Of a stretch of 33,720 nt of DNA, positions 1-33,720 are shown one piece after another. Numbering within the stretch: position 1 is the first letter of the stretch; the number at the start of each line of letters is the position of its first letter. Position numbers and translations under genes: made by a program. The notes beneath the pieces are model-generated. The model was not told the origin of the DNA. It did not search any database and saw only the letters and a program-made list of their open reading frames with translations. The stretch comes from Candidatus Desulfatibia profunda (GTDB lineage: Bacteria > Desulfobacterota > Desulfobacteria > Desulfobacterales > UBA11574), in contig JACNJH010000104.1 in assembly GCA_014382665.1 (NCBI GenBank), positions 1 to 33,720 on the forward strand, written 5' to 3'.

Positions 1-1
1 A

Positions 2-2782
2 AAGGGAATTAACCTTGAAACACTGTTCAAAAATTCCAGCGCATTGACCGGAATCATCAACGGTGACCTCAATCTTGAGGGCCGGGGCATTTCTTTACCG
101 ACCCTTGCGGCCCGAGCCGACCTGAACATCCAGGCCGAAAAGCTTTCGGCAGGATCCGCAATCCGCCCCGCAACCTTGCAATTAAAAACCCAGGCACGAC
201 TTGAAAAGGGTATCGCCGAATTGAACGCCTTCAGGGCAATTGCAGGCGATATCCAGCTTACAGCCGGCGGACGTTACGATCTTTTTTCAGATCAAATCGC
301 CGCAACCCTGAGCCTGGATGCTCCGGATCTTTCCCCAGGCCTTGCCGCTATAGGTCTTCGCAACGGCCGGGGCAAGCTTGAAATCAACGCCGAGATCACC
401 GGTCCGCTGAGGCAACCGGTTTGCAACGTTCTTGTCAACGGCACCGGCCTTGGGTTTCAGGATATTACCATCGGAAATCTGATTGTAAAGGCCGACCTGG
501 ATCCATCCGGCAGATTGAATGTTTCAGAGCTTTCTTTAAGAAACCGCAAATCCATGCTCAGTGCCTCGGGCAATCTGCAACTGTTCGAGCATGACAGCTA
601 CCGACCGCTCAAAGCCCCCTTACTTCGGGCCGATTTAAAAGCGGACACCCTTTTTCTGGAAGATTTTGTAGACACCCTCAAAGGGAGCCTATCCCTCGCC
701 GCCCAACTGAACGGCGAATGGACGCAACCCCGGGGGAAGGTGCAAATCAAAGGAGAACAACTGGATCTGGTGGTTCAAAAACTGGAGCACGTCAGCCTGT
801 CGGCGGTACTGGATGGAGAAAAGGCCCACATCAACGCCCTGAAAATCGATTTGGTCCCTGATGAATCGATCACGGGATCCGGCTGGATTTCCCGCCAAAA
901 ATCATTTGAATTTGAGCTGGCATCGCCGGGGATCGCCCTGGAACACATTGACAAAATCCGGCAGCAGAATATCGCCCAGGGGAAAATTGTGTTTGACTTC
1001 TCGGGTGCGGGCGACCTCGCCAACCCTCGAATTAATGGAAATATCGCCTTGCAAAATCTGCGGATCAGCGGCAAAGCCATCAAGGACACCACCTTGCGGC
1101 TCGACCTTCACGACCAGTTGGCCCGGATTACCGGCCGGCTCAATTTCGATCTTGACGGTCGGTATCACCTTCAGAAAAAAGATTTTTCGGCCTCCCTGCT
1201 TTTTGATCAAACCGAGCTTGCACCCTATTTCAAGCTCGCCGACCGGGAAGATCTGAGCGGAACACTGACCGGTAAAGTTCAAGTCTCGGGCAACACCAAC
1301 GCCATCGGCCAAATCCGGGGAATAACGGATGTTTCGAACGTTGAGGTTTTTCTTAAAGGCCAAAAACTTTTGCAGGCCAAGAGTTTCAAGGTGCTGATGG
1401 CAAATGAAGAGATCTTTATCCCCGATTTGGATCTGGCTTTGGCCGCTAAAGGCCGGCTCGAAATCAAGGGCAAGGGCAAACTCAAAGGTCCCCTGGCCCT
1501 GGAAGCGACGGGCAATATACCGCTGGAGGTTCTGAATATATTTGTTGAAGACATTTTTGATAATACCGGAAACATTCTCCTTTCCGCCCGCTTGGAGGGA
1601 ACCCTTGACGAACCCCAAATCCAGGCCGATGTTTATCTTGAAAAGATCGGATTCACCTTACCCGCTGTGTTTCATAAACTGCAAGGCATCAACGGCCGCA
1701 TCGCAATGACACCCCGAACAATCACTGTAGCCGGCCTCCAGGGACGATTGGATGCCGGCCGCTTTGACCTGTCCGGTCACATCGATATTCAATCCATGCA
1801 ACCGCTTCATTGGGATTTGGCGCTGAAGGTTACAGAACTGCCCGTTGCCATTCCGGATACCCTCGATATGCTGCTCAACGCCGATTTAAAGCTGCTGGGA
1901 TCGCCGTCAAAATCTACGCTTTTTGGTGAAGCGATCCTGTTGGAAGGCGTCTATTACCGCAACATTAATTTGAGTCTTCTCCAGGCGATCGATCAAAAAC
2001 AGCGCGAGCCTCTACCGGCCGGGCCAAAAAACATCCCTCTTTTTCTGAAGAATATGGATTTCAACGTTAACCTGAGCGCTCGCAAGCCGCTTCAGGTTGA
2101 CAATAATCTGGCACGGCTGGATATCATGCCGGATCTGCACCTGACCGGGACTCTGGATACACCGGTCATCAGCGGCCGGGCCGCGGTCGAATCCGGAACC
2201 ATTCAATACCGTAAAAATACGTTTATTATCAAAAAAGGGATTGTCGATTTTGTGAATCCTTATAAAATTGAACCGCTGATCGATATCGAGAGTGAAACCC
2301 GCGTTCAAGACTGGAACATCACCCTCAAGCTTGCGGGAACGCCGGATAACCTTGGTTTTCAACTAAGGTCCGATCCGCCCGAAGCAGACGCTGATATTAT
2401 CTCCCTGCTGTTATTCCGGAAAACCACACGTAAACTCATCCAAGGCGAAGGCGGCATGACCCAATCCGCCGAGCGCCTTCTGGCCGAGATGATCGACATG
2501 ACCTGGGGCGAGGATATCAAAAAAGCCTCGGGACTCGATATTCTCGAAATAGAAACCCATCGGAGCGGCGGAAAAATCGATCCAAACCGCACCAAGGTCA
2601 CCCTGGGCAAAGAACTCTCGCGCCGGATGACCATAAAATATGCCCTGGAATCGAAAAACGGCGAGATGGTGCAGCGGGCCGTCAGTGAATATAAATTATT
2701 GGAAAACATTCTGGTAAACGGGTTTCAGGATAACAAAGGTATTTTTGGCGGAGAGGTAAAGTTAAGGCTGGAATTCCGCTAG
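2..2782 (+). CDS. tamB: TamB-like translocation/assembly module protein (5' end outside window)
   Basis: The reading frame is open to the left edge of the window, so this is the C-terminal 926 residues of a longer protein; the TTG at 44 is not a credible start. TamB proteins are inner-membrane-anchored, beta-helical proteins that span the periplasm and work with an Omp85 partner in outer-membrane protein or lipid transport. The visible part is a long series of alternating beta-rich repeats (AsmA/DUF490 style). The C-terminal region from about nt 1850 to the stop, with the run ending in LRLEFR, matches the TamB/DUF490 C-terminal domain. A BamA/TamA-like porin gene follows about 360 bp downstream on the same strand, the usual genetic pairing, which supports the call. 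The N-terminal membrane anchor cannot be seen. Family call is firm; the exact cargo is unknown. Confidence 0.9.
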   Translation, partial: KGINLETLFKNSSALTGIINGDLNLEGRGISLPTLAARADLNIQAEKLSAGSAIRPATLQLKTQARLEKGIAELNAFRAIAGDIQLTAGGRYDLFSDQIAATLSLDAPDLSPGLAAIGLRNGRGKLEINAEITGPLRQPVCNVLVNGTGLGFQDITIGNLIVKADLDPSGRLNVSELSLRNRKSMLSASGNLQLFEHDSYRPLKAPLLRADLKADTLFLEDFVDTLKGSLSLAAQLNGEWTQPRGKVQIKGEQLDLVVQKLEHVSLSAVLDGEKAHINALKIDLVPDESITGSGWISRQKSFEFELASPGIALEHIDKIRQQNIAQGKIVFDFSGAGDLANPRINGNIALQNLRISGKAIKDTTLRLDLHDQLARITGRLNFDLDGRYHLQKKDFSASLLFDQTELAPYFKLADREDLSGTLTGKVQVSGNTNAIGQIRGITDVSNVEVFLKGQKLLQAKSFKVLMANEEIFIPDLDLALAAKGRLEIKGKGKLKGPLALEATGNIPLEVLNIFVEDIFDNTGNILLSARLEGTLDEPQIQADVYLEKIGFTLPAVFHKLQGINGRIAMTPRTITVAGLQGRLDAGRFDLSGHIDIQSMQPLHWDLALKVTELPVAIPDTLDMLLNADLKLLGSPSKSTLFGEAILLEGVYYRNINLSLLQAIDQKQREPLPAGPKNIPLFLKNMDFNVNLSARKPLQVDNNLARLDIMPDLHLTGTLDTPVISGRAAVESGTIQYRKNTFIIKKGIVDFVNPYKIEPLIDIESETRVQDWNITLKLAGTPDNLGFQLRSDPPEADADIISLLLFRKTTRKLIQGEGGMTQSAERLLAEMIDMTWGEDIKKASGLDILEIETHRSGGKIDPNRTKVTLGKELSRRMTIKYALESKNGEMVQRAVSEYKLLENILVNGFQDNKGIFGGEVKLRLEFR

Positions 2783-2904
2783 CCCGAATATTTCATGAAA
2801 ATCCTTCAGCAAACTGAGGTTTAATTATAAAGCAAATAGACTAAGGCAAATCATAACAGTAACATCCCAGTTACACTTTGTGCCCTGATTTTTTTAAGCT
2901 GAAA

Positions 2905-3027
2905 GATTTTCACCCGTTGGGCGCTGCCTGATGCGCTCATTTGCTTCGTTATCAGGGGCTTGCAGTAGTAAACTACGGCTGTGCCCCTGAGTGCCTTGCA
3001 AATGAACGCATCAGTCGCGTGAAAATC
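2905..3027. repeat. Large nested inverted repeat between tamB and the Omp85 gene
   Basis: Outer arms GATTTTCAC (2905-2913) and GTGAAAATC (3019-3027) enclose a second pair, CTGATGCGCTCATTTGC (2928-2944) with GCAAATGAACGCATCAG (2998-3014), 16 of 17 paired. A third pair is CAGGGGC with GCCCCTG. The centre is GTAGT-aa-ACTAC near 2970. The whole can fold as one long hairpin or cruciform. It sits in the 360 bp gap between tamB (stop 2782) and the next gene (start 3143) and contains no convincing ORF. It resembles intergenic repeat families I recall from sulfate reducers; that link is from memory, not from a search. Confidence 0.75.
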
Positions 3028-3057
3028 CGGGATAGTCCGAATATTTATTATGAAAAT

Positions 3058-3088
3058 AACCACAGACTCACGCAGACGAACACAGACC
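3058..3088 (+). repeat. CACAGAC-type short intergenic repeat
   Basis: A 31-bp purine/AC-rich string built from ACAGAC and CGCAGACG units lies between the palindrome and the Omp85 gene. Strings of this kind are common intergenic repeats in environmental bacterial genomes (from memory). Its presence argues that translation does not begin at the ATG at 3050, because the first residues would then be encoded by repeat DNA. Confidence 0.4.
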
Positions 3089-3142
3089 ATTTTCTCTGCC
3101 GACTCCCGCTGGTCAGACGGGACAGGTTTGGCAGAAAAAAGA

Positions 3143-5968
3143 ATGATGTGTATGCAATTGAAGCAGATTGTTCAGGCGGGATTTTGTCTTGGGGTTTTGC
3201 TGGCTGTTTTCAGCGGCCTTACAGCATTTTCTCCGGTTCATGCCGGGGAATCCGCCGCGGCTTTATTTTCGGATAACGCTCCCATAGTTTCGGAAATTTT
3301 TTTCGAGGTTCGTGATGACTCATTCCGGCGCGAAAGCCTGACTTCGCTGGCCCGCAACCTCATCTTTATCAAAAAGGGGGATCGTTTTTCCGATGCACGC
3401 CTGCAAAACTCTCTGGAAGCCCTGAAGCTGGTGAAAACGTTCAGCCACATCCATGTGGATACCAGGCAGGAACCAGATGGGATCGTGCTTCTTTTTCGAC
3501 TGACGCCTTACCGGCTGATCAAGGATATCAGGATCCGGGGGAAATATCCGCTTTTTGAACGGGACGTGCTCAATGCCATAACCCTTTATGCCGGGGCCCC
3601 GCTGGTCCCCGAAAAACTTGAGCAACAGGAAAAATTGATTGCGGCACGCTATCAGGACGAAGGGTACATTGCGCCAAAGGTTACCGTAAAGGCCCGGCAA
3701 GATCCCGCCGACGGCAATTTCGTAGTGGATGTCAATATCGATAAAGGCGCCTTTTATATTGTCGAGAATTTGGATATCAAAGGAAATACAGCCTTTGCCG
3801 ATGCCAGGCTGCGCTGGATGATGAAAACCCGGACCGGGTCGCCCTTTGCCTGGCAATCCGGCCGCTTTTTTGAAAAAAAACTAAAAGAAGATATTCGCCG
3901 ACTCATCGATTTTTATCGCCGCCGGCAATATCCGGAAGTCGTCATCGAACCCGCGACAAAAAAAGATCCGGTAACCGGTAGCGTCTCTGTAGTTTTAACC
4001 ATCAACGAAGGCCCTTATTACAAGATTATCTTTGAAGGCAATCACGCCTTTGGAACGCACCAATTGAAAAAAGATCTGGTGCTTTTTACGGAAGGCAATC
4101 AAAACGACCTGGGGCTGAAAAAGAGCCTAAGCAAAATCAACACGCGGTATCGTAACGACGGGTTTTTACAAGCCCGGATAACCATCGAAGAAAAAAAAGA
4201 AGACCAAGACGGCCGGAACCTCCGTGTCCTGCGCCTGATCATCGCTGAAGGACCCCGCTCGATCGTCGACTCGATTCACATTGCGGCAAATAGCGCCCTC
4301 GATGAAGATAACATCAAGAAGCAAATGCTGACCCGGTTGCCGGGTTTTCTGGAAAAAGGCGCCTTTGTCCCAGAAACACTGCAAGAAGATCTGGCCGCGA
4401 TCAAGGCGCTGTATCTAAAACACGGATACATGGACACCCAAGTCCGGGCAATTGAGAATCACAATCTTGACAACCACAAGGTCGCGCTGAATCTCGACAT
4501 TACGGAAAACGTCCAAACTCTGGTCGATTCGGTCAGCATCACGGGTCTGTCCGCAATCTTAAAGAAGGAAGCCGAAGCGGCCCTGACGCTGAAAACGGGC
4601 GAGCCGTTTCGAACATACATGCTTCAAAGTGATGAAAACGCCCTGTCGGCTTTGATTTCTGAAAAAGGGTACCCGCATGTCAAGGTCCAGAGCGAAGTGA
4701 CTATCCGTCCGGACCGCTCCAAAGCCGATATCATCTACCATGTCGACCAAGGGCCTTACGTTACCATGGGACAGATCTTTTTCAGCGGGAACCTGCGAAC
4801 GCATGCAAAGATCCTTTGCAACGAAATTTCTTTAAAGCCGGGCGAGCCGTTTTCCCTGAAGCGGATGCTTGAGGCGCAACGCAACATTCGCAGCTTGGCT
4901 ATTCTGAATTCGGTTCGATTCAAAGCCGTCGGGCTTAAAGAAAAAGCCGACAACGTCGACCTAGTTGTTGATGTTGAGGAAAAAAAATCGTATTATGTTG
5001 AAAGCGGCCTTGGATATGAAAACGAAAAAGGAATGTTTACGCAGATTCGGGCCGGGGACCGCAACCTGTTCGGCGCCAACAAGGACGCCTGGACCTCGGG
5101 AGAACTCAGCCAGATTGGATACCGGGGCGATATCGGCCTGACGGAACCAAAGCTTCTGGGAACATCATTTTCGGCAACCACAGACCTTTTTGCAGAAGAA
5201 CGGGCCGAGTTTAATCAGGAGTTCGGTACGCGCAGCCTGGGGCTGACAGCGGGATTCAGCCGAAAATGGCTCAAATATTATACCACCGGAGTAAGTTTTC
5301 GTTGCGAGCAAAGAGAGCAGTTTCTAAAGGACGATAGAATATCCCAAAACCGTAGTGAATTCGATCCCAGAACCATATTCGTAACAACACCTTCTATCCG
5401 CTACGACACCAGGGATTCTTTCATCCGCCCCAGGCAGGGTATTTTTTCAGCGTTATCTGTCGATATATCCAAAGGAATCAAAAACTCCTTAGATGATTTT
5501 GCCAAATACAATGTCGATTTAAGATTTTTTATAACTCCATTTGATCGCCTGACCCTGGCCTGTATCGGCCGGGCCGGTTATCTTGATCCTTTTGGTTCGG
5601 CCGCAACGATTCCTGAGGATCAGCTGTTTTATCTGGGAGGGACCTCCGATGTGCGGGGGTATGATGAAAACATGCTGCGCTTCGATACCGGCGGAAACCC
5701 TGTGGGCGGGCGCTCCGCCGTTTCCGGGACCCTGGAAGTCAGGTTCGATTTGGGGCCCAACTATGAACTGGCCGGATTTTACGACATCGGGCGTTTGAAC
5801 AAAACGCTGAACGCAACCGGTTCAGGCGGGTTGCGTTCCTCGGTGGGTGCCGGGCTGCGTTATATCACCCCCATCGGTCCCATCGGCCTGCTTTACGGGC
5901 ACAAACTCGATCGCCGGGAAGGTGAAAGCTACGGCCAGTTCCACTTTTCAATCGGGTATACGTTTTAG
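3143..5968 (+). CDS. Omp85/BamA-like outer-membrane assembly protein with seven POTRA units
   Basis: This is an outer-membrane beta-barrel insertase of the Omp85 family, 941 residues from the ATG at 3143. That start (or the adjacent ATG at 3146) is chosen over 3050 because it opens directly into a signal peptide (about residues 1-34, ending SPVHA) and avoids translating repeat DNA. Seven consecutive POTRA-like units of about 75-85 residues can be read, several closing with a G(P/A)(Y/F)Y-type turn and starting with V..I.I.GN. They are followed by a surface-antigen barrel of about 350 residues with the conserved VRGY motif (in GTSDVRGYDEN) and a C-terminal aromatic residue. Canonical BamA has five POTRA domains and TamA three. 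The position after tamB suggests a TamA-like role, while the POTRA number points to a BamA-like or distinct subfamily. No gene symbol is assigned for that reason. An MscS gene begins 19 bp downstream. Confidence 0.9.
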   Translation: MMCMQLKQIVQAGFCLGVLLAVFSGLTAFSPVHAGESAAALFSDNAPIVSEIFFEVRDDSFRRESLTSLARNLIFIKKGDRFSDARLQNSLEALKLVKTFSHIHVDTRQEPDGIVLLFRLTPYRLIKDIRIRGKYPLFERDVLNAITLYAGAPLVPEKLEQQEKLIAARYQDEGYIAPKVTVKARQDPADGNFVVDVNIDKGAFYIVENLDIKGNTAFADARLRWMMKTRTGSPFAWQSGRFFEKKLKEDIRRLIDFYRRRQYPEVVIEPATKKDPVTGSVSVVLTINEGPYYKIIFEGNHAFGTHQLKKDLVLFTEGNQNDLGLKKSLSKINTRYRNDGFLQARITIEEKKEDQDGRNLRVLRLIIAEGPRSIVDSIHIAANSALDEDNIKKQMLTRLPGFLEKGAFVPETLQEDLAAIKALYLKHGYMDTQVRAIENHNLDNHKVALNLDITENVQTLVDSVSITGLSAILKKEAEAALTLKTGEPFRTYMLQSDENALSALISEKGYPHVKVQSEVTIRPDRSKADIIYHVDQGPYVTMGQIFFSGNLRTHAKILCNEISLKPGEPFSLKRMLEAQRNIRSLAILNSVRFKAVGLKEKADNVDLVVDVEEKKSYYVESGLGYENEKGMFTQIRAGDRNLFGANKDAWTSGELSQIGYRGDIGLTEPKLLGTSFSATTDLFAEERAEFNQEFGTRSLGLTAGFSRKWLKYYTTGVSFRCEQREQFLKDDRISQNRSEFDPRTIFVTTPSIRYDTRDSFIRPRQGIFSALSVDISKGIKNSLDDFAKYNVDLRFFITPFDRLTLACIGRAGYLDPFGSAATIPEDQLFYLGGTSDVRGYDENMLRFDTGGNPVGGRSAVSGTLEVRFDLGPNYELAGFYDIGRLNKTLNATGSGGLRSSVGAGLRYITPIGPIGLLYGHKLDRREGESYGQFHFSIGYTF

Positions 5969-5987
5969 CGTTTGTAAGGAGAAGAAC

Positions 5988-7415
5988 ATGCGTCCCTTCA
6001 TTAAGTGTGTAATGAAGATTATTTTATTTTTAAGTATTACGTTCTGGTCAATGTCACCAGGTCTTCTTTGGGCCCAAACAGGTTTGAATAAAGCCAATGG
6101 CATGGCAACCGCCCCGGCCCAAAGCGCCAAACAGGATGCCGCAACTCAAGAAACCGTTGCCAATCAATCCAATGGCAATGCCGAAAGCCCCGGCATAAAA
6201 CCCAAGGTTTTAGATCAGGCCGGTGAAAGTTTAGGAAAAAATATCGATAAATTAAGCCGCACGGCTTCATCCAAAATCGGCACATGGATCGAAGTCGAAA
6301 CTTTGGCAGGGATTACCTGGCTCAAACTGTTTTTTTGCCTGGTTTTGACCTTTGTGGTGGTCGCGGTTGAGCGGCTGCTGCGCTGGCTGGTCAATGCCGC
6401 GATTCAAAAAATACCTCCCGAAGCAGATGCTGTCTCATGGCGGCAGCATTTTCTTGAGGCCCTCTCCAGGCCGCTTTCCCTGTTTGTCTGGTCTTACGGC
6501 ATTTATGGCGCCCTATCGCCCTTGTACAGCCATTTTAAGACACCCGACGGAACCAACCTGGTATATATGGTGGCGCAAAAAGCGGCCGACGTCGGCGCAA
6601 CCATCGCCCTTTTCTGGTTTATCCTCCGCTTGGTACAAATCCTGGATGTGTACCTGAAAAAATGGGCGGCCGGTACTGAAAGCACCTTGGACGACATGCT
6701 GGTTCCGATTGTCGCCAAAACGCTGCGGCTGTTCATTATTGTGATCGGCGGCATCATTGTGGTTCAAAACCTTACCGGGCTCAAAATCGGCCCCCTGCTG
6801 GCGTCCCTGGGAATCGGCGGCCTAGCCGTGGCTCTGGCGGCCAAGGATTCCATTGCCAATTTTTTCGGAACCCTGACCATCCTGTTTGACAAACCGTTTC
6901 AGGTCGGGCAGCGGATCACCATCGATCAATACGACGGAACCGTTGAAAACGTTGGTTTCAGAAGCACCCGCATTCGGACATTGACCGGTCATCTGGTAAC
7001 CATCCCCAATGAAAAGCTGGTGAACTCCTCTCTGGAAAACATCGGGGAGCGACCTTACATTCGATGGCTCACCAACATCGGTATTACGTATGATACGCCG
7101 CCGGACAAGATCGAAAAGGCCGTGCTCATGATCCGGGAAATTCTCGACAATCACGAAGGCATGAAAGATGATTTTCCGCCAAGGGTCTATTTCAACGGCT
7201 TCAATGACTGGAGCCTGAATATCATGGTGGTTATCTGGTATCATCCGCCCAATTACTGGGACTTTCAGGCCTGGCTCCAGAAAACCTGCCTTGAAATCAT
7301 GCGCAGGTTCGAAGCCGAAAGTATCGATTTTGCGTTTCCGTCCCGCACGATCTATATGGCCAACGATGATAAACGCCAGCTCAAGATGGTGATGTTGAAA
7401 GGGCAGGAATCATAA
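5988..7415 (+). CDS. MscS-family mechanosensitive channel with signal peptide
   Basis: Predicted small-conductance mechanosensitive channel of 475 residues. The start at 5988 is favoured by a TAAGGAG ribosome site seven bases upstream and by the signal peptide it exposes (about residues 1-30, cleavage near LLWAQ). A low-complexity N/Q/A-rich periplasmic stretch (30-95) follows, then membrane helices at about 108-135, 160-180, 200-220 and 245-262. The pore-lining helix and beta domain come next (about 265-350, with GIGGLAVALAAKDSIANFFG and DKPFQVGQRI). These are standard MscS signatures; the channel releases solutes on hypo-osmotic shock. The gene follows the Omp85 gene by 19 bp and precedes corA, so all are probably co-transcribed. 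A second, different MscS protein lies at 18842-20185. Confidence 0.88.
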   Translation: MRPFIKCVMKIILFLSITFWSMSPGLLWAQTGLNKANGMATAPAQSAKQDAATQETVANQSNGNAESPGIKPKVLDQAGESLGKNIDKLSRTASSKIGTWIEVETLAGITWLKLFFCLVLTFVVVAVERLLRWLVNAAIQKIPPEADAVSWRQHFLEALSRPLSLFVWSYGIYGALSPLYSHFKTPDGTNLVYMVAQKAADVGATIALFWFILRLVQILDVYLKKWAAGTESTLDDMLVPIVAKTLRLFIIVIGGIIVVQNLTGLKIGPLLASLGIGGLAVALAAKDSIANFFGTLTILFDKPFQVGQRITIDQYDGTVENVGFRSTRIRTLTGHLVTIPNEKLVNSSLENIGERPYIRWLTNIGITYDTPPDKIEKAVLMIREILDNHEGMKDDFPPRVYFNGFNDWSLNIMVVIWYHPPNYWDFQAWLQKTCLEIMRRFEAESIDFAFPSRTIYMANDDKRQLKMVMLKGQES

Positions 7416-7451
7416 TTTGGCGTCTTGAGAAAATCCAAAAGGAATCAACGC

Positions 7452-8516
7452 ATGGAAAAATTTATAAAAAGAACCTCCAAGAAGGCGGGGGCTCCCCCGG
7501 GCACGCTGGTTCACATCGGAGAAAAGAGGGAGGAAAAAACACAAATCACCCTGATTAACTATGATGCGGAACAATTGCAGGAACGGGTCATCGACACTAT
7601 TGAAGAAGTATTTCCGCTTAAAGAGCTGCCTACCGTCACCTGGATAAACATCGACGGGCTGCATCAGATCGACATCATCGAAAAAACCGGTCGATATTTC
7701 AACATCCATCCGCTGGTTCTGGAAGATATTTTAAATACCGGGCAGAGACCCAAGGCCCAGGAATTTGAGGATTGCATCTTTGTGGTTTTAAAAATGCTCT
7801 ATTATAACGAAAATCTCGAAGAAACCAGGGGGGAGCAGTTCAGCCTGGTATTGGGAGAAAACTACCTGATATCATTTCAGGAGACGCACGGTGATGTCTT
7901 CAATACCATCAGAGATAGAATTCGTAATCCCAAAACCCGGATGCGCAAGGCCGGATGCGATTACCTGGCTTATACCCTGATCGACGCCATCGTGGATAAC
8001 TACTTTATCATCCTGGAAACCCTCGGGGAAACGATTGAAACGCTGGAAGATGAGCTTCTTGAAAATCCCGGCCGCGAAACCCTGCACACCCTGCATGAAA
8101 TGAAGCGTGAAATGATATACATGCGCAAGCAAATCTGGCCGATCCGCGAGATCATTAACACTTTGATCAAAAGTGAATCCCCTCTGATCAACGAGTCAAC
8201 CCGTGTATACTTTAAAGACATTTACGATCACACGATTCAAGTGATCGATACCATCGAATCTTACCGGGACTTCCTGGCGGGCATGCTGGATATTTATCTT
8301 TCCACCGTGAGCAACAAAATGAACGAGATCATGAAGGTACTGACAATGATTGCCACCATCTTCATCCCCATCACGTTCATCGCCGGAATTTACGGCATGA
8401 ACTTTAAATATATGCCGGAACTCGAATGGCGCTGGGGTTATTTTTTGCTCTGGGGCATCATTGCCGTCATCGTGGCGATAATGATCGTCTTTTTTAAAAA
8501 AAGGGATTGGATATAA
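7452..8516 (+). CDS. corA: CorA family magnesium/divalent cation transporter
   Basis: Predicted inner-membrane Mg2+ (or Co2+/Ni2+) channel of 354 residues. It has the soluble N-terminal alpha/beta domain, a long helical stalk and two C-terminal membrane helices. The signature GMN tripeptide is at residues 315-317 in IAGIYGMNF, between the two helices, and the C-terminus is basic (FFKKRDWI), all as expected for CorA. The ATG at 7452, with AAAGGAA before it, is preferred over an upstream TTG at 7425. It follows mscS by 36 bp and precedes glgP by 19 bp in the same direction. The family assignment is secure; ion preference is not readable from sequence. Confidence 0.93.
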   Translation: MEKFIKRTSKKAGAPPGTLVHIGEKREEKTQITLINYDAEQLQERVIDTIEEVFPLKELPTVTWINIDGLHQIDIIEKTGRYFNIHPLVLEDILNTGQRPKAQEFEDCIFVVLKMLYYNENLEETRGEQFSLVLGENYLISFQETHGDVFNTIRDRIRNPKTRMRKAGCDYLAYTLIDAIVDNYFIILETLGETIETLEDELLENPGRETLHTLHEMKREMIYMRKQIWPIREIINTLIKSESPLINESTRVYFKDIYDHTIQVIDTIESYRDFLAGMLDIYLSTVSNKMNEIMKVLTMIATIFIPITFIAGIYGMNFKYMPELEWRWGYFLLWGIIAVIVAIMIVFFKKRDWI

Positions 8517-8535
8517 TCCTTGCAGGAAGTAAAAG

Positions 8536-10680
8536 ATGAAACCTAAACCGAGCGAATTTCCAAATCTCCCCGAGCGCTTGAGCGGGCTTGAGGAGCTGGC
8601 CGATAATCTCTGGTGGAGCTGGCACCCCGGCGCCAGAATGCTTTTTAAAATGCTGGACCGCCAAGCCTGGAAGGAAAGCGGTCATAATCCCGACAAGCTG
8701 CTCAGAGAAATGCCGGCCGAAATTCTGGAGGCGGCCGCCGGCAACGAAGACTACTTGCGCAATTATGATGTTGTGCTCTCCCAATTCCGCCGGTACATGG
8801 CAAATACAACCTGTCAGTTTCTGCATTTTGTTCCGGATCCGAACACCTATGCGGTCGCCTATTTCAGCGCCGAATACGGGCTGCATCGTTCGTTGCCGTT
8901 TTACGCCGGCGGCTTGGGGTTTTTAGCCGGCGATCATATCAAGGAATGCAGCGATCTGGGTGTCCCGCTGGTGGCAGTCGGTTTTATGTATCCGCAAGGG
9001 TATCTCCATCAGAACATTCGTGAAGACGGCTGGCAGGAACATATCCACGAAACCATCGATCAGAATGCGGCCTCGATTTCCAGGGTTTTTGACGATAAGA
9101 ATCGGCAACTCGTTGTCCGGGTTCCCTTTATCGAGCCCGCCATCCATGTGGGCATATGGAAAGTGCCGGTGGGGCGGGTTTCCCTGTATTTGCTGGACAC
9201 GGATATCGAACAAAATGATCCCTGGAACCGCGGCATTTCGGCCCGTCTTTACATCGGCGACATCGAACAGCGCCTGCGGCAGGAAATCGTTTTAGGCATC
9301 GGCGGAGCTGAAGTGCTAGAGACCTTGGGGATCAAACATCACCTGCTGCATCTCAACGAAGGGCACGCCGCCTTTGCCCTTCTGGAACGCATTCGCGACC
9401 GGGTTCAGCAAGGAATGCCCTACTCCCAGGCCCTTGAACAGGTTAAAAATACCACCGTTTTCACCACGCATACCCCGGTTCCTGCCGGTCATGACGTTAT
9501 CCCGTTTTATTTGATGGAAAAATATTTTAGCGCCTACTGGCCGGCTCTGGGGCTTGACCGCGACAGCTTCCTGCAACTGGGAATTCATCCCGAGCAACCG
9601 CATGCCGGTTTTAACATGACGGCGTTCGCCCTCAGGTTGGCGGCCTTTCGCAACGGTGTCAGCCGGCGGCACGGCGAAGTGTCCAGGCGCATGTGGCAAA
9701 GTCTCTGGCCGCAAGCCTCCGAGTCCCAGGTTCCCATCGATCACATCACCAACGGGGTACATGTCCCCACCTGGATTGAACCAAAAATTAAACGCCTTTT
9801 TGATACCTATCTGGGTCCCGAATGGCTGCCGGATCACGAAAATCCGCTCGTATGGGAGCTTGTTGAAAAAATTCCGGATGAAGAACTTTGGCGAACCCAT
9901 TACTGGTTAAAGATCAAATTGATCGATGCAATCCGGGAGCGCTCTCGCCGGCGCTGGACCCAGGATCGCCTCAGCCCGTCCATAGTCATTGCCGGCGGAA
10001 CCCTGCTTGATCCCTCGGTGTTAACCATCGGTTTCGCCCGGCGATTCGCCACCTACAAACGGGCCGACCTAATTTTTTATGACATGGATCGTTTGAAAAA
10101 GCTTCTAAACGACCGCTGGCGGCCTATCCAGATTGTCTTCGCCGGCAAGGCGCATCCGGCCGACGACCCGGGCAAACGCATTCTTCAAAAGGTGTTTAAT
10201 GCCGCCCGTGATCCTGAAACCGGGGGGCGCATCGCCTTTGTCCAAGACTACGGAGAACAACTGGCGCAATACCTGGTCCACGGTGTGGATGTCTGGCTGA
10301 ACACGCCGCTGCCGCCCCTGGAAGCCAGCGGTACCAGCGGAATGAAAGCGGCCCTCAACGGGGTGCCCCAGCTGAGCATCATGGACGGTTGGTGGATCGA
10401 AGGCTTTAACGGCCAAAACGGCTGGACCTTCGGTAATCATTCAGTCGATGGGAATCGAGACGCTGCGGATGCCGCCGAGATCTACCGCATCCTTGAAGAT
10501 GAAATTATTCCGCTGTACTATGACGTATCCGAAGACGGGGTGCCTGGGGGCTGGGTCAAGGTTATGAAGAATTCCATCAAGAGTAATGCCGCCAAATTCT
10601 CCGCCCGGCGGATGGTCAAGGAGTACCTCGAGAAGTTCTATGCCAAAGGTCTTCAAAATGTTACAGGAGTATCAACATGA
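8536..10680 (+). CDS. glgP: Alpha-glucan (glycogen/maltodextrin) phosphorylase, GT35
   Basis: Cytosolic enzyme that phosphorolyses alpha-1,4-glucans to glucose 1-phosphate using pyridoxal phosphate; 714 residues. The N-terminal part (about 1-110, with NLWWSWHPGA) matches the DUF3417 segment of bacterial alpha-glucan phosphorylases. The body carries FSAEYGLHRSLP and YAGGLGFLAGDH, the HTPVPAGHD motif, RRFATYKRADL and the cofactor site EASGTSGMKAALNG with the likely PLP lysine at K604. It is shorter than the E. coli-type enzymes and fits the compact subfamily. The start has AGGAAG upstream. The stop overlaps the next gene start by four bases (ATGA), implying translational coupling. No glgA, glgB or glgC lies nearby. 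Confidence 0.93.
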   Translation: MKPKPSEFPNLPERLSGLEELADNLWWSWHPGARMLFKMLDRQAWKESGHNPDKLLREMPAEILEAAAGNEDYLRNYDVVLSQFRRYMANTTCQFLHFVPDPNTYAVAYFSAEYGLHRSLPFYAGGLGFLAGDHIKECSDLGVPLVAVGFMYPQGYLHQNIREDGWQEHIHETIDQNAASISRVFDDKNRQLVVRVPFIEPAIHVGIWKVPVGRVSLYLLDTDIEQNDPWNRGISARLYIGDIEQRLRQEIVLGIGGAEVLETLGIKHHLLHLNEGHAAFALLERIRDRVQQGMPYSQALEQVKNTTVFTTHTPVPAGHDVIPFYLMEKYFSAYWPALGLDRDSFLQLGIHPEQPHAGFNMTAFALRLAAFRNGVSRRHGEVSRRMWQSLWPQASESQVPIDHITNGVHVPTWIEPKIKRLFDTYLGPEWLPDHENPLVWELVEKIPDEELWRTHYWLKIKLIDAIRERSRRRWTQDRLSPSIVIAGGTLLDPSVLTIGFARRFATYKRADLIFYDMDRLKKLLNDRWRPIQIVFAGKAHPADDPGKRILQKVFNAARDPETGGRIAFVQDYGEQLAQYLVHGVDVWLNTPLPPLEASGTSGMKAALNGVPQLSIMDGWWIEGFNGQNGWTFGNHSVDGNRDAADAAEIYRILEDEIIPLYYDVSEDGVPGGWVKVMKNSIKSNAAKFSARRMVKEYLEKFYAKGLQNVTGVST

Positions 10681-10910
10681 CACCGAAACGTATTGCTTTA
10701 ATAGCAATTGCCATTCTGTTTGCTGTTTTCATCCTTCAAAATGCTCAGGTAGTTGAGGTTCGATTTTTATTCTGGGGCACCGAGGCTTCCCGGGCGATTG
10801 TGCTGCTGGTAACCTTCTTTATCGGCCTTGTTACCGGATGGCTGACCGTTTGGAAACATAAAAAACCTGCCGGGAATTACCGTAAAAATAATGAAAGGCC
10901 TTTCAACTAG
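10677..10910 (+). CDS. LapA-domain (DUF1049) small inner-membrane protein
   Basis: A 77-residue protein with two hydrophobic helices (about 6-22 and 38-58) joined by a short segment containing QNAQVVEVRFLFW, the pattern of the LapA/DUF1049 family. In E. coli LapA works with LapB in lipopolysaccharide assembly control; whether this short relative does so is unknown. The C-terminal 20 residues are basic and probably cytoplasmic. It overlaps glgP by ATGA and is the last gene before the terminator at 10894. Confidence 0.8.
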   Translation: MTPKRIALIAIAILFAVFILQNAQVVEVRFLFWGTEASRAIVLLVTFFIGLVTGWLTVWKHKKPAGNYRKNNERPFN

Positions 10911-10927
10911 TCAAGGGCCTTTTTTTT
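10894..10927 (+). terminator. Rho-independent terminator after the tamB-lapA run
   Basis: AAAGGCC (10894-10900) pairs with GGCCTTT (10916-10922) across a 15-base loop, followed by an unbroken T run to 10927. The stem begins inside the last codons of the LapA-domain gene. The T run reaches the stop codon of the convergent DUF502 gene (10926-10928), so the same hairpin may serve weakly in the other direction. Confidence 0.8.
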
Positions 10928-11549
10928 ATTCGTTTTGGGGCCGGCTCACATCTTCCGAATACGCTTTAAGGAGCTTCCCGGAGCCGACACCGCAGCTTAT
11001 GACGGTCCTGATCGCCTGGTCGGCCGACACGTTCACCGGATAAACATTATCCTGACTTAAGTGAAAAACAAATCCGGTCGTCACATTCGGTCCCGTAGGC
11101 ACAAAGACGGTGCACAGACCGCCCGGATGCTCATCGGTGACAAAGCCGGTCATTAAGGTGTCGTTCTCAAAGGCCCGCACCAACACCACCGGTGAAAAGG
11201 GAAATTTCTTTTTGCCCAGAAACTGCATGACCGTTTCTTTAATGATGGAGTACCCCGGCGCAAATTTCAAAATGTAAGCCTCCAGGCTCTCCTGAATAAA
11301 TATCCCCAACCGGGTTCTTACGACAACCCCGACGAAAAAGCATCCAAACAGGATAATGGCGATAACAATGGCATCGGCAAAAACCACCTGAATATTGGAT
11401 TTTGCAAAAACCAGGGTCGTCAGGGGACGAATGATACCGGTAACCATCATAAACAGCCACTTGAGGAGAAACGCTGAAAGCGCTACCGGCAGAATAACGG
11501 CAACGCCACCGATCAAAGAATTCTGGATGAAGGTATTGAATCGACTCAT
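10926..11549 (-). CDS. DUF502 family membrane protein
   Basis: 207-residue protein with two N-terminal membrane segments (about 10-38 and 55-80), a loop with RTRLGIF and PGYSIIKETVMQ, and a soluble C-terminal domain with GFVTDEHPGG and VFVPTGPNVTTGF. These are the hallmarks of the DUF502 family, found in bacteria and plants and of unsettled function. The start ATG at 11549 has AAGGAAA upstream. It is convergent with the upstream operon and stands 141 bp from the CNNM gene, which reads the same way. Confidence 0.85.
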   Translation of the reverse strand: MSRFNTFIQNSLIGGVAVILPVALSAFLLKWLFMMVTGIIRPLTTLVFAKSNIQVVFADAIVIAIILFGCFFVGVVVRTRLGIFIQESLEAYILKFAPGYSIIKETVMQFLGKKKFPFSPVVLVRAFENDTLMTGFVTDEHPGGLCTVFVPTGPNVTTGFVFHLSQDNVYPVNVSADQAIRTVISCGVGSGKLLKAYSEDVSRPQNE

Positions 11550-11690
11550 TTGGAAACATTTCCTTTCATTTTAGCGAAATTCTTCCTTAGCCTTATACAG
11601 ACAACGATCCGGATCACACACGATCGTATAATTCAAGTCAAATCCCGTTGCAAAAACAGCGGCATGTGCATCGGCCTTATGATTCCGGCC

Positions 11691-13103
11691 TCATGAATGT
11701 TCCGGGAGTTTTCCTGCCGTACCCGATTCGGCGGACGACTTTGCTTGATCGACGATGTTTCGCTCGAAGCTAACCTGGGTAATGCGGTGCTCTTGCATGG
11801 ATTCCACAATGATTTTACACCCGGGCAGTTGCAGCGTATCGCCGACTTCAGGTACTCGATCCAGATGCTGATAAATGAGTCCTGTCAATGTTTTATAATC
11901 TCCGCTGGGGAAGGAGAACTTGATCATCTTTTCCAAATCCTCCAGATAGATACTCGGGTCAATCAGAATTTTCCCATCTTTGTCCTTGGTTTTGATAAGT
12001 TTTGGCGTCCGTGAGAATTCGTCTTCGTATTCGCCCACCACTTCCTCCAGGATGTCCTCCAGTGTGACGAGACCGGCTGTACCGCCGAACTCATCGATGA
12101 CGATGGCCATCTGCCGTCTCTGAGCTTTGAAGTCTGCAAGCAGGGAGCTGAGAGACTTGGTTTCCGGAACCATATAAGGCGGCAGCGCAATTTCGCTGAT
12201 AGGCAGCTCAATCTTTTGCGAGCCCTCTTCAGCGCTAAAATGATTTAAGACTTCCTTTATCGAAAGGATGCCCACGATATTGTCGATATAAGTGTCATAG
12301 ACCGGGTAACGATTGTGTTTTTCTTTGCGGAAAATCTCAAGGAATTCTCTAATCGTTAGGTCTTTGCGCAGACCGACGATTTTGGTGCGCGGTGTCATGA
12401 TTTCGCCCACGGTGTGTTCTTCGAGGTCGAAAACACCCTGGATCATCGCGGTCTCCTCCGGTTCCAAGATGCCTTCGGATTCACTTGCAATCAAGATTGT
12501 GCGCAGTTCCTCTTCCGAGATGGATAAGTGTCCGGCGCTCGGACCGGCCAGATCCTTTTGCCCAAACAGCCTCAAAAGGCCGTTGGAAGCAGTATTCAGC
12601 AGCCAGATGGATGAGGAAAGCAGACGGTAAAGGCCATTGATCGTTCGCGCGACAACGAGACTGGTCCGCACCGGTTTGTTGAAGGCATAAACTTTCGGGG
12701 CTAACTCTCCCCCAACGATATGAAGGACTGAAATGAAAATAAAGGCGATCACCTGGGCGGTTGTTCTGACGGCATATTGGGCGCCGGCAGGAGGTATAAT
12801 TGCCGAAAGATGGGCGACAACAAAATCAATTAACGGGCTCAGCAGCGTAGTAAACGTAGCAATCCCGATGGCTCCGAGGCCCAGCGACATCAGCGTGATG
12901 CCAATTTGGGTTACCGAATAGAAACGCTCCGGTTGGGAATGCAGAATCTGCACGATCTTCGCGGCGGCGTCACCATGTTGGGCAAGTTGATGGATACGAC
13001 TGCGTCGCGCTGAGGTGAGCGCGATTTCCGCGCTCACAAAAAATGCATTGCCCATGATGAGCAGGGCGACCCCCACTAATTTTATAAAAATAAAAGAATC
13101 CAT
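11691..13103 (-). CDS. CNNM/CorC-HlyC family membrane protein with CBS pair
   Basis: 470-residue protein. The N-terminal DUF21/CNNM membrane domain (about 1-200) has the family's NAFFVSAEIALTSARRSRI start. Two CBS domains follow (about 215-340, with IMTPRTKIVGL and ETKSLSSLLADF). The C-terminal CorC_HlyC domain (about 355-445) follows the link GGTAGLVTLEDILEE. Members are proposed Na+-coupled Mg2+/Co2+ exporters; older 'hemolysin' names are misleading. The start ATG at 13103 is preceded by AGGAGATAAGG. It is probably transcribed alone from the 500-bp gap upstream, or with the DUF502 gene downstream. Confidence 0.92.
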   Translation of the reverse strand: MDSFIFIKLVGVALLIMGNAFFVSAEIALTSARRSRIHQLAQHGDAAAKIVQILHSQPERFYSVTQIGITLMSLGLGAIGIATFTTLLSPLIDFVVAHLSAIIPPAGAQYAVRTTAQVIAFIFISVLHIVGGELAPKVYAFNKPVRTSLVVARTINGLYRLLSSSIWLLNTASNGLLRLFGQKDLAGPSAGHLSISEEELRTILIASESEGILEPEETAMIQGVFDLEEHTVGEIMTPRTKIVGLRKDLTIREFLEIFRKEKHNRYPVYDTYIDNIVGILSIKEVLNHFSAEEGSQKIELPISEIALPPYMVPETKSLSSLLADFKAQRRQMAIVIDEFGGTAGLVTLEDILEEVVGEYEDEFSRTPKLIKTKDKDGKILIDPSIYLEDLEKMIKFSFPSGDYKTLTGLIYQHLDRVPEVGDTLQLPGCKIIVESMQEHRITQVSFERNIVDQAKSSAESGTAGKLPEHS

Positions 13104-13286
13104 CCTTATCTCCTGTTCGACCGGTAAAGCTCCCCGCCGCCAGCGGAATATAGGCTTCTCTCCGACAAGCTGCAGGGTATCCAGGCGAAGGCGAATAAAC
13201 CTTTAACCCGGATATTTTATCACTCTCAATTTTTAACAAAAACTAATATAATATACTGTATTTTAAATAAATATAATATCTCTTAA

Positions 13287-13460
13287 AAATTTTCAAGAAA
13301 AATTCCAATTAATTCTCCCCCAGCATTGGGGTCGATTAACTCAAAGCGAATTGCCAACAACAAGAAACACTATTACGTGCGCGGATGTCTTGATCGTTTA
13401 GAATTCTTTTATCAAAACGATAAGATTGATGAATTCGTAAAAGCCCAAAATGTCGCTTAA
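13287..13460 (+). pseudogene. Possible 3' remnant of an unidentified gene
   Basis: A plus-strand frame of 57 codons, open after a stop at 13284 and ended by TAA at 13458, has no ATG, GTG or TTG near its beginning. Its translation looks protein-like rather than random, with segments such as NSKRIANNKKHYYVRG and CLDRLEFFYQNDKIDEFV. I do not recognise the family. It lies between the CNNM and degP genes, ends two bases before a 71-bp palindromic repeat, and may be the tail of a gene lost by deletion. Chance is a real alternative. Confidence 0.3.
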
Positions 13461-13461
13461 A

Positions 13462-13532
13462 CGTCATTCCTGCGAAAGCAGGAATCCAAAAAATTCAGTC
13501 TGTTATGGACTCCCACTTTCGCGGGAGTGACG
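13462..13532. repeat. REP-like palindromic element (CGTCATTCC...GGGAGTGACG)
   Basis: A 71-bp element with outer arms CGTCA/TGACG. It contains an 8-bp perfect hairpin, ATTCCTGC-gaaa-GCAGGAAT (13466-13485), and a second imperfect hairpin, ACTCCCAC-tttc-GCGGGAGT. This is the familiar two-hairpin form of a widespread intergenic repeat. The rest of the 13104-13610 gap holds the remnant frame at 13287-13460 and an AT-rich stretch (13215-13300). Confidence 0.7.
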
Positions 13533-13610
13533 CGATTTACGACTTTTTACGAGCTTATCAAGATTAGCATAGTGAGATTAGCTGCGGCAAGATAGAGTTT
13601 GAGTTAGGGC

Positions 13611-15062
13611 TTATTTCCCTAACGTCATTGTCAGATAGAGCGTGTTCCCACGCCGGTAGACCAAAAAAAGCATGGTGTCGCCCGGTTGATATTCCTGCAG
13701 CTTGACGGCAAATGTCTTTAAGTCCTTAATCGGCGTCCGGTCGATCTCAAGAATAATGTCTCCTGGCCGCAAATCGGCATCCGCTGCTATGGAATTGGGC
13801 TTTACCTGCATGACAAGCAGTCCTCTGGGAATTGACAGCCCGAAGTTCCTGGCCAACTCGGGCGTAATCTCATCCAGGACCATACCCAGATCCGGTGTGG
13901 TTTCACCGGCGACCTGGGACTCTTTCTCCCTTTCCATTTCTTCGATAATTACCTTCTTGCTGACAGTGATGCCGTTGCGGATAATTTTCAGCGTAACCTT
14001 CTTGCCGACCGCCGTAGATGCCACGATATACGACAACTCATGCATCTCTTTTATTTCTTTACCGTCAAAAGACACAATCACGTCTCCTCTGATGATCCCG
14101 GATTTTTCGGCCGGGCCGCCGGCAATCACATCCGAAACCAGAGCGCCCTTTTCATCCTTGAGGTTCAGCTTTTTTTTCAGATCAGGCGTGATTTTTTGCA
14201 TCATAACCCCCAGCCAACCCCGAATCACTTTACCTTTTTGAAGCTGGGGCAGCAGGTCTTTGACCATATTCACAGGGATGGCGAACCCGATGCCGACACT
14301 TCCCCCGCTTTGGGTAAAAATTGCGGTGTTAATTCCGATCACTTCTCCGGCGGTGTTTAAAAGCGGTCCGCCGCTGTTGCCGGGATTAATGGGCGTATCG
14401 GTCTGAATAAAATTATCGTAAACACCGGTGCCGAGTTGCCGGTACTTGGCACTTACAATTCCGGCGGTCACCGAGTTGCCCAAACCAAAAGGATTCCCAA
14501 TCGCAATCACCCAGTCCCCTACCTCGACCCTGTCGGAATTGCCGAGTGGAAGGGGTGCAAGCGGGCGGTCCGGCTCAATACGGATAAGCGCCAGGTCCGT
14601 CATGGAATCACGACCGACAATTTTGGCATCAAATTCTTTGTCATCCCACAGCCGCACCTTAATTTCATCCGTCTGTTCCACCACATGGTTGTTGGTCAGA
14701 ATAAGGCCGTTCCGGTCGATAATAAAACCGGTCCCAAGACTCTGTTGCTTAAAGCTGTATGGTATCTGCCCCCCGAAAAACCGTTCAAAAAAATCTTTCA
14801 TAGGATCGTCCTGATCAAAAGGCAAGGAAGATGACCCGCCCTTCTCTATGACTTGCACGGTGCGGATATTCACCACCGAGGGACTGGCTTTTTTAACCAA
14901 TCCGGAAAATGATCCCGGAACAGACAAAGGGTTCAAAGAGGTTTTGGATTCCTGGGCTGCACTCTGAGATATCAGCACAACGACGATCAAGCCGCCTGCC
15001 AAACACCCCGCTATCCACGCACACATTGACTTTGGCCTCAACATTCTGCGCTTATTGAACAT
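13611..15062 (-). CDS. degP: DegP/HtrA-type periplasmic serine protease with two PDZ domains
   Basis: Periplasmic protease/chaperone that degrades misfolded envelope proteins; 483 residues from the ATG at 15062 (an in-frame TTG at 15071 has no advantage). A hydrophobic signal or anchor segment lies at about 14-36. The protease domain shows the catalytic triad H126 (LTNNHVV), D156 (TDLALIRI) and S230 (NPGNSGGPLL). Two PDZ domains follow (about 275-370 and 385-480, with GWLGVMM and RPGDIILEIDRTPI). Length and layout match Do/DegQ proteases. Upstream lies a sigma-54 promoter (15218-15233) with an IHF site and two inverted repeats, the same arrangement as in front of two small genes at 21.7-22.3 kb. 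The predicted 5' leader of about 145 nt carries a hairpin at 15073-15095. Confidence 0.94.
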   Translation of the reverse strand: MFNKRRMLRPKSMCAWIAGCLAGGLIVVVLISQSAAQESKTSLNPLSVPGSFSGLVKKASPSVVNIRTVQVIEKGGSSSLPFDQDDPMKDFFERFFGGQIPYSFKQQSLGTGFIIDRNGLILTNNHVVEQTDEIKVRLWDDKEFDAKIVGRDSMTDLALIRIEPDRPLAPLPLGNSDRVEVGDWVIAIGNPFGLGNSVTAGIVSAKYRQLGTGVYDNFIQTDTPINPGNSGGPLLNTAGEVIGINTAIFTQSGGSVGIGFAIPVNMVKDLLPQLQKGKVIRGWLGVMMQKITPDLKKKLNLKDEKGALVSDVIAGGPAEKSGIIRGDVIVSFDGKEIKEMHELSYIVASTAVGKKVTLKIIRNGITVSKKVIIEEMEREKESQVAGETTPDLGMVLDEITPELARNFGLSIPRGLLVMQVKPNSIAADADLRPGDIILEIDRTPIKDLKTFAVKLQEYQPGDTMLFLVYRRGNTLYLTMTLGK

Positions 15063-15072
15063 AATGACCAAC

Positions 15073-15095
15073 CTAGTCCGGATTTTTCGGGCTAG
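15073..15095 (-). promoter_or_regulatory. Hairpin in the degP leader, next to the start codon
   Basis: CTAGTCCG (15073-15080) and CGGGCTAG (15088-15095) form an 8-bp stem (one G:U pair in one direction) ending about 10 bases before the degP ATG. It would occupy the ribosome-binding region of the degP mRNA, and no strong Shine-Dalgarno sequence is visible otherwise. A translational control role is inferred only. Confidence 0.4.
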
Positions 15096-15217
15096 TCCTT
15101 TCCGCTAATGGGTTCAAAGAAAAAATACTATACTCCGGCTGCGATTTGTCTCGGCGTCATTTCTATAATCCACCAAAATTCCAGCATATTTCGTCATATG
15201 ATTCACTTTCGTATAAT

Positions 15218-15233
15218 AGCAACAGACGTGCCA
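15218..15233 (-). promoter_or_regulatory. Sigma-54 promoter of degP
   Basis: On the minus strand the bases read TGGCAC-GTCTG-TTGCT. The GG of the -24 box and the GC of the -12 box are separated by exactly 10 bases, as sigma-54 requires. Transcription would begin near 15207, giving a leader of about 145 nt before the ATG at 15062. The same TGGCAY-N5-TTGCT sequence occurs at 21831 and 22213. Confidence 0.85.
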
Positions 15234-15239
15234 ATAAAA

Positions 15240-15252
15240 CAACTAATTGATA
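15240..15252 (-). promoter_or_regulatory. IHF-binding site upstream of the degP sigma-54 promoter
   Basis: The minus strand reads TATCAATTAGTTG, a full match to the IHF consensus WATCAANNNNTTR. It lies exactly 6 bp upstream of the TGGCAC box. IHF bending between enhancer and sigma-54 polymerase is the textbook arrangement. Confidence 0.75.
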
Positions 15253-15284
15253 TTAATATTTTATTTTTATTATAATCCATTTTG

Positions 15285-15299
15285 AGAATTATTGGTTCT
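15285..15299. promoter_or_regulatory. Proximal activator inverted repeat for degP
   Basis: AGAAT-TATTG-GTTCT, a variant of GGAAC-N5-GTTCC (four of five arm positions pair). It begins 32 bp beyond the IHF site, against 34 and 33 bp at the other two promoters, so it is the expected enhancer for a sigma-54 activator dimer. Confidence 0.65.
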
Positions 15300-15381
15300 T
15301 ATTTGATCAACAAGGCCTTTGCATAACTCAGGGACAAAGAGGGTAGCTTGTGGATAACTATTTAAAATTTCATTTAAACTA

Positions 15382-15593
15382 ATGATAAGAACTATGAATT
15401 CCGATTTAAAAGGTGAAGGTGCCTATAGCGGCAAGCTGAGAGATGTGATCTTTACCATTACCACGCTGACCGAACTGCCCAAGTTGAAAAACGTGATCTT
15501 TAACATCGATCCGGAAGCGTTTGTGGTGGTGAACAGCACCCTTGAGGTTTTGGGAAAGCGCCATGGAACCAGAAAGCTTTACTTGCGACCTAC
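15382..15593 (+). pseudogene. Truncated YitT-family gene: only the C-terminal DUF2179 domain remains
   Basis: The plus-strand frame from the ATG at 15382 reads GEGAYSGKLRDVIF, then TELPKLKNVIFNIDPEAF, then EVLGKRHG, which is the C-terminal DUF2179 domain of YitT-type membrane proteins. Those proteins normally have about five membrane helices and 280-300 residues; here everything before the last domain is missing. The homologous part ends about where the frame enters the convergent cdaA gene (stop at 15579); the frame itself continues antisense to 15648 with no family resemblance. A remnant left by deletion is most likely. A functional stand-alone domain is less likely, since the only ribosome-site candidates are poor and the start overlaps a probable activator site for degP. 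Confidence 0.6.
15388..15402. promoter_or_regulatory. Distal activator inverted repeat for degP
   Basis: AGAAC-TATGA-ATTCC, centre 103 bp from the proximal site. The equivalent pair upstream of the 94-residue gene is 104 bp apart. It overlaps the first codons of the YitT remnant. Confidence 0.5.
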
Positions 15594-17027
15594 CTTGATA
15601 TGCACTTGCACATCAGGCCATCTTTTGTCTGCCGGTTGTATATCATAAGATCCGATGATCTTACAAAAAAGCATGGTATCCTCCTTGATACCCTCCAAGT
15701 ATATCGGGGTCGTCATCAAGCTGATTTCGCCTTTTTTACCCATTCCGGCGGGATACAACGCCTTCACTTTCTTTGGACTGACATCTACAGATACAACTTC
15801 CAAGCCCTGAGGAAGTCTGCCGACCAGTTGAGCGTTTACAATTAATTCTTTTTGCAAAATTTCTTCCAGCAAAATCGATAAGCTGGCAGGCTCCATGTCG
15901 AGTATTCGAACCTTTTTGGGCAGTTTAATGCTCTCCTCATTAACAGCAAGGGTTTGCCGGCCTGCCATAGCGTCAGACAAATTAATCTTAACGCTTGCCT
16001 GGGAAGCTCCAAAAGCATCGAGGTCCGGCTTGGGACCGGCCACACGAAGCTTGACCTCCGTCGGCTTATTCCCGACCATGACGAGGTTTTGAGGAATAGC
16101 CGTATATTCGACCGGAACAACAACGCTTCTTTCAAATATGCGGGCATAAGATGTCGCCAGGGTCGCCCAAAACAACAAGGCCAGGACTGCACTGAGGCAA
16201 ATTTCAGGAAGTAATTTCCATTTATACCGTTTAAAGGATGTCATCGCTATAAAGGAAGACGTCTTTTGCCAATGGGACTCGATCGTTGAACAGAGCTCGT
16301 TTTTATCTCCGGCTGTTTTTAATCTACCTCGTAAAAAGGTCGTAACGCTCCCTTTTTCCTCCGAAACCGCCACAACCAGCGCATCGGTCACTTCGGAAAG
16401 ACCCATGGCGGCATGATGGCGTGTTCCGAACTCGCTCGAAAGTCTATTGGTTTTCGAAATCGGCAGCCGTACGCCAAACTGGACAAATCTCCCATTTTCA
16501 ATGATCAGGGCGCCGTCATGCCCGGGCGAGTTCGGATCAAAAATGCTCATGATAAGTGGAAGACTGGGCTCGGCATCGAGCGCAAAGCCTCCGGCCAGCC
16601 ATTGTCTGACAGGCTCCTTGCCCGGGCATACTATGATCGCTCCCCGCTTTTGTTGGGTTAGGGCAAAGACAGCATCGCTGATCAACCCGGAAAAGTCGGA
16701 TCGCCTCTCGCCGGCCTCGTTTCGTCTGAGAGATACGGCCCTTTCGAAAACCTTTCGAATTTCAGGCTGGAAAATGACAATGATGCCCAGTACGGCGACC
16801 TGGCTGAGATTGGAATAGATCCAATTAATTCCCTCAAGTTCGAGAAGATTGGCGATCAGAAAAACCGTCACGGCGGTTAAAATGCCCAACAGGACTCTCC
16901 AGGTCCCCAGCGTGCGAAAGGTACGATAGATTAAAAAAATCAAGGTCGCAATCAGAAAGATATCCAGGACCGCCTTCCAACTCAGCATTTCCTTGAGAAC
17001 TTTGGTCAACAATAGAAGCTTATCCAC
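15579..17027 (-). CDS. cdaA: Diadenylate cyclase (CdaA type) fused to YbbR/CdaR domains
   Basis: Membrane enzyme making c-di-AMP from two ATP; 482 residues. Three N-terminal helices (about 17-35, 44-62, 72-88) lead into the DAC domain (about 95-235) with DGA at 171-173 and GTRHHA at 201-206. The usual second motif is RHR, here RHH. After a further membrane helix (about 275-297) come two YbbR-like repeats (about 300-390 and 395-480), which would lie outside the cytoplasm. In Firmicutes cdaA and the YbbR regulator cdaR are separate neighbouring genes; here one polypeptide carries both. Translation starts at GTG 17027, with AGAGG six bases upstream. The 5' region has two hairpins (17050-17124). 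The 3' end overlaps the YitT remnant. Confidence 0.9.
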   Translation of the reverse strand: MDKLLLLTKVLKEMLSWKAVLDIFLIATLIFLIYRTFRTLGTWRVLLGILTAVTVFLIANLLELEGINWIYSNLSQVAVLGIIVIFQPEIRKVFERAVSLRRNEAGERRSDFSGLISDAVFALTQQKRGAIIVCPGKEPVRQWLAGGFALDAEPSLPLIMSIFDPNSPGHDGALIIENGRFVQFGVRLPISKTNRLSSEFGTRHHAAMGLSEVTDALVVAVSEEKGSVTTFLRGRLKTAGDKNELCSTIESHWQKTSSFIAMTSFKRYKWKLLPEICLSAVLALLFWATLATSYARIFERSVVVPVEYTAIPQNLVMVGNKPTEVKLRVAGPKPDLDAFGASQASVKINLSDAMAGRQTLAVNEESIKLPKKVRILDMEPASLSILLEEILQKELIVNAQLVGRLPQGLEVVSVDVSPKKVKALYPAGMGKKGEISLMTTPIYLEGIKEDTMLFCKIIGSYDIQPADKRWPDVQVHIKVGRK

Positions 17028-17049
17028 GTTTTGCCTCTCAGCAGATATA

Positions 17050-17124
17050 CACCTAATCAGGTGAAGCTCCCTGCCTCAAAGGTACGGAAGTTCTGACGTG
17101 CGTCAGTGTCTCGCGGCAGGGGGC
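17050..17124 (-). promoter_or_regulatory. Hairpins upstream of cdaA
   Basis: Three inverted repeats lie just before cdaA. CACCT-aatc-AGGTG (17050-17063) is 23 bp from the start codon. The outer pair GCTCCCTGCC (17066-17075) with GGCAGGGGGC (17115-17124) pairs at 9 of 10 positions, and it encloses CTGACG-tg-CGTCAG (17093-17106). They could be part of an mRNA leader or another intergenic palindrome. The rest of the 17028-17401 gap holds an AT-rich direct repeat (17281-17329) and nothing else I can name. Confidence 0.45.
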
Positions 17125-17280
17125 CGTCCGCTCAAAATCCGATGATTCGTTGTTTGTTTTCGATTATATCAAATCAAATAACGAATCACAAATAACAAAT
17201 GACTCCCGCTTGAGCCTCAGCGTCCAGCCGAGGTTCACTGTGTTTGACATGCAGGCCGCATTTGACTATAATCTCAAGGT

Positions 17281-17329
17281 CGTATAATAAAAAACTATGA
17301 ATATCCGTATAATAAAAAGCTATAAATAT
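17281..17329 (+). repeat. Two 24-bp AT-rich direct repeats, each with TATAAT
   Basis: Copies at 17281-17304 and 17306-17329 share 22 of 24 bases and each contains GTATAATAAAAA. The period is 25 bp. They lie 73 bp before the MFS start codon and each holds a perfect -10 hexamer, so they may supply promoters for that gene. No matching -35 box is evident. Confidence 0.45.
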
Positions 17330-17401
17330 ATGGACCATCCTGAAATCAAAAGCGAATCCCGATCGCTTAAAACAGGCTGCCGCAATATCGGTTAACTTCC
17401 C

Positions 17402-18784
17402 ATGAATTTTCACTCTAAAACCGCCTTCAAGAATTCAATTTATGACGGCCTGTTTGCCAACATGTTTGCAACCCTCACGGGAGGGGTGTTTTTGACCGGC
17501 TTTGCGCTTTACCTTGAAATGAGCGATCTTGTTATCGGCCTTCTGGGTTCGATACCGTTTCTGGTTACGGTTTTTCAGTTCCCTGCATCGTATTTTGTCA
17601 GTAGAAACGGCCACAGAAAACAGGTCACCTATTGGGGTGCGGCAATCGCCCGCCTCATCTGGATTCCCATTCTGATGACGGCACTGATGCCTTTCCTGTC
17701 CAATGTTGCCAAGTGCTTGGTCATTTTGGTCCTATTTTTTTTATCCCATACGTGTAATTCGATCAGCTATGTTTCGTGGCTGTCCTGGACTTCTGATCTG
17801 GTTCCGGACGTCTTTCGCGGAAGGTTTTTTGGAACGCGAAATATGTTTTGCGGCCTTGGAGGTATGGTCGCCATGCTTTTTTTTGGAAACATCCTGGACT
17901 TTCTCAAGAGTCATTCACCCCTAGGTTTGCCCGTCGGATTCAGCATTACTTTCATGTCGGCCGTGTTTTTCGGAATATTGAGTCTTTATTTTATGAAACA
18001 GGTTCCAGACCTCCCCGCTGCCCGACCTGCAATCCGGAGCTCCCTCCGGAGCCTCGTATATCTTCCCTTTTCAAACCGTAATTTCCGGAACTTTCTGATC
18101 TTCACTTTTTTTTGGAGCTTCTCGGTATATTTCGCCAGTCCCTTTTTCACCCTTTATTTTCTTAGAGACCTGAAATTCAGTTACGGCTTTGTCGCCGTTT
18201 TGGGTATCATTTCCGGCTGTGCAGATTTGGTCGGAATGCAACTTTGGGGCCTGATTTCCGATAAGGTTCGAAACAAAGCCGTTATTCAAATTGGCGGCTG
18301 GGTTGCAATTTTTCTTCCGATCGCTTGGGCCGGCGTGAGTCCCGACAACGTGGTCATACCTGTTTTTCTCCATCTTTTCGGCAGTGGATTCTGGGCGGGA
18401 ATCAACCTGTGCATGAACAATCTACTGCTGAGGATCTCGCCCCAAGAAAACAAGGCGTTCTTTCTCTCTAGTTACGGCATCGTCGGGGGAATCGGTGCAG
18501 CCATAGCTCCGGTTGCGGCCGGCCTGGCACTCAAGCCCTTGCTCAATCTTGATTTCCAGTTTTTCGGACGGCAGATCGTCCCGCTCCAAATTGTTTTCCT
18601 GACCTCGACATTGCTTCGATTATTGAGTTTTCAACTTTTCAAGTATATTCACGAACCGGAAGAAGTACCTTTGGGCCAACTGGTGAGGGTCTTAAGGAAT
18701 GTCCGCGGTCTGAATCTGGCAACTGGATTCAATTCCCTGCTGCATCCGTTCGTTGAAATAACCTCAAAAAAGGATCAGCCTTAG
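17402..18784 (+). CDS. Major facilitator superfamily transporter
   Basis: 460-residue polytopic membrane protein with about 12 hydrophobic segments in two halves and a charged central loop (about 200-220). The short basic loop with FPASYFVSRNGHRK after the second helix and the VFRGRFFGTRN segment before the fifth fit the MFS pattern; the second half repeats the layout with LWGLISDKVRNKA. The substrate cannot be deduced. The start ATG at 17402 has no clear Shine-Dalgarno sequence, so an internal start is possible, though the first helix begins soon after. It is a single plus-strand gene between minus-strand neighbours and ends 57 bp from the convergent MscS gene. Confidence 0.82.
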   Translation: MNFHSKTAFKNSIYDGLFANMFATLTGGVFLTGFALYLEMSDLVIGLLGSIPFLVTVFQFPASYFVSRNGHRKQVTYWGAAIARLIWIPILMTALMPFLSNVAKCLVILVLFFLSHTCNSISYVSWLSWTSDLVPDVFRGRFFGTRNMFCGLGGMVAMLFFGNILDFLKSHSPLGLPVGFSITFMSAVFFGILSLYFMKQVPDLPAARPAIRSSLRSLVYLPFSNRNFRNFLIFTFFWSFSVYFASPFFTLYFLRDLKFSYGFVAVLGIISGCADLVGMQLWGLISDKVRNKAVIQIGGWVAIFLPIAWAGVSPDNVVIPVFLHLFGSGFWAGINLCMNNLLLRISPQENKAFFLSSYGIVGGIGAAIAPVAAGLALKPLLNLDFQFFGRQIVPLQIVFLTSTLLRLLSFQLFKYIHEPEEVPLGQLVRVLRNVRGLNLATGFNSLLHPFVEITSKKDQP

Positions 18785-18841
18785 TCTAACAGATTCATCC
18801 GTTTTAAAAACCAAAAATTGGCCGGGCCGGGCCACCGCAGC

Positions 18842-20185
18842 CTATTTTTTTTCCTTTATCTCAAAGCGGGTGTCGGCATTGACAAGGCGGAATTCCAGGG
18901 GTCTCTGGGTGTCGAGATGGACATCCCGCTGGGGGAAGGCAATCACAATGTTTGCCGCGCGGAACAGTTCATCGATGCGGAAACGGATGTCGCTTTCGAT
19001 CGTGCGCCGATCCATGATACGGCTCATGCTGATCCAGAAGTAAAGATCAAATATCAGGGCATTGTCGCCGAAATCATTGAAGAGCACAAAGGCGGCGGGA
19101 TTCTTTCTTACCCGTTTGTGCTCGTTCGCCACTTGCAGCATAATGCGCTCCGCCTCGCGAACCGGAGACCCGTAAATTACTCCCACCGTCACATGTGCCC
19201 GGACCTCTTTGTCTGAAAGGGTCCAGTTGATGATGTTTTTCTCCAGAAAACTGCTGTTGGGTACCAGGATATGCACATTGGCACCGGTGCGAATCCGCGT
19301 GCAGCGCGCACCGATCTCTTCCACCATGGCGAAGTTTCCTTCGATTTCAATCAGATCGCCGATTTTTATCGGTTGCTCCGCCATGATGATGAAACTGCTG
19401 ATAAAATTATTAATCAGGTTCTGGGCGCCGAATCCTACGCCGATGGCAACGGCACCGCCCAAAAAGGTGAATAACGTAAGGGGAATGTTGACGACCCGCA
19501 GGGCAAAGAGCACGATCAGGAAAATGGTAAAATAATCAGTTGTTTTTTCAAAAGCTGCGGTCGTGGTCTCTTGCAATTGGGTACGGCTTAAAAGACGGCG
19601 GGTCGTCAAAAGGGCTTTGTCAGCCAGGCTTATCGCAAGATTGGCCGTCTCTGCTTTGTGTTCGGCCGTGGCCAACTGAGCGAGGATCGTATCGTAAAAA
19701 CTCAGGGAATAGGGCGGTTCCCGGGAGATTTCTATCTGCTGCTGGACCGGCACCCTTTTACGTAAAAGGTCTTCTTCTTTCTCCAGAGCCGTCTTTTTTT
19801 TCAGGGCTGTATTCAGGCGCTGATAGACGGTCTCTAAATCTCGAACCTTTGTCGTGCGCTCTTGCACCTGGGAAAGCTTTACTCCCAGTTGTTGAGCGGT
19901 GCGATCGTTTTCCGCTGCTTCGGCCTCTGCCAATCTGCTTTTGATTTCCTTGATCTTAAGCTCGATGCTGCTCGCTTCGATCTCAAAGGGGACTTCCTGC
20001 TGGGTTGCCGGCGGGGTTGTCTGGTTGGCTTCCAGGGCGCTGGGTAAAGCCGGCCACAGGGCCGATGTCAGGCTGAAAAAAACAAGCATTACCGAACCGC
20101 CGATACCACTGAATTGGTAAAGCGTTCGGATTTTTAACAAGCGACTTTTAAAATGTCCGGCGCACAAGCACAATAGGTCCGACAT
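18842..20185 (-). CDS. MscS-type channel with periplasmic coiled coil and short membrane part
   Basis: 447 residues from the ATG at 20185, chosen because GAAGAGG precedes it at good spacing; an in-frame ATG at 20212 is the alternative. After a signal or anchor segment (about 28-48) comes a Q/P/T-rich linker and a coiled coil (about 70-150). A single strong helix (about 217-236) then leads straight to the pore helix with FLGGAVAIGVGFGAQNLINNF (237-261, read as two overlapping parts) and the MscS beta domain (QPIKIGDLIEIEG). The C-terminal domain with GDNALIFDLYFW and FPQRDVHLDTQRPLEF is typical of MscK-like members. Relatives I recall have one or two more helices before the pore, so the membrane part seems short. 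It follows the K+ channel gene by at most 35 bp and is probably co-transcribed. Confidence 0.85.
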   Translation of the reverse strand: MSDLLCLCAGHFKSRLLKIRTLYQFSGIGGSVMLVFFSLTSALWPALPSALEANQTTPPATQQEVPFEIEASSIELKIKEIKSRLAEAEAAENDRTAQQLGVKLSQVQERTTKVRDLETVYQRLNTALKKKTALEKEEDLLRKRVPVQQQIEISREPPYSLSFYDTILAQLATAEHKAETANLAISLADKALLTTRRLLSRTQLQETTTAAFEKTTDYFTIFLIVLFALRVVNIPLTLFTFLGGAVAIGVGFGAQNLINNFISSFIIMAEQPIKIGDLIEIEGNFAMVEEIGARCTRIRTGANVHILVPNSSFLEKNIINWTLSDKEVRAHVTVGVIYGSPVREAERIMLQVANEHKRVRKNPAAFVLFNDFGDNALIFDLYFWISMSRIMDRRTIESDIRFRIDELFRAANIVIAFPQRDVHLDTQRPLEFRLVNADTRFEIKEKK

Positions 20186-20220
20186 GGTCACCTCTTCAAC
20201 TAAAAACCTCATTCTTCCGA

Positions 20221-21213
20221 TTAACCCAGGACTTCACCCATTCGGCTCAAATCATCCTTTTTGCCGATGACAACGATGACATCTCCGGATTCCAGTTTCT
20301 CCATCGGTGTCGGGTTAAAAATCATCTCATTGGATGGTTTCTTGATGGCCACGATAATGACCCCGAAATCCTGGCGGATATGGCTGTCAATGAGTGTTTT
20401 TCCAATGAAGCCGGATGTCGGGCCGATAACGGCTTCTTCCATTCTGAGCCCCAACTGGCTATTCATCATGGCGGTATCGATAAAATCCACCACGGTGGGT
20501 TTCTTTAAAATTTGAGCCATTCTTTTGCCCCCGAAAAGGTAGGGGCAAACAACTCTGGAAGCACCGGCCTTAAGAATTTTGCTTTCATTTTTCACATCCG
20601 ACGCCCTGGCCAGAACAAAGACATCGGGTCTCAATGCCCTGGCGGTCAGGGTGATGAAAACATTATCCGAATCCGACTCGACCGCCGTTACGATTCCTCT
20701 GACCTTTTGGATTCCGGCCTTGTTCAAGGCTTCTTCAGAGGTTGCATCCATATTCAGGTATAGATAGTGTTCCTTTTCAAGTTGCTCGATTTTTGCCGAA
20801 TTTTGTTCAATCACCACAAACGGAATCTTTTCAGCGGCAAGCTCATGGCTGATAATTGAACCAATTCGTCCGTACCCGCAGATGATATAATGGTTGCTTA
20901 ACTCTGAGATTTGCTTTTCCAACTTTCTCCTCCCTAAGACCCTTCTCAATTCCCCTTCGACAAATATTTTGGCCACTTGACCAAGCGTATAAGTCAATAC
21001 GCTGATTCCTGAAACGATGACGATAACGGTTAAGATGCGACCGGCCTGGGAAAGGGGTTTGATTTCAGAAAATCCCACCGTACTGATGGTAATGACAGTC
21101 ATGTAGAAGGCATCAAAAACCGGCATACCTTCAAGCGCCACATATCCTATAGTGCCCGCAAAGATAACCGCAAGCAGGAGTATCAGTGCAATTCGTAGTT
21201 TGGAGTGGTCCAT
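20221..21213 (-). CDS. Two-helix K+ channel with RCK (TrkA-N and TrkA-C) domains
   Basis: 330-residue potassium channel subunit. Two membrane helices (about 7-27 and 60-82) flank a pore loop with the filter TVGFSE (45-50) where many channels have TVGYGD. An RCK/TrkA-N domain follows with the nucleotide-binding GYGRIG at 113-118 and the acidic residue in VVIEQN. A TrkA-C domain (about 245-330) closes the protein. RCK domains gate K+ flow in response to nucleotides or ions, and TrkA-C domains are known c-di-AMP receptors in other bacteria; whether this one binds c-di-AMP is inference, prompted by cdaA 4 kb away. It is the first gene of a pair with the downstream MscS gene. Ribosome site is weak. 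Confidence 0.9.
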   Translation of the reverse strand: MDHSKLRIALILLLAVIFAGTIGYVALEGMPVFDAFYMTVITISTVGFSEIKPLSQAGRILTVIVIVSGISVLTYTLGQVAKIFVEGELRRVLGRRKLEKQISELSNHYIICGYGRIGSIISHELAAEKIPFVVIEQNSAKIEQLEKEHYLYLNMDATSEEALNKAGIQKVRGIVTAVESDSDNVFITLTARALRPDVFVLARASDVKNESKILKAGASRVVCPYLFGGKRMAQILKKPTVVDFIDTAMMNSQLGLRMEEAVIGPTSGFIGKTLIDSHIRQDFGVIIVAIKKPSNEMIFNPTPMEKLESGDVIVVIGKKDDLSRMGEVLG

Positions 21214-21310
21214 ATTGCCAAAGTGTTCCCGAAAAAGTGTAATTATCAGTATTTACTGTAAGATCCGGCAGATATCATGCATGTGGATTTAAATAACACA
21301 GTGTAAACAG

Positions 21311-21330
21311 AAATGTAAATAGTTACATTT
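21311..21330. promoter_or_regulatory. Perfect 8-bp inverted repeat upstream of the K+ channel gene
   Basis: AAATGTAA-atag-TTACATTT, about 100 bp before the channel start codon. It could be an operator or a weak transcription stop. No protein can be assigned to it. Confidence 0.4.
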
Positions 21331-21428
21331 AGGCGGGCGCAAGCCGACAAGGCTCAGCGTTGCGGGATGCCGGTTGCAGCGCAGCGTAAATCCTGATTTA
21401 TCGGGAATGCTGGATAAAATAAGGCATG

Positions 21429-21455
21429 CCACCCCGCACTCGCAGAGCGGGGTGG
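21429..21455 (-). terminator. GC-rich hairpin after the 94-residue secreted protein gene
   Basis: CCACCCCGC (21429-21437) and GCGGGGTGG (21447-21455) make a perfect 9-bp stem with a 9-base loop, beginning 16 bases after the stop at 21472. On the minus strand it is followed by CATGCCTTATTTTATCC, only a broken T run, so termination is probable rather than certain. Confidence 0.6.
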
Positions 21456-21471
21456 TCGTTGACCCCGGTTA

Positions 21472-21756
21472 TTAATCTCTGACCGTGTAGGATGTTACGT
21501 TAATAAGTTTGACGCCTTCCTCTTCGGTCACTGTACCCGTTGCTTCTACGGTCTTGCCGATATTGTTTAACATATCGTTGCCCATATCCGTATCCGCCAC
21601 CTCATATACAATGCCTTCCTCGGTAACGATCTGGTAACTGTCGTTGACCTTACCGATGACGGTAGTTTGATTGGCAAACACCTGACCTGAGAAAATCAAA
21701 GCAAACGTCAATATGCAAATTATTCCTGCAACAATCCACCGCGACTTTCTTTTCAT
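21472..21756 (-). CDS. Small secreted OB-fold-like protein under sigma-54 control
   Basis: 94-residue protein of unknown function. A clear signal peptide (about 1-28, cleavage near QVFAN) precedes a 65-residue beta-rich domain with TTVIGKVNDSYQIVTEEG, GKTVEATGTV and an end IINVTSYTV, which is OB-fold-like and reminiscent of periplasmic BOF proteins. The start has AAGGAGG at ideal spacing. A perfect sigma-54 promoter lies at 21831-21846, giving a leader of about 64 nt, with an IHF site and inverted repeats behind it. A terminator hairpin follows the gene, so it is monocistronic. It shares the pattern V..TG.V....I.V.SY.V with the divergent gene at 22300, so the two may be distant paralogues. 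Confidence 0.8.
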   Translation of the reverse strand: MKRKSRWIVAGIICILTFALIFSGQVFANQTTVIGKVNDSYQIVTEEGIVYEVADTDMGNDMLNNIGKTVEATGTVTEEEGVKLINVTSYTVRD

Positions 21757-21830
21757 CTCATGTCCTCCTTATTATTGTTACAATTTACAGGAACGAAACA
21801 AGCTCGTGCCGCTAAAAGACTCTAACCTAT

Positions 21831-21846
21831 AGCAAAGTGGGTGCCA
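21831..21846 (-). promoter_or_regulatory. Sigma-54 promoter of the 94-residue secreted protein gene
   Basis: The minus strand reads TGGCAC-CCACT-TTGCT, with GG and GC separated by exactly 10 bases. Predicted transcription start is near 21820. Sequence and surroundings match the degP promoter at 15218 closely, including the flanking CAATA and ACTAATTGAT tracts. Confidence 0.9.
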
Positions 21847-21852
21847 ATAATA

Positions 21853-21865
21853 TAACTAATTGATA
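21853..21865 (-). promoter_or_regulatory. IHF-binding site of the 94-residue gene promoter
   Basis: TATCAATTAGTTA on the minus strand, a full match to WATCAANNNNTTR, exactly 6 bp upstream of the TGGCAC box. A perfect 12-bp AT-rich inverted repeat, TTGATAATAAAG (21860-21871) and CTTTATTATCAA (21882-21893), overlaps its upstream end. Confidence 0.8.
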
Positions 21866-21899
21866 ATAAAGATATTAATTTCTTTATTATCAAAATTTA

Positions 21900-21914
21900 A
21901 GAACTGAGAGTTCC
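21900..21914. promoter_or_regulatory. Activator inverted repeat 1 (proximal to the 94-residue gene)
   Basis: AGAAC-TGAGA-GTTCC, 34 bp beyond the IHF site. First of four GGAAC-N5-GTTCC-like sites in the divergent region. Confidence 0.7.
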
Positions 21915-22003
21915 GATTGCTTCAACCAGGGACATTATGCCGTGTTCTCTAAAAGCACTGAATATGTTGTTATCTTATTGTAATAAAATTCAAAAATGAT
22001 TCA

Positions 22004-22018
22004 TGAATCGACGGTTCC
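22004..22018. promoter_or_regulatory. Activator inverted repeat 2
   Basis: TGAAT-CGACG-GTTCC, centre 104 bp from repeat 1; the degP pair is 103 bp apart. One arm is degenerate. Confidence 0.5.
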
Positions 22019-22033
22019 GAATTATATAAAACG

Positions 22034-22048
22034 GGAACTATATGTTCG
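22034..22048. promoter_or_regulatory. Activator inverted repeat 3
   Basis: GGAAC-TATAT-GTTCG, four of five arm positions paired; centre 30 bp from repeat 2 and 112 bp from repeat 4. Confidence 0.6.
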
Positions 22049-22145
22049 GCTTTTTATTGTGGGGGCCTGCTTTTTTTGCCTTGGCAATCTCGCCCAGGTA
22101 AAAATAATCTCATTTGCCTGTGTGGGTCTGTGGCTTATTAAAACA

Positions 22146-22160
22146 GGAACCAATAGTTCC
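22146..22160. promoter_or_regulatory. Activator inverted repeat 4 (proximal to the 89-residue gene)
   Basis: GGAAC-CAATA-GTTCC, a perfect 5-bp-arm inverted repeat, 33 bp before the IHF site of the plus-strand promoter. Confidence 0.72.
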
Positions 22161-22193
22161 GTGTCCGGACGATGAAAAATATAATACTAATAA

Positions 22194-22206
22194 TATCAAG
22201 CGATTA
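22194..22206 (+). promoter_or_regulatory. IHF-binding site of the 89-residue gene promoter
   Basis: TATCAAGCGATTA matches WATCAANNNNTTR fully and lies exactly 6 bp before the TGGCAT box, the same spacing and orientation as at the two minus-strand promoters. Apart from these regulatory sites the 21757-22299 gap shows no gene. Confidence 0.8.
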
Positions 22207-22212
22207 TGATTT

Positions 22213-22228
22213 TGGCATAACAGTTGCT
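22213..22228 (+). promoter_or_regulatory. Sigma-54 promoter of the 89-residue gene
   Basis: TGGCAT-AACAG-TTGCT with GG and GC separated by 10 bases. Predicted start near 22239, giving a leader of about 61 nt, close to the 64 nt of the divergent gene. Confidence 0.88.
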
Positions 22229-22299
22229 AATAGCTGTTTTTACATCACTGCGCAAAAATGCTAAAAACGCAAACCCTTCTTCAGAAAGAGGCATTCTAG

Positions 22300-22569
22300 T
22301 TGGAAAGGGCCAACAACAACTTCGGTTTGAGAGGCAGTACCATCAAAACCACAGGTATCATTATTCCGATTGATTGGGATGAACACGGAAACCCTGTTAC
22401 AGTCGTCCTTTCAACTTACGACGAACACGAGTACCTTATCGATGAGCGCCAAGGCAGGGGCAAAGAACTGCATCAATTGCTGCAACAGAAGATCAAAGTT
22501 GCCGGTGTGCTTGGCAGTATGATCGAAAATCGAAGAACAATCATGATAAAAAGCTACGTTCTCCTCTAA
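22300..22569 (+). CDS. Small OB-fold-like protein under sigma-54 control
   Basis: 89-residue protein of unknown function with no signal peptide. Translation probably starts at TTG 22300: it lies straight after an in-frame TAG, has AGAGG eight bases upstream, and no ATG precedes the conserved part. The body reads KTTGIIIPIDWDEHGN, then YDEHEYLIDERQGRGKEL, then KVAGVLGSMIENRRTIMIKS, alternating strands that suggest an OB fold. Small proteins of this pattern occur in sulfate reducers as I recall, without known function. It is driven by the sigma-54 promoter at 22213 and is probably monocistronic, ending 21 bp from the convergent glycosyltransferase gene. Confidence 0.75.
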   Translation: MERANNNFGLRGSTIKTTGIIIPIDWDEHGNPVTVVLSTYDEHEYLIDERQGRGKELHQLLQQKIKVAGVLGSMIENRRTIMIKSYVLL

Positions 22570-22590
22570 CATGACCTTGAACTGCAACCG

Positions 22591-23853
22591 CTAAATATCC
22601 ATCCCGAAAAAATTCATCAGGATCATATTCAACGACCGCCGGAGGACTGCATAGGAATAGTACCGCCTGGCCACTTCATAATTATGGTCCACCATCTTTT
22701 TTCTTTTTTCGGGCGAGTTTAAAACTTCCCTTACGGCTTGAACATTTTTTTTAGTAAGAAAGCCGTCCATGACAATCAGATCAAATCCCTTCGGTTCAAT
22801 GTCCCTTACAAATGTGGCGTAGCGGTTAATCAACAAGGGCTTTTTAAAATAAACCGCCTCAAGAAACGCATTGCCGAAGCCTTCATATAGGCTGGGATAG
22901 GTAATGAAATCGGCATGCGGATAAATATCCCACAGCGTTGGTCTGCCCCGCTGATTCATTTCAATATTGAGGGGGTCTGAAACTCGTGTTTTCACCAATC
23001 TTAGATCCACTTCCCGCTCACGAGCAGTTTCTTGAAGCCATTCGGAGTATTCATAGCCTTCATCCCCTGCTTCATGGGAGATGACCAGCTTGTATTGAGG
23101 ATCTTTCAGGTCTTCGACCAGTTCGATAGCATGTTCGATCCCCTTGCGTTGAACAATGCGGGTCGGTTGCAGGATGATATGGTCTTGCGGCTCGAGCCCC
23201 AATGCGTTGCGGAAGGCCATGGTTTGAGCTTCGTCCACTTCCGGCGGATTTTCAAAATCCAGTACGTTCGGTATAATAACAGATGAGATCCCCGTTCGAA
23301 GCGCAAGCTCTTCCTGGGCCGCGGAATTGATAACCACATGTTCGATATTCGTCAGGTTGGGGGGAAACGCCATGCGCAGGTAATCTCCAACCGCATTTAC
23401 GGAAAACCGCGTCCTTTCCCAATAAAAATCATGGTGATGGGCAATCGTAGGCACCTGGGTTTCGGCGATAAGTTCGGTCAGTGCGATGCCCAAAGGAATA
23501 TGCAGCGGAATGGTAAGCACATTCTGGGCGATTAGAAGATTCAGATTAAATTGTGAAATGAATGCCTTAATCTGAATCTTTAAATGGACTTTCAGATCAT
23601 GGATTGCATCCGTCACGTCCGTGCTCCGGCTTTTGTGTCCGAATATCCGTTCGTTGATCCATTGATTCTTTTCGTGTTTAAAATGGGCCTCGGGAACAAG
23701 CAGACTATTGTGGGGATTCCGGTCCAGTTCCCCGGCAAACCAGAAACAGGTGTGACCGCTTTGTTTCAGAACTTCCGCCCACTTGCTGGCTTCCATTGTG
23801 ACCCCGTCCGTGCCTGCAAAACGGGTGGAAATAAAGCCGATCTTTTTAGCCAT
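22591..23853 (-). CDS. GT4 family glycosyltransferase
   Basis: Cytosolic GT-B fold glycosyltransferase of 420 residues from the ATG at 23853; an in-frame TTG at 23880 has no better ribosome site, while AGGAGG and AAGAG lie between them. The N-terminal half starts with KKIGFISTRFAGTDGVTMEA and contains HHHDFYWERTRF. The C-terminal half has the nucleotide-sugar-binding pattern QPTRIVQRKGIEHAIEL and the E-x7-E motif at E324/E332 in EGFGNAFLEA. These define GT4. Donor and acceptor are not readable; a role in small sugar-ester solutes or cell-surface glycans are both possible. It is separated from mazG upstream by a 145-bp palindrome-containing gap. Confidence 0.83.
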   Translation of the reverse strand: MAKKIGFISTRFAGTDGVTMEASKWAEVLKQSGHTCFWFAGELDRNPHNSLLVPEAHFKHEKNQWINERIFGHKSRSTDVTDAIHDLKVHLKIQIKAFISQFNLNLLIAQNVLTIPLHIPLGIALTELIAETQVPTIAHHHDFYWERTRFSVNAVGDYLRMAFPPNLTNIEHVVINSAAQEELALRTGISSVIIPNVLDFENPPEVDEAQTMAFRNALGLEPQDHIILQPTRIVQRKGIEHAIELVEDLKDPQYKLVISHEAGDEGYEYSEWLQETAREREVDLRLVKTRVSDPLNIEMNQRGRPTLWDIYPHADFITYPSLYEGFGNAFLEAVYFKKPLLINRYATFVRDIEPKGFDLIVMDGFLTKKNVQAVREVLNSPEKRKKMVDHNYEVARRYYSYAVLRRSLNMILMNFFGMDI

Positions 23854-23931
23854 GGATAGCTCTTTGCCTCCTATTACCAAAAATTGAAGATCCCTGCAGC
23901 CCCGCTATGCGGGATTTTCGCTGCGCTCCAA

Positions 23932-23947
23932 TCCCGCCATGGCGGGA
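23932..23947. repeat. Perfect 16-bp palindrome between mazG and the glycosyltransferase gene
   Basis: TCCCGCCATGGCGGGA, preceded at 23900-23915 by a smaller hairpin, CCCGC-TAT-GCGGG. The gap (23854-23997) looks like another intergenic palindromic repeat and may also end mazG transcription. Confidence 0.55.
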
Positions 23948-23997
23948 CGGGGAATGCACTCGCTGTTGCAGTTCAAGTTAATTCGCTACGCTCACAA

Positions 23998-24786
23998 TTA
24001 GCCGACCGCTTTTTTAGCCTTCTTCCAAAGTATCTCCAGCTCTTGCTGGGAAACGGCTTCTATGTTTTGATGATTTTCTGAAATCATCTTTTCCATGTAT
24101 TTAAAGCGCTTTTCAAACTTGGTTGTAGAAGCTGCCAGTGCGGTCTCGGGATGGATGCGCGCAAACCGGGCAACGTTGACAAGTGTAAAAAGAATATCAC
24201 CAAATTCCAGGGCTGCATGCTCCTGATTTCTTCCGGCCTGGTCATCCCTTGTTAACACGGATTTCAATTCGTCCCATTCCTCTTCGACTTTCCCGATGAC
24301 GCCCGTCATATCATCCCAGTCAAAGCCTGCTTTGGCGGCCCGCTCGGAAATTCTGTAAGCACGCATCAAGGCCGGAAGCTTGGTTGGAACCGAGTCTAAG
24401 ATCGACGCCTTGAAAACACGTTTTTTTTCTTTGCGTTTGATTTTGTACCACTGTTCTCTCACTGCTTCAACACCGGCTACCTTTTCGTTTCCAAAAACAT
24501 GGGGGTGGCGGCGAATCATTTTCTCGCAAGTTACGGCAGCTACGTCTTTGATATCAAAAAGTCCCCTCTCCCGATACAGATGGGTGATGAAAAGGATATG
24601 AAACAAGACGTCCCCCAGTTCCTCGCAAACATCATCCGGATTTCCCGATTCAATGGCATCGATTAGCTCGTACAGCTCTTCCACCAGGTAAATCGCCAAT
24701 GTCGAAGGGGTCTGCTTCTTATCCCAGGGGCATCCGTTTTCCCCCCTTAATGTCTCGATCAACTCAAGTAAGGCATTGATTCCCAT
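23998..24786 (-). CDS. mazG: Nucleoside triphosphate pyrophosphohydrolase MazG
   Basis: 262-residue tandem MazG protein that hydrolyses NTPs or dNTPs to monophosphates and pyrophosphate. The first domain opens with GENGCPWDKKQTP and has the metal-binding EELYE (36-40) and EELGD (55-59) motifs. The second domain repeats them in VEEEWDELKSVL and ALEFGDILFTLVN. The length equals that of E. coli MazG. Start ATG 24786 has GGGGC upstream at seven bases. No antitoxin/toxin neighbour is present, which suits housekeeping MazG. cvpA lies upstream in the same direction, beyond the 222-bp palindromic element. Confidence 0.95.
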   Translation of the reverse strand: MGINALLELIETLRGENGCPWDKKQTPSTLAIYLVEELYELIDAIESGNPDDVCEELGDVLFHILFITHLYRERGLFDIKDVAAVTCEKMIRRHPHVFGNEKVAGVEAVREQWYKIKRKEKKRVFKASILDSVPTKLPALMRAYRISERAAKAGFDWDDMTGVIGKVEEEWDELKSVLTRDDQAGRNQEHAALEFGDILFTLVNVARFARIHPETALAASTTKFEKRFKYMEKMISENHQNIEAVSQQELEILWKKAKKAVG

Positions 24787-24810
24787 TTTTTTTGCCCCAG
24801 TGATGATGGA

Positions 24811-24825
24811 CCCGCAAAAAGCGGG
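24811..24825 (-). other. Short GC hairpin upstream of mazG
   Basis: CCCGC-aaaaa-GCGGG, 25 bp before the mazG start codon and 16 bp from the large palindrome. It may be a weak transcription stop or leader hairpin. Confidence 0.35.
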
Positions 24826-24840
24826 CTCATTAGGTCTTAA

Positions 24841-25062
24841 GCTTGCTAGTGTCCATCCATAAATGGCATCTTTCGGCCCAGGACGGCGTTCTTACGCCTT
24901 TGCCAAGGCTTCGGCGGCACAAGCGCTTTTTTGCAATCCTCAACGTAGCGCGCTACGCCTGCGGTTGCAAAAAAGCTGCGGCCTTCCGTCTTCGCCTGAA
25001 GGCTTCGCCGCGACACGTGTCCCGAACCAAAATCTACAATTTCTGGATGGACACTTGCTAGC
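24841..25062. repeat. 222-bp palindromic element with TGTCCATCCA termini
   Basis: The ends read GCTAGTGTCCATCCATAAAT (from 24845) and, in reverse complement at the right (to 25062), GCTAGCAAGTGTCCATCCAG. Homology in inverted orientation continues inward: GCTTTTTTGCAA pairs with TTGCAAAAAAGC. The exact centre of the element (24951) coincides with the palindrome GTAGCGCGCTAC (24945-24956). The whole can fold into one long hairpin. It shares termini and an inner GGCGTTCT segment with 32741-32875. The 24787-25125 gap holds this element, the hairpin at 24811 and nothing else I can support; ORFs across it are palindrome artefacts. Confidence 0.8.
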
Positions 25063-25125
25063 ATAAATACGTTCCGACTGAATCGTTTCCTGAAACAATG
25101 ATGGCACGCCGCCGGGTGATTCCGT

Positions 25126-25653
25126 TTATATCTTTTGTTTCCAGGCTTTTCTAAGTTCCGCGATTTTGGCTGTAAAATCATGTTTCATGTCTCTGGAAAT
25201 GACTTTGGCCATTTTCTCGGAGATTAAGGTAACATAGGGGGCAAGCAGGGAATCTCTGACAACAGGTGCATTCTTGGGAAGAAAGGCCGTGAGGGTAATC
25301 AGCAGTACCGAGGCAATCAATATCCCTTTGATTATGCCGAACCCGGCGCCGCAGATACGATCAACCCAACCCAGAAAGGCAATTTTAAGGATATACTTGA
25401 TGACCACACCCAGGATGCCGATTAGAATCAAGATGCCGCAAAAAATGATTAAAAAACTTATTATATTAAGATATGCAGTGTTGGATATCCATCTTGACAA
25501 GGGTTTTGCAAGCACCATGTAATAACTGTAAGCGGCATAAAAACCGCCCAAGACACCGATAATGGAGGACAATTCCTTAATCAGTCCTCTAAAAACACCC
25601 ATTATCACACAAAAACTTAAAATAATAACAAGTATAATATCTAAAAAATTCAT
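25126..25653 (-). CDS. cvpA: CvpA family inner-membrane protein
   Basis: 175-residue protein with four hydrophobic helices (about 3-20, 28-50, 62-88 and 100-125) and an amphipathic, basic C-terminal tail. The start MNFLDIILVIILSF and the GVFRGLIKELSSIIG segment are the CvpA family signature, as is the FGIIKGIL stretch. CvpA was named for colicin V production in E. coli and is now linked to envelope integrity in several bacteria. The start has AAGG six bases upstream. It is the first gene of the minus-strand set cvpA-mazG-glycosyltransferase. Confidence 0.88.
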   Translation of the reverse strand: MNFLDIILVIILSFCVIMGVFRGLIKELSSIIGVLGGFYAAYSYYMVLAKPLSRWISNTAYLNIISFLIIFCGILILIGILGVVIKYILKIAFLGWVDRICGAGFGIIKGILIASVLLITLTAFLPKNAPVVRDSLLAPYVTLISEKMAKVISRDMKHDFTAKIAELRKAWKQKI

Positions 25654-25921
25654 GACACACCTTCATAACATGCGCTGAACGCTGAATAAATTAAACTTTT
25701 AAACTAACAGAGCACATATTGGGAGTCAAGGTGTTTTTGTTTTTGACAGGCACTCCAAATTGCAGTTTGCAATCGCTTTTGAAGTTATGGTATGTGAAGA
25801 TACTATACATGGCCCGGCCATTTTACGCGCCTGATGGGTTCATGTAAAACATATTGATTTAATAAAAAATATAAATCTGCTGAAAATTTTTTAAAATATT
25901 CGGGACAACCTAATATTGATA

Positions 25922-26923
25922 ATGGACGATCATTCTGGCAGTCAACCGACTCAAATAACTTTTTCTGACATCGATCTGGTAAGGCAGCTTTTTGGCGAGT
26001 ATAACAGCAACTTGCAAAGAATTGCAGCCGCCACAGGCAGTTCCATTCACGCCAGAGGCAATACGGTGTTTATTCAGGGAGACCCTATTGCCGCAAAGCT
26101 TGCAAAAAATGTGCTCAATCAACTGTACGGGTTGTTAAAAGAAAAATTTCCGATTTATCCCAATGATGTCGATTATGCCGTCAGGATTCTCAGCGGAAAT
26201 GATTCGATTAAGCTCAAAGATATCTTTCTTGACACGATCTACGTGACTTCAAAAAAACGATCCGTCACTCCCAAAAGCCGAACGCAAAAAGAATACATTG
26301 ACGCCATCCGCAGTACTGACATGGTTTTCGGAATTGGGCCGGCAGGCACCGGCAAAACCTATCTGGCCATGGCGATGGCGGTATCAACACTTTCAAAAGG
26401 AGAGGTTGACCGTATTATTCTTACCCGACCGGCGGTTGAGGCCGGTGAGGCGCTGGGTTTTCTGCCCGGAGATCTTGCCGAAAAGGTTGATCCGTACTTA
26501 AGACCCCTTTACGACGCACTTCACGACATGATGCGCTTTGAAAAGGTATCGAATCTGATCGAAAAGGGCGTTATCGAAGTGGCGCCCCTTGCATTCATGC
26601 GGGGCAGAACCTTGAACGACTCTTTTATTATTCTTGATGAAGCCCAAAATACGACCCACGAACAGATGAAAATGTTTTTGACCCGGATCGGATTCAACTC
26701 CAAAGCCGTCATCACCGGAGATATAACCCAGATCGACCTTCCGGCCGGAAAGCCTTCGGGACTCATTGAAGCCAAAAACATCCTCCAGGGAATCGACGGC
26801 ATCAGGATTATCTTCTTTTCAAAAACAGATGTTGTCCGCCATGGATTGGTCCAAAAAATTATCAAGGCCTATGAAGATCTGGAAGCAAGCAAGCAGGAAT
26901 TATCAACCCGAAACTCGACATGA
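25922..26923 (+). CDS. phoH: PhoH-like ATPase
   Basis: 333-residue RNA-linked ATPase of the PhoH/YbeZ type. An N-terminal KH-like region (about 20-75, with IAAATGSSIHARGN) precedes the P-loop domain with Walker A GPAGTGKT (139-146) and Walker B ILDEAQN (DEAQ 239-242). The arginine-rich C-terminus with FSKTDVVRHGLV is also typical. The ATG at 25922 is taken over a TTG at 25916; both have weak ribosome sites. PhoH proteins act with YbeY in ribosome and rRNA quality control, and ybeY lies two genes downstream. The stop overlaps the next start (ATGA at 26920). In the 268-bp gap upstream I see only a TTGACA at 25743 without a good -10 partner. Confidence 0.95.
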   Translation: MDDHSGSQPTQITFSDIDLVRQLFGEYNSNLQRIAAATGSSIHARGNTVFIQGDPIAAKLAKNVLNQLYGLLKEKFPIYPNDVDYAVRILSGNDSIKLKDIFLDTIYVTSKKRSVTPKSRTQKEYIDAIRSTDMVFGIGPAGTGKTYLAMAMAVSTLSKGEVDRIILTRPAVEAGEALGFLPGDLAEKVDPYLRPLYDALHDMMRFEKVSNLIEKGVIEVAPLAFMRGRTLNDSFIILDEAQNTTHEQMKMFLTRIGFNSKAVITGDITQIDLPAGKPSGLIEAKNILQGIDGIRIIFFSKTDVVRHGLVQKIIKAYEDLEASKQELSTRNST

Positions 26924-29331
26924 ATCCGGAAAAAAATAAAACCATATTAGCTAAGTTTTTGATCTCCAACAACTATGTTCACTGGAGTCTTCTTATCGGC
27001 ATTACGATCGTTTTCACCATTTTTCTCTATCCGAACCTGGTTATCAAAACCTATCCCTATCAATTAGGAGATGTTGTTGAAAAGGATGTCAAGGCCACCA
27101 AAGATTTTCTGATTGAAGATCAGGAGGCCACAAAAACCAAACGCCGCGAAGCCATCGACAATGTATTAACGCTTTACGATTATGACGCAAGCCTTTCTAC
27201 AAAAGTCCGCCGGAAGGTCAAGACAGCTTTTGGCGCGCTCAGGGCGCTTTTCGAACCTGAAAAAAGCAGCCAGAAGCAAAATCGATCCGAACCGCCCCAG
27301 GCCGTCGCAGAGCAATCCGCCGAAAGGGAAAAATCGATCCATGATCGTATCTGGCAGATGAAAGAGTATTTCGAACAAACTATCGGCATTACCGTCAGTG
27401 ATGGGGCCTACAAAATTCTTGAAAATGAATCCTTTTCCGAAGATATCGCAGATCTTATCATCCAAATCACAACAGAAATTATAGATAACGGTGTGGTCGC
27501 CAATAAAGAACTGCTCCTCAGGGAAGCCGATAAAGGAATCATATTAAGGGATATCAGGACGAAAACCGAAACTGCCGTTTATAAGTTAAAGCAATTCTAC
27601 GGCCTGGACCAGGCCAAAACTATGGTGAGGATTATTGGCCAGCCCCTTCTCAAAAACCGCAATTATGTCCTGGTTAACATGATCGTCGATTTTGTCCAAG
27701 GGCTCATACAACCCGATATAACCTTAAACAAAAGCGAAACCGAGGAACGCAAGAAAAATGCCGTTTTAGAAATCAAACCGATTTTTTACAAAATAAAGGC
27801 GGGGGAAATGCTTTTGCGCGAAGGAGAACGGGTTACCCAAATACAGCTTTTAAAGCTGAAAGCTTCCCAGGAAAGCGCAGAAACCGGACAGATTCTGGTA
27901 ACCAGTATCGGCTCGGCCATGATTATTCTGTGCATTCTATTGACGACCTATATCCTTCATCTCAAACATCAAAGCCACATGGACCGCAGTCAAAACAAGC
28001 ATCTTTTATTCATCGCCAGCGTGCTTATCACCTTTTTTTTCATTGCCAGGATATCAGCATCCTTATCCGAATCGGTAGCCCATTATGCATCTTTCGACCT
28101 GCCTGAATCATCAATTGCCCTCGGTATACCCCTTGCTTCAGGCGCCATGACCGTTTGCCTGTTTGTGGGTCTTGACCTTGCCATTCCTTTTGCCATGCTT
28201 ATCGCCATCGGAACGGCGGTCATATTTAAAAACAGGTTTGATATTTTTATTTACTTTTTCATTAACGGCTCATTGGCGGCCTACTGGATGCAGAGTTGCC
28301 GGGAACGCAAAGTATTTATCAAGGCCGGCTTAAAACTCGGGCTGCTGAACGTGGCTCTGGCGACGGCCATCACCTTCTATATGGCTGATTTGTCGGGATT
28401 TAAAATCTTATGGGACTGGGCCTTTGCGTTCATGGGTGGTGTTGCCGCAGGGATTGTTACTGCCGGTATCGCCCCGCTGGTCGAAATCGCTTTTGACTAT
28501 ACAACCGATATCAAGCTTCTTGAACTGGCAAACCTTGATCAGCCCATTCTGCGCAGACTTATGTTAGAAGCTCCCGGAACCTATCATCATTCAGTCATGG
28601 TAGGATCGCTGGTCGAAGCGGCCGCAGCCGAAATCGGTGCCAACTCCCTGCTTGCCAAAGTGTGCGGATATTATCACGATATCGGTAAAATCAACAAACC
28701 GCTGTATTTCGTTGAAAATCAAACCGACGGCATCAATCGGCACGATAAACTGGCGCCTTCCATGTCCAGCCTAATCCTGATCTCTCACGTCAAAGACGGT
28801 GTCGAAATTGCAAAACAGAACAAGCTGGGCCAGATCATTATCGATACCATCAGGCAATCCCACGGAACCAGCCTTATCAGTTTTTTTTATGAAAAAGCCA
28901 AAAAACTAAAAGGCGAAGATGCCGTTAAAATTGAGGACTTTCGATACCCTGGTCCAAGGCCCCAAACACGGGAAGCCGGCCTTGTCATGCTAGCGGATGT
29001 GGTCGAAGCCGCCTCGAGAACCCTCGCCAATCCGACCCCGTCCAGAATCCAAAAACATGTACAAGATATGATCAACAAGATTTTTTCGGACGGTCAGCTC
29101 GATAATTGTGAACTGACCCTGAAAGATTTGCATAACATTGCAAAAAGTTTCAACAAAATATTAAACGGAATATATCACCATCGCATTGAATATCCCGAGC
29201 AAGTTCTCTTGAGCAACGGAAAAGGAAAAAATGGGAGTCCTGATCGACAACAGCCAAAACAAATACAAGATATCTCTGAAGAAAATAAAAGAAAAGGCCC
29301 AGGCCATCTTAAACGCCTTGGACTGTCCTGA
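26920..29331 (+). CDS. pgpH: 7TM-HD family c-di-AMP phosphodiesterase (PgpH/YqfF type)
   Basis: 803-residue membrane protein. Order: N-terminal helix (about 18-40), extracytoplasmic 7TMR-HDED domain (about 45-320), seven-helix membrane domain (about 325-515), and a cytosolic HD domain (about 540-720). Metal-binding residues are visible in GTYHHSVMVGSL, in YYHDIGK (H586, D587) and in LADVVEAASR. In Listeria and Bacillus such proteins hydrolyse c-di-AMP to pApA, and Myxococcus has a counterpart; the activity here is inferred from family. It is translationally coupled to phoH (ATGA) and overlaps ybeY by 101 bp in another frame. Its likely partner enzyme, the cyclase CdaA, is encoded about 10 kb away at 15579-17027. 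Confidence 0.9.
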   Translation: MNPEKNKTILAKFLISNNYVHWSLLIGITIVFTIFLYPNLVIKTYPYQLGDVVEKDVKATKDFLIEDQEATKTKRREAIDNVLTLYDYDASLSTKVRRKVKTAFGALRALFEPEKSSQKQNRSEPPQAVAEQSAEREKSIHDRIWQMKEYFEQTIGITVSDGAYKILENESFSEDIADLIIQITTEIIDNGVVANKELLLREADKGIILRDIRTKTETAVYKLKQFYGLDQAKTMVRIIGQPLLKNRNYVLVNMIVDFVQGLIQPDITLNKSETEERKKNAVLEIKPIFYKIKAGEMLLREGERVTQIQLLKLKASQESAETGQILVTSIGSAMIILCILLTTYILHLKHQSHMDRSQNKHLLFIASVLITFFFIARISASLSESVAHYASFDLPESSIALGIPLASGAMTVCLFVGLDLAIPFAMLIAIGTAVIFKNRFDIFIYFFINGSLAAYWMQSCRERKVFIKAGLKLGLLNVALATAITFYMADLSGFKILWDWAFAFMGGVAAGIVTAGIAPLVEIAFDYTTDIKLLELANLDQPILRRLMLEAPGTYHHSVMVGSLVEAAAAEIGANSLLAKVCGYYHDIGKINKPLYFVENQTDGINRHDKLAPSMSSLILISHVKDGVEIAKQNKLGQIIIDTIRQSHGTSLISFFYEKAKKLKGEDAVKIEDFRYPGPRPQTREAGLVMLADVVEAASRTLANPTPSRIQKHVQDMINKIFSDGQLDNCELTLKDLHNIAKSFNKILNGIYHHRIEYPEQVLLSNGKGKNGSPDRQQPKQIQDISEENKRKGPGHLKRLGLS

Positions 29332-29671
29332 TGGAGAACTTTCCCTCCTTATTGTCGATGATCCACGGATAGAGCGGCTGAATAGAGACTATTTTAATCG
29401 ACACGGTCCCACCAATGTTATCGCCTTCCCCATGCGCGCAGGTGAATTTGCGCATATAACCCCGCAGCTTTTAGGCGATGTGGTTATTTCCGTTGAAACT
29501 GCTGCAAAAGAGGCGCAAAATTCAGGCATCAGCACGGAAGAACGCTTCATGCAGCTTCTGGTACACGGTATTCTGCACCTGTTTGGTTACGATCATGAAG
29601 CCACCGAACAACAAGCGCACACAATGGAAAAAAAGAGCGATGAACTGTTAAAATTACTGGGGGATAGTTGA
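29231..29671 (+). CDS. ybeY: Endoribonuclease/rRNA maturation factor YbeY
   Basis: 146-residue zinc-dependent RNase acting in 16S rRNA 3'-end maturation and ribosome quality control. The metal-binding H-x3-H-x5-H motif is HGILHLFGYDH, with H112, H116 and H122. The earlier segments NRDYFNRHGPTNVIAFPM and LLGDVVIS are also conserved. The ATG at 29231 has AAAAGGA upstream and lies 101 bp inside pgpH. The family's N-terminus normally starts close to the IDNSQ-like strand seen here, which supports this long overlap. A later start would lose that strand. Confidence 0.93.
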   Translation: MGVLIDNSQNKYKISLKKIKEKAQAILNALDCPDGELSLLIVDDPRIERLNRDYFNRHGPTNVIAFPMRAGEFAHITPQLLGDVVISVETAAKEAQNSGISTEERFMQLLVHGILHLFGYDHEATEQQAHTMEKKSDELLKLLGDS

Positions 29672-29779
29672 TTGGTTGATTGGTTAAATCGTTAAAACGT
29701 GAGTCGGCTAAGGGGATTTTTTGAACACCTTCTTCAAGTATTAAACCATTTAACAGCTTAACCAATTAACCGCTCAACC
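29667..29779. repeat. TTGATTGG tandem repeats and inverted arms between ybeY and pdxJ
   Basis: TTGATTGG occurs twice in tandem (29668-29683), starting within the ybeY stop codon. The region 29667-29696 is imperfectly complementary to 29749-29779, with GGTTAAATCGTTAAA against TTTAACAGCTTAACC. Imperfect long hairpin; probably an intergenic repeat. Confidence 0.5.
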
Positions 29780-29811
29780 ATTTTACTAAAACCGAATGTG
29801 GAGGTTTACCT

Positions 29812-30531
29812 ATGGCTGGATTAGCTGTAAATGTCGACCATGTGGCAACATTAAGACAAGCCAGGAAAATCAGCTACCCCGATCCGGTAGCGGCGGCTGT
29901 CCTGGCGGAACTGGCCGGTGCCGACGGTATTGTGGTTCACCTGAGGGAAGACCGGCGCCATATCCAGGATCGCGATCTTAAAATCCTGCGCCAGGTTGTT
30001 CAAACCAAGCTTATCCTTGAAATGGGTGCAACCAATGAAATGGTCGGAGTTGCCCTCGATATCCAGCCTGACGTCGTAACCCTCGTACCGGAAAAGCGTG
30101 AGGAATTGACGACCGAAGGCGGGCTGGATCTTTTTGTCCATAAAGGCGCTATTGCCGAAACTGTGGCCAGCTTGCAAAACAGCGGCATCGCCGTAAGTAT
30201 ATTTATCGACCCTGATCCCGAACAGATCAAGCTGGCCCACCAGATCAATACGAATATGGTCGAAATCCATACCGGCATATTCTGCGAAGCGACAACGAAC
30301 AAAAAAAGAAACCAGGCTTTTGCGGACATTGTTAGTGCTGTCAAGCTCGCTCACAAGCTGAAACTTGGCGTCAATGCCGGCCATGGATTATGCTATCAAA
30401 CCATAAAGGCTTTCAAAGGACTTAATGAAATCGATGAATTCAGCATCGGACACAGCATCGTCTCAAGAGCCTTACTGGTCGGCATGGAAAGAGCTGTTAG
30501 GGAAATGTTGGCCCTGATCGAAGCATTATAA
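29812..30531 (+). CDS. pdxJ: Pyridoxine 5'-phosphate synthase PdxJ
   Basis: 239-residue cytosolic TIM-barrel enzyme that condenses 1-deoxy-D-xylulose 5-phosphate with 3-amino-2-oxopropyl phosphate to give pyridoxine 5'-phosphate. Conserved segments are LAVNVDHVATLRQAR, DGIVVHLREDRRHI, VTLVPEKREELTTEGG, VNAGHGLCY and FSIGHSIVSRAL. The length equals that of E. coli PdxJ. GGAGG stands seven bases before the ATG. In several Proteobacteria acpS follows pdxJ; here nnrD follows directly after 14 bp. The product supplies the cofactor used by, among others, the glycogen phosphorylase of this window. Confidence 0.97.
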   Translation: MAGLAVNVDHVATLRQARKISYPDPVAAAVLAELAGADGIVVHLREDRRHIQDRDLKILRQVVQTKLILEMGATNEMVGVALDIQPDVVTLVPEKREELTTEGGLDLFVHKGAIAETVASLQNSGIAVSIFIDPDPEQIKLAHQINTNMVEIHTGIFCEATTNKKRNQAFADIVSAVKLAHKLKLGVNAGHGLCYQTIKAFKGLNEIDEFSIGHSIVSRALLVGMERAVREMLALIEAL

Positions 30532-30545
30532 GTCTGGAGAAAGAA

Positions 30546-32096
30546 ATGTATCTTGTCACCGCAGCTGAAATGCAAAAGATGGACCGCAGCACCATCGAAT
30601 CGTTCGGCATTCCCGGCCTGGTTTTGATGGAAAACGCCGGCCGGGAGGCCACTCGAGTTCTTTTGAACACCTTTAAAGACATACGCAATAAAAAGGTCGG
30701 TGTTATCGCCGGTCGCGGAAACAACGGCGGAGACGGCTTTGTCATCGCGCGATATCTTGCTCAAAAAGGCATCAGCGTCACCGTCTATCTTTTAGCCCAA
30801 AAAACGATGGTCAAGGGCGATGCGGCCGCCAACCTCAAACTCTTGGCTCCGGTAGGAGTTCCCGTGATTGAAATGCCGGACAAACCATCTTTTTTAGAAT
30901 CCCGGACCGCCCTGCGCCATCAGAACATTTGGGTGGATGCCATCTTGGGAACCGGATTGAAATCGGATGTTAAAGGCTATTTCAAGGAAATCATCGAGTT
31001 TGTCAACGCGTCCAACAAACCGGTTCTGGCGGTAGACATCCCTTCCGGCCTGAATGCAGACACCGGCCATCCGTGCGGTGTGTGTGTGCGCGCTCATACC
31101 ACCGCCACCTTTGCGTTTGCCAAAACCGGCCAGATCCTGTTCCCCGGTGCAGCCTATACCGGGAATCTTGAAATTATCGATATCGGCATACCGCCTCATA
31201 TTGCCGAGAGTGTGGGGCCTCGGCAACACCTCTTGACCCCGGATATGATCCGCAACGCGCTTTGGCCCCGGCCCCCTGATGCCCATAAAGGCCATACCGG
31301 TCATCTATTAACGGTGGCGGGTTCACCCGGCAAAACCGGTGCCGCCGCGATGACAGCCTTATCGGCCATGCGGGCGGGCGCCGGCCTTGTCACCTTGGGA
31401 ATACCCAAAAGTTTAAACCCGGTTTTGGAAGTTCAGCTAATTGAGGCGATGACCTGCCCCCTTCCGGAAACCGCAGACGGCACCCTGGCTGAATCATCGT
31501 TTGATGTCATTAAGCATCAATTTTCCGGTAAAAAATGCTTGGCCTTAGGGCCCGGCCTCGGGACGGCGGGCGAAACTCGGAAGCTTGTCCATCGAATCCT
31601 TCAAGAAAGCCCGATACCGGTCGTTATCGATGCCGACGGATTAAACTTTTTGGCCGGCCACACCCAAATGCTTAAACATCTCAACATCCCGGTCATTTTA
31701 ACGCCACATCCCGGAGAGATGGCCAGGCTTATGGATTCAACAACATCTGAGGTGCAGAAGGACCGGATCAATTGCGCCCGCGGTTTTGCAGTAGAATTCA
31801 ATGTCCATGTGGTACTGAAAGGCGCGCGGACGGTTATCGCCCATCCCGACGGCAACGTCTTTGTCAACCCCACCGGAAATTCCGGCATGGCATCCGGCGG
31901 CATGGGAGACGTGCTGACCGGCCTCATCGCAGGTTTCATGACCCAGGCTTACTCCCCGGAATCAGCCACACATGTCGGCGTCTACCTGCATGGCGCCGCA
32001 GCCGATGATTTGGCCCAAAAGAGCGGGCCTTATGGCTTTCTGGCAACCGAGGTGATGAATGCCATCCCCCGGCAGATTAAAAAGTTTACAAGCTGA
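30546..32096 (+). CDS. nnrD: Bifunctional NAD(P)H-hydrate epimerase / ADP-dependent dehydratase
   Basis: 516-residue metabolite-repair enzyme that restores damaged NADHX and NADPHX. The N-terminal YjeF_N epimerase domain (about 1-215) has VLMENAGREA and GNNGGDGF (58-65). The C-terminal ribokinase-like dehydratase domain (about 225-510) has KGHTGHLLTVAGS, LTPHPGEMARL and NSGMASGGMGDVLTG, with the likely catalytic D455. Length and order match E. coli NnrD (YjeF). GGAGAAAG precedes the ATG. It sits between pdxJ and tsaE, a very common order in bacteria, where yjeF and tsaE (yjeE) are neighbours. Confidence 0.95.
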   Translation: MYLVTAAEMQKMDRSTIESFGIPGLVLMENAGREATRVLLNTFKDIRNKKVGVIAGRGNNGGDGFVIARYLAQKGISVTVYLLAQKTMVKGDAAANLKLLAPVGVPVIEMPDKPSFLESRTALRHQNIWVDAILGTGLKSDVKGYFKEIIEFVNASNKPVLAVDIPSGLNADTGHPCGVCVRAHTTATFAFAKTGQILFPGAAYTGNLEIIDIGIPPHIAESVGPRQHLLTPDMIRNALWPRPPDAHKGHTGHLLTVAGSPGKTGAAAMTALSAMRAGAGLVTLGIPKSLNPVLEVQLIEAMTCPLPETADGTLAESSFDVIKHQFSGKKCLALGPGLGTAGETRKLVHRILQESPIPVVIDADGLNFLAGHTQMLKHLNIPVILTPHPGEMARLMDSTTSEVQKDRINCARGFAVEFNVHVVLKGARTVIAHPDGNVFVNPTGNSGMASGGMGDVLTGLIAGFMTQAYSPESATHVGVYLHGAAADDLAQKSGPYGFLATEVMNAIPRQIKKFTS

Positions 32097-32122
32097 TCCG
32101 GGCAGACGGAAATTAAAAAACG

Positions 32123-32191
32123 GCCACGAAGGCACAAAGACACCAAGAAAATATTCACTATGCATTCTTTGTGCCTTGGTGCCTTAGTGGC
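32123..32191. repeat. GCCACGAAGGCACAAAG-type inverted repeat
   Basis: A 25-bp left arm (32123-32147) and right arm (32167-32191) pair at 21 of 25 positions across a 19-base AT-rich loop. This matches a repeat class (CACGAAGGCAC / GTGCCTTAGTG) I know to be scattered in environmental genomes. It fills most of the 153-bp gap between nnrD and tsaE and could act as an mRNA hairpin. Confidence 0.65.
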
Positions 32192-32249
32192 AATAAAAAC
32201 AATATATTGTCGTAAAATTCAAAATTTTTCCAATTAAGGAATGGCCTAA

Positions 32250-32759
32250 ATGAATACGGAGCGAGAAACAGCAAACAGCAAATTTCAAATAACAACCCAT
32301 TCCCCTGAAGAAACCAGGCAACTCGGAGAAAAGGTGGGGAATCGGATTCAAGCCGGCACCACCGTCACCCTCTTCGGAGATCTTGGAAGTGGAAAAACCG
32401 TTTTTGTCCAGGGACTTGCCAAGGGTCTAGGCGTTCCGGAAGACTATTATATAACCAGTCCGAGCTACACGTTGATTAACGAATATCCGGCCCGCCATAC
32501 CTTTTTTCACATTGATTTATATCGTATTGAAAGTACAGTTGATTTCGAAGATATCGGTTTATACGAGATCCTCGATCAAAACGGCGTGGTGGCGATCGAA
32601 TGGGCCGACAGGCTGAATCAGAATCTTTTGGCCGATCATGTCAACATACAGATAGAGATCTCGGGTGACGAATCCCGCATAATTTGCATAACTGCCTCTG
32701 GACTTGGACCGGTAAATCTGCTAAAGAAGCTCCAGAAATCAACTAATGTCCATCCATAA
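32250..32759 (+). CDS. tsaE: tRNA t6A threonylcarbamoyladenosine biosynthesis ATPase TsaE
   Basis: 169-residue ATPase needed with TsaB, TsaC and TsaD to make the t6A37 modification of ANN-decoding tRNAs. Walker A GDLGSGKT is at 43-50; SPSYTLINEY, HIDLYRIES and VVAIEWADRL follow in the usual order. Start ATG 32250 has AAGGA upstream at a slightly long distance. The last codons (NVHP) and the TAA stop lie inside the left terminus of the palindromic repeat at 32741, so the native C-terminus seems to have been replaced by repeat DNA. The core fold ends well before this point, so function is probably kept. Confidence 0.94.
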   Translation: MNTERETANSKFQITTHSPEETRQLGEKVGNRIQAGTTVTLFGDLGSGKTVFVQGLAKGLGVPEDYYITSPSYTLINEYPARHTFFHIDLYRIESTVDFEDIGLYEILDQNGVVAIEWADRLNQNLLADHVNIQIEISGDESRIICITASGLGPVNLLKKLQKSTNVHP

Positions 32760-32875
32760 AAGATATTTAAAAAGATGGTATTAAATAAGTTTCCAATTCA
32801 TAAATGAGGTTTTTTTTGCGGAGAACGCCGCTCATCGGAAAAAGAGCTATTTATGGATGGAAATTAGCTAAGGAG
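32741..32875. repeat. Palindromic element with TCCATCCATAAA termini, related to 24841-25062
   Basis: Left end AACTAATGTCCATCCATAAA (32741-32760). The right end, in reverse complement, reads AGCTAATTTCCATCCATAAA. Further inside, the reverse complement carries GCGGCGTTCTCCGC, against GACGGCGTTCTTACGCC at the same distance in the 24841 element. So both are copies of one family, the second shorter. It ends the tsaE frame and its right end abuts the AAGGAG ribosome site of lysC. Confidence 0.75.
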
Positions 32876-32886
32876 TGAATTTACAC

Positions 32887-33720
32887 ATGGGTTTAATTGT
32901 CCAAAAATACGGCGGCACTTCCGTTGCGGATCTTGCTCGGATCCAAAATGTCGCCAAGCGAATCACAAAAGCCTATGACAACGGTAACAATGTGGTCGTT
33001 ATTGTCTCGGCCATGTCCGGCGTCACTGACGGCCTGATTGATATGGCCAAAAACATTACCGAATCGCCTGAAAAACGTGAGCTTGACGTCTTGCTTGCCA
33101 CCGGCGAACAGACCACCGCAGCTCTGCTGGCCATGACCCTGAAAGCAATGAACTATCCGGCCCTGTCTCTGCTCGGCTACCAAGCGGAAGTGCTTACAGA
33201 CTGCGCCTTCGGCAATGCAAGAATTCTTGACATCGGAACCAGCCGCATAAAGGACCTTGTGGAGCAGCACAACATCGTCGTGGTAGCAGGCTTCCAGGGA
33301 ATCGATCAGAACGGCAACATTACAACCCTCGGCCGAGGGGGATCCGACACTTCTGCCGTTGCCATCGCTGCAGCCTTAAGCGCCGATATCTGTGAAATCT
33401 ATACGGACGTGGACGGCATCTACACCGCAGATCCCAATATCTGCAAGAAAGCCAGAAAAATCGGTATGCTTTCGTACGATGAAATGCTGAATATGGCCAG
33501 CCTGGGAGCCAAAGTATTGCAGATCCGGTCGGTCGGATTCGCAAAAAAATATAACGTCCCCATTCACGTAAGGTCGTCTTTCACTGAAGAGGAGGGAACC
33601 ATGGTTGTGAATGAAAATGCCGGCATGGAACGCCTGGTGGTATCGGCGGTGGACCCAGCCAAAGAACAGGGGGGGGTAAACTTGGAAAAGGGTTCTTGTT
33701 CGGCGGGGGTGCCCACACAG
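32887..33720 (+). CDS. lysC: Aspartate kinase (3' end outside window, last bases look error-prone)
   Basis: Start of an aspartokinase, the first step of lysine, threonine and methionine synthesis; 278 codons are visible. The kinase domain shows [13 protein letters not shown] at the N-terminus, [49 protein letters not shown] (two parts) and [18 protein letters not shown] lies about 11 bases before the ATG, next to the palindromic repeat. The C-terminal ACT domains begin only at the window edge. From about 33655 the translation loses its family resemblance while staying in frame. The segment contains eight consecutive G, which suggests poor sequence at a contig end rather than real divergence. 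Confidence 0.93.

Follow-up and report, generated by a model that had tools for sequence, protein, structure and literature searches.

The fused gene and its surroundings

The window analysed here, a stretch of 33,720 nucleotides from Candidatus Desulfatibia profunda, a bacterium of the sulfate-reducer type, carries on its minus strand (17027..15579) a gene that starts with GTG, just 5' of which lies GAGAGG, and encodes a CdaA_N-DAC-TM-YbbR-YbbR protein of 482 amino acids. An earlier sequence-only reading had picked out this open reading frame, which proves to be real, without giving its strand. All Pfam matches of the protein exceed their curated cut-offs: CdaA_N (PF19293; residues 15-90, 16758..16985, with hydrophobic segments; E 1.6e-11, 44.7 bits against a cut-off of 23.8), DAC (PF02457; residues 118-235, 16323..16676; E 4.5e-33, 113.8 bits against 27) and YbbR (PF07949), which matches in two stretches, the best at residues 304-380 (E 1.7e-9, 38.3 bits against 22.3). 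Between the DAC and YbbR parts, both the structural model and hydropathy reveal an additional helix (residues 269-294, 16146..16223), the third clear hydrophobic region of the chain. The CdaA_N family is usually assigned three helices. Since the profile of this family thus implies three helices before it, we count residues 269-294 as the fourth transmembrane helix; it is preceded by KRYKWK, which fits a crossing from inside to outside.

The nearest solved relatives of the protein are diadenylate cyclases. In an AlphaFold2 model built from 24 sequences (about 88 pLDDT in the DAC domain, poor in the transmembrane part), residues 103-254 align with residues 103-254 of Bacillus subtilis CdaA (8ogk; Z 25.5, 1.8 Å, 152 residues), so that the two proteins share one numbering; the B. 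subtilis motifs are D171GA and R203HR (PMC8573169). The YbbR fold occurs twice in the C-terminal part: repeat 1 (residues 298-390, 15858..16136) matches 3lyw (Z 11.3) and, over residues 297-394, 5hqh, Listeria lmo2119 (Z 10.4), and repeat 2 (residues 385-482, 15582..15875) matches 2kxy (Z 8.0; 8.1 when folded alone). Pfam, fold matches and hydropathy therefore bear out the proposal that a membrane part, a DAC domain, an extra helix and two YbbR-like repeats share one chain, and the layout of KRYKWK and helix fits repeats that lie outside the membrane. A fixed 1:1 ratio of sensor to cyclase would follow from this architecture.

The protein contains HDGA at residues 170-173 (DGA at 171-173, 16509..16517), GTRHHA at 201-206 (T202-R203-H204-H205, 16413..16424) and SEE at 222-224; the DGA motif and the replacement of RHR by RHH, both reported by the sequence-only reading, are present in the sequence and in column counts across relatives. 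It resembles the CdaA (DacA) of B. subtilis and L. monocytogenes in having CdaA_N before DAC, the same numbering and fold (Z ~25), DGA, SEE and the reported ATP ligands, including the contacts in 4RV7 except L131, which is Ile here. Unlike CdaA, it has RHH, Arg187, G169, D164, a fourth transmembrane helix and two in-chain YbbR repeats, and it scores 170 bits against the cut-off of 188.8 for the NCBIfam CdaA equivalog TIGR00159. Because RHR is lacking and this score is below the cut-off, we do not file it as a canonical CdaA. The NCBIfam models for DisA (33.4 bits against 201, the match being limited to the DAC part) and CdaS (102.8 against 225) also remain below their cut-offs. The YbbR part resembles CdaR, for example Listeria lmo2119, in its fold and in its extracytoplasmic position after one transmembrane helix, but belongs to the same chain as the cyclase and has two repeats only.

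On the same strand lies a putative promoter, TTGTGA-17-TATAAT (17191-17163; a consensus match only), which is overlapped by an 18-nt inverted repeat (17143-17160/17171-17188), a putative operator; the two elements span 17143..17191. Elsewhere the window encodes, by Pfam, a PgpH-type 7TMR-HDED/7TM/HD protein (26920..29331, plus strand), a candidate c-di-AMP phosphodiesterase, as well as two MscS channels, CorA and a K+ channel with TrkA domains. No Rfam family was found in the window. On the plus strand, positions 17244-17329 hold, before an MFS gene, a perfect sigma-70 promoter sequence (TTGACA-17-TATAAT) and, after this sequence, a 24-nt direct repeat in two copies.

DAC-YbbR fusions and the RHH and RHT clades

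Fusion of DAC with YbbR is not special to this protein. A family model matched in 354 of the 395 genomes sampled from Desulfobacterota; among the best-scoring matches, most are single frames of ~480-520 aa and some of ~400-420 aa, and others consist of two genes in the same frame, separated by one stop, in an open frame of ~590 aa. Since these two-gene versions exist, the fusion can be seen as the product of a stop lost between cdaA and ybbR, or of a change in the opposite direction. Uniqueness to the window protein is further rejected by a second fusion in the same genome (G000:C124:1330-2628, 479 aa), which is alike in architecture and length but shares only 30% identity and differs in its motifs (NPVHDGA, Ile187 and the canonical GTRHRA) and neighbours, a DUF2914 gene lying upstream of it. 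Small DUF2914 proteins, candidate accessory factors, adjoin canonical (RHR) DAC-YbbR genes more widely (17 of 118 neighbour proteins; for example, L033:787-1293). Genome G004 retains a stand-alone ybbR within a tilS-ftsH-folP-ybbR-coaX cluster that lacks cdaA (L198:4212-10364; genes named from sequence), the cyclase being encoded elsewhere as a fusion. Our literature search, outside which most subscription journals lie, found no paper on a DAC-YbbR fusion.

A contig scan with the window protein as single query returned no loci, and one with an alignment as query returned 29, almost all of them listed under Desulfobacterota or 'Deltaproteobacteria'. This alignment scan, together with whole-genome searches, yielded 37 usable DAC domains of the RHH clade, the most distant of them sharing 38-45% identity with the window protein; 36 carry RHH, one carries RHQ (L004) and none has RHR. 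A third type of DAC-YbbR protein, from other families of the phylum (L084, L085, L087-L089, L091-L093, L099-L102, L207-L212), reads GLRHTA (T202L, R205T) in 12 of 12 domains. In an IQ-TREE phylogeny of the DAC domain, based on few columns and with bootstraps not fully settled, RHH (98/93), RHT (100/97) and RHH plus RHT (100/92) each fall on one side of a branch, placing the window protein, on these alignments, in a monophyletic clade of RHH paralogues that is sister to the RHT clade. The grouping is not driven by the motif columns, given that a quick tree omitting the whole DAC domain keeps RHH, RHT and RHR apart (SH-aLRT 99, 100 and 98). Recurrence of the motif in many independent genomes also rejects a sequencing or annotation error, and the change is neither an error nor lone drift.

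No constant partner gene emerged from the search for a conserved neighbourhood of RHH loci; genes for ion transport and osmolytes do appear repeatedly. At L036 and L051 the RHH gene comes after glycogen or trehalose genes, and at L103 a TrkA/Kef pair adjoins it (named from sequence). Ion-transport neighbours occur at 14 of 31 RHH loci against 0 of 31, a comparison biased by queries derived from RHH loci; in an unbiased Pfam count, too small to decide, TrkA_N accounts for 4 of 133 RHH neighbours and does not figure among the 25 most frequent families of the 118 neighbours of canonical genes. These surroundings, with the channel and CorA genes of the window, suggest a link to osmotic or ion control that is not statistically secure. 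Membrane proteins of the UPF0316/YitT kind (DUF2179, DUF5698) lie beside or near several RHH genes (L048:7245-7907, L068:7405-7968, L034:13271-13846 and L046:962-1858).

Pocket residues

Column counts over the RHH (n = 37), RHT (n = 12) and canonical RHR (n = 45) domains place the motif change within a wider set of substitutions. Three fall in the segment that reads DPNSPG in the window protein (residues 164-169, 16521..16538): both clades have D164 where canonical enzymes mostly have Trp, S167 in place of mostly Asn, and G169 in place of Val, Met or Leu. They also share F184 for Val and a basic residue 187 (16467..16469) for Ile or Leu, Arg in 36 of 37 RHH and His in all 12 RHT domains. Residue 205 is Arg in 45 of 45 canonical relatives, His in RHH and Thr in RHT; T202 becomes Leu solely in RHT. 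The columns of H170, D171, G172, L188, P189, G201, R203, H204, E212, D215, S222 and E224 are unchanged, and D171, G172, T202, R203, H204, S222, E223 and E224 are invariant in 37 of 37 RHH domains.

In Listeria CdaA, ATP is contacted by the side chains of L131, D171, T202, R203, H204, S222 and E224 and by the main chain of L188, G201 and E223, residue 205 not being listed (review PMC7288161). All of these contacts are kept in the RHH clade except L131, mostly replaced conservatively (Ile in 29, Leu in 6 and other residues in 2 of 37). R187 occupies the position of Tyr187, which in Listeria stacks on adenine and is reported as crucial, the backbone of the adjacent Leu188 binding adenine (PMC10167629, PMC11066881); the canonical relatives here also lack Tyr187. 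Since L169 of B. subtilis CdaA sits in an inactive dimer interface (PMC8573169), G169 may, by analogy, bear on oligomer control. Mtb DacA, B. thuringiensis CdaS and M. bovis CdaM all lose activity when RHR is changed to AAA (PMC3328451, PMC4568413, PMC13022847), but these triple mutants do not isolate Arg205, and the literature search turned up no mutant in which the second Arg alone is altered.

With residue 205 not a reported ATP ligand and Gln205 tolerated within the clade, RHH might simply equal RHR in function, and the paralogue would then be set apart only by how it is expressed or by which signal YbbR reads. Such neutrality is very improbable, given that R205 is invariant in canonical enzymes and that both sister clades have fixed the change along with those at five further positions.

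Genome content and the probable activity of non-RHR cyclases

The RHT protein is the sole PF02457 protein in the 12 of 12 RHT genomes tested. Within one RHT family, 6 of 24 genomes contain the c-di-AMP riboswitch RF00379, in eight copies altogether (L199-L206, positions 1501-about 1640); a KUP-type K+ transporter follows seven of them and an APC-type transporter the eighth, both named from sequence. In G128 and G455 (98% complete) and G460 (80%), the riboswitch coexists with a GLRHTA protein as the only DAC, and it precedes the KUP-type transporter in G128 and the APC-type in G455; of the same set, G461 encodes a small DAC as well, and the DAC of G454 and G457 is cut or was not found. Small DAC proteins of ~206-211 aa (L214:1309-1941 and L215:1309-1926) read AQLDGAFI...GSRH.AAA, with RHV or RHM for RHR.

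Because genomes that carry c-di-AMP riboswitches can have an RHT protein as their sole DAC, we infer that a DAC lacking RHR very probably still makes c-di-AMP. The suggestion that RHH may alter activity accordingly stands as a possibility, whereas loss of activity is unlikely, Arg205 not being a reported ATP contact and the RHT protein, altered at two motif positions, being the sole DAC in all RHT genomes tested, some of them with c-di-AMP riboswitches. The RHH protein shares D164, S167, G169, F184 and a basic residue 187 with the RHT fusions but differs from them in its motif, in Arg187 and in genome content: 13 of 16 RHH genomes also carry a canonical DAC, fused in Desulfobacterales and unfused in others. 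Two RHH genomes (G444 and G095, 100% complete) have no canonical CdaA, and each also has a DACND-DACNH-DAC protein. A c-di-AMP riboswitch was sought in these two genomes and in that of the window protein (G000), and none was found. The DACND-DACNH-DAC proteins at loci L188:4289-5878 and L197:3971-5455 read ILDG...GARFNSALR, far from DGA and RHR, and another (L128:1408-2865) reads LMDG...GARYNSALR.

The frequent presence of a canonical DAC beside RHH, and descriptions of RHR as conserved and needed, speak for a pseudoenzyme: an RHH paralogue that would bind ATP or c-di-AMP without cyclising and instead act as a sensor or modulate the canonical DAC as its partner. We regard this as unlikely: none of the reported catalytic or metal ligands varies, mean pairwise identity of the DAC domain is 0.60 in both RHH and RHR, quite unlike a decaying pseudoenzyme, and RHH is the only CdaA-type protein in two complete genomes, its RHT sister being the sole DAC in its own. 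Coexistence in 13 of 16 genomes would also be expected of a non-redundant product, and the joint switch of 5-6 positions, one of them adenine-stacking, fixed across 49 RHH and RHT domains, could reflect a pocket (D164, G169, R187, H205) that prefers another nucleotide or yields a mixed or linear product, a second DAC messenger. Yet such a change of specificity is improbable. The phosphate ligands are unaltered, as is L188, which recognises adenine N1/N6 through its backbone; Tyr187 is absent from canonical relatives too; and genomes with c-di-AMP riboswitches have as their sole DAC the RHT sister, in which more has changed.

Our preferred reading, to which we assign a probability of about 70%, is that the window protein is an active membrane-bound CdaA-type c-di-AMP cyclase with its own YbbR envelope input, a diverged second paralogue. 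For this reading we also count the YbbR folds, the extra transmembrane helix, the PgpH-type protein in the window and the two genomes without a canonical CdaA; against it count the inactive RHR-to-AAA mutants, the TIGR00159 score, the lack of detected riboswitches in G000, G444 and G095, R187 at the crucial Listeria residue and the DACND-DACNH-DAC proteins of G444 and G095. The literature search found no assay of an RHH- or RHT-clade enzyme; catalysis, product, and sensing with its direction are inferred from the architecture, folds, clade, co-conserved substitutions and ligand conservation computed here. The window protein thus most likely also makes c-di-AMP under the control of its own YbbR domains. 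In the mechanism we propose, two ATP-loaded DAC domains would pair face to face to form c-di-AMP, and the periplasmic YbbR repeats, joined to DAC via the fourth transmembrane helix, would bias this pairing according to the envelope or osmotic state. RHH with D164, G169, F184 and R187 would leave most known ATP and metal ligands intact and more likely retunes the pocket edge or DAC-DAC contacts, and with them activity level and regulation, than abolishes or redirects catalysis. A bolder version, in which RHH and RHT form an undescribed Desulfobacterota class of diadenylate cyclases with a rewritten pocket, the cyclic dinucleotide of RHH differing from canonical c-di-AMP or being regulated apart from it, possibly in osmolyte or ion control, is also unlikely.

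The literature consulted treats RHR as common to, and needed by, all diadenylate cyclases, but the mutants it reports alter the whole triplet. The two natural clades described here, which lack the second Arg and in one case also the preceding Thr, make the part of the motif needed for catalysis directly testable, since the RHT protein is the sole DAC of its genomes, some of them with the riboswitch. The fusion, carried by the cultured Desulfosarcina widdelii, Desulfobulbus elongatus and Desulfosediminicola flagellatus, also offers a single-chain setting in which to study how CdaA is controlled by YbbR domains.
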